From NCBI GenBank assembly GCA_017505525.1, contig JAFVPB010000003.1, forward strand, positions 1 through 57,666: a stretch of 57,666 nt of DNA. The letters are read 5' to 3'. Below are positions 1 through 57,666 of the stretch, piece after piece. The position numbers and the translations under genes are program-made. Source of the stretch: Clostridia bacterium. GTDB taxonomy: Bacteria > Bacillota > Clostridia > UMGS1883. The notes below the pieces were generated by a model. It worked only from the letters and a program-made list of their open reading frames with translations, was not told the origin of the DNA and did no database searches. How positions within the stretch are numbered: position 1 is the first letter of the stretch; the number at the start of each line of letters is the position of its first letter.

Positions 1-107
1 ATTTGTCTTATTATTTTGTGCTATTTTAAAATCAAGTATTTTATTTTTATGGAAAGTAATAAATTCAATCTATAGGCTATTGAAAAACATAATAAAGAGA
101 AATAATT

Positions 108-141
108 AAAAAATCTCTTGCAAATTTGCAAGAGATTTTTT
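108..141 (-). terminator. Rho-independent terminator of the phosphatidyltransferase gene
   Basis: A near-perfect inverted repeat (AATCTCTTGCAAA / TTTGCAAGAGATT) is flanked by A-run and T-run, so it can end transcription in both directions. It sits directly at the 3' end of the reverse-strand gene that stops at 141. The gene entering from the left edge, if any, could use it too. Confidence 0.85.
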
Positions 142-692
142 TAATTATCTATAAAGAATGTTTTAGCGTTAGACTTGTAATCAGTTCGTTTAATATGAAT
201 TGTAAGCTCGTCTGCTGAGGCAAGTGCACACACTAAGCAGGCAAGCACACAAACAAAGGTTTTATTCATAAAAAGAATAAGATAGGGAATGCAGAAAACC
301 ACGAAACCGCTTATCTTGTTTCCATAGGTGTGGAGCGAGGAAAAACGGTGGTATTTAACTGCTGCCCATATGTAGGATATAATTCTTGTGAGAAGAACCG
401 CTACGGCAAACATCCAGGCGTATATACTTACCCCATTAAAGATATCGGGAAGAATATTTAAAATCATTGCTCCATAGTATATAAGGTCTGCCACGCTATC
501 GAGCTTTGCACCAAGCTCACTTGTGAGATTAAGGCGCCTTGCAAGAAAACCATCGAGAATATCGGTGAAGCCACACAGAGTATAGATAGTGAAGAACGAA
601 ACTGATAATGGCTCGATAAAGAATAAAACGAAGGCACCGATAATTCGCAATGCAGTTATTGAATTGGGAAGGTGTTTCATTTTCCAAATCAC
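141..692 (-). CDS. CDP-alcohol phosphatidyltransferase family membrane protein
   Basis: The protein (about 183 aa) makes phospholipid head groups by transferring an alcohol such as glycerol phosphate to CDP-diacylglycerol in the cytoplasmic membrane. The family signature is complete: D44-x2-D47-G48-x2-A51-R52-x8-G61-x3-D65-x3-D69, which binds the metal and CDP. Several hydrophobic segments flank it (about residues 14-40, 70-105 and 128-160). The length fits PgsA-type phosphatidylglycerophosphate synthases, but sequence alone cannot separate PgsA from a related substrate specificity. The start is uncertain: a GTG at 692 has AGAAAG upstream, while an ATG at 680 has a GGA only two bases away. 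It has its own promoter (719-747) and terminator and is transcribed away from the HPr gene. Confidence 0.85.
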   Translation of the reverse strand: MIWKMKHLPNSITALRIIGAFVLFFIEPLSVSFFTIYTLCGFTDILDGFLARRLNLTSELGAKLDSVADLIYYGAMILNILPDIFNGVSIYAWMFAVAVLLTRIISYIWAAVKYHRFSSLHTYGNKISGFVVFCIPYLILFMNKTFVCVLACLVCALASADELTIHIKRTDYKSNAKTFFIDN

Positions 693-718
693 AGCTTTCT
701 TTTATATCGTATTAAAAA

Positions 719-747
719 ATTATACTACAAAATTAAGAAAATTTCAA
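719..747 (-). promoter_or_regulatory. Sigma-A promoter for the phosphatidyltransferase gene
   Basis: Reading the reverse strand, TTGAAA (742-747) and TATAAT (719-724) are separated by exactly 17 bases, close to the vegetative consensus. The transcript would start just upstream of the gene at 692. Confidence 0.75.
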
Positions 748-816
748 TCTTTTTTTGACAAATAATAGTAAAACGCAGAATGCAAACCAAAATTGACTTA
801 AAAAAACAAATTTATG

Positions 817-845
817 TTGACTAATTGAAAAAAAAGCTGTATACT
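817..845 (+). promoter_or_regulatory. Sigma-A promoter for the HPr gene
   Basis: TTGACT (817-822) and TATACT (840-845) are 17 bases apart, followed by a short leader to the HPr start at 884. It is the first clear forward promoter, so it may also drive the downstream genes to 7,341. Confidence 0.8.
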
Positions 846-883
846 ATTTGTAAGTATAAATTATAATGAGGGAGTTTACTTAT

Positions 884-1147
884 ATGGTTTCTAAAGAAAT
901 TGTTGTGCAAAATCAAGTGGGGTTACATGCCCGTCCTGCTACATTCTTTATACAGAAAGCAAATGAATTTACTTCAAGTATTTGGATTTCAAAGGAAGAA
1001 CGCAAAGTAAATGCGAAAAGCTTGTTAGGCGTTTTGTCTTTGGGAGTAACACGCGGAACAGCAATCACAATTATTGCCGACGGAACTGATGAAGAAGAGG
1101 CTGTTAAAGAGCTTGAGAAACTTGTACAATCAAATTTTGAGGAGTAA
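884..1147 (+). CDS. ptsH: HPr phosphocarrier protein (PTS)
   Basis: This is the small phosphocarrier that relays phosphate from enzyme I to sugar-specific PTS components. In low-GC Gram-positives, after phosphorylation on Ser46, it also acts as co-repressor with CcpA. Both sites are present: His15 in GLHARPA and Ser46 in NAKSLLG, so it is HPr and not Crh, which lacks His15. The start at 884 is chosen over the in-frame ATG at 866 because GAGGGAG (868-874) lies nine bases before it and would be inside the longer reading frame. With this start the protein is 87 aa, the normal HPr length. No PTS enzymes lie beside it. Serine-phosphorylated HPr could link carbon status to the sugar locus further on, but no convincing cre site was found there. 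Confidence 0.92.
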   Translation: MVSKEIVVQNQVGLHARPATFFIQKANEFTSSIWISKEERKVNAKSLLGVLSLGVTRGTAITIIADGTDEEEAVKELEKLVQSNFEE

Positions 1148-1159
1148 TCTTCAAAAGAA

Positions 1160-1231
1160 GGTCTGCGAAGATGCAAACCAGTTAAATAGTAAATACAAAT
1201 GTAGGGAATTTGCAAAGACGCAAATTCCCTA
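1160..1231 (+). other. Two look-alike intergenic hairpins
   Basis: Between the HPr gene and the next gene lies a strong hairpin with a 12-bp stem (TAGGGAATTTGC at 1202-1213 paired with 1220-1231). A weaker one precedes it near 1163-1182, with the same core, TGC-(G/A)AAGA-(T/C)-GCA. Neither has a clear T-run, so termination is doubtful. They may be mRNA stability or partial-termination structures that reduce read-through from the HPr promoter. Confidence 0.45.
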
Positions 1232-1254
1232 TAACTAATTAACGGAGAAACAAA

Positions 1255-2277
1255 ATGAGGAAAAGACTATTATCAATTTTAATTGCACTTTTATTTCTTC
1301 TTACTGCATGCACAGGCACGACTGTTTCGGAAAACACAGTTAATTATAAAACAGATTCTTCTCTTGAACTCCATTTTATTGATGTGGGGCAGGGAGATTG
1401 CATTTTGGTGCTTAGTGAAAACACATCTATGCTTATTGATGCAGGCACAAAGGAAAGTGGACATAAGATTACAGAATATATTAAATCCCTGGGAATTGAA
1501 AGCCTTGATTATTTTATAGGTACACACCCGCACGATGATCATCTTGGCGGTGCGGCGAAGGTTATTCGGGAGTTTTCTCCGAAAGAGGTTTTGATGTCGG
1601 ACGAATTATCGGATGCTTATTTTTATGAAGAACTTCTCGAGACACTATATAAAGAAAATATATCCGTAACAGTGCCTGAAATAGGCTGCAGATACAGAGA
1701 AGAAGATTTCGACTTTAAATTTATTTCCCCTTACGAAAGTTTTGGAGATACAAATGATAATTCCCTTGTAATGATGATATACTTTAAAAACACAAATATG
1801 TTATTTATGGGCGATGCTGAAAAAAGTGTTGAAGAGAAGCTTTTAGAAGAAGAGGAGCTTAAAGCAGATGTTTTAAAGGTTGGACATCACGGAAGCCGTT
1901 ATGCATCAAACTACGATTTTCTGCGCGCAGTAGAGCCGACTGTTGCAGTAATACAATCGGAAAAGGGAAATATGTATGGCCATCCGCATGAAGAGGCAAT
2001 AGAAAGGCTTGGTGAGGTTGGCGCAAATATTTTAAGGTGTGATGAACTGGGAACAATAGTGTTAAAATGCGACGGAGAGAAAATATACTATAATGAAGAA
2101 GAACTGATTAAAAAAGAAGTAATAACGCAAATCAGCTATATAGGAAATAAAAAATCACACGTTTTTCACCGTGATACGTGCGGAAATCTACCAAAGGAAA
2201 GTAATAGTGTGAAGTTAAACTCCCGCGAAGAAGCAATTATCCTTGGATATTCTGCTTGCAAAGGGTGTAATCCATAA
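1255..2277 (+). CDS. Secreted ComEC/Rec2-like metallo-beta-lactamase fold lipoprotein
   Basis: The 340-aa protein begins with a lipoprotein signal (LTAC, modified Cys19), so it should sit on the outer face of the membrane. Its core is the stand-alone ComEC-type metallo-beta-lactamase domain: the HFIDVGQGD strand near residue 40, the metal-binding HPHDDHLGG motif near residue 92, GDAE, and VGHHGS. Such domains are usually nucleases or phosphodiesterases. The C-terminal 45 residues (from YIGNKKSHVFH on) form a small Cys/His module with C-x(n)-C and CKGC, resembling the Ada/nuclease-associated metal-binding tail found on secreted DNases. Together this suggests extracellular nucleic-acid processing, perhaps DNA scavenging, but no competence genes are nearby. 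Substrate is inference. Confidence 0.85.
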   Translation: MRKRLLSILIALLFLLTACTGTTVSENTVNYKTDSSLELHFIDVGQGDCILVLSENTSMLIDAGTKESGHKITEYIKSLGIESLDYFIGTHPHDDHLGGAAKVIREFSPKEVLMSDELSDAYFYEELLETLYKENISVTVPEIGCRYREEDFDFKFISPYESFGDTNDNSLVMMIYFKNTNMLFMGDAEKSVEEKLLEEEELKADVLKVGHHGSRYASNYDFLRAVEPTVAVIQSEKGNMYGHPHEEAIERLGEVGANILRCDELGTIVLKCDGEKIYYNEEELIKKEVITQISYIGNKKSHVFHRDTCGNLPKESNSVKLNSREEAIILGYSACKGCNP

Positions 2278-2296
2278 AAAGTAAAGGAGAATAATA

Positions 2297-2917
2297 ATGA
2301 AAGTAATTTTATTTAACGGAAGTCCGAATGAAAAAGGCTGTACATATACGGCACTTAGCGTAGTAGCTAAAGAAATTGAAAAGTATGGCATAGAAACTGA
2401 AATTTTTCAGGCAGGTAAAACAACGAAAGGTTGTTTGGGTTGCAAATATTGTGCGAAAACAGGAAAATGTATAACAAATGATTGTGTGAATGATGCTATA
2501 GAAAAGATTGAGGGTGCAGACGGATTTGTTTTCGGCTCACCCGTACACTATGCGGCAGCATCAGGCGAGATGACCTCTTTCCTCGACAGACTTTTTTACG
2601 CAGGTGGAGCAAAAAAACTTGCGCATAAGCCTTGCGCGGCAGTAGCATCTGCCCGCAGAGCAGGAACAACTGCCACTCTTGACCAACTTTTAAAATATCC
2701 CGAAATTATGCAGATGCCTGTTGTTACATCGCAGTACTGGAATATGGTACACGGCACAAATCCCGACGAGGTTATGCACGATGAAGAGGGCATTCAGACA
2801 ATGAGAACACTTGGAAAGAATATGGCGTGGCTAGTTAAATGTATTGAAGCGGGAAAAAATGCAGGAATAGATATTCCCGAAACAGAAGCAAAAATTAAGA
2901 CAAATTATATAAGATAA
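2297..2917 (+). CDS. Flavodoxin-fold NAD(P)H-dependent oxidoreductase
   Basis: The 206-aa protein belongs to the NADPH-dependent FMN reductase / iron-sulfur flavoprotein superfamily. The N-terminal FNGSPNEKGCTY phosphate-binding loop and the GFVFGSPVHYAAASG segment, which contacts the FMN ring, are both present. A Cys-rich stretch, CLGCKYC with a further Cys six residues on (about residues 46-60), resembles the iron-sulfur flavoprotein cluster-binding motif, so electrons may pass through a [4Fe-4S] cluster. It is cytoplasmic, with no signal peptide. It lies 19 bases after the lipoprotein gene and 12 before murD, so it is likely co-transcribed. The physiological electron acceptor is unknown. 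Confidence 0.85.
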   Translation: MKVILFNGSPNEKGCTYTALSVVAKEIEKYGIETEIFQAGKTTKGCLGCKYCAKTGKCITNDCVNDAIEKIEGADGFVFGSPVHYAAASGEMTSFLDRLFYAGGAKKLAHKPCAAVASARRAGTTATLDQLLKYPEIMQMPVVTSQYWNMVHGTNPDEVMHDEEGIQTMRTLGKNMAWLVKCIEAGKNAGIDIPETEAKIKTNYIR

Positions 2918-2929
2918 GAGGTTTTAATC

Positions 2930-4297
2930 TTGAGTAAATTTAATGCTTTTAAAAATTATGTGAAGGGCAAAAAAATAGGCGTTGTAGGCATAGGAATAAG
3001 TAATATGCCTCTTATAGAGCTTTTGTGTGAAAACGGAGCTATAGTTACGGCTTACGATAAAAAAACAGAAGATAAACTTGGAGAAAACGGCGAAAAGCTT
3101 AAAAAAATGGGCGCAAAGCTTGTTTGCGGTGAAAACTATCTGGATAATCTTTCGGGAGATATTATCTTTAAAACTCCGGGAATGAGGTTTGACCACAGTG
3201 CGCTTATAAATGCGCGTGAAAACGGAAGTATAATCACAAGCGAAATGGAAGTGTTTTTCGAGGTTTGCCCCTCAAAAATTATTGCGGTAACGGGAAGCGA
3301 CGGAAAAACAACCACTACAACGCTTATATATAAAATTCTTACTGAAAGCGGATATAACTGCCATTTAGGTGGAAACATAGGCACACCGCTTTTATGTAGG
3401 ACTGATGAGATAAAAGAAACTGATATAGCAGTGCTTGAGCTTTCAAGCTTTCAGCTCCACACAATGAAAAAAAGTGCCGATGTTGCAGTTGTAACAAATA
3501 TTTCACCAAACCATCTTGATATGCACAAATCTTATGAAGAGTATATTGAAGCAAAATGCAATATTTTCCTTAATCAGAATGAGGATGGAGTGCTTGTTGT
3601 TAATAAAGCAAACGATGTTTCATATTCTCTTGGAAAAAGTGCAAAGGGAAATGTTACGGTGTTTGGTTATGAAAATTCGTGCGATGTTTACACAGAAAAC
3701 GGTGAAATATTTGCTTTCGGCGAAAAAATAATGGATGAGGCAGATATTAAAATTCCCGGAAAGCACAACGTGGAAAACTATATGGCAGCAATTTCGGCTA
3801 CAAAAGGTTTGGCTAAAAAAGAAGCTATTATTAATGTGGCAAGAACATTTGGCGGAGTGGAGCACAGAATTGAATTTGTGCGCGAGCTTGATGGCGTAAG
3901 ATACTACAACAGTTCAATTGATTCAAGCCCCAACAGAACTATCAACACCCTTAAGGTTTTTGATAAGGTAGTGCTTATCACAGGCGGAAAAGATAAGGGC
4001 ATCAGCTACGACGAGCTTGGCGAATGGCTTGCAAAAAAAACAAAGCATATTGTACTTATTGGTAAAACAGGCCCTGTTATTAAAGAATCGCTTGATAAAT
4101 ATGTGAAAGAAACAGGGATTGGTGCGGATATTAAAACGGAGTTTTGCCAAAACTATGAAGAGGCAGTTTCTGCGGCACGTAATGCGAGTGAAAAAGGAGA
4201 TGTTGTTCTTCTTTCAAATGCGAGCACAAGTTTCGATATGTTCAATAATTTTGAGGAACGCGGAAACTTATTTAAAAATATAGTTAACAATCTTTAA
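2930..4297 (+). CDS. murD: UDP-N-acetylmuramoyl-L-alanine--D-glutamate ligase
   Basis: MurD adds D-glutamate to UDP-MurNAc-L-Ala in cytoplasmic peptidoglycan precursor synthesis, using ATP. The protein (455 aa, normal length) has the Rossmann-like N-terminal domain (GVVGIGISN, residues 17-25), the Mur-ligase ATP loop TGSDGKTT (121-128), the NISPNHLDMH central-domain motif, and the C-terminal ligase segment ending NASTSFDMFNNFEERG, which is diagnostic for MurD over other Mur ligases. It starts with TTG, preceded by AAGAGG. It is isolated from other cell-wall genes (no mraY, ftsW or murG here) and sits between a flavoprotein and peptidases, an unusual setting for murD. Confidence 0.95.
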   Translation: MSKFNAFKNYVKGKKIGVVGIGISNMPLIELLCENGAIVTAYDKKTEDKLGENGEKLKKMGAKLVCGENYLDNLSGDIIFKTPGMRFDHSALINARENGSIITSEMEVFFEVCPSKIIAVTGSDGKTTTTTLIYKILTESGYNCHLGGNIGTPLLCRTDEIKETDIAVLELSSFQLHTMKKSADVAVVTNISPNHLDMHKSYEEYIEAKCNIFLNQNEDGVLVVNKANDVSYSLGKSAKGNVTVFGYENSCDVYTENGEIFAFGEKIMDEADIKIPGKHNVENYMAAISATKGLAKKEAIINVARTFGGVEHRIEFVRELDGVRYYNSSIDSSPNRTINTLKVFDKVVLITGGKDKGISYDELGEWLAKKTKHIVLIGKTGPVIKESLDKYVKETGIGADIKTEFCQNYEEAVSAARNASEKGDVVLLSNASTSFDMFNNFEERGNLFKNIVNNL

Positions 4298-4310
4298 AGG
4301 AATGAAAATT

Positions 4311-5345
4311 ATGACGGCAGCACAATATCTTAAAATGCTTGACGAGAAGCTTGGCGTAAGCGGAAATGAAAAAGATATTCAAGAATTAATAAAGAAACTG
4401 TTTTCTCAATTTTGCGACACTGTTGAAATCGACGGAATAGGTAACGTTATCGGAAGAAGAAAGGGAACGAATAACACTGCCCCATCCATTATGATTGAAG
4501 CGCATATGGATGAACTTGGATTAATGGTTTCAAGAATTACCGACAAGGGTAGCCTTAATTTTATAACTATCGGGGGGTTTGATCCCAAGGTGCTTCCGGG
4601 AACAGAGGTTACAGTGCACGGAAAGGAAAAGCTTTTCGGCGTTATCGGGGCAAAGCCTCCGCACCTTGTAAACGACAGGAGTAAGGCATCGAAAATAGGG
4701 GAGCTGTGCGTAGATATTGGCTACAGCAAGGAAGAAACCGAGAAGCTTGTGAGCGTGGGAGATATGATAACCATAAACACAAACTATACCGAGCTTTCAA
4801 ATAAAATTGTAGCGGCAAGATGTATCGACGACCGTGGAGGATTAGCCGCTATTTTGCGTACTCTTGAAATATTAAAAGACGAGAAAATAGAAAACGAGAT
4901 AATCTGTGTTGCAACAGTTCAGGAAGAGCTTGGTTTGCGCGGGGCAAGGGTTGCCGCATCGCATATTATGCCCGGGTGCGCAATTGCAATAGATGTGTGC
5001 CACGGCGAGAGTGATGATGTGCGTGATGATGCTTTCCCTTGCGGAAATGGCCCCGTTGTAACGGTTGGCCCCAATCTTCATACCAAGTTTACAAAAATGA
5101 TGCTTAATCAGGCGAAAAAGAATTCTATAGATATTCAGCTTGAGGCATGCTCGGGCGATACAGGTACAGATGCGTGGGAAATTCAGACGGCTGCTTGTGG
5201 CGTTCCAACGGCTTTAATTTCAATCCCTGTGCGCTATATGCACTCTAATTACGAGGTTGCATCAACAGACGATATTGAAGCTACGGCAAAAATCATAGCA
5301 TTTACTATAAAAGAATTAAAGGATGGTGAATGTTTATGTTTTTAA
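4311..5345 (+). CDS. M42 family metallo-aminopeptidase (copy 1 of 3)
   Basis: M42 enzymes are cobalt- or zinc-dependent aminopeptidases that form large tetrahedral (TET-like) dodecamers in the cytoplasm and trim peptides. All metal and catalytic motifs are present: AHMDELG, the metal-bridging Asp in CIDDRGG, the catalytic Glu pair in TVQEELGLRGA, Asp in AIDVCHG, GTDA, and the final His in RYMHS. The start at 4311 is preferred over the ATG at 4302 because AAAGGA abuts 4302 but is nine bases from 4311. It is followed by two further M42 genes with overlapping ends, clearly one operon. The three copies are diverged, so this is not a recent duplication. Confidence 0.93.
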   Translation: MTAAQYLKMLDEKLGVSGNEKDIQELIKKLFSQFCDTVEIDGIGNVIGRRKGTNNTAPSIMIEAHMDELGLMVSRITDKGSLNFITIGGFDPKVLPGTEVTVHGKEKLFGVIGAKPPHLVNDRSKASKIGELCVDIGYSKEETEKLVSVGDMITINTNYTELSNKIVAARCIDDRGGLAAILRTLEILKDEKIENEIICVATVQEELGLRGARVAASHIMPGCAIAIDVCHGESDDVRDDAFPCGNGPVVTVGPNLHTKFTKMMLNQAKKNSIDIQLEACSGDTGTDAWEIQTAACGVPTALISIPVRYMHSNYEVASTDDIEATAKIIAFTIKELKDGECLCF

Positions 5346-6343
5346 AAGAACTTGCAAATCTTGGCGCTCCATCAGGCTTTGAGGATTCGGTGCGTAATTT
5401 CTTAAAAGAGCATGCAGTTGCCGATGAAATCTACACCGATTCTATAGGTAATCTTATCTGCCATAAAAAGGGTGCAGGTAAGAAGGTGATGGTGGCGGCA
5501 CATATGGACGAGGTAGGGCTATTAATAACGGGAATTACTGATAGCGGTTATTTAAAATTCAATGCTCTCGGCGGAATAGAAACTGCTGTTTTGTGCAGTA
5601 AAAAAGTTTATATAGGCGAGAAAAAAATCCCAGGCATTATAAGTGCAAAGGCAGTTCATCTTCAAACGAGCGACGAAATGTCGACCCCGCTAAAATTTAA
5701 AAATATGTATATTGATATCGGTGCATCAAACAGAAGCGAGGCAGAGAAAAAAGTTTCGCTTGGAGATGCAGCGGTGTTTGACGGAGAATACACTCCTTTT
5801 GGAAATAACCTTGTTAAAAGCAAGGCACTCGACGACAGAGTGGGTTGTGCGATTCTTTTAGAATTAATGAAAGAAACCTACGACAGTGATATGTATTTTG
5901 TGTTCACTGTTCAGGAAGAAATAGGAACAAGAGGAGCAAAGGTAGCTTCCTACAATATTAAGCCTGATATAGCTCTTGTAATTGAGGGTACAACGTGCTC
6001 TGATGTGTATGGCAGTATGGAGCACAATCAGGTAACAAGGCTTGGTGATGGCGCAGTTTTAACTGCTATGGACAGAGCCGCAATATCAAACAGAGAATAT
6101 TTTAATTTTATTGTAGAGATTGCAAAAGAAAACAATATTAAATTGCAGATTAAAAAAACCATAATGGGTGGAACAGATGCAGGAGCGATTGTAACATCTG
6201 GGACAGGTGTTAAAACGGCTGTGCTTGCGGCGCCCTGCAGATATATTCATTCGCCGGTAAGCGTTATGAATTTATCCGATTACGAATCACTTAAGGAACT
6301 TTCAAAACTTGTTTGTAAGAATATCGAAAGGAGTGGACTTTAA
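5336..6343 (+). CDS. M42 family metallo-aminopeptidase (copy 2 of 3)
   Basis: A second M42 aminopeptidase, with AHMDEVG, ALDDRVG, TVQEEIGTRGAKVAS, GGTDAG and RYIHS. The metal-binding Asp of copies 1 and 3 (in AIDV / SVDV) is Glu here (VIEGTTCSD), a variant seen in some M42 enzymes and likely to alter metal affinity or specificity. The start at 5336 overlaps the end of copy 1. GGTGA lies just before, and the ATG six bases upstream is too close to it. The gene ends by sharing bases with the start of copy 3 (TAATG), indicating translational coupling. Closer similarity of copies 2 and 3 in the region after the start suggests that copy 1 branched first. Confidence 0.93.
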   Translation: MFLKELANLGAPSGFEDSVRNFLKEHAVADEIYTDSIGNLICHKKGAGKKVMVAAHMDEVGLLITGITDSGYLKFNALGGIETAVLCSKKVYIGEKKIPGIISAKAVHLQTSDEMSTPLKFKNMYIDIGASNRSEAEKKVSLGDAAVFDGEYTPFGNNLVKSKALDDRVGCAILLELMKETYDSDMYFVFTVQEEIGTRGAKVASYNIKPDIALVIEGTTCSDVYGSMEHNQVTRLGDGAVLTAMDRAAISNREYFNFIVEIAKENNIKLQIKKTIMGGTDAGAIVTSGTGVKTAVLAAPCRYIHSPVSVMNLSDYESLKELSKLVCKNIERSGL

Positions 6344-7341
6344 TGGAACTTCTTAAAAAACTTGCTCTTTGTACTTCTCCCTCGGGAAGAGAAGACGGTA
6401 TCAGGGAAATTATAAAAGAAGAAGTTAAAGAGTGCTTTGATGAAATATATACCGATGCCTTGGGAAATTTAATATGCCATAAAAAAGGTAACGGCAAAAA
6501 GCTGATGCTTTGTGCCCATATGGACGAAATAGGATTTGTTGTAACCTATATAGATAATTCGGGATTTTTACGTTTTGGAAACGTTGGAGGTATTTTAGCA
6601 TATAATAGTATTAACTCGCGTGTTGTTTTCGAAAACGGCACTGTTGGTACAATTTCATACGAAAACAAGGAAAATCCGTCGAATATCAATCTTAGCAAAA
6701 TGTATATTGATATTGGAGCAACTTCGCGCGAAGATGCCGAGAAAAAAGTTAAAATAGGCGATATGGCAGTATATCATTCGCAGTTTTACGAAAACGGAAA
6801 CAGAGCTATATCAAAGGCTCTTGACGACAGAGCGGGTTGTGCTATTCTTATTGAGGCGGTTAAAAAAGCTGAAAAAAGCGCAAACGATTTGTTCGTTGTG
6901 TTTACTTCTCAGGAAGAGGTGGGGCTTCGCGGTGCCAAGGTAGCTTCAAACAGTGTAGAGCCCGATATGGCGGTTTCTGTGGATGTTTCAAACGTGGGGG
7001 ATACTCCTGCATCTTTGGAGCTTAATTTGAAGCTCGGAGAAGGTCCTGCCGTTAAAATGAAGGATTCATCATATATAATTCATCCTTCGGCAAGAAGATA
7101 TATGCTCGATTGCGCGAAAAACGCAAACATAAAGTTTCAGCTTGAGGCATCTTCCTATGGCGGAACTGATACAGGTGCAATCCATCTTTCGGGAAACGGT
7201 GTGCCTGCAGGAACAATTTCCATCCCAACAAGGTATATTCATTCCGCAAATGAAGTGATTGATATTGCCGATTATAAAGCTTCGGTGGAGCTTGTAAAAA
7301 CGGTTATAGAAACCTCGGCAGAAGAGTATTTACAGGCATAA
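6343..7341 (+). CDS. M42 family metallo-aminopeptidase (copy 3 of 3)
   Basis: The third tandem M42 aminopeptidase is 332 aa. Motifs are AHMDEIG, ALDDRAG, TSQEEVGLRGAKVAS, SVDVSNVGD, GGTDTGAIH and RYIHSANE, so the active site is complete. The start codon overlaps the stop of copy 2, and AAAGGAG precedes it. The gene ends before an AT-rich stretch with no clear hairpin, after which the tRNA promoter begins. Three paralogues side by side could form mixed complexes with a broader peptide range. That is inference. Confidence 0.93.
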   Translation: MELLKKLALCTSPSGREDGIREIIKEEVKECFDEIYTDALGNLICHKKGNGKKLMLCAHMDEIGFVVTYIDNSGFLRFGNVGGILAYNSINSRVVFENGTVGTISYENKENPSNINLSKMYIDIGATSREDAEKKVKIGDMAVYHSQFYENGNRAISKALDDRAGCAILIEAVKKAEKSANDLFVVFTSQEEVGLRGAKVASNSVEPDMAVSVDVSNVGDTPASLELNLKLGEGPAVKMKDSSYIIHPSARRYMLDCAKNANIKFQLEASSYGGTDTGAIHLSGNGVPAGTISIPTRYIHSANEVIDIADYKASVELVKTVIETSAEEYLQA

Positions 7342-7383
7342 AAAAATAATTGAAAAAAATTAAAAATTTTTCAAAAAAAAGTG

Positions 7384-7412
7384 TTGACATTTTGCCAATG
7401 ATTTGTTATAAT
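7384..7412 (+). promoter_or_regulatory. Consensus promoter of the tRNA operon
   Basis: TTGACA (7384-7389), 17 bases, then TATAAT (7407-7412): a perfect match to the vegetative consensus, as expected for a stable-RNA operon. The first tRNA begins 30 bases after the -10 box. Confidence 0.92.
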
Positions 7413-7441
7413 TATCAACGTTGTCGGTAGTGATAACAAAT

Positions 7442-7517
7442 GGGAGCATAGCTCAGCTGGGAGAGCATCTGCCTTACAAGCAGAGGGTCATAGGTTCGAG
7501 CCCTATTGTTCCCACCA
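7442..7517 (+). tRNA. tRNA-Val (TAC)
   Basis: A 76-nt cloverleaf with acceptor stem GGGAGCA/TGTTCCC, anticodon loop CTTACAA (anticodon TAC), T arm ATAGG-TTCGAGC-CCTAT, and an encoded 3' CCA. First gene of a five-tRNA cluster. Confidence 0.96.
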
Positions 7518-7521
7518 TTTT

Positions 7522-7598
7522 GGCCCGGTAGTTCAGTTGGTTAGAACGCCAGCCTGTCACGCTGGAGGTCGTGGGTTCGAGCCCCATCCGGGTCGCCA
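7522..7598 (+). tRNA. tRNA-Asp (GTC)
   Basis: A 77-nt cloverleaf with anticodon stem CCAGC/GCTGG around loop CTGTCAC (anticodon GTC), T loop TTCGAGC, and encoded CCA. It lies four bases after tRNA-Val. Confidence 0.96.
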
Positions 7599-7602
7599 AA
7601 AT

Positions 7603-7678
7603 GCCTTTGTAGCTCAGTCGGTAGAGCAAGGGACTGAAAATCCCTGTGTCGGCGGTTCGATTCCACCCGAAGGCACCA
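7603..7678 (+). tRNA. tRNA-Phe (GAA)
   Basis: A 76-nt cloverleaf with acceptor GCCTTTG/CGAAGGC (one G-U pair), anticodon loop CTGAAAA (anticodon GAA), and encoded CCA. Confidence 0.96.
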
Positions 7679-7681
7679 TCT

Positions 7682-7756
7682 GCGGGAGTGGCTCAGTGGT
7701 AGAGCGTCACCTTGCCAAGGTGAACGTCGCGAGTTCGAATCTCGTCTTCCGCTCCA
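7682..7756 (+). tRNA. tRNA-Gly (GCC)
   Basis: A 75-nt cloverleaf with anticodon stem TCACC/GGTGA around loop TTGCCAA (anticodon GCC), T loop TTCGAAT, and encoded CCA. Confidence 0.96.
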
Positions 7757-7761
7757 AAGAT

Positions 7762-7782
7762 AAAAGACGCTTAGCGTCTTTT
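7762..7782 (+). terminator. Hairpin terminator between tRNA-Gly and tRNA-Cys
   Basis: AAAAGACGC-TTA-GCGTCTTTT is a perfect 9-bp stem ending in a T-run, placed inside the tRNA cluster. It should end or weaken transcription before tRNA-Cys, so tRNA-Cys may depend on read-through. Confidence 0.7.
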
Positions 7783-7789
7783 ATTATAT

Positions 7790-7863
7790 GGCGCCATAGC
7801 CAAGTGGTAAGGCAGAGGCCTGCAAAGCCTTTATCCCCAGTTCAAGTCTGGGTGGCGCCTCCA
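7790..7863 (+). tRNA. tRNA-Cys (GCA)
   Basis: A 74-nt cloverleaf with perfect acceptor GGCGCCA/TGGCGCC, anticodon loop CTGCAAA (anticodon GCA), and encoded CCA at 7861-7863. The CCA is also the first three bases of the repeat element that follows. Confidence 0.96.
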
Positions 7864-8089
7864 GAAAAAAAGACAGATTTCGACAAGAAATCTGTCTTTT
7901 TTTCAGCTAAATTCGCTTGCGCGAGCTAAATTGAGCAAGCTCAGCTAAATTGCCTGCGGCAGCTAAATGTGCTACGCACGCTGAAAGCGAATTTAATTTT
8001 GCTACTCCAAAGGAGTTATTTAGCTATTGCGGAGCAATAATTTCGCTTTGCAACTTGTTGCAAAATTTAGCTAAAATCTGTTGCATCTA
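7861..8089 (+). repeat. Hairpin-array repeat element, copy 1
   Basis: The element starts at the tRNA-Cys CCA. It opens with a perfect 17-bp terminator stem (7865-7881 with 7887-7903, loop GACAA), then a string of mini-hairpins joined by the linker AGCTAAAT: TCGC-ttgc-GCGA, TGAGC-aa-GCTCA, TGCC-tgc-GGCA and GTGC-tac-GCAC. In the second half the linker is inverted (ATTTAGCT) and the hairpins are ACTCC-aaa-GGAGT, TATTGC-gga-GCAATA and TTTGCAAC-tt-GTTGCAAA. The outermost linkers are complementary (7905-7913 with 8064-8072), so the whole unit can close on itself. An alternative 10-bp pairing joins 7909-7918 with 7985-7994. No protein is encoded convincingly. Confidence 0.85.
7865..7903 (+). terminator. 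Terminator of tRNA-Cys / tRNA operon
   Basis: A 17-bp perfect stem with loop GACAA and seven trailing T residues, two bases after the tRNA 3' CCA. It works as a terminator in either orientation and is the first part of repeat copy 1. Confidence 0.92.
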
Positions 8090-8104
8090 TTATGAACGTG
8101 AAAG

Positions 8105-8334
8105 CCAGAAAAAAAGACATTTTTCAACAAAGAAAAATGTCTTTTTTTCAGCTAAATTCGCCTGACGGCGAGCTAAATGTGCTGTTGCACGCTAAATTAC
8201 TTCGTAGCTAAATTGACCTTCGGTCAGCTTTGGCGAATTTAATTTTGCTACTCCAAAGGAGTTATTTAGCTATTGCGGAGCAATAATTTAGCTTTGCACT
8301 TGTTGCAAAATTTAGCTAAAATAAATGGCATCTA
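8105..8334 (+). repeat. Hairpin-array repeat element, copy 2
   Basis: The second copy begins with the same CCAGAAAAAAAGAC as copy 1, although no tRNA precedes it. The terminator stem (8109-8125 with 8132-8148) differs in sequence but remains paired. The mini-hairpins are TCGCC-tgac-GGCGA, GTGC-tgtt-GCAC, TAC-ttc-GTA and TGACC-ttc-GGTCA, again joined by (A)GCTAAAT. The second half is nearly identical to copy 1. The long-range pair is AAATTCGCC (8154-8162) with GGCGAATTT (8232-8240). Compared with copy 1, both arms have changed together, so pairing is conserved while sequence is not. Confidence 0.85.
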
Positions 8335-8356
8335 AACCGTTCGGCTCTTCCAACTT

Positions 8357-8390
8357 AAAACGGCTTAACCAATAGGGTTAAGCCGTTTTT
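8357..8390 (+). terminator. Strong terminator after the repeat pair
   Basis: AAAACGGCTTAACC (8357-8370) pairs with GGTTAAGCCGTTTT (8376-8389), followed by a T-rich tail to about 8398. It closes the tRNA/repeat region, and the A-run on the other side lets it act in both directions. Confidence 0.88.
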
Positions 8391-8482
8391 CTTTTTTTCG
8401 CGCTTTTTGCGTTTTGACTGACTATTATATTTAGTATTGATGTAAACGACCATCTAATTTTATAACTCACAGAACTTCTGAA

Positions 8483-8726
8483 ATGGATGAAATCCCATAC
8501 AAAGCTATTACGATGGAAGAAACTGGTGGGAGTTTGATTCGTTTTGCGGCTTTGGAAGTGAAAACACAAAAAGCAACTACTGAAATTGAAGAATACATAT
8601 ACTGGATGGGTAGTGGGGGGTAGATGATAAGGTTATGAAGCACGTAAGAATAATGCTTGTCGTAATGCTCGAAATAGCAATAGAGATGCTGAATAAAAAG
8701 AAAAAGAATGGTTAGAAAATGCGTAA
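8483..8726 (+). pseudogene. Probable gene remnant, two coding-like fragments
   Basis: The ~590-bp stretch between 8,391 and 8,982 has no intact gene. Two short frames look like real protein: MDEIPYKAITMEETGG... (8483-8623, 46 codons) and GYEARKNNACRNARNS... (8631-8726), the latter broken by one internal stop (8694-8696) before KEKEWLENA. The two lie in different frames, separated by stops. They look like decayed pieces of one or two genes. I do not recognise the family. A small intact 46-aa protein from the first frame cannot be excluded, but no good ribosome site is seen. Confidence 0.4.
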
Positions 8727-8762
8727 TACCGTTACAACCCCTTGGGTAAGTAACGGCATTAC
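8723..8762 (+). terminator. Terminator-like hairpin after the gene remnant
   Basis: GTAATACCGTTAC pairs with GTAACGGCATTAC over 13 bp with a single G-U pair and a 14-base loop. A T-run follows about ten bases later. Probably the old terminator of the decayed gene upstream. Confidence 0.55.
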
Positions 8763-8982
8763 TTTGATAATAAATTTTTTGCGTGCTTGCGTATGTGTGT
8801 TCATAATCTTTTTCTTTCTGCTATTATTTAGATGAAAATTTTTAGGGTTTTCTCCGGCTTTATTTATCAGACCTTTGCTTAGAGGTAAAAAGTAGAAGTA
8901 AGATTAACTAAAGATTACAGATGGAATGCTTTTTGTATGGAAAGTTTCTCCGTTTTAAGCGGTTTTTAATAGTATTACTGCA

Positions 8983-9777
8983 TTATACGCAAAAATCGTA
9001 TTTGTCCATATCCAAGCCGATAAATCCCGTGTTTCTGAATGCATCTGGATTATGGCGAATAATATAGTCAATGTAGGAATCAATAAGCCTTGCGGTAAAT
9101 AAATATCCTGCCGGACTCATATGTCCATTAAGATAAAAATGTTTTTTAAACCTGTCGTCATAGACAGGTGCATATTTATAAAGGTCAATGACATAACAAT
9201 TGTCAAAATAATCGGCCAATGCATAAATAGCGTTTATTATACCGAAAGTTTTTTCGTCACGTTCCGGGGTGTTTGTATTGGGAACGGTTACAAAGAAAAA
9301 ATGCGCGTCGGGGCTGATTTCCTTATATTTTGCCACGATGGCGGCATAGTAGCCTATGTATGTGGGCCTGTTTTTTGTGCAATCGTCCTTATTAATATCC
9401 TCTATGGAGCCGATTGGCATATTGTTGCCATAAACATCATTAACTCCCAGAGCGATAACGTATGCTTGACACGCCTTATCCTTATCCCAAACGCCCTTTT
9501 TGTCAAGAAATCCGTTGATATAATCTTGGGTAGACAGTCCGCCCATTGAAAAGTTGTATGCCGTAAGACCATTTTTTCTTGCGATATACTGCCCCCAGGA
9601 ATATTCAAAACAGTCATAACAGTATTTTTTTGAATCGGCTACATATTCAAGCTCTCCTGAGGAAAGACTGTCGCCGATAAACGCCATTTTACGGAAAATG
9701 GAAGTGTGGCTATATCCGTCAACCAGCTTATCGAGCGGTTTTTCATTATTGTCGTACAATTCTTTTTCCCAATCCAT
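8983..9777 (-). CDS. SGNH/GDSL-type hydrolase (putative carbohydrate esterase)
   Basis: The 264-aa protein has the SGNH esterase layout: the nucleophile block FIGDSLS (Ser37), VIALGVNDVYG around residue 100 with the block-III Asn, and the C-terminal LNGHMSPAGY with the catalytic His. The usual Asp three residues before that His is not obvious, as in several bacterial SGNH groups. It lacks a signal peptide and should act in the cytoplasm, probably removing acyl groups from sugars. The start at 9777 (MDWEKEL) is chosen over far-upstream starts because GGAGG (9786-9790, reverse strand) is correctly spaced and the longer frame would run through the neighbouring gene. It is co-transcribed behind the CE4-like deacetylase, whose stop lies at 9779. 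Confidence 0.82.
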   Translation of the reverse strand: MDWEKELYDNNEKPLDKLVDGYSHTSIFRKMAFIGDSLSSGELEYVADSKKYCYDCFEYSWGQYIARKNGLTAYNFSMGGLSTQDYINGFLDKKGVWDKDKACQAYVIALGVNDVYGNNMPIGSIEDINKDDCTKNRPTYIGYYAAIVAKYKEISPDAHFFFVTVPNTNTPERDEKTFGIINAIYALADYFDNCYVIDLYKYAPVYDDRFKKHFYLNGHMSPAGYLFTARLIDSYIDYIIRHNPDAFRNTGFIGLDMDKYDFCV

Positions 9778-9778
9778 T

Positions 9779-10636
9779 TTAATTACCTCCAATAGTGATA
9801 GTTTTGCCGCTTTCCACGCAGTATGTTTTTCCGTCAGAATCAAAGAAAACATCATAAAGCGTGGGATTATAAATAATTGTTCCGTCGGCACTGTATATAA
9901 GAGAGTTATATGCTTCCACATAATTATAAATTTCAATGTTAGTTGCATACCAAATGTCTGATTTGCCCGAAAGCTTTTTGCATATATCTTCCAAAACTCC
10001 CCAATTATCTGCAAACTCAACCCCATGTCCCCACATATAAAAAAGCCTGGGATAGCGGAATAGCAATTGCTTATTTCCATTGGGGTCAAGTCTTAAAAAC
10101 TCGTCAATATAGCTTTGTGCATCAGGATTATCGTGGTGAAGAGAGGGTGCCCATCTATGCCAATCATTAGGAAGCATAAAGGCGTTGTTGTCGTGCCCCC
10201 ACACTCTGGCATAAACAATGTCAAGGCTTGTGAGGTATGATTTGACATCTTCATATGTAAATGGAGTGGTAAACAGGTCTACTCCCATATCGGGGTATGC
10301 CATACCACGGATAATTCTGCCATATTCCTTTTCCATTTCCAAACGGCAGTCGAGCATTTCACGGATGCCCTCAATGGGGCGAAGCATTCCATTCCCTCGG
10401 TGAAAATATCCATGAATTGCCACCTCGTGCCCATTAGACAGGATGTATTTTTCCACGTCCTCTTTTTTTAGATAACCTTCTTGGCGAAAAGCGCTGCCGT
10501 TAAGGTTGAATGTGGCTTTCATACTGTATGCCGAAAGGGTCTCGCTAAGAGTTATATCGTTTACAGTACCATCATCATAGCTAAGGGTAACGGCTTTTGC
10601 TTTCCCATCTGGAAATCTTAAAAATCTGTATCTCAT
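9779..10636 (-). CDS. Polysaccharide deacetylase (CE4/NodB-like)
   Basis: The 285-aa protein has the NodB metal-dependent deacetylase core: motif 1 as SYDDG (residues 19-23, normally TFDDG, catalytic and metal Asp retained) and motif 2 as HGYFH (His75 and His79 binding the metal). RGMAYPDMG follows, in the place of the usual R-x-P(Y/F). No signal peptide is present, so it is likely cytoplasmic and not a wall enzyme. A C-terminal ~60-aa tail (SLIYSADGTIIYNPT...) adds a small beta domain common in sugar-locus members. It forms a two-gene operon with the SGNH hydrolase, transcribed divergently from the GH28 gene. Removal of acetyl groups from imported oligosaccharides is the likely role. Substrate is inference. 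Confidence 0.85.
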   Translation of the reverse strand: MRYRFLRFPDGKAKAVTLSYDDGTVNDITLSETLSAYSMKATFNLNGSAFRQEGYLKKEDVEKYILSNGHEVAIHGYFHRGNGMLRPIEGIREMLDCRLEMEKEYGRIIRGMAYPDMGVDLFTTPFTYEDVKSYLTSLDIVYARVWGHDNNAFMLPNDWHRWAPSLHHDNPDAQSYIDEFLRLDPNGNKQLLFRYPRLFYMWGHGVEFADNWGVLEDICKKLSGKSDIWYATNIEIYNYVEAYNSLIYSADGTIIYNPTLYDVFFDSDGKTYCVESGKTITIGGN

Positions 10637-10658
10637 TTATTGCCACTTCCTTTTTTTT

Positions 10659-10687
10659 AGTATATAAATCTAAAAAGGGTTTGTCAA
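10659..10687 (-). promoter_or_regulatory. Promoter of the deacetylase/SGNH operon
   Basis: On the reverse strand TTGACA (10682-10687), 17 bases, TATACT (10659-10664): a near-perfect vegetative promoter. It lies only about 14 bases from the first operator-like repeat of the divergent GH28 promoter, so the regulator bound there could also affect this operon. Confidence 0.85.
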
Positions 10688-10700
10688 GGAGGTGCAAAAA

Positions 10701-10757
10701 TTTACAAGTGCAGTAAAAGATTTTACAATTTTCACAGCGTTGTGTGCGTGATAAAAT
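10701..10757 (+). promoter_or_regulatory. GH28 promoter with paired operator-like repeats
   Basis: TTTACAAGTG (10701-10710) and TTTACAATTT (10722-10731) are direct repeats 21 bases apart, two helical turns. The second overlaps a weak -35 (TTTTCA, 10729-10734). An extended -10, TG-A-TAAAAT, lies at 10752-10757, exactly 30 bases after the start of the second repeat. A poor -35 overlapped by an activator half-site is the usual plan for AraC-type activation. The same layout recurs at 12049-12105 and 49077-49152. Confidence 0.65.
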
Positions 10758-10788
10758 AAAAGAACAATATAGTCAGGAGGTTTGCAAA

Positions 10789-12045
10789 ATGAAGAAAAAA
10801 GAATTTTTCCCCGACTCAACACCAATAGAAACTTGGTTTTATGAAACCGATGTGCCTGAGCTTGATGCACTGGGACAACAGTATATTATTACGGAGCACG
10901 GAGTTAAGGATGACGGCAAGATTTACACGCAGGAAATACAGGCGCTTATCGATAAGGCATACACAAGCGGCGGCGGAGTAATTGTTGTGCCTGAGGGTAC
11001 ATATATGACAGGGGCGCTATTCTTTAAACAGGGCGTAAATCTCTACGTTTGTGCAGGGGCCACTCTTAAAGGAAGCGATGATATAAGCGATTATCCCGTG
11101 TGCGATACAAGAATAGAGGGTGAGAGCTGTATGTATTATCCTGCTCTTATAAATGCTGATGGAGTAGATGGTTTCACAATGTGTGGAGAAGGTACAATTG
11201 ACGGAAACGGACTTAAAGCATGGAAAGCATTCTGGCTCAGACGTAAATGGAATCCCAACTGTACCAATAAGGATGAGCAACGTCCCAGGCTTGTATATAT
11301 TTCTAACAGCAGTAATGTACTTATAGCAAATCTCCATCTGCAAAATTCTCATTTCTGGACAAATCATATCTATAAGTGCCATCACGTGAAATTTATCGGG
11401 TGCTATATTTTCTCTCCTGCATCACCCGTTCCTTCCCCCAGTACTGATGCTATTGATATTGACGTGTGCAGTGATGTGTTAGTTAAAGAATGTTATATGG
11501 AGGTTAATGACGATTCTGTAGTATTAAAGGGTGGTAAAGGTCCCTGGGCGGACACTGCCCCCGAAAACGGCTCTAATGAAAGAGTTATTGTGGAAGATTG
11601 CACCTATGGATTCTGTCATAGCTGTCTTACTTGCGGATCGGAATCTGTACATAACAGAAATGTCATCGTAAGGCGCATAACCGTGGATAATGCATCGATT
11701 ATGCTGTGTCTTAAAATGCGACCCGATACACCCCAGCATTACGAGTATATTTTGATGGAGGATATTAAGGGCTCGATTTCTGACTTTATAAATATCAATC
11801 CGTGGATGCAGTTTTACGATTTAAAGGACAGGAAAGACATTCCCCTTTCATACGCTAATAACATTACTCTCCGCAACTGTGATTGTGAATGTAGGACGTA
11901 TTTTAAGGTGAAGAGGGAGGATGCCCAGTATATTCTTTCGGATTTTTCATTTGAGAACATTCACATCAAGGCAGAAAATGATAATTTCGACCCTGAAACT
12001 ATACGAAATGTCAGTGTGAAAGACGTTTTTATAGCCCTGAAATAA
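10789..12045 (+). CDS. GH28 family glycoside hydrolase (polygalacturonase-like)
   Basis: The 418-aa protein is a right-handed beta-helix hydrolase of family GH28, which cleaves galacturonate-containing backbones of pectin by inversion. Catalytic signatures are visible: TDAID (Asp220 and Asp223), the NDDS pair (Asp241/Asp242), a CGSES segment in the place of the usual HG-x-S-x-GSE, and LKMR (Lys309, Arg311), equivalent to the R-I-K substrate site. The GVKDDGK N-terminal motif is also typical. No signal peptide is seen, so it probably acts inside the cell on imported oligogalacturonides or rhamnogalacturonan fragments. The start at 10789 follows AGGAGG by eight bases. Its own promoter carries the operator-like repeats, linking it to the adjacent YesN-type regulator. 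Confidence 0.88.
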   Translation: MKKKEFFPDSTPIETWFYETDVPELDALGQQYIITEHGVKDDGKIYTQEIQALIDKAYTSGGGVIVVPEGTYMTGALFFKQGVNLYVCAGATLKGSDDISDYPVCDTRIEGESCMYYPALINADGVDGFTMCGEGTIDGNGLKAWKAFWLRRKWNPNCTNKDEQRPRLVYISNSSNVLIANLHLQNSHFWTNHIYKCHHVKFIGCYIFSPASPVPSPSTDAIDIDVCSDVLVKECYMEVNDDSVVLKGGKGPWADTAPENGSNERVIVEDCTYGFCHSCLTCGSESVHNRNVIVRRITVDNASIMLCLKMRPDTPQHYEYILMEDIKGSISDFININPWMQFYDLKDRKDIPLSYANNITLRNCDCECRTYFKVKREDAQYILSDFSFENIHIKAENDNFDPETIRNVSVKDVFIALK

Positions 12046-12048
12046 AAT

Positions 12049-12105
12049 TTTATAAGTTTTAACGAAAAATTTACAAATGACACAAGCTTTTTTGTGCAAT
12101 ATAAT
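12049..12105 (+). promoter_or_regulatory. Promoter of the YesN-like gene with paired operator-like repeats
   Basis: TTTATAAGTT (12049-12058) and TTTACAAATG (12070-12079) are 21 bases apart. The second repeat overlaps the -35 ATGACA (12077-12082), followed by 17 bases and TATAAT (12100-12105). The distance from the second repeat to the -10 is 30 bases, identical to the GH28 promoter. This suggests autoregulation. A long leader of about 115 bases follows before the gene at 12230, with no clear structure. No terminator is seen after the GH28 gene. Confidence 0.65.
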
Positions 12106-12229
12106 TATAATGAGAAGATTGCCTGAATACTTCAAGTTGGATTTTATTTCCGTTTGTGCTTACTTTTACTATATGGTAGAATGAAAATACGTACAGGTCG
12201 GAAATGTAAAATGAATTGAGGGTGAAAAA

Positions 12230-13282
12230 ATGATTGACGTTATAATTGTTGACGATGACGTTAATGTAAGGCGCGGATTACAGAAGCTTGTTGATTGGGA
12301 AAGCCTAGATGCAAGACTTGCTATGGCATGCAAAAGCGGACAGGAGGTTGTGGACTATTTAAAGGAACATCGGGTTGATTTTATTATATCTGATGTGAAA
12401 ATGCCCGATATAGATGGGCTGGAGCTGAGCAAATTTGTTCACAAGCATTTCCCAGGAACAGCATTGGTTCTCCTTTCTGCATACAACGAGTTTGATTTGG
12501 TGCAGGAGGCTTTGCAATACGGCGTGCAAAAGTACATTTTAAAACCGATTAACAAAGAAAAGCTGCGAACACTATCTGATATGGTTCGGGAGGTCAGCGA
12601 GGAAAAGAAGCAGAAGAAAAAGCTGGATGCTCTTATGTACAACAGCAATTTCAGAAACGTTGTGAAAAAAGCATTTCGGGAAAATGATAAGACTGTCCTC
12701 AGCAATGCCCTTTCCGTTAGCAAGCAGGTTGGAAAAACCAATATAAAGTTGCTGAAAGAATACTACACTTTCTTGTTCCATATCATAGCAGAATTTGTTA
12801 GAGAAATTGATGAAGAGCACTTTTTTGAAGAGTCTCTTCTGCGTGAACTTGACGGATGTACCTCGGAGGAAGAATTTGCTACATTTCTTTTGCGTGTATA
12901 TGACAGGATTATAAATGTTAAAAACTCCGAAGAACCCCGAAAGGAAAAGGTGAGCGTAGAGGAAATAAAGAGCTACATTGACAGACATTACTGCGAGTGC
13001 GGCTTTTCCACTTCCGATATTGTAAATCGCTTTAATTTCTCGGTATCTTATCTTAGTGGCCTTTTTAAAAGGAAAGAGGGTACCACAATTGTAGATTACA
13101 TAACTGATAAAAGAATACAAAGAGCGTCGCAACTTATACGGGAAACGAATTTTTCTGTAACATACATATCAGCTCTTGTAGGATATGACAATATACAGTA
13201 TTTTTCAAAAGTATTTAAAAGTGCGACTAATATGTCCCCCACAGAATACATCAATAAATACCGGAACGGGGGGAGCGAGTGA
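12230..13282 (+). CDS. Two-component response regulator, AraC family (YesN-like)
   Basis: The 350-aa protein joins a receiver domain (residues 1-120) to an AraC/XylS DNA-binding domain (about 248-345) through a helical linker. The acidic pocket Asp8/Asp9, the phospho-acceptor Asp55 in SDVKMPD, and Lys in LKPI complete the receiver. The DNA-binding end has two helix-turn-helix units (ending VGYDNIQYFSKVFK), including the family signature. It is paired with the following histidine kinase (TGATG overlap), which is YesM type. In Bacillus such pairs control rhamnogalacturonan genes (YesMN) and related sugar importers. It probably binds the TTTACAAGTG-like repeats, including those of its own promoter. 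Confidence 0.93.
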   Translation: MIDVIIVDDDVNVRRGLQKLVDWESLDARLAMACKSGQEVVDYLKEHRVDFIISDVKMPDIDGLELSKFVHKHFPGTALVLLSAYNEFDLVQEALQYGVQKYILKPINKEKLRTLSDMVREVSEEKKQKKKLDALMYNSNFRNVVKKAFRENDKTVLSNALSVSKQVGKTNIKLLKEYYTFLFHIIAEFVREIDEEHFFEESLLRELDGCTSEEEFATFLLRVYDRIINVKNSEEPRKEKVSVEEIKSYIDRHYCECGFSTSDIVNRFNFSVSYLSGLFKRKEGTTIVDYITDKRIQRASQLIRETNFSVTYISALVGYDNIQYFSKVFKSATNMSPTEYINKYRNGGSE

Positions 13283-15057
13283 TGAGTGTTCGTTCCAAGG
13301 TATTGATTTCGATGTTAGCGTCGTTTCTTGTGGTAGCAGGTTTCTTGGGTGTGTTTATGTACAGCAACTTTAAGGATGTTACTGAAAATCAGGTAAAAAG
13401 CGATATTAATGGAATAATGCAGGAAAATGTAGCAGGACTTGACAGCATTGCGGCAGGTATAAGCCGTAGTTTTGCAGCCGTAGGCGATAATGATTTTATT
13501 GTAGAAGCACTAAAGGAAAAGGAAAACTCGCCTGAAGAAAAAGCCAGAGAAAAGATTTTGCTAATGGATGAGTATAAAAACATCTTTGAACTTTCCGTGG
13601 GTCCCTACGCAGAGGATTATATGCTTCATTTTTACATAAACGAGGAGCTTCCGCTTGCAGCATCCTTTAAAAATATGGTATACAACCCCTTGCAAAATGA
13701 AGATTTCGGCATATACAGCACAGAGAAGCTACATGATATGAAATGGTATAAGGAAACTCTTGAAAGCAGCGCGCCAAGGCAGACCTTTACCGTGGAGGAG
13801 CAGCCTAAGTATATTTTCTTTTCAAAGGCTATCAGTGAACATGGTTTTCCCTTTCCTGATGGGCGCGGATATATGGGTATCGGCGTAGTGGGAATAAATT
13901 GTGAAAGACTTCTGAGTAATATGCAACGGCGTATGGTTACAGGGGATAGTGAGATAATTATTCTTGATCAAGATAACAAGATTATAGATGCCACAGAAAA
14001 GGAACACTCCGCTGACCTTATAGCAGAGATTCTAAGGGATAACCCCATAGGGCTGAGTATGACCGAGCAGATAGATAATGATGATTACTATATCAGCATT
14101 GCAAGAAGCGATACGGGAGTAACCTTCGTTTCAGTAACAACAAAGGACAGTATATATCTTAAAGGTAATGATGTGAGAAATATTGCTATTGTTGCTATTA
14201 TTATAGCAGTAATTCTTGCTGCAGTACTGATATACATATTGTCATACTATCTGACAAGACCTATCAAGAGATTATCCCATTCAATCAGCCAGATTAGCTA
14301 TGAAAATCTTGTTCTTGCAGACGTACAACCGAAGGCAAAGGATGAGATTGGGGAGCTATATCGGGCATTTAATGCCCTTTTGGGAAAAATAGAAGCTTCA
14401 ATAGAGCGAGAAAATGAACAGAACGAAAAATCAAGACAACTGGAAATTCAGATGCTTCAAGCGCAAATAAATCCCCATTTTCTTTATAATGTTCTCGATT
14501 CCATATCGTGGCTTGCGATGGAAAATAATCAGGATGACATAGGCGAAATGACGGACCTTCTCAGTCAGATATTTTCTTATAGTATAAAGGATGGAAAAAT
14601 ACTGGCCAATCTCAGAGAGGAGCTTGAAAATGTAGAGAAGTACGTTATATTGCAGAAAAAGAGATATGCAGACGATATTGAACTGACAATTGATGCTGAA
14701 GAATCGTGTCTTGAATGTTTGCTTCCCAAATGCATTCTTCAACCACTTGTGGAAAATTCAATAGTACACGGGCTTGGGGCAGAAAGCAATGGAATAAACA
14801 TAAATATATCAGTTAAACATCAAGAGGATTATATAAAAATTCTTGTAAGTGATGATGGAAAAGGCTGCGACCTTGAAAAGCTTTCGGAAATACTTAACGG
14901 CAATAACGAAGAGTCTTTCAAGTATCATCTGGGAGTAAGGAATGTGGCGATGAGAATAAACCAGCTTTACGGCAATGGATATAAACTTAGCTATTCACAA
15001 AACAGTGATGGCGGTATGACAGCACAAATCATCCTGCCTGTAAATAAAGAATCTTAA
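13282..15057 (+). CDS. Sensor histidine kinase (YesM-like)
   Basis: The 591-aa membrane kinase has a transmembrane segment near residues 5-27, an extracellular sensor of about 270 residues, a second transmembrane segment (about 298-322), and a HAMP linker beginning TRPIKRLSHS. The His_kinase domain carries the phospho-acceptor His399 in NPHFLYN, and a GHKL ATPase domain follows (LVENSIVHG N-box, DDGKGCD G-box). This is the LytS/YesM group, which typically senses extracellular oligosaccharides, often through a binding protein. The ATG at 13282 is chosen over the GTG at 13279. It overlaps the regulator's stop codon, and GGGGGGAG precedes it. The transport genes follow directly. Confidence 0.93.
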   Translation: MSVRSKVLISMLASFLVVAGFLGVFMYSNFKDVTENQVKSDINGIMQENVAGLDSIAAGISRSFAAVGDNDFIVEALKEKENSPEEKAREKILLMDEYKNIFELSVGPYAEDYMLHFYINEELPLAASFKNMVYNPLQNEDFGIYSTEKLHDMKWYKETLESSAPRQTFTVEEQPKYIFFSKAISEHGFPFPDGRGYMGIGVVGINCERLLSNMQRRMVTGDSEIIILDQDNKIIDATEKEHSADLIAEILRDNPIGLSMTEQIDNDDYYISIARSDTGVTFVSVTTKDSIYLKGNDVRNIAIVAIIIAVILAAVLIYILSYYLTRPIKRLSHSISQISYENLVLADVQPKAKDEIGELYRAFNALLGKIEASIERENEQNEKSRQLEIQMLQAQINPHFLYNVLDSISWLAMENNQDDIGEMTDLLSQIFSYSIKDGKILANLREELENVEKYVILQKKRYADDIELTIDAEESCLECLLPKCILQPLVENSIVHGLGAESNGININISVKHQEDYIKILVSDDGKGCDLEKLSEILNGNNEESFKYHLGVRNVAMRINQLYGNGYKLSYSQNSDGGMTAQIILPVNKES

Positions 15058-15086
15058 TATAAATATAGAAATGATAGGTGAGACGA

Positions 15087-15998
15087 ATGAAATTTTTAAA
15101 GGAAGTTTACAAAAATAAGGTATTGCTTTTAATGACCTTACCCGTGACAGTATTATTGATTTTGCTCAATTACTGCCCTATGTTTGGCGCGTTGATGGCA
15201 TTTCAGGACTTCAAGGCATACAAAGGCTTTTTCGGCAGCGAATGGGTCGGTTTTAAAAATTTTGAATTTCTGTTTAAGACATCAGATGCCTGGATTATTA
15301 CCAGAAACACGCTGTGTTACAATCTTGTATTTATTATTTTGGGTGCAATTCTAGCGGTAATCCTTGCAATCATTTTTGATTTGCTTGGAAAAACCCGTCT
15401 TAATACAGTAAACCAGATTTTGGTGCTTTTCCCCCATTTCATTTCATGGGTTGTAGGAAGCTACTTCGTATATACTGTTTTAAGTTTCGACAAGGGTATA
15501 CTTAACGGCATTATCGAGTTTTTTGGCGGAACACCGATAAACTGGTATAACGAACCGAAGGCTTGGCCGTTTATTTTACCGATAGCACATTTCTGGAAGG
15601 GTATAGGTTATAGCTCAATTATCTATTATAGCAGCATTAAGGGTATCAGCCTTGACTATTATGAGGCTGCAAAGATTGACGGCGCAGGTTGGTTTCAGCA
15701 AGTGCGTTACATAACAGTTCCAATGCTCAAATCCATCGTAATAGTTATGCTTATTCTTCATATGGGATCAGTGTTCCGTTCAGATTTCGGTCTGTTCTAT
15801 CTTGTTACAAGAAATTCAGGTGCTCTTTATAACGTAACAAGCACAATTGATACCTACGTATATAATGGTCTTACACAGGGAAGCAATCTTGGAATGACGG
15901 CGGCAACAGGTCTTTACCAAAGCATTGTAGCGTGCATATTGGTAATAACCACTAATGCCATAGTTAGAAAGGTATCCCCTGATGACGCAATGTTTTAA
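15087..15998 (+). CDS. Sugar ABC transporter permease (LplB/YteP type)
   Basis: The 303-aa inner-membrane permease is the first of two that form the channel of a carbohydrate importer. Six transmembrane segments and the EAA loop, EAAKIDGAGWFQQ (about residue 194 onward), which contacts the ATPase, are clear. The N-terminal YCPMFGALMAFQDFK motif marks the LplB/YteP branch used for rhamnogalacturonan-type oligosaccharides and other complex glycans in Firmicutes. The start at 15087 follows AGGTGA. The upstream GTG at 15078 lies inside that site. No ATPase gene is found in the window, so a shared MsmX-like ATPase encoded elsewhere is expected. Confidence 0.93.
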   Translation: MKFLKEVYKNKVLLLMTLPVTVLLILLNYCPMFGALMAFQDFKAYKGFFGSEWVGFKNFEFLFKTSDAWIITRNTLCYNLVFIILGAILAVILAIIFDLLGKTRLNTVNQILVLFPHFISWVVGSYFVYTVLSFDKGILNGIIEFFGGTPINWYNEPKAWPFILPIAHFWKGIGYSSIIYYSSIKGISLDYYEAAKIDGAGWFQQVRYITVPMLKSIVIVMLILHMGSVFRSDFGLFYLVTRNSGALYNVTSTIDTYVYNGLTQGSNLGMTAATGLYQSIVACILVITTNAIVRKVSPDDAMF

Positions 15999-16029
15999 TC
16001 TGTAAGACAAAATATGGAGGTGAATAAAA

Positions 16030-16974
16030 ATGAAGTTATTTAAGAAAAACGAATTTGTGGAAAAAGATATAAAGAGAGAGGATTTACCAAAGAGCATTAA
16101 GGCAATAATGACGACTATAACAACTCTTCTGTCATTTTCGATGCTGATACCCCTGCTTCTGACGATTTCTGTTTCCTTTACGGATAATGAAACGCTGATG
16201 CTCGAAGGTTATAAGCTTATTCCGTCAAAATGGTCCACAAGTGCATACGAATATCTTTTTAAAGCCGGCTCACAAATCTGGCAGGCATACGGAATATCAA
16301 TCTTTGTTACTATAGTAGGAACTGTTGCAGGACTCTTTGTAATGACGACTTTTGCCTATGCTATAACACGTAACAGCTTTCCGTGGAAAAAGCAGTATGT
16401 AATGTTTGTTTATATAACAATGCTTTTCAGTGGTGGTATGATTCCCATTTATATGATGGTGTCAAACGTACTGGGATTAAGAGATAATATCCTTGCTTTG
16501 ATTTTGCCTCTTTGCGTGAATGGTACATACATACTTATTTTAAGAACATATATGCGTACCTCAGTTCCACCCACTGTTGTTGAAGCGGCAAAAATTGACG
16601 GTGCGGGCGACTGGCGTTGCTTCTGGCAGATAGTGCTTCCTATGTGTAAACCTGTTGTGGCAACAATTGCCCTTTTCCTTGCAGTTGCATATTGGAACGA
16701 CTGGTATCAGGCCTTCCTTTATATAGTGAAAAATGACGATATCGTACCGATACAGCTTCTTTTAAAACGCATTGAGAATGAAATTCAGTATCTTTCCAAT
16801 GCGGCGAACACCGGCCTTACCGGCGTTGAACTTCAACGTCTTAACGAAAACCTTCCCGAGGAGAGTGTAAAGATGGCGTTAGTTGTTATGGTGGTAACAC
16901 CTATTCTGGTAACGTATCCCTTCTTTCAGAAATTCTTCATCAGCGGTATTACAATAGGATCGGTTAAAGAGTAA
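16030..16974 (+). CDS. Sugar ABC transporter permease (YtcP type)
   Basis: The second permease (314 aa) of the importer belongs to the MalG-like side of the family, YtcP branch. It has six predicted membrane segments, and its EAA loop, EAAKIDGAGDWRCFWQ, lies near residue 189. Typical YtcP features are SVSFTDNETL and the C-terminal PFFQKFFISGITIGSVKE. It is preceded by GGAGGTGAA and lies 31 bases after the first permease. The following 53 bases to the binding-protein gene are extremely AT-rich (TTAATTAA repeats), without a terminator. Confidence 0.93.
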   Translation: MKLFKKNEFVEKDIKREDLPKSIKAIMTTITTLLSFSMLIPLLLTISVSFTDNETLMLEGYKLIPSKWSTSAYEYLFKAGSQIWQAYGISIFVTIVGTVAGLFVMTTFAYAITRNSFPWKKQYVMFVYITMLFSGGMIPIYMMVSNVLGLRDNILALILPLCVNGTYILILRTYMRTSVPPTVVEAAKIDGAGDWRCFWQIVLPMCKPVVATIALFLAVAYWNDWYQAFLYIVKNDDIVPIQLLLKRIENEIQYLSNAANTGLTGVELQRLNENLPEESVKMALVVMVVTPILVTYPFFQKFFISGITIGSVKE

Positions 16975-17027
16975 TTAATTTTAATTAATTTATATATCCA
17001 AAATTATTTTAAAGGAGAGAAAAAACT

Positions 17028-18479
17028 ATGAAGAAAAAAATGGTAAAACTCATAAGCCTCGCGCTTGCACTGGTGCTTTGTCTTGCAGTTTTCAGCGGCT
17101 GCGAAAAGAAAACCAGTGATGGCGAATATTACGAAATCGTTTGGTATAACCTTGGCGATACAACTAAGGACCACGAACTTGTAAACGAAAAAATAAACGA
17201 ATACCTTAAAGAAAAGATTGGCGCAACAGTTAAGATGATTAACTTTGGCTACGCCGATTATGAAGAAAAGATGAAGCTTATTATGAACTCAGGTGAAGAA
17301 TTTGACCTTTGCCGTGTTGTGAATTTTGCACATAACGTTGACGGCGGTGCATATCTTCCTCTTAATGACCTTCTTGAATCACACGGTCAGGGCATTCTTG
17401 AAGTTCTTCCTGAATATGCTTGGGATGTTGCAAAATACGATGGCGAGATTTATGCTGCACCCTCAAATAAAGACTGGGGAACACAGTACGTAATAGGATG
17501 CAAAAAATCACTTGTAGAAAAGTATAACTTTGATTTCAGTAATGTTAAATCTCTTGCTGATATGGAGCCATTCCTTGAAATCATCAAGAAAAACGAACCT
17601 ACATATTATCCTACAGATTTAAGAGGTAATGACTACATAAAGAAGCTTCTTCCTTTTGAGCATATCAATAACAGTGTTCTTGGTGCATTTGACCTTCACG
17701 GTGATTACTCTAAGGTTGTAAACTGGATAGAAACAGATGTTGCAAAGGATTTCTTTGATATGATGCACCGTTGGTATCAGAAGGGTTATTTAAGACCAGA
17801 TGCTGATACAGCAACAACAAGTAACGACATTAAATTCTTTATGAACTGCATGGAACTTATTCCTTATCAGGAAGAGCAACTTAATGCCGAAAAGCCCGAA
17901 GATGAGCTGAGAGTATTCATTAACATTGAGGAGCCTATCATTACAACAGCCTATATTCAGGCTTCTATGCAGGCTATTTCAAGAACCTCCAAGAATCCTG
18001 AGAAGACAATGGAATTCCTTAACCTCCTCTACACAGACGAATATCTTCACAACCTCTATGTTTATGGTATTGAAGGACAACACTACTTCCTTGAAGATGA
18101 CGGTATAACCATCAGATACCCCGATGGTGTAAAATCAGTTACCGAAAACGACTACCGTGGAGAAGCTTATACACAGGGTAACCGTTACCTTCTCAAGCTT
18201 TCACCCGGATCGCCCGCAGACCTTTGGGACGCGTATGCAAAGTTTAACGAAGAATCCTTCAAGTCACCTATGCTTGGTTTTACATTTGATATTTCCAATC
18301 TTTCCAGTGAAATTGCAGCTATGAACAATGTATACAAGCAGTATATGCCCGGTCTTACAACAGGTGTTCTTGACCCTGCAACAGCGCTTCCCGAGGCAAT
18401 CGAAAAATTCAAAATTGCAGGCAGCGAAAAGGTGTTTGAGGAACTTCAAAGACAGTATGACGAGTGGAAGAAAAAATAA
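17028..18479 (+). CDS. Extracellular sugar-binding lipoprotein of the ABC importer
   Basis: The 483-aa protein has a lipoprotein signal (FSGC, modified Cys25), so it is tethered outside the membrane and delivers oligosaccharides to the two permeases. It matches the large LplA/YtcQ-type family: the YEIVWYNLGDTTKDHE start, NSGEEFDLCRV, and a C-terminal region ending PEAIEKFKIAGSEKVFEELQRQ, typical of DUF3502-like solute-binding proteins. Length fits the family. It is the last transport gene before the surface-protein block and probably also presents ligand to the YesM-like sensor. The natural ligand, likely a rhamnogalacturonan oligosaccharide, is inferred from context. Confidence 0.92.
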   Translation: MKKKMVKLISLALALVLCLAVFSGCEKKTSDGEYYEIVWYNLGDTTKDHELVNEKINEYLKEKIGATVKMINFGYADYEEKMKLIMNSGEEFDLCRVVNFAHNVDGGAYLPLNDLLESHGQGILEVLPEYAWDVAKYDGEIYAAPSNKDWGTQYVIGCKKSLVEKYNFDFSNVKSLADMEPFLEIIKKNEPTYYPTDLRGNDYIKKLLPFEHINNSVLGAFDLHGDYSKVVNWIETDVAKDFFDMMHRWYQKGYLRPDADTATTSNDIKFFMNCMELIPYQEEQLNAEKPEDELRVFINIEEPIITTAYIQASMQAISRTSKNPEKTMEFLNLLYTDEYLHNLYVYGIEGQHYFLEDDGITIRYPDGVKSVTENDYRGEAYTQGNRYLLKLSPGSPADLWDAYAKFNEESFKSPMLGFTFDISNLSSEIAAMNNVYKQYMPGLTTGVLDPATALPEAIEKFKIAGSEKVFEELQRQYDEWKKK

Positions 18480-18512
18480 TTCTTTCACTGAATTAAGAAA
18501 GCAGGTAACTTT

Positions 18513-21500
18513 ATGAAGAAAATAATCAGCTTACTTTTATCTGCAATAATGCTTTTTGCATCATTTTCAGTACTCGCCGAAGAGGTTAAATATAACCCCT
18601 TCGACGATGTGCCGATTTCTCATTATGCATATGAGGAGATATCCTTCCTCTACCTTTGGGATATAATCAACGGTAAAAGCGAAAAAATCTTTGCTCCTGA
18701 GGAACCCATAAAGAGAGAGGAATTTGCAAAAGTAATTGCAGCAAGCCTCGAATGTGAGCTTAGCACAAACACCGGCAGCTTTATTGATGTTGTACCCGGC
18801 AGCTGGTATGAACCCTATGTAGAAACCACAAAAGAGATGGATATTTACAAGGGCATCAGGGAAAATGAATTCGGTGTAGGTCAGTATGTAACAAAGCAGG
18901 ACTGCGCAGTGTTGATGGCACGCCTTAGCGAAATTCTTGTTCCCGTATTTATCGAGGAAACCTCTGAGGTTATTCCCGCAGATATGGAATCCGTTGCAGA
19001 TTATGCAAAGGATGCAGTAAAAGAGCTTTGCCACCGCAATGTAATTAAGCTCAGCGAGGGCGAAAGCTTTAACCCCACTGCACCTGCTACCCGTGCACAG
19101 GTTTGCCAGATGCTTTTTGGCGTTGTGTCGCAGGCAGACCCCCTTTGGGATACAGAGCATCAGTGGTGGAACTTCTCTAAGCCTATCCCGGATGATAAGC
19201 TTACAGAGCAGATGCCTAAGCCCTATGATGTAAATAACTACCGTCAGCAGGTGCTTGGCACATACGATTTTGAAAGCGATGACCTTGGTGTATTTGAGCT
19301 GGGTTATTGTCCCGGAAAATGGGAAATTGTTGATGGTGAGGGTGTTGACGGCTCCAAGTGTGTTCGTGTAGAAATGCCCGATTCAGGCTATACACAGTAT
19401 CAGCTTGCATTCGTTGACCATAATGCAAAACCCGGTGACTGGTATTCCTATAAGGCAAAATTCAAGACTGTGGGTTGTACCACAACAGGTTCAATCAGCC
19501 CCCTCGTTCAGATATACGGCGACGACGGAAAGTGGCTTACAGAAGACAATAAGCAAAAAGCTAACGACAAGAATATGCAGGACGGAGAATGGGTTGAGCG
19601 TTCAGGTATCGTTACAATCCCTCGTGAGGCGAATACCCTTGACGATGGTGACGATTTCTATACAGTGCGTATCCACGCATTTATGAGTGGTATGGCTCCC
19701 GGCAGCGTAGCTTATATGGACGATATGGAGCTTACAAAGGTGCTTTTTGACCCCATGGAAACAGCTCTCGTTACACCCAACTATAAGGGTATGATTTACG
19801 GTAACGACGGCGTAAGCGATATCAATCTGCGTGTATGGCTTTATGATTATAGCGGTGGCTTTGATATAAGCGACTGGAAGCTTGAAAACCGCATCATCGA
19901 CGCAGAAGATAACGTATATGCAACAAGCGAGATGGAAAACCTCACTAAGGAAATGGAGGTTACCTTCTCCTCCAATGTTTTAGAGCTTAACAAGGATTAT
20001 TATTTGGAAACAAAGCTTATTTCCAAATCCACAGGCGAGCTTATGAACGAAACGGAATGGACACTTCGTGTGAGAGAGAAGGACTACCGTCCACTTTATT
20101 CCTTTGATAAATACAATCGTCTGGTAAAGGACGGAGAAATTATCTTCCCCCAGATGCAATATACCTGGACCAATGAATTGCTTGCGTATGAAGACCATCT
20201 GGCACTTAATAAAGGAAGAAATACAGATACTATATCTATGGGTGAAATATTCCACCGTGCAGGCTATAATACATTGCGTGCACAGAATCTCCGTAAGCTG
20301 ATGGAAGAGGAAGGGCTTACAGGAAAGCTTGGCTTTGCAGGCTTTGTATTCAGCCATATGTACTCCCACCTTCCAGGTGACGGTGCAGTTAAGACCCAGC
20401 CTGAAATGCGTGACCTTATTGAGCAGTTCTGTGAACGTTTCAAGGATGACCCGCTTCTCTTCTGTTATTATAACTGGGACGAAGAAAACCCTGTGCGTTA
20501 CGGTCCTGAGCTTAAATGGCAGGCGGATATTCAGTCAAATGCTGACCCCGACCATCCCAACTACGGCATATTGGACGAACTTCACGAAGGCCGTCCCGGC
20601 GTATATTCAAAGACAGCCGACATTATCGGTCACGACCCCTATATATGTACGGGTAAGGAAAATCAGGATCTTGGAGCAGTATATAGAAGAATCAAACTTC
20701 TCCACGAGCTTGCCCCCAATAAGCCGCAGTCAGTCTGCTTACAGGGCTTCTGGTTTAAGAAGAGAGGAGACCTTCGCGGACCTACGCAGCAGGAATACCG
20801 CAATATGGTGTGGCAGTCAATCTATGCAGGCGTTTCATTGATTGATAACTACGCTATTACCGACTGTGTAAGGGATCCCTGGGGTGGTAAGGATTATACG
20901 CAAATCTGGGAAGAGCAGATGCTTGTGTATGACGAGGTTGCTTATATGAAGCCCGTTATCCTTTCCCGTGAGCCTGCGCCATACTACGAAACAAAGGGTG
21001 GCGGACAGTGGCTCAATACAATGGCTCGCCGTTATGACGGAGAAAGCTACGTTTTTACACTTAATAGCGAAGATGCATCAAAACAATTCCGTCTTTACCT
21101 CGACGGCGTTACAAAGATTAAGGGTATGTACACCGATAAGGAATATACTGCCGACGAGAATGGTTGGTTCAAGATTGACCTTGACGCATACGAGGTAGAA
21201 ATATTTAAGTTCGACCAGGCAGATTACAAGTCGCCACATGCTGAACTTATTCGTTTTGGTGTATCAAATGGTAATCATTCATACACTGTAACAGACCGTG
21301 AAAAGGAAATTCCCGTTATCAACGTTGATGATGATGCGCAACAGCTTGATTTCCTTGCAACAATCAGCGATTATGCAACTGTTTATCTCAACGGACAGGA
21401 AATGGGAACACTCAGCGACATTGAAAAGGTCGGCATAAGCGGCAAGGTAAGTATTGCAGGTCTTGATACCATTACTGTTAAGGTAGTATCAGAAGACGGC

Positions 21501-21548
21501 AGATTTACAAGTGAAAAGACTTATGCGATTTCTCGTATAAACAAGTAA
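18513..21548 (+). CDS. SLH-anchored surface protein with TIM-barrel hydrolase-like domain
   Basis: The 1011-aa secreted protein has a signal peptide (1-22) and three N-terminal SLH domains (about 28-75, 86-137, 155-205), which bind wall polymers. A beta-sandwich similar to CBM4/9-type sugar-binding modules follows (about 245-410), then a linking beta domain, a TIM-barrel-like region (about 540-850), and a C-terminal beta domain. The barrel contains a conserved DEEN (Asp656-Glu657-Glu658) and RGPTQQEYRNMVWQ, resembling late strands of clan GH-A enzymes. I cannot assign a CAZy family. A close paralogue without SLH lies at 30603-33374. It is probably a cell-surface glycoside hydrolase for the locus substrate. 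Confidence 0.85.
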   Translation: MKKIISLLLSAIMLFASFSVLAEEVKYNPFDDVPISHYAYEEISFLYLWDIINGKSEKIFAPEEPIKREEFAKVIAASLECELSTNTGSFIDVVPGSWYEPYVETTKEMDIYKGIRENEFGVGQYVTKQDCAVLMARLSEILVPVFIEETSEVIPADMESVADYAKDAVKELCHRNVIKLSEGESFNPTAPATRAQVCQMLFGVVSQADPLWDTEHQWWNFSKPIPDDKLTEQMPKPYDVNNYRQQVLGTYDFESDDLGVFELGYCPGKWEIVDGEGVDGSKCVRVEMPDSGYTQYQLAFVDHNAKPGDWYSYKAKFKTVGCTTTGSISPLVQIYGDDGKWLTEDNKQKANDKNMQDGEWVERSGIVTIPREANTLDDGDDFYTVRIHAFMSGMAPGSVAYMDDMELTKVLFDPMETALVTPNYKGMIYGNDGVSDINLRVWLYDYSGGFDISDWKLENRIIDAEDNVYATSEMENLTKEMEVTFSSNVLELNKDYYLETKLISKSTGELMNETEWTLRVREKDYRPLYSFDKYNRLVKDGEIIFPQMQYTWTNELLAYEDHLALNKGRNTDTISMGEIFHRAGYNTLRAQNLRKLMEEEGLTGKLGFAGFVFSHMYSHLPGDGAVKTQPEMRDLIEQFCERFKDDPLLFCYYNWDEENPVRYGPELKWQADIQSNADPDHPNYGILDELHEGRPGVYSKTADIIGHDPYICTGKENQDLGAVYRRIKLLHELAPNKPQSVCLQGFWFKKRGDLRGPTQQEYRNMVWQSIYAGVSLIDNYAITDCVRDPWGGKDYTQIWEEQMLVYDEVAYMKPVILSREPAPYYETKGGGQWLNTMARRYDGESYVFTLNSEDASKQFRLYLDGVTKIKGMYTDKEYTADENGWFKIDLDAYEVEIFKFDQADYKSPHAELIRFGVSNGNHSYTVTDREKEIPVINVDDDAQQLDFLATISDYATVYLNGQEMGTLSDIEKVGISGKVSIAGLDTITVKVVSEDGRFTSEKTYAISRINK

Positions 21549-21561
21549 AGGAGGGGACAAA

Positions 21562-23361
21562 ATGTCTGCATTTAAGAAATTGGCAGTTTTAGTGCTGGCT
21601 ATGGTAATGGCAACAGTATGCGTATGCCCTGTATTTGCGGAAGACAGCATATTTGATACCAGTGCCACCGGTAGCGGAATAAAAGATACAGACGGATATA
21701 TTACCGTAAAGGGTTCCCTCTCGCTTGACGGAGGAATCCCCGTAACAATTATTGTAGCAACCAGAATTCTCGACGGAGAAGAGGATGTTACAGCAACGCA
21801 AATCAAGAATAACTTTTTAAACGTGGTTGAATATACGCGTACCATTACTCTTCCCGATAGTGGAAATATTGACCTTGCTTTTTATGTGAACGATTCTATG
21901 GACACAGGCTGGGCAAACGTGTATGTCAGCTACAATGGTGGCGAGGAGCTTGAGCTTATCGGCGAATTTGAGCACGTAGGCAGAGAAGATATCAATAACC
22001 TGCTTGCTAAATTCAATAACTATGAAGCAAGCACATATCCCGGCACTATCCTTACTGATATGGAGGGTGAAAACACCGAGGACGATATAAAGGGTGATGA
22101 AATCCTCAAAAAAATCGGTGCCGATATTGATGCTTATACGGCAATAACCGCGAAGACTGATTTTGCAACAATTCTTCATGGATATAAACCTGCAGAAGGT
22201 GGCTTTACAGCACCGGTGCTCATCGAAAAATTCAACGAGGCTGTTGCCTGGATGGAACTGAGAGAAAGCAGCGATACTTTATCTGTTTTGAGCAAATACA
22301 ACGAGGTTTACTGGAATGTAGACATTGAAGAGGACTCAGACTTTGATTCTCTATCCGAGGAAGCAAAGGCCGAAATCCTCAGCTATGTAAAGACAGGCGG
22401 CTTTGTAGCGGCGCAAGCTCTTGAAGATGGCTTTGAAGAAAAAGTAGTGCTTGCTATTTTTAAAGCGGCTACAGACAGAAATGTTTTGGAAGAGCTTTTT
22501 GCTAATGCAGCATATGCCGAGTACTTTGAAACAGTAAACGAGCTGATTGCAGATGCAAATCTTAAGGGCAAAAAACAGATTAATATGATGAACTACATCG
22601 TTGATAACAGGGAAACAGCGACAACCATTGAAAAACTTGAAGAATTGGTTGAAAAGGCTATCAAGAAATATTCCGGAGATGATGGCGGTGGTGGAAGCCC
22701 ATCCCGTCCCAGCCCCAGCCCCGACAACGATAAGACAACCAGCAATATCGTGGTAAAGGTTCCCTCGGCAGAGGTTAGCCAGCCGGATGAGCCGAGTTTA
22801 CCTGAAGCACCCAAGCATCCTTTTAAGGATGTACCGGCAGGTCATTGGGCAGAAAGTTACATCGTTCAGATGTATAACGAAGGAATTATCAACGGTAAAT
22901 CAAGTGAAAGCTTCGCACCCAGTGATAAAATCAACCGTCAGGATTTCGTAAAAATGATTGTTGAAGCTCTTGATATAGCAAAAGTTTCCGAGGAAAGCAC
23001 CTTTGACGATGTAGAAAAGGGAAGCTTTTATGAAACATACATTATGTCGGCAGTTAACGCAGGCATAATTAACGGCGTAAGTGATACCACTTTTGGTATG
23101 GCATCCGTTATCAAGAGACAGGACGTAGCCGTAATCCTCAGCAGAGCTATCGCTGAAAAGCTTGGCGAAAATGCAGGCGCAGGAAAGAGCTTTGCTGACG
23201 ATGGGGAAATTCCCGAATATGCAAAAGAAGCAGTTGAGATGGTATCCTCCTGCGGATTATTCGTAGGTGATGACGCAGGCAAGTTTAATCCTGCAAACGG
23301 TCTTTCAAGAGCGGAAGCGGCAGCGCTCATCTCACGCTTGTTGGCGTTTATAAATGAGTAA
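21562..23361 (+). CDS. SLH-domain surface protein of unknown function
   Basis: The 599-aa protein has a signal peptide, an N-terminal Ig-like domain (about 30-145), a helical acidic middle region, a Gly/Ser/Pro linker (GDDGGGGSPSRPSPSP, near residue 375), and three C-terminal SLH domains (about 415-465, 477-525, 537-598). All three SLH units carry the expected F-x-D-V start and the conserved NG/INGV centre. The N-terminal Ig-like part resembles the N-terminus of the metallophosphatase at 52267. No catalytic motif is seen. It is likely a wall-bound scaffold or binding protein beside the anchored hydrolase. It lies 13 bases after that gene with a strong GGAGGGG site. Confidence 0.8.
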   Translation: MSAFKKLAVLVLAMVMATVCVCPVFAEDSIFDTSATGSGIKDTDGYITVKGSLSLDGGIPVTIIVATRILDGEEDVTATQIKNNFLNVVEYTRTITLPDSGNIDLAFYVNDSMDTGWANVYVSYNGGEELELIGEFEHVGREDINNLLAKFNNYEASTYPGTILTDMEGENTEDDIKGDEILKKIGADIDAYTAITAKTDFATILHGYKPAEGGFTAPVLIEKFNEAVAWMELRESSDTLSVLSKYNEVYWNVDIEEDSDFDSLSEEAKAEILSYVKTGGFVAAQALEDGFEEKVVLAIFKAATDRNVLEELFANAAYAEYFETVNELIADANLKGKKQINMMNYIVDNRETATTIEKLEELVEKAIKKYSGDDGGGGSPSRPSPSPDNDKTTSNIVVKVPSAEVSQPDEPSLPEAPKHPFKDVPAGHWAESYIVQMYNEGIINGKSSESFAPSDKINRQDFVKMIVEALDIAKVSEESTFDDVEKGSFYETYIMSAVNAGIINGVSDTTFGMASVIKRQDVAVILSRAIAEKLGENAGAGKSFADDGEIPEYAKEAVEMVSSCGLFVGDDAGKFNPANGLSRAEAAALISRLLAFINE

Positions 23362-23385
23362 GGAAAGGAAACAGGAGGTGTAATT

Positions 23386-26112
23386 ATGAAGAAAAAAATA
23401 ATAGCACTCAGTTTAGTGCTGATACTTTTGATTTCTTTTTCGAGCTTTGTGACAGTATCTGCTAAAACACAGCATGATGAACAGCTTTACATTGATTTGG
23501 GAATACTTCCCGAAAAACAGACCTATGGTCTTATAAAGCCTTCTCTTACAAGAGAGCAGTTTGCAGGTATCCTTGTAAGGATGCAGTCCATTGACGGGCT
23601 TGCTGCTCCTGAAACAGACAAGGCAAAAGACGTGGGAAAAAGCATTTACAGAGCGGAAATCGACTACTGCCTGACAGGGGGATATTTCCTCCTTGATGGC
23701 AAGGGAAATTTCAACCCAACAGCCCCCATCAGTTACAATGACGCAATCCGTGCCCTTGTAACAGCACTGGGTTACGACGTGGTCGTTACTGATAAAACAT
23801 CTGACAGCGAGTATGTGGCAGTTGCCAATAAAATTGGAATTCTTAAAGGAGTAAGAGTTGCTGACTCTGAAAAGCTTACATATAACGAGCTTTACCAAAT
23901 GGTAACTCTTAGTATGAAGGTAGGTCTGCCTGTTCACGAGCTTATCTCTGATTATAGCGTTGAAACTCTTTACGACAGACTTAAAGTTACAGAATACCAA
24001 GGCACACTTCTTGCCAACAGCAGACGCAGCATTGGCACAGAGCGTACTGCGGCAAACATTGTAAACATCGACGAAACAGAATACAAGGTAGCCGTTGATG
24101 TTCCTGATGAACTTGTGGGTGTTGAGGTTGTATACTATCTTCAGGATGAAGTTATTGTGAGCATCTCTTCCAAAGCGAGTGTTACAACTCTTGAACTTAC
24201 ACCCGCTGAAATTGAAGATGTAAGCGATAACGGCAGTTATATCACGATAAAAACAAACATCGACCCTGAAACCATAAAGGTTCAGAAATCAGCCATAGCC
24301 ATTGTCAATAATGAAACAAAGGCTCCCTCCAAGGCTCTTTTTGACAACCTTAAGGACGGACATGTAACCTTTGTTGATGAGGGCAATAACGGCACATACG
24401 ATGTTATTCATATGGAAATTGCAAAGACTATTGCCGTTGATGCGATTTCAACATCATCTGTTTCAATGCGTGCGAAATACACGGATGAGCTTATCAAACT
24501 TAAAGAAGCCGAGGATTGTATCGAGGTTTATAAAAACGGAAAGGCGATAGCATTTTCAGACATTCAAAAAGACAGCATTGCAAGCATTGTATGCGATAGC
24601 TTCTCCTTTGACGAAAATGGTGATATTGTATATGACTACAACAAAATCACCTGGGCAAAGATTTATGTTTCGGATATTAAAATAAGCGGAAACGTGGATT
24701 CGAAGAAAGATGATTACATCTATATTGATGATATGGATTATCTTACCACATATTCCTTTAACAAGCTTGTTTCGAACGGAGATAAGGATGATGCAGAGCT
24801 TGGCGATTATGTTGAAGCGTATATCGACTCATGGGGATATATTGCAGATATCGTTGTTGATAAAACATACGGCGGATATGATTACGGATACCTTATCTAT
24901 GCCGCTGCAGAAAACACCGGAATGAGAGAAAGTTTGAAAGTAAAGATTATGAATTCCGAGGGCGTAATCACAATTTACGAAACCAGCAACAAATTTATTG
25001 TTGACGGCGTACCCTTTAAGGAAAAGAGTACTGTATTTGACGTTGGCGGAGAGAGTGATGTTGACCTTCAGAAGAGGCAGCCTGTTTCATTCCGCGTTGC
25101 AAAGGACGGAAAGCTTAAGGCTATTGATACAGTGATTCTTTCTCCCAAGGAAAGCAACTCCACACTTACAGTATCACGTGAATTTAATCCCTACGAGTTA
25201 GGTAATGATAAGGTAAGGTTGAGAAATTCTGTTGTTAACAAGCAGTATGCAATTGGTTCCGATTGCATAGTATTTGTTGATAACGCAGGTCTTGGTCTGG
25301 ATAATCCATCGGATTATAATTTCTCCGTTCGTGCAGCCAATAGATTTGCAGGTTCATCATATCAGTATATCGGTCTTTACGATGCAGATGATATGGGATC
25401 GGCAAAATGCGCTGTTGTTTACAATGCTTACGACCCAGACGAGCTTATTTCAGGCGAGAGCGAGGTTCGTGAATCCCTTAGTTATCAGACAAAATCTTAT
25501 ATGGTAGCGAATATCGCTGTAAGTCGCGACAGCAAGGGTAACAGGTCTTACAAAATTTCTCTTGCAAACCAGGCGGGTGTGAAAACTTATAACACAGATA
25601 GCACCGAGTCTCTTGCTGCGTATTCTATCCGTGATGTAAACGACTGGATACTTACAGTCAATAGTGGTAACAGACCAAATACTGAAGTGCTTGACCTGTA
25701 TAAAATAGATGTAGAAAATCTAGCATCTCTTCTTAAAAAAGGAGATATTGTCCGCTTTACTACAGGCGACAGCGGTAACATTAACTACATCGAACGTATC
25801 CTCAAATTCAGCGAGGTAAAGGATACCTATGTTCCTATGACAGGTACTTCGGGAACTCATATGATGTTTGCTAAGCTTCTGAAAACCTCCAAGGATTTGT
25901 TCAAGTATGAAAATCCCAGTGGCGGAGCAGAAGAAATTTTCAGCACTATCGGCTATGAAAGCGTAGTGGTATATGATATGGAAAATGAAACTGTTTCCGT
26001 TGTAAAAGGTCTTTCCACTCTTCCCAACTCCTCAACAGGCGATACGGTTAAGGTTTGGATGCGTGACTATGACGGCGGCGGCGTACAAGAATTCTTTGTA
26101 TATAAATACTAA
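23386..26112 (+). CDS. Large secreted S-layer-like protein with N-terminal SLH-type region
   Basis: The 908-aa protein has a signal peptide (1-26) and a divergent SLH-type region (about 30-190), recognisable by LTREQFAGILVRM, GKGNFNPTAPISYNDAIRAL and the third unit ending LTYNELYQMVTLSM. The remaining ~700 residues are beta-rich, with many short Asp/Lys turns and no known enzyme motif. This N-terminal SLH plus long beta region matches S-layer or S-layer-associated proteins of clostridia that carry two or three degenerate SLH repeats. It sits in the middle of the surface-protein operon, so it may be a structural scaffold for the other proteins. I do not recognise a specific family. Confidence 0.75.
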   Translation: MKKKIIALSLVLILLISFSSFVTVSAKTQHDEQLYIDLGILPEKQTYGLIKPSLTREQFAGILVRMQSIDGLAAPETDKAKDVGKSIYRAEIDYCLTGGYFLLDGKGNFNPTAPISYNDAIRALVTALGYDVVVTDKTSDSEYVAVANKIGILKGVRVADSEKLTYNELYQMVTLSMKVGLPVHELISDYSVETLYDRLKVTEYQGTLLANSRRSIGTERTAANIVNIDETEYKVAVDVPDELVGVEVVYYLQDEVIVSISSKASVTTLELTPAEIEDVSDNGSYITIKTNIDPETIKVQKSAIAIVNNETKAPSKALFDNLKDGHVTFVDEGNNGTYDVIHMEIAKTIAVDAISTSSVSMRAKYTDELIKLKEAEDCIEVYKNGKAIAFSDIQKDSIASIVCDSFSFDENGDIVYDYNKITWAKIYVSDIKISGNVDSKKDDYIYIDDMDYLTTYSFNKLVSNGDKDDAELGDYVEAYIDSWGYIADIVVDKTYGGYDYGYLIYAAAENTGMRESLKVKIMNSEGVITIYETSNKFIVDGVPFKEKSTVFDVGGESDVDLQKRQPVSFRVAKDGKLKAIDTVILSPKESNSTLTVSREFNPYELGNDKVRLRNSVVNKQYAIGSDCIVFVDNAGLGLDNPSDYNFSVRAANRFAGSSYQYIGLYDADDMGSAKCAVVYNAYDPDELISGESEVRESLSYQTKSYMVANIAVSRDSKGNRSYKISLANQAGVKTYNTDSTESLAAYSIRDVNDWILTVNSGNRPNTEVLDLYKIDVENLASLLKKGDIVRFTTGDSGNINYIERILKFSEVKDTYVPMTGTSGTHMMFAKLLKTSKDLFKYENPSGGAEEIFSTIGYESVVVYDMENETVSVVKGLSTLPNSSTGDTVKVWMRDYDGGGVQEFFVYKY

Positions 26113-26135
26113 GACAGGAAGAAAGGAGAAAAATT

Positions 26136-27410
26136 ATGAAAATAAAACATTTAATTAAAATACTGCTTCCTGTGACGATAATTGTTCTTGCACTGGGCAG
26201 CACGGCTTTTGCCGCAGCACCTACCGTTTATACGGAGGACTTCGACGGAACGTTTAGCACAGACGTGTTTACATCATCAACTGTTTTTGACGGTGGTCAG
26301 GATAATGATACATACTTTGTATCAACCGACGGCTATAACGGAGGAACAACAGCTATTAAGGTAGCTACCGGTAACGACGGTGCCAGCCACGTGAAAACGA
26401 AAGTCCTCAGCACATTAGGCTTTGGTGACGGAACTGACCTCTATATAAATATGAAGATTAAGTTCACAAGCACCGCTGTGGATGGAACATATTATATGCG
26501 TTCCGATGCAAACAATAACTCATATGAAATCTGGCGTATTTACGGCAAAAGTGATGGTAACTACCACCTTAATAACTGGGGTGGATCCACCGTTGGTATA
26601 ATGGAACCCGGAAAGTGGTACGACCTTACAATGAAGTTTTCCGGCAGCTACTGTTACACCGATATCTATGATGTTGCAACGGGAACACAGGTGGTTGACC
26701 ATTTGGCAATGATGCAGTCAGGAGCAAACTCGAAGAACTTTATATACAGATTCTATAATATGAACTCAGGTGACTTTGGTCTTATTATGGACGACTGTAT
26801 AGTATATACTATGGCGACCACTGAAACAGAGGTAAGCTCGCTGGGTGCGAACATTACAAATGGTGCGGATGGAATTTCCCGTAACGTAACTCCTGAGCTT
26901 AACTTCACGCACAGTGTTGATGCAGAAGATATCGCAGTAAAGGACAGCGAGGGAAATCTTCTCCCCACTACAAGCTATGCTGTGAAGAACACAGGCCTTT
27001 GCGGCAGAAGAATCGTTTTTACCAAGCCTCTTGATAAAAACGCAACCTACACAATTGACCTCAGTGCCCTTGGTCTTAGTGATATAACCTTTGAAACCAA
27101 GGCGCAGTATATCCTTGATGTGGCTGTAACGGGAACAGAGCTTTCAAATGAAAACAAAACAGCTACCGTTTCCTACACACTTAACGATGCTTCACTTTCA
27201 AAAGTTGACTGCCGCCTTATGGGTATCCTCTATAAGGATGGAAAAATGGTAGATGCAACAGTTGTTACATTAACAAATACTGCTTTTAACTCAACTGTTA
27301 CAACTCCCCTTACTTTTACTGAGGCGATTGACGGTGACACAACACTTTCCATCGTTTTCTTTGAAAATGATAATTACATTCCTCTCAGCACAAGCGTAAC
27401 TTGTGAATAA
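26136..27410 (+). CDS. Secreted LamG-like / Ig-like protein with C-terminal beta module
   Basis: The 424-aa protein has a signal peptide (1-27) and one concanavalin/LamG-like jelly-roll (about 28-230, with the FDGTF...GYNGGTTAIKV start, GKWYDLTMKF and MDDCIVY end). A Big_5-type Ig-like domain follows (about 233-325), then a ~95-aa C-terminal beta module that recurs in five other proteins of the locus. No catalytic residues are apparent. It is probably a soluble polysaccharide-binding protein. It is the simplest unit of the architecture that is repeated three times in the next gene. The operon continues without a promoter. Confidence 0.8.
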   Translation: MKIKHLIKILLPVTIIVLALGSTAFAAAPTVYTEDFDGTFSTDVFTSSTVFDGGQDNDTYFVSTDGYNGGTTAIKVATGNDGASHVKTKVLSTLGFGDGTDLYINMKIKFTSTAVDGTYYMRSDANNNSYEIWRIYGKSDGNYHLNNWGGSTVGIMEPGKWYDLTMKFSGSYCYTDIYDVATGTQVVDHLAMMQSGANSKNFIYRFYNMNSGDFGLIMDDCIVYTMATTETEVSSLGANITNGADGISRNVTPELNFTHSVDAEDIAVKDSEGNLLPTTSYAVKNTGLCGRRIVFTKPLDKNATYTIDLSALGLSDITFETKAQYILDVAVTGTELSNENKTATVSYTLNDASLSKVDCRLMGILYKDGKMVDATVVTLTNTAFNSTVTTPLTFTEAIDGDTTLSIVFFENDNYIPLSTSVTCE

Positions 27411-27419
27411 ATAGATTAG

Positions 27420-27437
27420 GGCGGGGTACGCCCCGCC
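27420..27437 (+). other. GC-rich intergenic hairpin
   Basis: GGCGGGG-TACG-CCCCGCC is a perfect 7-bp GC stem in an otherwise AT-rich region, located ten bases after a stop codon and just before the next ribosome site. No T-run follows (A-run instead), so it is more likely an mRNA-stabilising or processing element than a terminator. Confidence 0.6.
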
Positions 27438-27460
27438 AAAAAAGAAAGGAAGAATGAAAA

Positions 27461-30400
27461 ATGAAAAAATTAGGTTCAATTCTTGTCACCTTAGTTTTTC
27501 TCATAACTCTCATTGGGGCAGTGCCCTCCTTTGCGGCAGCACCCACAGCAAGCAGCTTTACTTTTACTGATTTGGAATCAAACGGAACGTACAGCTCAGG
27601 TCAGGCAGGCTATAACGGTAGCAGTACAGCAATTAAGCTTGCAGCTTCAGGTGCGAATGTCAGAGCAACAATTGGAACATCAAATTTCACCAATTATGGT
27701 TTTACAGCAGATAACAGCTTAGTTATGACAATGCGTATAAAGTTTAATGGTGCGGCTACAAGCGACTACTCCTTGAATGCAAATATGAATACCTCAAATT
27801 ATGGGCAAACATGGAGCATTAAAGGTGATGGAACAACAGGAAAATATAATTTTAGGGATCAGAGTGGTTCAAATATACCTCTCAATGGAGACAAATGGTA
27901 TAACATAACTACACATTTTAAGGGAATATATGCATGGACATATGTGGTTGATGAAACAGGTGTGCAGGTAGGATACAAATATAGCCAGACATACTCGTCT
28001 GCTCCTACAGAAAGGCCTCTCTATTTATGGTCTGCTAATACTACCGAAAATGGTTTGCTGATTGATGATTTAAAAATATATTCTGTGAACACAACCGACA
28101 CCTTCTCTTATGTAGCGGAAGGTTCCACAGCGACAAATTCTGAAATTGGAGATGATGGCTTAATCACTGTTAAGTTTGATCAGCCCATTATTCCGGCAAA
28201 GTCAAACTTTAGCGTTGCAGGTGCAACTGTTGAAAGTGTGGTCGCAAAGGACTTTAACACAGCAATTGTTAAGGTTTCAGGTCTTAGCGCAGGACAGACC
28301 TACGCGCTTGATTTCTCGGCGGTTAAATCAGTAGCAGGTACAGCTCTCACAGGAACAACCTCATTGTCTTTCAAGACCCCTGCGGCAGAAATTGAGCCGA
28401 AGGTTGTTTTCACAGATGATTTCAATGGAACATTTAATACTAACTACTTTACATCATCCACAATTTTTTATGATGGACAGTGGAAACAGAACTATATAGC
28501 AGATGCTAACGGATACAATGGTGGCACAACAGGGTTGAAACTTACTTATGGTGCATCAAGTGCTGACAATAGCTATAACCATGTAAAAACAAAAACCCTC
28601 GGAGAACTTGGCTTGTCAGCAGATACCACCATGGTTTTCAATACACGTTTTAAATTAAACGGCACACCCACAAGTGGATATTCCTGGACAATTAATCTTG
28701 GTTCAGGATACGTAATTGGTACAATTGCAGGTACTGCAGAGGGTAAATATTCTGTTACAAGGTACGGTGGCGGTGACCCGGCAACACTTAATCCCGACAC
28801 ATGGTATGATTTAATTGTTCCCTTAGGAACAACAGGAGCAGCCTGGGGTTATATTTATGACTCTGCTACCGGTGAATTTATTGTACAGACGCAGGGTACA
28901 GGCGTAACGGCTAATATGCCTGCATCAAGACTCTTCATACAGACATCTACACTTACAGAGAATCTCTCTATGACCCTTGATGATGCTAAGCTTTACTGTA
29001 TAGCAAAGACAGCAACATTCAGCAAGATAGCAGGCGGTACAGAGGAAAATGCTGTAATTGGTGAGGACGGCTTACTCACAGTTAAGTTCGACCAGCCCAT
29101 AATCCCTGCAAAGTCAAACTTTACAGTTGCAGGCGGAACTGTTGAAAGCGTAAAGGTAAAGAATTTCGACACAGCTATTGTTAAGGTTTCCGGTATCACT
29201 GCCGGACAGAGCTATACGCTTAATTTCTCAGCTATTAAATCAGCAGCAGGCTCTTCGCTTGCAGGAACAAGTACGCTTGCATTCAATACCCCCGCGAAGA
29301 CACATTTTACACAGGGCTATGTATTTGGAACAGATTTCAACAATGACGTTTTCAAAGACTCGTCTGAGATTTTCTTCGAGGGTAAGTGGAGCGACAACAC
29401 ATATTCTCAGGCAGACGGCTATCCGACAGGAGAGAAGGGTATTAAAATTGAAAACCCCGATGATGATCCTGTTGCAGATCAGCTTACAACAAAGAGACTT
29501 AGCAGCTTCGGATTATCAAGAGATAATGTTCTTATCTTTACAACAAGATTTAAATTCAGCGGCGAAAGTTCTGCGAATACATACTGGAACATATACCCCG
29601 TAACTTCAAGTGCTTCATTAGCATTTATTGGTGGAGGCGTTGATGGTAAGTATTATGCAGATAGCGAGCCTATTGAAGCAGATAAGTGGTACAATATCTC
29701 AGTTGCAATCCGTCCTGACCAGAGGAGCGTACTCATGATAAACGACTCTGTGACAGGCGAGACAATTATCTATAAATCCGCAAAAACTCCCGCTACAAGT
29801 GTGGTTGATTATGCATATAACTTCCTTTGGTTCCAGACAACAAACCTTGTTAAGGGTACATCATTGACTCTTGCAGATACTGATATTTATATTGTTTCTA
29901 AGGATGACACACTTACAGTTGATGCGGCAGCATCTACTGCTCAGAATGCAACAATTGCTCCCGATGGCACAATTGCTGTTCAGTTTGATATGCCTGTTTT
30001 CTCGAACAAGGTTGTAGGAGTTGAAGATGGTGTTGCAACTGTATCAAAGAACAACTTTACTGTTGATGGTGCAGACATTGGAAAAATCGGCGTTATTGAT
30101 TTCAACAAGGTTGTAGTAGGTTTTTATAATCTTGACGCTTTTGAAGACTATGTTCTTGATTTTGCAGACATCGTTTACGAGGGCGGAGCAGGTCTTGACA
30201 GTTCTTCTGTAAGCTCTATTGCATTTACAGTAGGCGCAGATATAAATAATCCTATAACAGCAGGTAAGGCAACTTATGCAAACGGCGAAATTAATTTAAA
30301 GCTTTACAGCGAGACTGAGCAGAGCGTAAAACTTTATGCAGCATTCTACAATGGAACTAAGCTTCTTGGCGTAGAAACTGCAACAGGAACCGCAACATCT

Positions 30401-30532
30401 TCTAAGAATGATGCTACAATCACTATTGATGGCACATACGAAAGTGCTGACAGCATCAGAATATTTGGCTGGAACAATAATCTTGCTCCAATTATGGCGA
30501 TAAAGAATATTACATTAGCAACAGAAGAATAA
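27461..30532 (+). CDS. Secreted protein with three LamG-like/Ig-like repeats
   Basis: The 1023-aa protein has a signal peptide (1-25), then three repeats of a LamG-like jelly-roll (about 27-205, 310-500, 615-800), each followed by a Big_5-like Ig domain (about 210-305, 505-610, 805-930), and the common C-terminal beta module (about 935-1023). The Ig repeats share IGEDGLLTVKFDQPIIPAKS almost word for word between units one and two. The jelly-rolls share GYNGGTTG and DKWYNI/DTWYDL. No active-site pattern is visible. Multiple sugar-binding domains in one chain suggest avid binding to a long polymer. It is not wall-anchored by any SLH motif. Confidence 0.8.
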   Translation: MKKLGSILVTLVFLITLIGAVPSFAAAPTASSFTFTDLESNGTYSSGQAGYNGSSTAIKLAASGANVRATIGTSNFTNYGFTADNSLVMTMRIKFNGAATSDYSLNANMNTSNYGQTWSIKGDGTTGKYNFRDQSGSNIPLNGDKWYNITTHFKGIYAWTYVVDETGVQVGYKYSQTYSSAPTERPLYLWSANTTENGLLIDDLKIYSVNTTDTFSYVAEGSTATNSEIGDDGLITVKFDQPIIPAKSNFSVAGATVESVVAKDFNTAIVKVSGLSAGQTYALDFSAVKSVAGTALTGTTSLSFKTPAAEIEPKVVFTDDFNGTFNTNYFTSSTIFYDGQWKQNYIADANGYNGGTTGLKLTYGASSADNSYNHVKTKTLGELGLSADTTMVFNTRFKLNGTPTSGYSWTINLGSGYVIGTIAGTAEGKYSVTRYGGGDPATLNPDTWYDLIVPLGTTGAAWGYIYDSATGEFIVQTQGTGVTANMPASRLFIQTSTLTENLSMTLDDAKLYCIAKTATFSKIAGGTEENAVIGEDGLLTVKFDQPIIPAKSNFTVAGGTVESVKVKNFDTAIVKVSGITAGQSYTLNFSAIKSAAGSSLAGTSTLAFNTPAKTHFTQGYVFGTDFNNDVFKDSSEIFFEGKWSDNTYSQADGYPTGEKGIKIENPDDDPVADQLTTKRLSSFGLSRDNVLIFTTRFKFSGESSANTYWNIYPVTSSASLAFIGGGVDGKYYADSEPIEADKWYNISVAIRPDQRSVLMINDSVTGETIIYKSAKTPATSVVDYAYNFLWFQTTNLVKGTSLTLADTDIYIVSKDDTLTVDAAASTAQNATIAPDGTIAVQFDMPVFSNKVVGVEDGVATVSKNNFTVDGADIGKIGVIDFNKVVVGFYNLDAFEDYVLDFADIVYEGGAGLDSSSVSSIAFTVGADINNPITAGKATYANGEINLKLYSETEQSVKLYAAFYNGTKLLGVETATGTATSSKNDATITIDGTYESADSIRIFGWNNNLAPIMAIKNITLATEE

Positions 30533-30543
30533 TTTTTGTAGTG

Positions 30544-30570
30544 CGGGCTGCTGCAATATGCAGCAGCCCG
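30544..30570 (+). terminator. Intra-operon hairpin, partial terminator
   Basis: CGGGCTGCTGC-AATAT-GCAGCAGCCCG is a perfect 11-bp stem followed by TATATATTTTT. It lies between the triple-repeat gene and the hydrolase gene and may reduce transcription of everything downstream. The weak T-tract suggests partial, not full, termination. Confidence 0.7.
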
Positions 30571-30602
30571 TATATATTTTTAAAGAAGAAAGGAAACACG
30601 TT

Positions 30603-33374
30603 ATGAAAGCATTAAAATCAATCATATTAATATGTGTGTTTCTGTTAAACATTTGTTGTTCATTTGCATCAGCACAGAATAGTGCGACAATTTATACTGA
30701 TTTTTCAGGAACGGAATTTAATGAAAACGGTGCTATCAATAAGGGCACCCCTATAAAAATAGAAATTACAAACGATAAAAAAGAAAGCTTTTCAGGTATT
30801 CTTATATATTCTTTTTATGATGAAGACAAACTTGAGGGCACCGAGATCGGGGAAAAAATAAGCCTCGGTGCAGAGGATGAAGCCCTCAGTATTACATATA
30901 CTACTCTTAAAGCATATCCTAATGCCGACACAATTAAAATCTTACTTTGGAAGAATATGAAAACTCTTGTGCCACTTGCCGAGGTTACCACTGCCCAGAA
31001 AGCAACAGGTGCAAACGGCCCTACATCACAGTACAAGGTTTTCGTGGAAGTACCTCAGGATAAAATTACAGAGCAGATGCCAGTCCCTTTTAATATAGAT
31101 AACTATGATATGACAGAGATTGCGTCCTATAATTTTGATTCCTTTGATTTTAGCACTTATGACGAAAACGGTAAAAATATCTGTGGCGATTTTACCCAGA
31201 GCTACAGTAAAGGATTGTGGTCTATTGTCAAGGCAGGCGGTATAAATGATACACCATGTGTAAAGCTGGACCTCGGAGAAGATGCAACAACCGCCCGTTT
31301 CCAGTTGGTGTATAGGGCGGAGAATGCCGCTGTGGGCGATTGGTACTGCCTTAACTTTAAGCTGAAGGGCGAGAATCTTACTGCCAAAGACAGTGCACGA
31401 CCCTACATTGAGTTTGCAGACAGTAATAAGGTTACGGTGGGTAGCGTTTACGGCACAGGTGCTCTCTACACACAGGCAAATAACGGTTGGGTGGAATGCA
31501 GCGTCATATCCTCCATAAATGTCGGAGCTAACGATATAGACAATCCGTCGCCATATTACGATATTTACCTTAACGCCTTTCTTGAAGGAGAAAGCGATGC
31601 GGCGGTATATATTGATGATATATCTCTTTCAAAGGTTGTTATGGATCCTATGGATACAGTTCTTGTTACGCCTAATTACAAGGGCTTTGTTTATGGCGAT
31701 AACGGGGACAAAGATATCAACCTCCGTGTAAATATTACAGATTACAACGGCGGCTATGCTATGGATGATTTTTCTCTTACATGCTCTCTTGTAGATGCAC
31801 AGGGAAATGTATATTCATCTATAACAACAGACACTGTTACAAAGACAAATGATGTAACATTTTCTTCTTCATCTCTTCCCAAGGGAGAGGGAGACTATTA
31901 TTTAGTTTCTGTTCTTAAAGAAGCGGGAATACAGGTGCAAAAGCAGGAATGGACTATAAGAAAACGTGCAGAAAGCTACCGCCCCAAGGTTTATGTGGAT
32001 GAGGATAATAGATTTATAAAAGACGGCGTGCCGATGATTCCTATGTTCCAGTATGCCCACGGCGGCATTTACGAGGAATACCTTGAACTGGCGAAAAGCT
32101 CGGCTCTTGACGCATTTACCGTGGCAGGGGAGTATCATCAGGGATACAGAACGCCACGTATGCAACGCTTCCGTGCCGAAATGGAGAAGCACGGCGTCGG
32201 TGCAATGCTGGAAGCTTGCGGCTATGTTTATAGCCACCTTTATACGGGAATTCCCGCAACAAACGTGAAAAAACAATCTGACATACGTTCCTTGCTTACA
32301 GTTTATCTCAATAACTTCAAGGATGACCCCAACCTTTGGGTATATCGTACTTTTGACGAGGAGAATGCCGCAAACTACGGCGAGGAGCTTCGTTGGCAGA
32401 ATGATATTATGTCGTCGCTTGACCCCGACCATCCTACTATGGGCGTAACGGACAGAACCTTTGCCACAAGGCCCGGAGTATATGCAAAAACAGCCGATAT
32501 AATCGGTGTTGACCCCTATTACTGTACAGGTGCAGAAGATCAGAATCTGGCAGGAGTGGGCGATATGATAGCTCAATTTCGCGAGCTTAATCCCAACCGA
32601 CCCGTTTTTGCAACGCTTCAAGGCTTCTGGTATAAGAACAGAGGCGACCTCAGAGGTCCTACCGAGCAAGAATACCGCAATATGGTCTGGCAGGCACTTT
32701 GCGAGGGCATTGTAGCCATTGATACATATTCCTATACAGATATGAAAGCTAATCCCTGGAGCGGAAAAACATATGAAGAGCTTTGGAATGAGCAGGCAAC
32801 AGTTCTTGGTGAGGTTGAAAAATTTGAGCAGATTATCCTCTCAACTCTTCCCGCACCCTATTATGAAACCGATGCCGAGGGCGTAAGGCTGATGAGCAAG
32901 CGGCATAACGGAAAATCATATTTGTTTGTGGTAAATACCGATAATTCCGCAAAAACAGTGAAGGTAAAGATGGAGGCAAATCTTAATGCAACGGAGTATT
33001 ACACCGATGCACAACTAATAGCAGACAGCGAGGGATATTTTACCCTTAATATGGGTGAGTATGGTGTAGCAATACTGGAGATAGCGCAAAGCGACTATCT
33101 TTCTCCCAATGCGGAGCTTATTCGTTTCGGTGTGGAAGGTGCCCCGATAACTAATGCAGATAGCGAAATCCCCGACATAATCATTGACAGCAGCGTAACC
33201 GAGCTGAGCTACAAAGCGGAAACCTCTGATTATGCACAGGTATATATTAACGGAGTTCCTGTCCAGAATGTCGGCAAAATAAATGTGGAGGGAGCAAGCT
33301 CCTTAATAGTAGAGGTTGTTTCTCAGGACGGCAAGCGCGAAACAGAAAAAACTTTTAATATAAAACGATTATAA
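30603..33374 (+). CDS. Secreted TIM-barrel hydrolase-like protein, unanchored paralogue
   Basis: The 923-aa protein begins at 30603 after AAAGGAAA. The longer frame from 30558 would run through the hairpin. It has a signal peptide (1-23), then the ~90-aa beta module (about 30-130) where its paralogue at 18513 carries SLH domains. From TEQMP onward the two proteins are collinear: CBM4/9-like domain (about 175-345), linking domain, TIM-barrel-like region (about 465-780) with DEEN (Asp585-Glu586-Glu587), and C-terminal beta domain. Conserved blocks such as KTADIIG-x-DPY and RGPT-x-QEYRNMVWQ suggest the same active site. It is probably a secreted, diffusible version of the anchored enzyme. The CAZy family is unassigned. 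Confidence 0.83.
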   Translation: MKALKSIILICVFLLNICCSFASAQNSATIYTDFSGTEFNENGAINKGTPIKIEITNDKKESFSGILIYSFYDEDKLEGTEIGEKISLGAEDEALSITYTTLKAYPNADTIKILLWKNMKTLVPLAEVTTAQKATGANGPTSQYKVFVEVPQDKITEQMPVPFNIDNYDMTEIASYNFDSFDFSTYDENGKNICGDFTQSYSKGLWSIVKAGGINDTPCVKLDLGEDATTARFQLVYRAENAAVGDWYCLNFKLKGENLTAKDSARPYIEFADSNKVTVGSVYGTGALYTQANNGWVECSVISSINVGANDIDNPSPYYDIYLNAFLEGESDAAVYIDDISLSKVVMDPMDTVLVTPNYKGFVYGDNGDKDINLRVNITDYNGGYAMDDFSLTCSLVDAQGNVYSSITTDTVTKTNDVTFSSSSLPKGEGDYYLVSVLKEAGIQVQKQEWTIRKRAESYRPKVYVDEDNRFIKDGVPMIPMFQYAHGGIYEEYLELAKSSALDAFTVAGEYHQGYRTPRMQRFRAEMEKHGVGAMLEACGYVYSHLYTGIPATNVKKQSDIRSLLTVYLNNFKDDPNLWVYRTFDEENAANYGEELRWQNDIMSSLDPDHPTMGVTDRTFATRPGVYAKTADIIGVDPYYCTGAEDQNLAGVGDMIAQFRELNPNRPVFATLQGFWYKNRGDLRGPTEQEYRNMVWQALCEGIVAIDTYSYTDMKANPWSGKTYEELWNEQATVLGEVEKFEQIILSTLPAPYYETDAEGVRLMSKRHNGKSYLFVVNTDNSAKTVKVKMEANLNATEYYTDAQLIADSEGYFTLNMGEYGVAILEIAQSDYLSPNAELIRFGVEGAPITNADSEIPDIIIDSSVTELSYKAETSDYAQVYINGVPVQNVGKINVEGASSLIVEVVSQDGKRETEKTFNIKRL

Positions 33375-33402
33375 AAATATTCATATCAGAGGAGAAAACA
33401 AA

Positions 33403-35490
33403 ATGATGCTTCGCACGGAGAAAAAATACGAATTCAGAAAACGACTGCTTAATATTCACAGGGAGGATATAAGGGATTATACTGCTGTCCCAACAAAACA
33501 GGATGCAGAAATAAAAAACGGCTTTGCTGTGGTTGTCCCGAAAAACTGTCCCAAGGTTATATTAACGGCTGCAAGAGATTTGGTGGATTATCTATTTACC
33601 TCGATGAAGGTTTTTGCCACAGTTTCCGAGGAGAAACCGTTGGATAACTACGTGGTGTGCACCATCAGTGAAAACCAGACCGAGGACTACATAATAACCT
33701 TTGACGAAGGAATAAAAATATCGGGAAAAACCGACAGAGCAGTTGCTCAGGCAATTTACGCTCTGGAAGATAAAATGAATGTACGGAAGGCTCCTTTTAT
33801 AGAGAAGGAGTCAATCCGCCATACCTTTATGTTTTCTCCACGTATGGTACATTCGGGCTACGGGCTTGATATGTATCCTGACGAGCATCTTGCATCCATT
33901 GCCCATGCGGGAATGGATGCAATAGTTGTCTTTGTAAAAGATGTAAATTTAACTCCAAGTGGCTTTATGGATTTTAACGAGCTTATTTATAGGGCTTCCA
34001 GATATGGTATTGACGTATACGCATATAGTTATCTTAAAAGTCGCAAGCATCCTGACGACAAGGATGCACAGGAATTCTACGATAATCTGTACGGAAGAAT
34101 TTTTGAGGAATGTCCCGGCTTTAAGGGTATTGTGCTTGTGGGCGAATCGGTGGAATTTCCCAGTAAGGACGAGCACGTTTCTCCAAAATTCCATAGTGAA
34201 AACTTTGATGAGGGCATTCCAGAAAGCAAGCCATCTCCGGGATGGTGGCCGTGTAGTGATTATCCCAAGTGGCTGGAATGTGTAAAGAAAGCTGTTCGTA
34301 AGCACAGAAAAGATGCCGATATTGTATTCTGGACATATAACTGGGGATATGCCCCCGAAGAGGACAGACTCCGCCTTATAAGAAGCCTTCCCACGGACAT
34401 CAGCTTGCAGGTTACATATGAAATGTTTGAAAATGTTCCTATGGGAAGCATTACAAAGACCTGTGCAGATTACACACTTTCCTTTGAAGGCCCGGGACAG
34501 TATTTTGTTTCCGAGGCGAAGGAGGCAAAAAAAAGGGGTATTCGTCTCTATACTATGTCTAACACCGGCGGACTTACATGGGATTTCGGCGTAATTCCCT
34601 ACGAGCCTATGCCTTACCAATGGATAAAAAGATATGAGGGGCTTCGCAAGGCATATAAAGATTGGGGACTTTGCGGATTGATGGATTCTCATCATTTTGG
34701 CTTTTATCCCTCTTTTATCGGAGACCTTGCCAAACAATGTTTTATTCTTGAAAATGATGATAGTGAAAAATGCGTAATGGATGTGTTAACATCAAGATTT
34801 GGTAAAGAGAATGCAACAACTGTAGATGACGCTCTCAGGAAATGGAGCGAAGCTATAACGTACTATACTCCCAGTGATGCCGACCAGTATGGTGCATTTA
34901 GAATTGGACCGGCGTTTCCTTTCTGTCTTATAAAGGAGTCTAAGGCGGCAGCAGAAAAGCACGCTCATTTTGGCAACGGTATTTACGAGGTTACGTATCC
35001 TGCTGATTATTCTCCCACAAATAAGCTTCCTATGGGTCGTGGAATTTTGCCGGCAATACGTCTTGATGAAGAAATAAAGTCCCTTGATAAAATGCTCAGC
35101 CTGATAGAAGAAGGCACAGAAATTTTAAGGCAGATTCCCGAAAGTGCAAGAAACGAAAATCTTAGTCTTCTTCTTAATATGGGTGAATTTTTATGCTGCT
35201 ACGTAAGGACAGGTATAAATGCCAAGCATTGGTATTATTTAAGAAGCCACATTCATTTTGAAAAAGACCCCGAAAAAGTGCTTCAACTTGCAGCAGAAAT
35301 AGAAAAGTTAGGGAAATTGGAAATCGAAAACGCGCAGAATGCAATTGAATTTGTAAGAAAGGATTCTCGTCTTGGATGGGAACCAAGTATGGAATATATG
35401 GCAGACGAGAAACGAATTTTATGGAAGATAAAGCATCTTAATTATGTGCTTGACTTTGAACTCGGCTGCTTTGTGAAAAATTGTAAATAA
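33403..35490 (+). CDS. Cytoplasmic glycoside hydrolase with GH67/GH20-like N-domain
   Basis: The 695-aa protein has no signal peptide. The N-terminal ~130 residues (VVVPKNCPKVILTAARDLVDYL...AVAQAIYALED) match the small alpha/beta domain found in front of GH20 hexosaminidase and GH67 alpha-glucuronidase barrels. A TIM-barrel-like region follows (about 140-480), with candidate catalytic Glu in LVGESVEF and the motif FWTYNWGYAPEE, then a helical tail. I cannot choose between a glucuronidase-like and hexosaminidase-like activity. In a pectin locus, removal of (methyl)glucuronate side groups would fit. It probably acts on imported oligosaccharides. The gene is tightly followed (12 bases) by the GH106-like gene. 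Confidence 0.7.
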   Translation: MMLRTEKKYEFRKRLLNIHREDIRDYTAVPTKQDAEIKNGFAVVVPKNCPKVILTAARDLVDYLFTSMKVFATVSEEKPLDNYVVCTISENQTEDYIITFDEGIKISGKTDRAVAQAIYALEDKMNVRKAPFIEKESIRHTFMFSPRMVHSGYGLDMYPDEHLASIAHAGMDAIVVFVKDVNLTPSGFMDFNELIYRASRYGIDVYAYSYLKSRKHPDDKDAQEFYDNLYGRIFEECPGFKGIVLVGESVEFPSKDEHVSPKFHSENFDEGIPESKPSPGWWPCSDYPKWLECVKKAVRKHRKDADIVFWTYNWGYAPEEDRLRLIRSLPTDISLQVTYEMFENVPMGSITKTCADYTLSFEGPGQYFVSEAKEAKKRGIRLYTMSNTGGLTWDFGVIPYEPMPYQWIKRYEGLRKAYKDWGLCGLMDSHHFGFYPSFIGDLAKQCFILENDDSEKCVMDVLTSRFGKENATTVDDALRKWSEAITYYTPSDADQYGAFRIGPAFPFCLIKESKAAAEKHAHFGNGIYEVTYPADYSPTNKLPMGRGILPAIRLDEEIKSLDKMLSLIEEGTEILRQIPESARNENLSLLLNMGEFLCCYVRTGINAKHWYYLRSHIHFEKDPEKVLQLAAEIEKLGKLEIENAQNAIEFVRKDSRLGWEPSMEYMADEKRILWKIKHLNYVLDFELGCFVKNCK

Positions 35491-35502
35491 GGGGAAATCA
35501 TT

Positions 35503-38500
35503 ATGCTATACAACAAAAAAAACACACCAAAGCTTGATATGGACCTGTTTAAAAACCCCACCTCGGAATACCGTGGTGCACCCTTTTGGGGTTGGAACTG
35601 TGAGCTTGAGGAAAAGGAACTTCTCAGGCAGATAGATATATTTGAAGAAATGGGCTTCGGTGGATTTCATATACATCCCCGCTCAGGAATGAGGACAGAA
35701 TATCTGGGTGAAAAATATATGCAGCTTGTGAAAAGCTGTCTAAAAAAGGCTAAGGAAAAAAATATGCTCTGCTGGCTTTATGACGAAGACAGATGGGCGT
35801 CAGGTTCCGGTGGTGGATATGTTACAAGTATAAAAAAATTCCGTCAGCGCACAGTTCTTTTTACAGTGAATAAGCGTGAGGACTGCCTTGATAGGGAAGA
35901 AGCAATAGAAAAGGGAAAGCCATATCTTCTTAATATTTTTGATGTTGTTTTAAATCCTGACGGCACCCTTAAAAGCTATAAAGCTATAAGCGATGAAACC
36001 CCCGTCAATGGTAAAAAATGGTATGTCTACAGTGCCAATCCTCAGGAACTCGGCTGGTATAACTACAACACATATGTAGATACCCTTAACCCCGAGGCAA
36101 TTAAGAAATTCATTGATGTGACCCACGAGGCTTATTATAAAGAAGTAGGAGAGGAATTTGGCAAAACAATTCCCGCTATATTTACAGACGAGCCTGCAAC
36201 AAGCGACAAGGATGCGATTTTCTTTTCTCACAGCAATATGAACGTAACGCTTGCCTGGACCCACGATTTGGATGAGTCGTTCATAAAAGAATATGGCTTT
36301 AATATTGTGGATTATTTACCTGAGCTTGTGTGGAATCTTGAAAACAATGAGGTTTCATACCCACGATATGCTTATCATAATCACGTGAGCAAACGTATGA
36401 CAAATGCTTTTATAAAGCAGATGGGAGATTGGTGTAATGATCACGGCTTTTATTTAACAGGGCATATGGCAGAGGAGGACAGCCTCATTATGCAGAGCCG
36501 CCTGGTAGGCGAGGAAATGCGTGCATACCCCCATTTCGGTATCCCCGGAATTGATATGCTGTGTAATGCAAAACGCTACACCACTCTTAAACAGGCCCAA
36601 TCAGTTGTACATCAATACGGCAAAGAGGGTATGATGGCGGAGCATTGCGGCGTAACAAACTGGAATTTTGATTTCAGAGGACATAAATTCCATATTGACT
36701 GGCTTATGGCATTGGGAGTAACAGCCCGTGCACATCACGGCTCATGGTTGTCTGCTAAGGGCGTGGCAAAGCGCGACTATCCTGCGTCTATCAATTATCA
36801 TTCTCCGTGGCATAAGGAGTATTCCTATATCGAAAACCATGCATCAAGGCTTGCAACGGTTCTTACAAGAGGAAAAAGCGTGGTAAAGGTGGGTGTTATT
36901 CATCCCATTGAAAGTATGTGGGTGCTTTTCGGTGCTCACGATACCGCAGGATATAGGCAGAAATCATTAGAGGAGAATTTTCAGAATGTTACAAAATGGT
37001 TGCTTTTCGGTGGTATTGATTTTGATTTTATCAGTGAGGAGCTTCTTGAAGAGATTTATGGCGGAAGTAAAAACTGCGAATTTTGTGTTGGTGAAATGCA
37101 GTATAATGCAGTTATTGTTCCCGATTGTATAACATTGCACAAGGGTACTATACAAAAGCTGAAAGAGTTTAGAGAAAATGGTGGCAAGGTTATATTTATG
37201 GGTGCTTGTCCCGAATATATCGATGCCAAGAAATCCGACCTTGCAAAGCCGCTTTACGAAAAATCCTGCCGTATTCCCTTTGACAAGGCGGCACTGCTTT
37301 CAGCGGTAGAAAGTGAAAGATTTGTGGAAATTAAAAATTCCCTCGGTTTCCCTGCGGAAAATTTCCTTTATCAGCTTCGTGAGGATGGCAGCAGATTGTG
37401 GCTCTTTATCGCTCACGGAACAGATGACGATGATATGGGAAAGGGCGAGGAGATACATATTAAATTAAGGGGAACATATAAATGCACCTTGCTTGATACG
37501 GTAACGGGCGATAGTTATATAATAGACCATACCATCTGTGATGGCTGCACTTTCATAAAAAGGAAGATATATTCCTGCAATAGCCTTCTTCTGTGCCTTG
37601 AAAAGACAAGTGGAAAAGGCTATTGTGCGGAAAAAGTGGAAAAAGAGACTATTAAGACTTTTGACATAAAGGAAAAGGTTACATATAAGCGTGAGGAGGA
37701 TAACGTGTATATCCTTGATATGGCACAATACAGCGAAGACGGCATATCTTTCGCAGAAAAAGAGGAAAACCTCAGAATAGACAAAGCACTGCGTGAAAAG
37801 TACGGCTATCCAAAGGCGACAGGCGAGGATATCCAGCCTTGGGCAATGGAAAATGATGGTGAACTTCGCCATATCTGGCTTAAATATGATGTTTTAAGTG
37901 AGGTGGAATACGAGGGTGCACAGCTTGCCTGTGAGGAGATTGTTTCAGCATCGTTTAACGGCGAGGAAATAAAGCTTGACGATTGCGGCTGGTATTTTGA
38001 CGTGGCGATAAGAAGATACCCTCTCCCCAAGATACAAAAGGGTAGGAACGAGCTTTTGGTAAAGGTTCCGTTTACAAAAAGTGTTTCTCTTGAAAATATG
38101 TTTGTTCTGGGAGACTTTGACGTTCGTGTAGATGGATTATCAGCCGTAATACTTCCAAAAAGTGAAAATATTGCTTTCGGAAGTATTGTAGGGCAGGGTA
38201 TGCCTTTCTACGGTGGAAATGTAAGTTATATTACTCAAATAGAAACCCCCGAATGCAGTCTTGAAATCAGCGTTCCTCATTATAAAGGAGCTCTTGTAAA
38301 AGTGTTTGTGGATGGAGAGGATAAGGGAATAATCGCTTATTCTCCCTATAAGGTGGAAATTGATAAGATTGCTGCCGGAAAGCACGAAATAGAGCTGAAA
38401 TTCTACGGAAACCGATATAACACCTTCGCTCCGCTTCACAATTGCGGAGATATGACATGGGCAGGACCAAATGCGTGGTTTTCAACAGGAAGCAGTTGGT

Positions 38501-38565
38501 GTTATGAATACAATCTTAAGCCTACCGGGATTGTGGCAAGTCCCGTGTTTAAAATATTAAAATGA
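35503..38565 (+). CDS. Cytoplasmic GH106-like glycoside hydrolase (putative alpha-L-rhamnosidase)
   Basis: The 1020-aa protein lacks a signal peptide. Its N-terminal barrel has the pattern typical of GH106-like enzymes: PFWGWNCELEEKELLRQI, GFHIHPRSG, CWLYDEDRWASG, a probable catalytic Glu in FTDEPA (near residue 230), and EHCGVTNWNFDFRGH. The C-terminal part (about 720-1020) is beta-sandwich, as in the family. GH106 members described in Bacteroides are alpha-L-rhamnosidases, which would fit a locus also carrying rhaA. A relative with a different sugar specificity is possible. Cytoplasmic action on imported rhamnogalacturonan oligosaccharides is inferred. Confidence 0.78.
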   Translation: MLYNKKNTPKLDMDLFKNPTSEYRGAPFWGWNCELEEKELLRQIDIFEEMGFGGFHIHPRSGMRTEYLGEKYMQLVKSCLKKAKEKNMLCWLYDEDRWASGSGGGYVTSIKKFRQRTVLFTVNKREDCLDREEAIEKGKPYLLNIFDVVLNPDGTLKSYKAISDETPVNGKKWYVYSANPQELGWYNYNTYVDTLNPEAIKKFIDVTHEAYYKEVGEEFGKTIPAIFTDEPATSDKDAIFFSHSNMNVTLAWTHDLDESFIKEYGFNIVDYLPELVWNLENNEVSYPRYAYHNHVSKRMTNAFIKQMGDWCNDHGFYLTGHMAEEDSLIMQSRLVGEEMRAYPHFGIPGIDMLCNAKRYTTLKQAQSVVHQYGKEGMMAEHCGVTNWNFDFRGHKFHIDWLMALGVTARAHHGSWLSAKGVAKRDYPASINYHSPWHKEYSYIENHASRLATVLTRGKSVVKVGVIHPIESMWVLFGAHDTAGYRQKSLEENFQNVTKWLLFGGIDFDFISEELLEEIYGGSKNCEFCVGEMQYNAVIVPDCITLHKGTIQKLKEFRENGGKVIFMGACPEYIDAKKSDLAKPLYEKSCRIPFDKAALLSAVESERFVEIKNSLGFPAENFLYQLREDGSRLWLFIAHGTDDDDMGKGEEIHIKLRGTYKCTLLDTVTGDSYIIDHTICDGCTFIKRKIYSCNSLLLCLEKTSGKGYCAEKVEKETIKTFDIKEKVTYKREEDNVYILDMAQYSEDGISFAEKEENLRIDKALREKYGYPKATGEDIQPWAMENDGELRHIWLKYDVLSEVEYEGAQLACEEIVSASFNGEEIKLDDCGWYFDVAIRRYPLPKIQKGRNELLVKVPFTKSVSLENMFVLGDFDVRVDGLSAVILPKSENIAFGSIVGQGMPFYGGNVSYITQIETPECSLEISVPHYKGALVKVFVDGEDKGIIAYSPYKVEIDKIAAGKHEIELKFYGNRYNTFAPLHNCGDMTWAGPNAWFSTGSSWCYEYNLKPTGIVASPVFKILK

Positions 38566-38583
38566 AGAAAAGAGAAAAATAAT

Positions 38584-41500
38584 ATGAAAAAAGTTATATC
38601 TCTAATTCTTACAGTGGTATTTGTAATTGCATTACTGCCTGTATTCAATGCATCGGCGGCAGTAAAGTGCTACACTGAGGATTTTAACAATGTTCCTACC
38701 TCGACAGGCTCTTTTGGAGGAGCTATATCATCCACCCTGTCGCAGATTTTCTGGGCAGGAAATGGTAACGGCTGCTTTGAAACAGCAACAGGCTATGACG
38801 GAACAGCAAATTCTGCCTTGAAGTTTGTTCAGGGAACAACGACAACTGAAAAGTATTTTCGTACAAAGCCTTTTATAAACACCTTCGGACTGACAGATGA
38901 AACACCGCTTATTTTCAATATGCGTTTTAAGGTGATTGGAGCTATCAGTGATACTTTGTCAGTAAGGATGCTTACTGCCGGCGGTGAATCCTCCGGTATC
39001 CTTGAAATCAAGGGTGATACAACAAAGAATACATACTATGTAGTAAGAAATGCTTCACATGGCGGCAAAGGGGACAGAGTAGATATTGCAGCAGATACCT
39101 GGTATAACGTGACTGTTAAAATCGGGTTAACTACAACTGTTTCAGATGATATCACGACAAAAAAACTTTCAGCAAATACAAGCGTATACAATGCCACAAC
39201 AGGAGATGCAGTATTTTCTTCATCTGTCAGCAATGTTTCTGCTACTGATTCAGGTTCTTATATAACTTTTTTTGGTAAGGGCTTTGGAGAAAATGCGGGC
39301 GTTGTTTTTGACGATGCGAAGGTTTATTGCATTTCGCCTACTGCTGATTATCTTACAAAGCTTGAAGAGGGGTCAACCCAGGCAAATTCAAGAATAGATA
39401 CAGACGGTACTGTAAAGGTTAAGTTTAACCAACCCATTTTTGCTACCACATCCTCCTTTAAGGTATATGAAAGTGATGGGACTACCGTGGTAAGCAATGC
39501 AATTGAAAGCGTTTTAATTACAGGCTATGACACGGCAGAGGTAGAGTTTGCAAATCTTTCTTATTTCTCCTCATACGTGCTTGACTATTCAGGCGTAACG
39601 GCAGTAAGCGGCTGCGTGATGGAAGAGAATGCAGTAAAGACCCTTGCCTTTTCCACCAACCCCAAGCCCCTTGTAACAGAGGATTTTAATAACAACTGGG
39701 CAAGCAACGGCACGTTTGGAAGTACAAGGAGCGAGCTTTTTAAAGACGGACAGGAAAACCATACATGGTATGCCGCAACAGGTTATGACGGTAGTACAAA
39801 TTCCGCTTTGAAATTTGCATATTTTGAAGAAGCAGACGGCAGAGAAAGAACCATAAGCTATATGAGAACACGTCCTCTCGCAGGTGAGCTGGGACTTACG
39901 GAAGACACCCCCCTTGTGTTCAATATCCGCTTTAAGGTATCGGGAGATGCCACGGACAGTGCGGAGACGGCAGCAAAATTCAATTGCAGCTTCTATGTGG
40001 GCGGTTTAAATAATGGCTTTCTCTCCGTTGTAGGGGATGAAACAGAGAAAAAATATTATCTCGTACAAAATTATTATTACAACGGAAACGCCGAAGGGAA
40101 GACGTATATAGAAACAGACAAATGGTACAATTTGTCTGTGAAGATTACCACCACGGGACAATATGCATATGTTTATGATTCCCAGACAGGAGAGCTTATC
40201 AAGGACTCCGTTTCAAGAACGGCACCCACTATTACAGATGCTACGCAACTATATATTCACGCCTTGGACGGCTCTTTAAGAAACGGCAGAGAAATAACCT
40301 TTGACGACGCAAAGCTTTACTGCGACAAAAAGGCAGCAAGCCTTATTGCGAGTGAATCAACGGCGGAAAATGCACGTATAGCACCCACAGATGCTATCAC
40401 CCTTAAATTTAGCACAAATGTAAATCCAACCCCCGAAATGTTCTCCATAAGTAGCGAAGAAGCTTATATAGAATCTGTCGGAGCAATAGACTTTAACTCT
40501 GTATGGGTAAAGCTGGGAGGTCTTAGTTATCTTACAGAATATACTTTGGATTACTCAAAGCTTCTGGCGGCAAATGGCACAGCCTTAGATAGCTCTGATG
40601 ACGGTATCCTTAATTTTTCTACAACTGAGGATCCCGACAGTGAATTGAGCGTGGCAGGGGATATTCTTTGCAGCGGACTTGCCGCAGGAAGCAAGATAAC
40701 CTTTGACCTTTACAGCAAGGACGGAAAAACGGTTGATTTATATGCGGCATTTTACGAGCGTTACCCGGAAAAATTTGTAGGTATTGAGGGAGTGGATGAT
40801 TTAGTAATTCCCGCTTCCCAAAAGACTCCTGTGGAAATAACACTTTCCAAGGCATATGATGCGGCTAAGATAAAGCTCTTTATGTGGGATGGAGCAGGCA
40901 CACTCGTGCCTATAATCCCTGCAACAGAGATAGTTGCCCCTGTGGAGAATCTTAAAATACTTATGATAGGTAACAGTCTTTCAGAGGATGCTAACAGATA
41001 TTTGCATAAAGTTGCCGAGGCAGGCGGTGTAACCTTTGACGTAACGGTTAAAGGTATTGGCGGCTCAACCCTTGCTCACCATGCAGCAAACCTTAAAGCA
41101 GAACTTGCAGGGCGAACTGCTGATGAGGCTGACGCCAATAACCGTGAGCTTTACTTTACATACAGAAACGGCGTGATGCAAGAGGCAACTGACGAAAATC
41201 AGATTCTTCTCAATGCTCTTAAAGAAACGCAGTACGACGTAATATCCTTGCAACAATTCTCTGCATATAATGACGAAGACTTTGATGATGAGCTTCCATA
41301 CCTTGTAACAGAAATAAGAAAATTACAGCCTAATGCTGAAATCGTTCTGTATCAGACATGGGCAAATTACGGCAGTAGCTCTACCCTTACAAGCCGAAAC
41401 AACAGCTTCCTTAACACTGTTGAGCCGACTGTAAGAAAATGGGCAGAATATACCGGTAAAAATGTAAGTAATATTACATCAGGCGGCAAAGCGATGACCA

Positions 41501-41844
41501 TTATCCCTGCAGGACGTGCATTTTATCTTGCAGATAACAAGTACGAATTTGCCGGCGTAACACCCTACGAAACGGGAAACACAAACCCCGGTGCTCAGGT
41601 GTCCACCGTTGGACTTAAAAATGCAACGGGCTTGTGGCGAGATGTAAACCACGCAAGCTACTACGGATGCTATCTGGCAGATGCTGTATGGTTTGAAATC
41701 TTTACAGGCAAGAAAGCAGGAACTATCCTTCCAAACGGCGACAGTGCAGTTCCCGCACCTACGGGAATTTCCGCTGCCGAGCATCTGGCAAGGCTGGAAA
41801 AGCTCAGCAACATTGCTCATATGGCAGTAAAAAATTATAACTAA
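38584..41844 (+). CDS. Secreted LamG/Ig repeat protein fused to DUF4886 SGNH hydrolase
   Basis: The 1086-aa protein has a signal peptide (1-26), two LamG-like jelly-rolls (about 27-255 and 370-610), each followed by a Big_5-like domain, the common beta module (about 700-790), and a C-terminal DUF4886/SGNH-like catalytic domain (about 793-1086). The hydrolase part shows the nucleophile motif GNS (Ser798) and a clear DxxH (Asp1020, His1023), so it should be active. Such enzymes typically remove acetyl or other ester groups. Fusion to binding domains suggests extracellular deacetylation of a bound polysaccharide. It is the only LamG-repeat protein of the locus with an evident catalytic domain. 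Confidence 0.85.
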   Translation: MKKVISLILTVVFVIALLPVFNASAAVKCYTEDFNNVPTSTGSFGGAISSTLSQIFWAGNGNGCFETATGYDGTANSALKFVQGTTTTEKYFRTKPFINTFGLTDETPLIFNMRFKVIGAISDTLSVRMLTAGGESSGILEIKGDTTKNTYYVVRNASHGGKGDRVDIAADTWYNVTVKIGLTTTVSDDITTKKLSANTSVYNATTGDAVFSSSVSNVSATDSGSYITFFGKGFGENAGVVFDDAKVYCISPTADYLTKLEEGSTQANSRIDTDGTVKVKFNQPIFATTSSFKVYESDGTTVVSNAIESVLITGYDTAEVEFANLSYFSSYVLDYSGVTAVSGCVMEENAVKTLAFSTNPKPLVTEDFNNNWASNGTFGSTRSELFKDGQENHTWYAATGYDGSTNSALKFAYFEEADGRERTISYMRTRPLAGELGLTEDTPLVFNIRFKVSGDATDSAETAAKFNCSFYVGGLNNGFLSVVGDETEKKYYLVQNYYYNGNAEGKTYIETDKWYNLSVKITTTGQYAYVYDSQTGELIKDSVSRTAPTITDATQLYIHALDGSLRNGREITFDDAKLYCDKKAASLIASESTAENARIAPTDAITLKFSTNVNPTPEMFSISSEEAYIESVGAIDFNSVWVKLGGLSYLTEYTLDYSKLLAANGTALDSSDDGILNFSTTEDPDSELSVAGDILCSGLAAGSKITFDLYSKDGKTVDLYAAFYERYPEKFVGIEGVDDLVIPASQKTPVEITLSKAYDAAKIKLFMWDGAGTLVPIIPATEIVAPVENLKILMIGNSLSEDANRYLHKVAEAGGVTFDVTVKGIGGSTLAHHAANLKAELAGRTADEADANNRELYFTYRNGVMQEATDENQILLNALKETQYDVISLQQFSAYNDEDFDDELPYLVTEIRKLQPNAEIVLYQTWANYGSSSTLTSRNNSFLNTVEPTVRKWAEYTGKNVSNITSGGKAMTIIPAGRAFYLADNKYEFAGVTPYETGNTNPGAQVSTVGLKNATGLWRDVNHASYYGCYLADAVWFEIFTGKKAGTILPNGDSAVPAPTGISAAEHLARLEKLSNIAHMAVKNYN

Positions 41845-41870
41845 GCTAAAAAAAGAAAGGACAAATACAG

Positions 41871-42767
41871 ATGTTTATCGATATTCACGCACACGCATAT
41901 TGGGAGCCGGTTCCTTACGTTGCAAATTTCGCTACACCGGAGCACCTCATTGAGGTTTATGACAAGTACGGCATCGAAAAGGGAGTTTTGCTCCCTGTGG
42001 TAAACTGCGAAATATATTTCCCCCAGACAAATGAGGACATCCTCAATATGGCGGAAAAATACCCCGACAGATTTATTCCGTACTGTAATATAGACCCCCG
42101 TGCAATGTCAAATTCCCCCGAAGCACCCCTTGATAAAATCCTCCAATATTACAAAGACAGAGGATGTAAAGGTATTGGCGAGGTAATGCCTAATTTGGAG
42201 GTTTTAAATCCCCTGGTGCAAAATCTTTTCCGCTGTGCCGAGAAGGTAGGTCTTCCCATCGTATTTGACGGTTCAATTCAAAAAACAGGTTGCTTTGGTC
42301 TTTACGACGACTTCGGTCTTCCTCAGCTGGAATACTCTCTTCAAAAATTCCCCAAACTTAAAATTTTTGGTCACGGCCCTGTTTTTTGGACGGAAATTGC
42401 AAAGCTTGACACCCCTGGAGAAAGAGGTGTCGGTATGCGTCCCGATATAAGTCAGTTCCACAGACTTCCTGATGGCCCCATTAAAGAAGAGGGCGTTGTT
42501 CCCAAGCTGTTCAGAAAATATGAAAATCTGTACGGTGATTTGTCTGACGGAACGTGCTATAAGGCACTTACCCGTGATGAGGAATACGGTCCCAAATTCC
42601 TTGAAGAATTTCAGGATAGACTGTACTTTGGTACAGATTATTGCAGCTGCGGTATGGATATCCCGCTCACGAGGAAACTCATTGAGTGGCGTGATAGCGG
42701 TAAAATCAGCGTGGAGGCATTTAACAAGATTGCACGTGAAAATGCTATAAAATTATTGGAGCTGTAA
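41871..42767 (+). CDS. Amidohydrolase-2 family metal-dependent hydrolase
   Basis: The 298-aa cytoplasmic protein has the amidohydrolase TIM-barrel pattern: H6-A-H8 at the end of strand 1, His in KIFGHGPVFW, and Asp in FGTDYCSC near residue 264. Family members include decarboxylases and lactone hydrolases of sugar-acid pathways. The sequence also has QYYKDRGCKGIGEVMP, usual for this group. In this setting a lactonase or an enzyme acting on a uronate derivative is plausible but not shown. It is tightly linked to the DUF4450-like gene downstream (18 bases). Confidence 0.82.
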   Translation: MFIDIHAHAYWEPVPYVANFATPEHLIEVYDKYGIEKGVLLPVVNCEIYFPQTNEDILNMAEKYPDRFIPYCNIDPRAMSNSPEAPLDKILQYYKDRGCKGIGEVMPNLEVLNPLVQNLFRCAEKVGLPIVFDGSIQKTGCFGLYDDFGLPQLEYSLQKFPKLKIFGHGPVFWTEIAKLDTPGERGVGMRPDISQFHRLPDGPIKEEGVVPKLFRKYENLYGDLSDGTCYKALTRDEEYGPKFLEEFQDRLYFGTDYCSCGMDIPLTRKLIEWRDSGKISVEAFNKIARENAIKLLEL

Positions 42768-42785
42768 TAAAAAAGGAGGAAGATT

Positions 42786-45700
42786 ATGAGAGCAAATACA
42801 CATTACACGCCTACCGGAGACGGTTTTCAAATCAGCGGCAGCTCGGAGCTTTTTAACCGTATGCTCTATGGCGGACATAAAAATGATGATAAAGAGGCAA
42901 AGTTTGTCACTCTTGCAGGTGATTTACCGCAATTTATGGGTGCGGAAACTGATTGGTCAGTATACGATTATTGCTTGCACGGAAAGAGAGGCACTCTTTT
43001 CAGCGGTCTGGCATTAACCCCCGGACAACGTATTGGCGGTGCCACAGAGCGCGTAGAGTCGGGTTCACGTTGGTTTCATAATGCAGATGACGTAGTCGCT
43101 GAATTTAAAAACGGATGGATGGAGTATGAACTTTCTCAAATATCTTCATATTTTCCTATTGTTAAAATTAACATTGAAGCATATCCGCTTCTGCCCGATG
43201 ACGGATTTTTGATACATTATAAGATTAGCACAGACCAAAGAACGGTTTTTGCAGCGGGCTTTGGTGGTATCACGGATTACTTTGGCGATCTTATAAGAGG
43301 GGGCAGCAAGAGCTGTTTTGGTGCAAAGGATTGCGAGAAAAACACTGTTACATTAGGTGAAAACAGAGCTTGTGTCAAGCATACAAACGGCAGCTCGATA
43401 CATATTGCAACAAGCTTTCCTGCTAAATTTGAGCTTGGCTCTGCAAAATCACTTGAAAGCTCCTCGCCGGCACTCTTTTTGGGTAGTGAGCCTGAAAGTG
43501 CCGATGATACAGTTGTAAAAATTTCAACAGTTATCGGGCAGGGAGAGGTGTTTGACGGATATATCATTGCAATAAACAATTCTGATGAGGATACCCTGAA
43601 TAAGTGGTTGTCAATAAAAAAACCTACGGAATATATAAAACAACAAATTTATGAAAAGCATATATGTGTTGATGTAAAAACTCCTGATTCATCTCTGGAT
43701 TTAACAATTGCTCCAACAGTAATTGCACTTGATGCTTCTTATCACAGAAATTCCTTTCATCATGGCTCTTTTGAATATCATTCTCCGTTTTTAGGCTGGC
43801 GAGGTTGGTATGCACCGACTGCCTTAGGCTGGAATGATAGAGTTGAAGCAGTAATGTCTGCTCATTTAAATCAGATTGTGAAGAAGGCAGATGGAGAAGA
43901 ACGTATATGGTATGATGGAACAGGAGCAAGAGATTCGTGGGATAACGGACCGTCACCATATCATAACATAGAAAATTCCTATGGGTTTCTGCCGTATTTC
44001 TTAGGCGTAGATATGGCGTACTATAATATGCAGGAATGTGCCTTTGATATGATGCTTTATCATATTGAATGGTCGGGAAATCTTGAAATCGCAGAAAAAT
44101 ATTTTGAAGAATTCTGTATGATGCTTGATTGGGAGGAGAGAATTTTTGACCCCGATAATGACGGCTTGTATCAGAACTTCTTGAATACTTGGATATCAGA
44201 CGGACACGCATATAATGGTGCAGGTTGTGCACAGGCAAGTGCATATAACTACCGTGCAAATATTGTAATGGCAAAAATCGCCGAAAAGCTAGGAAAACCA
44301 AATGAGATCTTCCTTAAACGTGCCGAAAAAATAAAGAAAGCAATGATTGAAAAATTATGGCTTCCAAACAGCGGTGTAATCGCAGAATCTATCGATACAA
44401 TAGGTAACTGCCTGGTACATCCGTCTCCCGAGCTTTCTACCACATATCTTGCTATTGATTGTGATGTTGTAGATGCGTTTCAGTCTTATACAATGCTTAA
44501 ATATACGGAAAACTATATAAAAAGCATTGTAACACCCGGTAGCGGAGGTCGCTTGGCATATTCATCAAACTGGTATCCCAAAAAATATTCAACCTGTGGA
44601 ATATTCCCGGCAGAAAATGCTCATTTGGCTCTCAGCTATTTCAAGCTGGGATTAAAAGAAATGGGTAAGAAAATAGTGGATGGTCTTGTGGATTGCTATT
44701 TCACGGGAAAGAATCCCGGAATGGCCAGACATGTTCAAACAGCATTGGGCGTTGGTGATGGCAGTCTGGATTTTACAGATGTGTCAAGTATGTATTTACG
44801 CCTTATCGTGGAGGGATTATTCGGAATTAGAATAAATGCTCTTGACAAAAGCGTGATAATAGCTCCTAATTTCCCTGATGATTGGGAGAATGCGAGCATA
44901 AGTCTTAAAGATATTTCTTTGAATTATAACCAAAAAGGAAAGCAGGAAATATACGAAATCTACTGTGACAGGACAGAAAGAAAATGTATCAGAATACCAA
45001 TGAAATCAAGCTGTGTTGACGCTGTATTTCTTGATGGTGAGTCGGTTGCTTATGAGATTGTGCCCGCGCCTAATAACAGCTTTATAATGATTGAAGTAAA
45101 TAAAGTTGGTCGTTTTCAGCTTCGTGTAATACACGGTGGCGATGCAGTTCCCGAACTTAATTTCGCCAATAGGGTGCTTGCCGGAAATGAGATTGTTTTT
45201 GAAATTAATGACGGCGAATTCATTGAATTAAAGGATGCTTCTGATACGCTTGAAAATATTACTGTCGTTGGTAATAAAATATATGCAAAGGTAAAAGATA
45301 TTGCAGGGCATCATACCCTCTTTATCCGTGTAAAGAAGGATGAATATGACGCCTATCTTGCGGCAGATTACGAGGTTTTGCAAAAGGAAACCATAAAAGA
45401 ACCGCTTGCCGAAAAAGCTTTTGAACCAATCGATATTTCCAAATTCTTTAACTGCAAGATGACGGAGGTACATAATCAGGAATATCTCAGCCCCCGTCCC
45501 GAAGGATATTCAATCGGTACTCATCCTAATGGACGTTATGCGTGGGAATGGAACCATAAGGGTCATAATATGGTATATATTGACGACAGTACATTGAGGA
45601 ACGCAAACGGACTTATACATACAGCATCGGGAATTCCCTTTATAACCCCTGCGGAAAATGAAAACTTAGCATGTGTTTCCCTGTGGGATAATTTCCCGAC

Positions 45701-46040
45701 GAAAATTACAATTCCCCTTTCAGGAAGTGGACAGGAGCTTGCTATCCTTTATGCCGCAACCACAAACGCAATGCAGACACAGGTTGAAAATGTACGCATC
45801 ACTGTAACCTATGAGGACGGAGAAACAGAGGAGAAAAAGCTTATTTACCCCTTAAACATTGATGATTGGCTTGTTCCTGCACTGCAAAAGGAAAGCGAAA
45901 CATACTATTTTAATGACTACAACCACGCTACTGTGCAGAGAATTCATCTTGACAGCGGCAAAAAGCTTGCAAGCGTTACAATCCGTGCAGTTGCAAACGA
46001 AGTAATAATGGGCGTTATGGGAGTAAGCATAGGCAGATAA
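42786..46040 (+). CDS. Putative (alpha/alpha)6-barrel glycosidase, DUF4450-like
   Basis: The 1084-aa protein lacks a signal peptide. The N-terminal ~310 residues are beta-sandwich (RMLYGGHKNDDKEAKFVTLAGDLPQFM... is DUF4450-like). The middle (about 330-680) is an (alpha/alpha)6 six-hairpin barrel like those of GH78, GH95 and GH63, with GWRGWYAPTALGWNDR, GARDSWDNGPSPYH and DPDNDGLYQNFLNTWISDG as likely active-site loops. Beta-rich C-terminal domains follow. DUF4450-type proteins occur in rhamnogalacturonan loci of Bacteroidetes. Activity is unproven here. Its large size and cytoplasmic location match the other two intracellular hydrolases (33403, 35503). Confidence 0.72.
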   Translation: MRANTHYTPTGDGFQISGSSELFNRMLYGGHKNDDKEAKFVTLAGDLPQFMGAETDWSVYDYCLHGKRGTLFSGLALTPGQRIGGATERVESGSRWFHNADDVVAEFKNGWMEYELSQISSYFPIVKINIEAYPLLPDDGFLIHYKISTDQRTVFAAGFGGITDYFGDLIRGGSKSCFGAKDCEKNTVTLGENRACVKHTNGSSIHIATSFPAKFELGSAKSLESSSPALFLGSEPESADDTVVKISTVIGQGEVFDGYIIAINNSDEDTLNKWLSIKKPTEYIKQQIYEKHICVDVKTPDSSLDLTIAPTVIALDASYHRNSFHHGSFEYHSPFLGWRGWYAPTALGWNDRVEAVMSAHLNQIVKKADGEERIWYDGTGARDSWDNGPSPYHNIENSYGFLPYFLGVDMAYYNMQECAFDMMLYHIEWSGNLEIAEKYFEEFCMMLDWEERIFDPDNDGLYQNFLNTWISDGHAYNGAGCAQASAYNYRANIVMAKIAEKLGKPNEIFLKRAEKIKKAMIEKLWLPNSGVIAESIDTIGNCLVHPSPELSTTYLAIDCDVVDAFQSYTMLKYTENYIKSIVTPGSGGRLAYSSNWYPKKYSTCGIFPAENAHLALSYFKLGLKEMGKKIVDGLVDCYFTGKNPGMARHVQTALGVGDGSLDFTDVSSMYLRLIVEGLFGIRINALDKSVIIAPNFPDDWENASISLKDISLNYNQKGKQEIYEIYCDRTERKCIRIPMKSSCVDAVFLDGESVAYEIVPAPNNSFIMIEVNKVGRFQLRVIHGGDAVPELNFANRVLAGNEIVFEINDGEFIELKDASDTLENITVVGNKIYAKVKDIAGHHTLFIRVKKDEYDAYLAADYEVLQKETIKEPLAEKAFEPIDISKFFNCKMTEVHNQEYLSPRPEGYSIGTHPNGRYAWEWNHKGHNMVYIDDSTLRNANGLIHTASGIPFITPAENENLACVSLWDNFPTKITIPLSGSGQELAILYAATTNAMQTQVENVRITVTYEDGETEEKKLIYPLNIDDWLVPALQKESETYYFNDYNHATVQRIHLDSGKKLASVTIRAVANEVIMGVMGVSIGR

Positions 46041-46056
46041 AAAAAGAGGTGCTTTT

Positions 46057-47187
46057 ATGTATAAAATACTTATAGGAGCAGATGTTGTTCCTACCGAAAC
46101 AAATTATGACTTGTTTGAAAAGGGTGATATAAACACTCTTGTGGGAGAAGAACTTGCGGACGTTTTAAGGGATGCAGATTTTCGCATATTTAACCTTGAA
46201 ACCCCAATTTGCGATGAAAAAGCTCCTATTCCCAAGTATGGGCCCAATTTGATTGCGCCCATTCGAACTATGCCGGGAATTAAAGCGCTCAATCCATCGC
46301 TTTTGGCACTTGCCAATAACCACATCCTTGACCAGGGAGACCAGGGACTTTTTACCACACTGGAACAGCTTCAGAAATGGGACATTCCATATATGGGCGT
46401 TGGAAAAAACCTTGAAGAAGCAAAAAAGCCACTTATAATCGAGGCTAATGGTAAGAAAATCGGTATCTATAACGGTGCCGAGCACGAATTTACAATTGCT
46501 GAAGAAAATAAAGCCGGTGCAAATCCCTTTGATTTGTTTGAAAGCTTTGACGAGATTTCCCGTCTTAAAGAAAAGTGCGATTTTGTAATTCTTCTTTACC
46601 ACGGCGGCAGGGAGGAGTACCGTTATCCCTCGCCCTACCTTAAAAAGGTGTGCCGTAAGGCGGTAGAAAAAGGTGCTGACCTTGTAATCTGTCAGCATAC
46701 TCACTGCATAGGTTGTGAAGAAAAGTATAATGGCGGCGTTATTGTATATGGTCAGGGTAATTTCCACTTTGACCATTCAAATAAGGAGGAATGGCAGACG
46801 AGCCTTTTGGTAAAGGCTTCCTTTGGCAATGAAATGAACGTGGAATACATCCCGGTTGCAAAATGTGGGAATGTAACACGATTGGCAGACAGTGAAAAGG
46901 CAAAGGAAATTATGGCAGGCTTTAACCGCCGTAGTGAGGAAATCAAGGAAAAAGGCTTTATTGAAAAAGCTTATAGAGAATACGCAATGATTTATAAGCA
47001 ATGGTATCTTTATTGCCTTGCAGGCGGAAAAGCAACGCTTAACTGTGCATCAAATGAGTTTTTTCCCGAATATACTATGGCGGAGTTGTTACCACTTATG
47101 AATTACTATATGACAGAGCCTCATATGGAGGTTATAAATACAATAATTAAAGAGCTTATTAAAAAAGAAGAAGGTAATAGAAAATGA
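46057..47187 (+). CDS. CapA-family metallophosphatase-fold protein
   Basis: The 376-aa protein matches the CapA/PgsA capsule-synthesis family, which has a metallophosphoesterase-like fold: GADVVPTE near the N-terminus, NLETPI, LANNHILDQGDQG, YHGGREEY, and QHTHCIGCEEKYNGGVIVYGQGNF. No signal peptide or membrane anchor is present, unlike true poly-gamma-glutamate CapA, so it is a cytoplasmic member. Relatives occur in sugar-degradation loci of Firmicutes, but the reaction is not defined. The stop overlaps the next start (ATGA), implying coupled translation with the alpha/beta hydrolase and perhaps a shared substrate. Confidence 0.85.
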   Translation: MYKILIGADVVPTETNYDLFEKGDINTLVGEELADVLRDADFRIFNLETPICDEKAPIPKYGPNLIAPIRTMPGIKALNPSLLALANNHILDQGDQGLFTTLEQLQKWDIPYMGVGKNLEEAKKPLIIEANGKKIGIYNGAEHEFTIAEENKAGANPFDLFESFDEISRLKEKCDFVILLYHGGREEYRYPSPYLKKVCRKAVEKGADLVICQHTHCIGCEEKYNGGVIVYGQGNFHFDHSNKEEWQTSLLVKASFGNEMNVEYIPVAKCGNVTRLADSEKAKEIMAGFNRRSEEIKEKGFIEKAYREYAMIYKQWYLYCLAGGKATLNCASNEFFPEYTMAELLPLMNYYMTEPHMEVINTIIKELIKKEEGNRK

Positions 47188-49067
47188 GTGTTTTAAGATT
47201 TGAAAATCATGACCCCAATCAAGTTTTTTATAACATGAAGGATGCCTTGTATAACCACGTGAAGACACGCAGCGAAAAAGCTTTCGAAGATGCGAAAGCA
47301 GTGCGTGCAAGCATAAACACTAAAGAAGAGCTATCTGCATATGTAGAAAATATGCGAAAAAACTTTATTGAGCGTCTGGGTGGAATTCCTTACGACAATT
47401 CACTTCCTCTTAATGCAAAAACTACAAATGTAATAGAGGAGGATGACCTTGTAATTGAAAATGTGATTTTTGAGGCACGTCCCTCGGTTTATGTAACGGC
47501 TAATCTCTATCTTCCAAAGCAGAGAAAGGAAAAATGCGGTGCAGTCCTTTTCCAGCTCGGTCATTCTGACGAGGGAAAGGCGTGTGCACAGTATCAGCGT
47601 GTGGCAAGAGCTATTGCATCCTGTGGAGTTATCGTTATGGTGATGGATCCCGTTGGACAAGGTGAAAGATGGAGCTACTACGAAAAGGAACTAAATGACG
47701 CAGCTGTATATGCAACAACGACAGAACACGACTATGCAGGGATACAGTGTGTGCTTACGGGAGACTCTATTGCACGTTATTTTATTGCAGATGCAATGCG
47801 TGCCGTGGACTATCTCATATCCCGTCCCGAGGTTGATCCTGAGAAAATCGGTGCAACTGGTTCCTCAGGAGGAGGAACGGCTACGTGTCACGCAATGATT
47901 TGTGACCCAAGAATTAAGGCGGCAGCTCCCGGTACCTTCGTGACAACAAGACAAGAATATTATTATAGCGGAAACGCACAGGATGCCGAGCAAATTTGGA
48001 TGGGAGCTACAAAGTTAGGCTTTGACCATCACGAGGTGATTATGTGCTTTGCACCCAAGCCACTGTTACTCTTAACCGTTGCGTCGGACTTTTTCCCCGT
48101 GGAGGGCGCTGATGAAGTTTACAGAGATTGCAAGCGTTTCTGGGAAATGTATGGAGCAGGCGATAAACTCTGCATGGATCAGGACGAAAGTCTTCACCAA
48201 TATACTGACAAGCTTGCTATGGCGGCAGGAGAGTTTTTTGCCCGTGAACTTAACGGTGAGGAAAAAGTAGTTGATAAGACGGCTCTTAAATCCATAGACA
48301 AAAAACTCCTTAACTGTACCCCGAGCGGTCAGGTAAGGGTTGACTATCACGATGCAAAATTTGTTTTCCACGAAAACTTAGAACGTTTTAATAGTTTGGA
48401 TGTGCCCGAGGATGATTTAAAGACTTTCCTTGCTAAAAAAATGAACTTTAACCGCGAGGAAGTGCCTGTAAGACTAAGAACATTTACCGCCATACTTGGC
48501 AGAGGAATTAAAGCTGTTCCTCATATGTGGTTTAGTCAAAAGCATCTGCCAAACTACGCCCTTATGCTTACGGCATTCGGGGAAACCCCCACGGAAACGG
48601 TAATCTGCTTGTGGGATAAGGGTACGAATGACATTGAGGGACATATCCATACAATAAGAAAGCTCTGCAAAGAGGGAAAAGCGGTATTTGTGCTGGACCT
48701 TGCAGGTGTAGGCAAATGCGCCCCTGTTCTTCTTAATACTGGATATTCACAAAAGGGAATGTACGGTGTGCTTGACCGCCTTAACAAGGATTTATTCTTC
48801 CTTGATGATTCCTTGTGCGCACTGAGGCTTTTTGAGCTTAATTATGCTGTAAAAATGCTTCGTGAAAAATTTAATACAAAGGTGTCAATCCTTGCCGGCG
48901 GGGTGTCGGAAAGCTATGCCCGTCTGTATGGATATATAAACTCAGATATGGAGATAACATTGGAAAATAACACTCCTGATTACGGCGATATTGTGAAAGA
49001 CCGCTATTTTGAGGAGTATAATATTCAGGGAACGCTAATCCCCGGAATAGCTCTGTATTTTAAATAA
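47184..49067 (+). CDS. Alpha/beta hydrolase, acetyl xylan esterase-like
   Basis: The 627-aa cytoplasmic protein has an alpha/beta hydrolase domain in its first ~380 residues: PVGQGERWSYY, the nucleophile elbow G226-S-S228-G-G (Ser228), MAxAPKPLLLL-like strand (CFAPKPLLLLTV) and a candidate catalytic His in DESLHQYT. It resembles the large acetyl-esterase / dienelactone hydrolase-like group associated with pectin loci. The C-terminal ~230 residues look like a second, weaker alpha/beta fold (TVICLWDKGTND...FVLDLAGVGKC) lacking a clear nucleophile. It is the last gene of the long operon. Transcription may stop downstream, where AT-rich operator sequence begins, but no hairpin terminator is clear. 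Confidence 0.8.
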   Translation: MSVLRFENHDPNQVFYNMKDALYNHVKTRSEKAFEDAKAVRASINTKEELSAYVENMRKNFIERLGGIPYDNSLPLNAKTTNVIEEDDLVIENVIFEARPSVYVTANLYLPKQRKEKCGAVLFQLGHSDEGKACAQYQRVARAIASCGVIVMVMDPVGQGERWSYYEKELNDAAVYATTTEHDYAGIQCVLTGDSIARYFIADAMRAVDYLISRPEVDPEKIGATGSSGGGTATCHAMICDPRIKAAAPGTFVTTRQEYYYSGNAQDAEQIWMGATKLGFDHHEVIMCFAPKPLLLLTVASDFFPVEGADEVYRDCKRFWEMYGAGDKLCMDQDESLHQYTDKLAMAAGEFFARELNGEEKVVDKTALKSIDKKLLNCTPSGQVRVDYHDAKFVFHENLERFNSLDVPEDDLKTFLAKKMNFNREEVPVRLRTFTAILGRGIKAVPHMWFSQKHLPNYALMLTAFGETPTETVICLWDKGTNDIEGHIHTIRKLCKEGKAVFVLDLAGVGKCAPVLLNTGYSQKGMYGVLDRLNKDLFFLDDSLCALRLFELNYAVKMLREKFNTKVSILAGGVSESYARLYGYINSDMEITLENNTPDYGDIVKDRYFEEYNIQGTLIPGIALYFK

Positions 49068-49076
49068 TTTTAAAAT

Positions 49077-49152
49077 TTTACAAGTTCGTGTAAAATTTTA
49101 CAAGTGAAAATAGGAATTACAAGTGGTAAAATGATGGGTAGGAAGATATAAA
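49077..49152 (+). promoter_or_regulatory. Promoter of the 49,180 gene with three operator-like repeats
   Basis: Three direct repeats, TTTACAAGTT (49077), TTTACAAGTG (49097) and ATTACAAGTG (49116), are 20 and 19 bases apart. A -10-like TATAAA at 49147-49152 lies 31 bases after the start of the last repeat. The -35 region (TGGTAA) is weak and overlaps that repeat. This is the strongest version of the motif seen at the GH28 and YesN-like promoters and marks a new transcript for the last two secreted proteins. Confidence 0.65.
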
Positions 49153-49179
49153 TTTTACATATATAAAGGAGAGAAAACA

Positions 49180-52100
49180 ATGAAAAGAGTAATAGTCCTG
49201 GCACTGTGCCTGTGCGTGCTGATGGGAACAGTGACTATCTCCTCACTTGCAACAGACACAGAGGTAACTTACCTTGAAGACACCTTTGAATCTGCAACAG
49301 TGGGAACAAAGGGAAACAGTTATTCAAGCAGTGTGCTTGCAAAAGGTATGGCCACTATGGAAATAGTTGCAGGAATGGGTTTTGATGGTTCCATAGGCTA
49401 CAACATTAAAGCAGACGGAATTACTTCTACCGATTTGGCAACAAAAAGCTTTACCCCTGATGCAACAAGCACAACCCTTATAGAGTACAAGATAAACGTA
49501 AAAAGCGTTACATCGGGAAGTCCTTGGGGTGGAGTAGGCTATAAGGCAATCTTCACTATTAACAAAAACAGTACCGATTCTACTAAATGGAATTTGGGAA
49601 GCAGTTCCGGCGGCTCGGTAGTGGCTTATGACCTTAACAGATGGTACACCGTTGTGACAAAGGTGAAAGCAGGGGAAGCCCCCGTTTCATATTTCTTTGA
49701 CGATGCGGGTGCGTTTGTGGATAGCCGTTCAAATAGCGGGATTTCTGTAACAGCAGGAAGTGCCACTTGGGCATATCTTTTGGCATCGGGCAAAAACCCC
49801 TCAAATATCGTAATAGATGATGTTAAGATTTACACCGTTGCGGGACAGGGTCTGACCCTTAAATCAAGCTCCGTAGCAGACGGTGCAACGGCAGCCGTTG
49901 TAGGAAACTACGTTGACCTTACCTTCAACCAGCCTCTTAGTGCTCTTGCAAGCGGTGCAATTACTCTTACAAGTGGCGGCAGCAGTGTTGAAGCAAGCGT
50001 TGCTAATATTGGTAACGTTGTAAGAATTACCCCCAAGGCAGGTTTTGCACCTTCTACTGCGTATGAAATTAACATAACCTCTCCCGCAGCTCTTCTTGGA
50101 GCCACCTATTCCGGGGATACCCAGATTGCCTTTACCACAATTGGTGCAGTGACATATCTTGAAGACACCTTTGAATCTGCAACAGTAGGAACAAAGGGAA
50201 ACAGTTATACTACAAGCAGTGTTGTTGCAAAAGGTATGGCCACTATGGAAATAGTTGCAGGAATGGGTTTTGACGGTTCCGTAGGCTACAACATTAAAGC
50301 AGACGGAATTACTTCTACCGATTTGGCAACAAAAAGCTTTACCCCTGATGCAACAAGCACAACCCTTATAGAGTACAAGATAAACGTAAAAAGTATTACA
50401 TCAGGAAATGCTTGGGCGGGTGTAAGCAGTAAGCCCATCTTCTACGTTCTGAAAAATAGCACAGATTCCACCAAGTGGTATTTAGGCAGCAGCTCACAAG
50501 GATCTATAAAGGCGCATGACCTAAACAGATGGTACACCGTTGTGACAAAGGTGAAAGTAGGGGAACCCTCCGTGTCATATTTCTTTGATGATACGGGTGC
50601 ACTTGTGGATACCCGTTCGAGAGATATAACTTTAACAGCAGGAAGCCCAACCTCTATGTATCTTCTGGCAGCAGGAAGAAATACCTTAAATGTCGTAATA
50701 GATGATGTTAAGGTTTACACCGTTTCGGGACAGGGTCTGACCCTTAAATCAAGTTCAGTGGCAGACGGTGCGGAATCCGCTGTTGTAGGAAACTACGTAG
50801 ACCTTACCTTCAACCAGCCTCTTAACACTCTTGCAAGTGGTGCAATCACCCTTACAAGCGGCGGCAGCAGTGTTGAAGCAAGCGTTGCTACCTTTGGTAA
50901 CGTTGCGAGAATTACTCCCAAAACAGGCTTTGCGTCCAATACAAATTATGAAATAAATATTGTTTCGCCCACTGCTCTTTATGGAACGAGCTATACCGGT
51001 GATAATCAGATAACCTTCAAAACCTCCCGCGGACTTATCTGCATCGCGGACGATTTTGAATCAGCAGTGGCAGGAACACAGGGTACCAGCTATTCAAGCA
51101 CCCTATTAAAGGCGGTAAACGGTGCCGGTGCAACCATTTCGGCAACTGCCGGTTTTGAGGGCAGCAAGGGTCTTGCTTTTAATACCACAGGTGCAAATGC
51201 TTTGCTTTATGCACAAGATATCCCGTGGGACTCTGTAACAAGCGAGGAAACCATAGTCCTTGAATATAAGCTTAAAGTGAACAGCCTTTCTTCCGGAGAG
51301 GTTTGGATTGGTTCAACAACCGGCTCTATTACTATGGGCTGGACGAATATGAAAATAGTACGCAGCGGTGATGTTATTAAGGTAACAAATGGCGATGGCG
51401 GCTCGGCTATGGAATTAGCCACAGGAAAGTGGTATACTATGGTACTCAAAATAAAAAAAGGTGCGGCGGCAACGGCGTATCTTTACGATGAAACCGGTAC
51501 AGAATATAAAATCCGTACAGCGGGCAATAAATGGGAATCAGGCACATTGCAGATATATCCCTTTGCCCCCATTGCAACGACTATGGATGCCGTAGTTGAC
51601 GATTTCAAGCTTTACTACGAATCAGGGCAAAAGCTCGGCTTAAAGAGTAGCTCGGTTGTAAATGGTCAGGAAGAAGTAAATATAGGTGAATATATTGAAC
51701 TTACATTTAATCAGCCTCTGGCAAGCAATGCGGCAAGTAAGATTGCTCTTTATATGGGCGAGGAAAAGGTTAATGCCACAGTATCCCGTGTTGGAGCGAG
51801 CGTCATACGCATAAAGCCCGCAACTCTACTCAAAGGTGAAACAACATACACCGTTAAATTTGACGATTCTCTTGCATCTCTTACGGGCAATACCTCTAAT
51901 ATTGCAGACATAAGCTTTACTACTGATAGGACATATCCCGTTGAGATTACCGCAACCACTCTCTCAATCAGCAGAAAAACGGTAAACAGTGGTTCCTATA
52001 CAGTAAGTTTTGAAAACAATAGCGAAGATTCAACAAATGCAAAGTTGGCAGTAGTATTTTATTCAGGAGAGACTCTTGATAGGCTTATAGGCTGTGAATT

Positions 52101-52248
52101 TTTCGATTTAAGTATTGCAAAAGGCGCAAGTACCTCAACAATAGAACTTGCAAAAAACTATTTGCAAGTAGGCAGAGTAGAACTGCTGACATACGAATCG
52201 CTCAGAACTATGAAATCCATAGCTTTCAGGTATATGATTAATGAGTAA
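49180..52248 (+). CDS. Secreted protein with three LamG-like/Ig-like repeats, internally duplicated
   Basis: The 1022-aa protein has a signal peptide (1-25), three LamG-like domains (about 27-218, 323-520, 625-800), each followed by a Big_5-like Ig domain, and the common C-terminal beta module (about 915-1022). The first two units are nearly identical even at DNA level, so they arose by recent duplication. The third is diverged. Shared blocks include TYLEDTFESATVGTKGNS and EIVAGMGFDGS. No catalytic motif was found. It is probably a secreted carbohydrate-binding protein. It has its own regulated promoter with three operator-like repeats, suggesting strong substrate-dependent expression. Confidence 0.82.
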   Translation: MKRVIVLALCLCVLMGTVTISSLATDTEVTYLEDTFESATVGTKGNSYSSSVLAKGMATMEIVAGMGFDGSIGYNIKADGITSTDLATKSFTPDATSTTLIEYKINVKSVTSGSPWGGVGYKAIFTINKNSTDSTKWNLGSSSGGSVVAYDLNRWYTVVTKVKAGEAPVSYFFDDAGAFVDSRSNSGISVTAGSATWAYLLASGKNPSNIVIDDVKIYTVAGQGLTLKSSSVADGATAAVVGNYVDLTFNQPLSALASGAITLTSGGSSVEASVANIGNVVRITPKAGFAPSTAYEINITSPAALLGATYSGDTQIAFTTIGAVTYLEDTFESATVGTKGNSYTTSSVVAKGMATMEIVAGMGFDGSVGYNIKADGITSTDLATKSFTPDATSTTLIEYKINVKSITSGNAWAGVSSKPIFYVLKNSTDSTKWYLGSSSQGSIKAHDLNRWYTVVTKVKVGEPSVSYFFDDTGALVDTRSRDITLTAGSPTSMYLLAAGRNTLNVVIDDVKVYTVSGQGLTLKSSSVADGAESAVVGNYVDLTFNQPLNTLASGAITLTSGGSSVEASVATFGNVARITPKTGFASNTNYEINIVSPTALYGTSYTGDNQITFKTSRGLICIADDFESAVAGTQGTSYSSTLLKAVNGAGATISATAGFEGSKGLAFNTTGANALLYAQDIPWDSVTSEETIVLEYKLKVNSLSSGEVWIGSTTGSITMGWTNMKIVRSGDVIKVTNGDGGSAMELATGKWYTMVLKIKKGAAATAYLYDETGTEYKIRTAGNKWESGTLQIYPFAPIATTMDAVVDDFKLYYESGQKLGLKSSSVVNGQEEVNIGEYIELTFNQPLASNAASKIALYMGEEKVNATVSRVGASVIRIKPATLLKGETTYTVKFDDSLASLTGNTSNIADISFTTDRTYPVEITATTLSISRKTVNSGSYTVSFENNSEDSTNAKLAVVFYSGETLDRLIGCEFFDLSIAKGASTSTIELAKNYLQVGRVELLTYESLRTMKSIAFRYMINE
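49265..51030 (+). repeat. Direct internal duplication in the LamG-repeat gene
   Basis: Bases ~49265-50148 and ~50150-51030 repeat each other, with long stretches identical (for example around ATGGAAATAGTTGCAGGAAT and the following ~150 bases). Synonymous differences are few, so duplication or gene conversion was recent. Differences cluster in the middle of each jelly-roll. Confidence 0.8.
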
Positions 52249-52266
52249 TAAAGGAGGAGAATGAAG

Positions 52267-54291
52267 ATGAAAACAATGAAAAAAACATTGGCAATAATTA
52301 TGAGCGTGCTCATTTTTTGCACATTTTCCTTCGTGAGTGCAGGTGCAGAAACGGAGCTTGCGACAACATACGACAGGCAGAGTTATGTTGTTATCCGAGG
52401 TACAACAACTGCAGACCATGCAGGCTATAACGCAGATTTACTTTTGGTAAAGGCAGATGCAGACCTTGATGACGTAGAGGTATCTGATATAGGATATATC
52501 GGACAGACCACCATCGCCGATGACGGAAGCTATCAGTTTGAGTTTTATTTTGATGGATTTACATATGATAATTCAGGAAATGTAAATAATTACATCATCG
52601 TTCTCAATGTAGATGGTACAGATATGTCCAAAACAATTACTAAGGCAGAAGTGCTCAGTGACCTTGTAACATATACTATTGATTATTCAAATTTCGGCAG
52701 AGTAATAGCTAATATTACAAACGAGTATGACCTTAAGGCGTTCCCATATACAATGCTGGTAGGCTTTTACAATAGTGATGGCGTTCTTGTTAAGCTTATA
52801 ACAGCAAATAAGCATACAGGGGATGACCCTGCTTTTACATACGGATATAATGACATTCCGGCGGAAGCTGTAACCTCAAAGGCATTTGTTTGGGAAAACG
52901 TGTCCCATATGGTACCTGTAACTCAGCCGCAAAGTTTCGATGTTGCAGCATTCACCGAAAATCGTGAGGTTATGATGCTCTCAATTGCCCCAGGCATTAA
53001 TGAAACCCAGAGAAATTTCTCATGGTATGATCTTCCAGGAACAACAGGTGCACGCATCCAGTACGCTCTTAAAACTTCTGATGCTGACCTTACTACATTT
53101 CCCGAAGCAAATGCCATTGAAGTAGCAGCATCTTGCGGCGAGGTAGACGTAGAAGATTATATTGGTGATACGTACGGTACACATAAATTTTCTCACGATG
53201 TTGACTATTCCTGGGGAAAGGCAACAATTACAAACCTTGAAGCCGGGAAAGAATATGTTTACCGCATAGGTGACAGGTTTGGCTGGTGCAAGGGGATCTA
53301 TTCCTTTAAGACCGATGCTGCTCCTGAGGACGGATTTAAAACTATCTTTATGAATGACGAGCATTTCACATCTACGGTTGGCAACCGCTATAATACCGCA
53401 CCTACTGCCAGCCGTGAAAAGGCTCTGGATATTGCTCCTGATGCAAGCATCATCTATTCTGTTGGTGACAATGTCGATTTACCTTGGTATGAAGAAGCAT
53501 ATCGTCTGTACTTTGACCGTGAGGGTATGACCAGTATTCCTCAGGCGGCTGTGCCCGGCGGCACTCACGACTATATGTTTGGAAATCAAAGTGCAACTCT
53601 TTTTGGATATCATTTCAATATGCCCAATCAGTCCCAGACAGGCTTTATTAAAAACCTCGGTGGAAACTATTGGTACACCTACGGCGAGGTACTCTTCATA
53701 AATATTATCGAAAATCTCCCCAAAAACCTGGAGCAGACAAAGGCGTTTATAAAGGCAGCTTCCGATGCAAATCCCGATGCGAAGTGGAAAATATTAGTGC
53801 TCCATTATCCATTAGGTAATCATACCGACGGAGAAGCGGCTCTTGTACAGTGGTCTGCCCTTGCAGAGGATGACTTCGTCGCAGACAATGGTATAGACCT
53901 TGTGCTCAGCGGACATACACATCGCTTCCTCAGAACAAAGCCTATGCTTAACGGAGTAGCGACACAGGATGATATCACAAACGGAAATATTGTTAATCCT
54001 ACAGGTGTAACATATATAAATATGAACACCTCAGGCATTTTGTCGGGCGGATACGGAACAACAGCGCCCGATTATGCCGCAGCATATGATGATGTTTCTG
54101 TATCGGGAACAAGTAGTGTTTCGAGTGATTATTATTATTCCCACTTTACAGTTGTGGAAGCAGATACATCAAAAACCAACAACACAACACTTAAAGTAAC
54201 TACATATCAGAATAAGCATGCAAAAGCCACTCCAGGCTCCATTGCAGAAAACTATATCATTGATGAATTTACAATAACAAAAACAGAATAA
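52267..54291 (+). CDS. Secreted purple-acid-phosphatase-like metallophosphoesterase
   Basis: The 674-aa protein has a signal peptide, an Ig-like N-terminal domain, the common beta module (about 130-220), a PAP-type fibronectin-like domain (about 225-350), and a calcineurin-like phosphoesterase domain (about 355-610). Metal motifs are NDEH (Asp364), GDNVD (Asp401), VLHYP (His513) and GHTHRF (His550, His552). The third motif, normally GNH(E/D), is GTHD (Thr433), so one metal-ligand Asn is lost. Activity may be altered or specialised. The start at 52267 is nine bases after AAGGAGG. The ATG at 52261 is too close to that site. It is the last gene before the terminator at 54304. Confidence 0.85.
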   Translation: MKTMKKTLAIIMSVLIFCTFSFVSAGAETELATTYDRQSYVVIRGTTTADHAGYNADLLLVKADADLDDVEVSDIGYIGQTTIADDGSYQFEFYFDGFTYDNSGNVNNYIIVLNVDGTDMSKTITKAEVLSDLVTYTIDYSNFGRVIANITNEYDLKAFPYTMLVGFYNSDGVLVKLITANKHTGDDPAFTYGYNDIPAEAVTSKAFVWENVSHMVPVTQPQSFDVAAFTENREVMMLSIAPGINETQRNFSWYDLPGTTGARIQYALKTSDADLTTFPEANAIEVAASCGEVDVEDYIGDTYGTHKFSHDVDYSWGKATITNLEAGKEYVYRIGDRFGWCKGIYSFKTDAAPEDGFKTIFMNDEHFTSTVGNRYNTAPTASREKALDIAPDASIIYSVGDNVDLPWYEEAYRLYFDREGMTSIPQAAVPGGTHDYMFGNQSATLFGYHFNMPNQSQTGFIKNLGGNYWYTYGEVLFINIIENLPKNLEQTKAFIKAASDANPDAKWKILVLHYPLGNHTDGEAALVQWSALAEDDFVADNGIDLVLSGHTHRFLRTKPMLNGVATQDDITNGNIVNPTGVTYINMNTSGILSGGYGTTAPDYAAAYDDVSVSGTSSVSSDYYYSHFTVVEADTSKTNNTTLKVTTYQNKHAKATPGSIAENYIIDEFTITKTE

Positions 54292-54303
54292 TAAACAAAG
54301 CGC

Positions 54304-54345
54304 AGGGATTGCAGAAAAAGTAGGTTACTGCAATCCCTCTTTTTA
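54304..54345 (+). terminator. Terminator at the end of the secreted-protein operon
   Basis: AGGGATTGCAG (54304-54314) pairs perfectly with CTGCAATCCCT (54328-54338), followed by CTTTTT. It ends the transcript that starts near 49,150. Confidence 0.88.
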
Positions 54346-54467
54346 ACTGACTGTTTTATATATTGGATTTTGGTGCGTTAATAATTATTTTATAGAATCA
54401 AGAAATTAATAATCCAGAAATTTTACGTTTGGTAGGATAGCGTAAATATTATAAAATTTGACCGTGA

Positions 54468-54626
54468 TGGTGCGATACAATTGTTTTTGTGAATTTCGCA
54501 AATCCCCCCGATATTGTTGGCAACTGTAAAATTTCTGCTGATTGGGCAGGCTTACTTAGAAAGAACATTGAAAAAATACTTAACACAGGAAAGGGTAAAA
54601 TGCTTATACCTAAAATTTCGAACTGA
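54468..54626 (+). pseudogene. Remnant of an unidentified gene upstream of uxaB
   Basis: The 308-bp gap before uxaB contains a 52-codon open frame with protein-like composition, running WCDTIVFVNFANPPDIVGNC ... DWAGLLRKNIEKIL ... MLIPKISN to a stop at 54626, but no start codon or ribosome site. Just upstream a short stretch in another frame (FDRDGA) also looks coding. It appears to be the C-terminal end of a degraded gene. The family is not recognised. No convincing promoter for uxaB was found in the gap. Confidence 0.5.
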
Positions 54627-54653
54627 TAAAAAATTCATAATAGGAGACTAACT

Positions 54654-55916
54654 ATGAAAGAAAAAATAATACAATTTGGAGAAGGCGGATTTTTAAGAGG
54701 ATTTGCCGATTGGATGATACAAAAGGTTAACGACGAGGCAGATTTTAACGGAAGCATTGTTGTGGTGCAGCCTATTGAAAATGGAATGTGCGATATGCTT
54801 ACAAAGCAAAACTGTGTATACACGCATATCTGCCGTGGCGTTGAGGGTGTTGAAATTCAAAAGAACAACACCATTTCAAGATGCGTAAAGCCTTATGATG
54901 ATTTTGAAGGATATTTAAGCCTTGCTGAAAATCCTGATTTTCGTTTTATTATCTCAAATACAACGGAGGCTGGAATAACTTTTTCGGCGGATGATAAAAT
55001 CACAGATACACCTGCTAAAACTTTCCCCGCGAAACTCACTCAGCTTTTAAAGAAAAGATTTGATTTAAAGCTTAAAGGCTTCGTTTTTCTTCCTTGTGAA
55101 TTAATTGATAAAAACGGAGAAAACCTTAAAAAATGCGTTCTTCAGTATGCCGATTTATGGGATTTGGGAGATGAATTTAAGGCGTGGATTGAAAATGAAA
55201 ATATCTTCTGCAACACTCTTGTTGACCGTATAAACACAGGCTACCCCAAGGACGAAAAAATCGAGCTTGATTACGAGGATAATATGATTAACACCTCTGA
55301 ATATTTCCACCTTTGGGTTATCGAGGGATATAGCGATTTGTTTAAAGAAATTCCGTTTGATAAGTGTGAACTGAATGTAATATTAACGGATAAGCTTGAA
55401 ATGTATCGCACACGTAAGGTTCGTATTTTAAACGGTGCTCACACATCGCTTGTGCCCTATGCTCTTTTAGAGGGCTTTGATACAGTGAAAAGCTGTGTTG
55501 ATGATGAAAAGATGAACGAGCATATAAGAAAATGTGTGTTTGAAGAAATTATCCCCACTCTTGACCTTCCAAAAGAAGAGCTTATCGAATATGCAAACAG
55601 CGTTCTTACAAGATTTGCAAATCCATATATTAAGCACTATCTTTCATCAATCGCGCTCAATAGTGTGAGTAAGTTTAAGGTTAGAGTTCTCCCCTCAATC
55701 ACAGAGTATATAAAGCGTTTTGATAAAATGCCCGAAACTCTTATTTTCTCGTTTGCCAAATTAATTGAGTTCTACAGAACAGATATGACAAACGACGATA
55801 AAGACGTAACTGCTTTTATGAAAACGGCATCTGTTGGCGAAATTTTGAAGAATGAAAAGCTATGGGACGAGGATTTATCATACCTTGAAAGCGAGATAAA
55901 GAAATATGTTGATTAA
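54654..55916 (+). CDS. uxaB: Tagaturonate reductase (altronate oxidoreductase)
   Basis: UxaB reduces D-tagaturonate to D-altronate with NADH, the second step in D-galacturonate breakdown. The 420-aa protein has the polyol/mannitol-dehydrogenase family layout. An N-terminal nucleotide-binding region (QFGEGGFLRGFADWM) is followed by the SNTTEAGI motif, and the catalytic helix region contains RKVRILNGAHTS, with Lys and Asn/His conserved. The specific EAGI and FHLWVIEG segments match UxaB rather than fructuronate reductase. AGGAG precedes the start. It overlaps uxaA by 11 bases. No uronate isomerase (uxaC) is in the window. It probably lies outside. Confidence 0.92.
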   Translation: MKEKIIQFGEGGFLRGFADWMIQKVNDEADFNGSIVVVQPIENGMCDMLTKQNCVYTHICRGVEGVEIQKNNTISRCVKPYDDFEGYLSLAENPDFRFIISNTTEAGITFSADDKITDTPAKTFPAKLTQLLKKRFDLKLKGFVFLPCELIDKNGENLKKCVLQYADLWDLGDEFKAWIENENIFCNTLVDRINTGYPKDEKIELDYEDNMINTSEYFHLWVIEGYSDLFKEIPFDKCELNVILTDKLEMYRTRKVRILNGAHTSLVPYALLEGFDTVKSCVDDEKMNEHIRKCVFEEIIPTLDLPKEELIEYANSVLTRFANPYIKHYLSSIALNSVSKFKVRVLPSITEYIKRFDKMPETLIFSFAKLIEFYRTDMTNDDKDVTAFMKTASVGEILKNEKLWDEDLSYLESEIKKYVD

Positions 55917-57276
55917 TAAACTTGATAACGTTGATGTAAACGTTGAAAACGGCCATAAATATGCGATTTGTGATATTAAAAAAGGCGAGAACATAATCAA
56001 ATATGGTATGCCTATAGGCCATGCCACGGAAGATATTAAAAAGGGCGACCACGTTCACACTCATAATGTGAAAACAAATCTCTCGGGTAAGCTTGAATAT
56101 ACATACAACCACGTAACGTATCCCATTGAGAAAATCGATACTGATATGACGTTTATGGGATATGTGCGTGAAAACGGAAACGTTGGAATACGTAACGATA
56201 TATGGATAGTAAACACAGTTGGTTGCGTTAACAAAACGGCACAGATTTTAGCTGAAAAAACGGGTGCTAAATATTTCCCGCATCCTTTCGGATGTTCTCA
56301 GCTTGGCGACGACCAGACGATTACGCAAACTATTCTTAAAGGAATGGTAAATCATCCGAATGCAGGCGGTGTGCTTGTTTTAGGGCTCGGCTGCGAAAAC
56401 AACAACATTGATGTTTTCAAAAAGGTTTTAGGCTCTTGGGATGATAGCAGAGTGAAGTTCTTAATTGCTCAGGAATATGATGATGAAATAGAAAAGGGCA
56501 TAGAATTAATAAGCGAACTTAAAGAAAATGCAAAAAAATATGAGCGTCAGAGAGTTAGCGTATCAAAGCTTAAGGTAGGATTGAAATGCGGAGGAAGCGA
56601 TGGCTTCTCGGGCATTACTGCAAACCCGCTTGTTGGAAGATTTTGCGATAAGCACACATCGATGAATGGTAGCTGCGTGCTTACGGAAGTTCCCGAAATG
56701 TTTGGAGCAGAACAGCTTTTAATGCAGAGATGCGAAAGCGAAGAGATTTTTGATAAAACAGTAAAGCTTATAAATAACTTTAAGGATTACTACACACGCC
56801 ACAATCAGGTTATATATGAAAATCCATCGCCCGGTAATAAAAACGGCGGTATAACAACTCTTGAGGAAAAATCACTTGGTTGCGTACAAAAAGGTGGCTT
56901 ATCTCCTGTAGTAGATGTACTTGACTATGGTGATACAATAACAAAATCAGGTCTTTCGCTTTTAAACGGACCGGGTAATGATATTGTTGCAGTAACAAAT
57001 CTTATGGCTGCAGGCGCACACATAATCCTCTTTACAACGGGCAGAGGAACACCGCTTGGTGCACCTGTTCCCACAATAAAGATTTCGACAAACAAAGCTC
57101 TTGCCGAGAGAAAGAAAAACTGGATTGATTTCGATGCAAGTCCAATGCTTGAAAACATTGATTTAACGGATGATTTGTATAATTTCGTTATAGAAATTGC
57201 TGAAGGCAAGAAAGCCAAGAACGAGTTTAACGGCTATGAAGAGATATCTATTTTTAAGGATGGAGTAACTCTGTGA
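55906..57276 (+). CDS. uxaA: Altronate dehydratase
   Basis: UxaA dehydrates D-altronate to 2-keto-3-deoxygluconate in galacturonate catabolism. The 456-aa protein joins the small N-terminal SAF domain (about 1-95, with GHATEDIKKGDHVHTHN, whose His residues bind metal) to the large catalytic UxaA domain (FPHPFGCSQLGDDQ, LKCGGSDGFSGITANP, FTTGRGTPLGAPVPTIK). It is slightly shorter than the E. coli enzyme but has all main blocks. The start overlaps the end of uxaB, indicating coupled translation. The ribosome site is weak, consistent with coupling. It is followed 27 bases later by rhaA. Confidence 0.93.
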   Translation: MLINKLDNVDVNVENGHKYAICDIKKGENIIKYGMPIGHATEDIKKGDHVHTHNVKTNLSGKLEYTYNHVTYPIEKIDTDMTFMGYVRENGNVGIRNDIWIVNTVGCVNKTAQILAEKTGAKYFPHPFGCSQLGDDQTITQTILKGMVNHPNAGGVLVLGLGCENNNIDVFKKVLGSWDDSRVKFLIAQEYDDEIEKGIELISELKENAKKYERQRVSVSKLKVGLKCGGSDGFSGITANPLVGRFCDKHTSMNGSCVLTEVPEMFGAEQLLMQRCESEEIFDKTVKLINNFKDYYTRHNQVIYENPSPGNKNGGITTLEEKSLGCVQKGGLSPVVDVLDYGDTITKSGLSLLNGPGNDIVAVTNLMAAGAHIILFTTGRGTPLGAPVPTIKISTNKALAERKKNWIDFDASPMLENIDLTDDLYNFVIEIAEGKKAKNEFNGYEEISIFKDGVTL

Positions 57277-57303
57277 GTTTTATATAATGAAAGGAGAATA
57301 ATT

Positions 57304-57666
57304 ATGGACAGATATACAACTGCAAAGGAAACATATGCAAAATTAGGTGTGGATACAGAAAAGGCGCTTGAAACGATAAAAAATGTGCCCATATCGATGC
57401 ACTGTTGGCAAGGCGATGATGTTATTGGATTTGATAGCATTGGTTCTCTTACAGGTGGCATACAAACAACGGGTAATTATCCGGGCAGAGCAAGAAATCC
57501 CGAGGAACTTATGGCAGATTTAGACAAGGCGATGAGCCTTATCCCCGGTAAAAAGAAGATTAATGTTCACGCTTGCTACGCTGTATTTAACGGAGAAAAA
57601 GCAGAACGTGATGCCCTTAGGCCTGAACATTTCAAAGCATGGGTAGACTTTGCAAAGGAAAGAGGA
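57304..57666 (+). CDS. rhaA: L-rhamnose isomerase, 5' part (cut by window end)
   Basis: The reading frame opens at 57304 after AAGGAG and runs off the window, giving 121 residues. They match the N-terminus of RhaA, the enzyme converting L-rhamnose to L-rhamnulose: [51 protein letters not shown] and [16 protein letters not shown]. The MHCWQGDDV and TGGIQ-x-TGNYPG blocks are diagnostic. Its linkage to uxaB and uxaA shows joint use of galacturonate and rhamnose, the alternating backbone sugars of rhamnogalacturonan I. rhaB and rhaD probably follow outside the window. Confidence 0.94.

Follow-up and report, generated by a model that had tools for sequence, protein, structure and literature searches.

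Two hairpin-array units behind a tRNA-Cys gene as probable members of an S23-linked mobile element family in Clostridia

Two hairpin-array units at a tRNA-Cys gene

The window (the whole stretch of DNA that we analyzed, 57,666 nucleotides of contig JAFVPB010000003.1 from a Clostridia bacterium) contains the tRNA cluster Val-Asp-Phe-Gly-Cys, as identified by ARAGORN. Two similar units lie directly behind tRNA-Cys (Table 1). Both follow a common plan. They open with an end hairpin (GAAAAAAA-stem-TTTTTTTC), after which AGCTAAAT connects four further hairpins; behind the centre, (A/G)GCGAATTTAATTT, come three more, with ATTTAGCT-type linkers, and then a tail that ends in CCA. The end hairpin of each unit is a perfect A-tract/T-tract hairpin, and its stem sequences are unlike between the two units while the pairing is kept.

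An earlier note, made from the sequence alone, had described two covarying copies of an array of tiny hairpins at 7861-8334. We found the linkers, the hairpins, the stems of the end hairpins, and the long-range pairs as it had them, including the end hairpin and seven mini-hairpins per copy (four on the left and three on the right). Its bounds needed correction: they start 3 bp early, inside tRNA-Cys, and end 18 bp short. Also, the hairpin that it called a terminator is present but is part of the inserted unit.

Table 1. Features of the tRNA-Cys site in the window
Feature	Position	Strand	Evidence or remark
tRNA-Cys (GCA), insertion target; units start directly 3' of CCA	7790..7863	+	ARAGORN; empty site in sister species G018 (L274)
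Unit 1, complete inserted element, 244 bp, end ...GAAAGCCA	7864..8107	+	Site comparison
Unit 1 end hairpin GAAAAAAAGACAGATTTC-GACAA-GAAATCTGTCTTTTTTTC, terminator-like	7864..7904	+	All bases of stem paired, -23.0 kcal/mol
Unit 1 hairpin array: 4 hairpins with AGCTAAAT linkers, centre AAAGCGAATTTAA, 3 hairpins with ATTTAGCT-type linkers	7905..8072	+	Fold, covariation
Unit 1 tail AAAATCTGTTGCATCTATTATGAACGTGAAAGCCA	8073..8107	+	Also in L005 and L138; shortened in L017
Unit 2, complete inserted element, 245 bp, end ...TTCGGCTCTTCCA	8108..8352	+	Site comparison
Unit 2 end hairpin GAAAAAAAGACATTTTTC-AACAAA-GAAAAATGTCTTTTTTTC	8108..8149	+	Stem fully paired, -19.8 kcal/mol
Unit 2 hairpin array, 4 + 3 hairpins, centre GGCGAATTTAATTT	8150..8317	+	Fold, covariation
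Unit 2 tail AAAATAAATGGCATCTAAACCGTTCGGCTCTTCCA	8318..8352	+	Tail motif CATCTAAA shared with other units; in L013 it follows the S23 gene
Native tRNA-Cys terminator, pushed downstream by both units, ACTTAAAACGGCTTAACC..GGTTAAGCCGTTTTT	8353..8392	+	In G018 directly 3' of CCA as ACTAAAAACCGCTTAACCGAGTAAGGTTAAGCGGTTTTTG

Both units fold far better than dinucleotide shuffles: the z-scores of the fold energies are -7.6 (unit 1) and -10.4 (unit 2), and none of 200 shuffles was as good in either case. Among 22 aligned arrays with 29 local pairs, 96.5% of the cells are paired, versus 74.3% after shuffling. We counted 145 doubly changed cells versus 46.9 +/- 5.9 in shuffles, and 23 pairs were changed on both sides. 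Sliding the partner columns by 1-3 positions reduces the pairing in these arrays to 32-49%. When half-stems were exchanged between hairpins in 65 distinct arrays, Watson-Crick pairing across the four outer pairs fell from 3.75 to 1.94 in the left arm and from 3.58 to 1.81 in the right arm. The covariation and the half-stem exchanges bear out the earlier proposal that pairing is under selection while the sequence is free. Entire hairpins seem to act as exchangeable modules (for instance, TGCCTGCGGCA versus TACTTCGTA at one place).

The long-range pair between the first hairpin and the centre does not vary among close copies, so they carry no covariation information about it. In a wider set, the pairing was 3.88 of 5 within copies versus 3.31 between copies, which is higher than in all 500 swaps, and the long-range pair is moderately supported.

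In an Rfam search of the window, only the tRNAs reached the gathering threshold, and Gut-1 (threshold 50 bits) did not match. We disregarded weak matches to plant, plastid, and microRNA families as due to chance. The earlier note knew of no name for the arrays; this stands for the window units, which match no Rfam family, but a sibling with the linker GTGAAATA is partly known. Its left arm is the Gut-1 RNA (RF01706), which matched at or above the gathering score in eleven loci plus L002. The GTGAAAT siblings score 52.7-73.9 bits with the Gut-1 covariance model.

Copies, insertion sites, and movement

We used BLAST and pattern searches to count the copies in this genome, whose assembly is 95% complete. 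They lie in about 13 places in the 2.4 Mb, and 8 of these are in tRNA clusters. The linker-pair pattern has 44 matches in the genome and none in the reversed sequence. All of the copies are intergenic, with a terminator-like end hairpin.

To look more broadly, we scanned 84,980 species genomes for the pattern and found at least 100 stretches (>100). Among the matches listed, most are from rumen and gut assemblies of Clostridia or Oscillospiraceae, and the usual layout is four forward linkers followed by four reverse linkers. The units among these matches lie behind tRNA-Val, Met, Asn, Pro, Cys, or Glu, and are on the tRNA's strand wherever the array could be oriented. The genomes that we compared are mostly metagenome assemblies. 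Several pattern matches outside of Clostridia lack the +/- layout and were taken to be due to chance, and the viral contigs with the linker pattern mostly have short unrelated repeats. The earlier note would have been contradicted by a lack of further copies, by a lack of significant covariation, or by similar hairpins in shuffled sequence, and none of these applies; this is a large and mostly undescribed family in gut Clostridia, with many relatives sharing it, and the two window units belong to it.

Comparison with a sister species (G018) indicates where the units begin and end. Its tRNA-Cys is 100% identical, and the sequence immediately behind it, ACTAAAAACCGCTTAACC..GGTTAAGCGGTTTTTG, corresponds to window positions 8353-8392. 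By this comparison, the site in G018 is an empty site. Since the terminator directly follows the CCA of an identical tRNA-Cys, the insertion point of both window units is exactly the 3' CCA. In another relative (G015), the identical position behind tRNA-Cys is occupied by the first part of a unit with a different linker, GTGAAATA.

At another site, on contig C49 of this genome, a unit separates tRNA-Lys from its terminator. In the relative G016, tRNA-Lys is followed by the terminator and then by the same downstream sequence as in C49, with no unit between. The C49 unit is 94% identical to unit 1 over about 235 bp, and it is 98.5% identical to a unit from another genome (L102) that lies behind a different tRNA-like remnant. 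Further downstream, C49 contains a GTGAAATA unit that ends in ..GGCTCACCA and then a decayed third unit. These tandem units point to serial insertion at CCA ends.

The sequence common to both junctions is CCA only (GGCGCCTCCA, GTGAAAGCCA, CGGCTCTTCCA), and no segment of the tRNA's 3' end is duplicated. As for the terminal inverted repeats and the fixed-length target duplication of a MITE that moves by a DDE transposase, the unit ends (GAAAAAAAGAC and ..CCA) do not form an inverted repeat, and the CCA at either side may be a 3-bp target duplication or may be borne by the element.

Taken together, the empty site in the sister species, the near-identical copies behind different tRNAs, and the presence of about 13 places indicate that the units are mobile. 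Insertion exactly at CCA and in a single orientation is likewise shown. With the selected pairing, this fits the suggestion in the earlier note of a structured RNA or a mobile element that folds as single-stranded DNA. The note had also asked if other copies adjoin tRNA CCA ends, and many do. Some copies are not behind tRNAs (such as those on C68, C14, and C29), so the target rule is incomplete. Among units that are not behind tRNAs, those of L008, L009, L013, and L107 have an end hairpin TAGATTTAACAAAGTTAAATCTA that lies 3' of a -35/-10-like promoter (TTGNNN-17-TAGAAT). These units may insert at a promoter or may carry one.

We also noticed a different element, of 150-190 bp, behind a tRNA and a terminator in L002 (about 1785-2040; contig C49 of this genome, after tRNA-Lys), L006, L011, L250, and L284. 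Its parts are, in order, an inverted copy of the T-arm of its own tRNA, a core (GGGCAACGAGCG..GGTACTGC..GGTCGTCAAGCAGG), and a direct copy of the tRNA's 3' end. The core is common to the loci, and the tRNA-derived parts match whichever tRNA stands upstream. An Rfam search with this element gave no convincing match.

Association with S23 genes

Seven of the loci that were fetched by their arrays contain a gene for S23/IVP (PF05635, a four-helix bundle), which lies directly after the array or between its arms. There were no S23 genes elsewhere in these array-fetched loci. The S23 protein matches the solved structures 2RLD (E = 2e-32) and 2GSC. The window units contain no open reading frame for S23/IVP, and most of the copies in this genome lack it, but there are copies with the same linker that have it (for instance, on C14 and C29). 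This genome encodes four PF05635 proteins: two of the genes follow AGCTAAAT arrays, and the other two follow arrays with the linkers GTGAAATA and ATGAAG. Also, the tail motif of the S23-less units (TGTCATCTAAATCGTTC) is found at the end of an S23-bearing copy, L013. In L092 (7337-7962), L232, and L235, a left arm precedes S23 and an inverted right arm follows it, which is the layout expected of a full element, as in the rRNA intervening sequences.

We obtained a second set of S23 loci by a class-wide search that made no use of arrays; these loci are from 90 of the 291 genomes that have PF05635. We call "classical" the branch of S23 with an N-terminal motif of the type (L/V)WQK(A/S). In 64 of 103 non-classical loci and in 5 of 24 classical loci, a 7-base word and its reverse complement recur in the surroundings of S23 more often than in any of 60 shuffles. 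Across Clostridia, most of the non-classical S23 genes have hairpin arrays or flanking heptamer repeats. A tRNA gene lies within 600 bp upstream on the same strand for 37 of 110 non-classical S23 genes and for none of the 24 classical ones; none of the 110 non-classical genes is behind a tRNA on the opposite strand.

The type of linker follows the S23 clade. On a tree of S23 proteins, the linker type requires 16 changes, versus 54.8 in shuffles (none of 200 shuffles was as low), and all 18 members with the GCTAAAT linker are in one clade; this clustering is partly due to the array and S23 traveling together, so it is evidence of linkage, not of binding. Of these 18 members, 7 were fetched by the array itself and 11 were not. 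These sequence comparisons demonstrate the linkage to S23, and the association could partly reflect the shared descent of linked parts. In the tRNA-linked copies, S23 lies behind a terminator-like hairpin, so it could be expressed only by read-through or from an internal promoter.

Similar arrangements were seen elsewhere. By eye, plasmids of Monoglobus, Treponema, Bernardetia, and Nostoc (L425, L427, L428, and L429) have short tandem repeats 5' of S23 and their reverse complements 3' of it; the repeated words are TTAGTGA in Bernardetia and of the type CAAGTCG in Nostoc. The short tandem repeats of cyanobacteria may be arms of S23 elements. A scaffold from the human gut that was deposited as a phage (MT835815; L426) has tRNA-Arg, an end hairpin, a GTGATAT-linked hairpin array, and an S23 that is 67% identical to S23 from Clostridia. 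In the S23 clade MESPLL (L242, L385, L386, and L387), a left hairpin, AAAATCGAC..GTCGATTTT, lies directly 3' of the tRNA's CCA, and in L242 this hairpin is found again 3' of the S23 gene.

Proposed mechanism, alternatives, and known systems

As we define it here, the S23-linked hairpin-array family has an end hairpin, a linker-joined left arm, a centre, an inverted right arm, and insertion at CCA, and the window units have all of these. We think it probable that they are non-autonomous members of this family of mobile elements, which would insert in the sense orientation, either after the CCA of a tRNA gene or behind an earlier unit, whose tail also ends in CCA. Fuller members carry a single gene, S23/IVP, just 3' of the array or between its arms, and no recognizable transposase. 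We infer that S23 is an array-binding protein with a part in movement. Specifically, S23 would recognize the array of its own family (the linker word and the hairpins) in trans, and it would be the element's own mobility factor, moving itself as well as the S23-less copies. Cutting and joining would be carried out by the host or by other functions. The end hairpin, as part of the unit, probably also terminates transcription of the tRNA after insertion, which would reduce the harm to the host. The folding molecule or intermediate may be RNA or single-stranded DNA. The data are compatible with both: an RNA route would be favored by the boundary at the mature tRNA end and by the likeness of PF05635 to Avd, and a single-strand DNA route could operate at replicating tRNA genes.

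In a special form of this explanation, element RNA that is cut at CCA and ends in CCA would be reverse transcribed with the aid of S23 and would reinsert at tRNA ends. The boundary coincides with the mature tRNA end, which is marked at the RNA level; insertion is in the sense orientation only; the hairpins covary; and PF05635 resembles Avd, in both sequence and structure, which is an accessory protein of diversity-generating retroelements (DGRs) that is essential to their retrohoming (PMC10053308). On the other hand, neither this genome nor G011, with its five S23 genes, has a match to RVT_1 (some other S23-bearing relatives do contain RVT_1), and the array of the S23-less units lies behind a terminator-like hairpin, so we consider this special form rather unlikely. 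The same hairpin counts against an alternative in which the array is a structured regulatory or noncoding RNA (either a small RNA or the leader of the S23 mRNA) whose copies arose by passive duplication, because the transcription of many arrays behind it is doubtful. This alternative would explain the strong covariation of the hairpins and the location of the array in the 5' region of the S23 mRNA at many loci, and the sibling Gut-1 is filed as a noncoding RNA. But most of the copies here lack S23, and exact insertion at CCA, serial stacking at CCA ends, and polymorphic sites are traits of mobile elements, so we judge it to be improbable as a full account. A role for the RNA within a mobile element would be compatible with our preferred explanation.

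Transposition as single-stranded DNA, of the IS200/IS605 or REP type, would have a Y1 transposase that reads the hairpins in trans and inserts the unit 3' of CCA. The end hairpins, the insertion 3' of a fixed short word with the same word at the right end, and the single orientation are all as expected. However, there are no matches to Y1_Tnp in this genome or in G013, both of which are rich in arrays or S23 genes, which suggests movement in a host that is free of Y1. REP elements keep one conserved hairpin, while here every hairpin differs. We consider this explanation to be very unlikely. Finally, the units could be ordinary intergenic terminator-like (BIME-like) repeats that are kept for termination, mRNA decay, or DNA topology and that spread by duplication. 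All of the copies are indeed intergenic and have a terminator-like end hairpin, but this scenario, which we find hardly credible, does not predict the exact CCA junctions, the empty sites, or the linkage between the linker and the S23 clade.

More broadly, we tentatively suggest that there might be a single new class of mobile elements, although we lean against so wide a grouping. Its members would have S23 as the one self-encoded protein, no transposase, integrase, or reverse transcriptase of their own, varying hairpin arrays as the substrate, and the 3' CCA of tRNAs as a general target. The rRNA intervening sequences, Gut-1, and the heptamer-flanked S23 genes of cyanobacteria, spirochaetes, and Bacteroidota would be branches of it. 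Our preferred explanation, that the window units are S23-linked mobile elements, could explain Gut-1, which is an orphan family in Rfam, and gives the S23/IVP family a context. It directs attention to transposition that targets tRNA ends and has no known enzymes, and it makes such a system testable: the many pairs of linker and S23 from separate clades are natural material for tests of specificity.

Several known systems share some of these features. Elements that integrate by tyrosine recombinases also use the 3' ends of tRNAs as sites, but here the junctions have just CCA in common instead of a long tRNA segment, there is no integrase, and the unit is just 244 bp. IS200/IS605 and REP/RAYT elements have hairpin-marked ends and insert beside a short fixed word with no evident long duplication; in contrast, no Y1 transposase was found in this genome (95% complete) and each unit has seven different hairpins. 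Unlike in DGRs with Avd, we saw no reverse transcriptase, template, or variable repeat at these loci. The lack of RVT_1 matches in this genome, at 95% completeness, also counts against other retroelements (group II, retron).

Gut-1 was listed by its discoverers as a noncoding RNA from human-gut sequences only (Weinberg et al. 2010; PMC2864571). It has three GUGAAAU-joined hairpins, and the GTGAAATA sibling shares its end hairpin, array layout, tail, and insertion at CCA with the window units. The Rfam model describes 77 nt of one arm as an sRNA, whereas the window units are whole inserted elements with another linker.

In the intervening sequence (IVS) of the 23S rRNA of Coxiella, tandem heptamers (GACAGAT) in variable number lie right before the S23 open reading frame (PMC4990558). 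The mobility of such sequences is a long-standing proposal, and the S23 of the Coxiella rRNA element is apparently not produced in vivo (PMC4990558), which speaks against our preferred explanation. Given these facts and Gut-1, pieces of the family were known; among open-licence papers in PMC, we found none that connects hairpin arrays or tRNA ends to S23 genes, and no description of the insertion at tRNA ends, the design of the array, or the linkage to S23. The IVSs, part of which encode S23/IVP, differ in that they lie inside rRNA helices and are excised by RNase III, while the units described here follow the CCA of tRNAs (tRNA-Cys in the window), outside of rRNA, and are covarying hairpin arrays, mostly without S23. 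Both are short elements in genes for stable RNAs with complementary arms around or before S23, and the heptamers of the IVSs resemble the linker or heptamer arrays described here. The best reading is that the family is related to the 23S rRNA intervening sequences.
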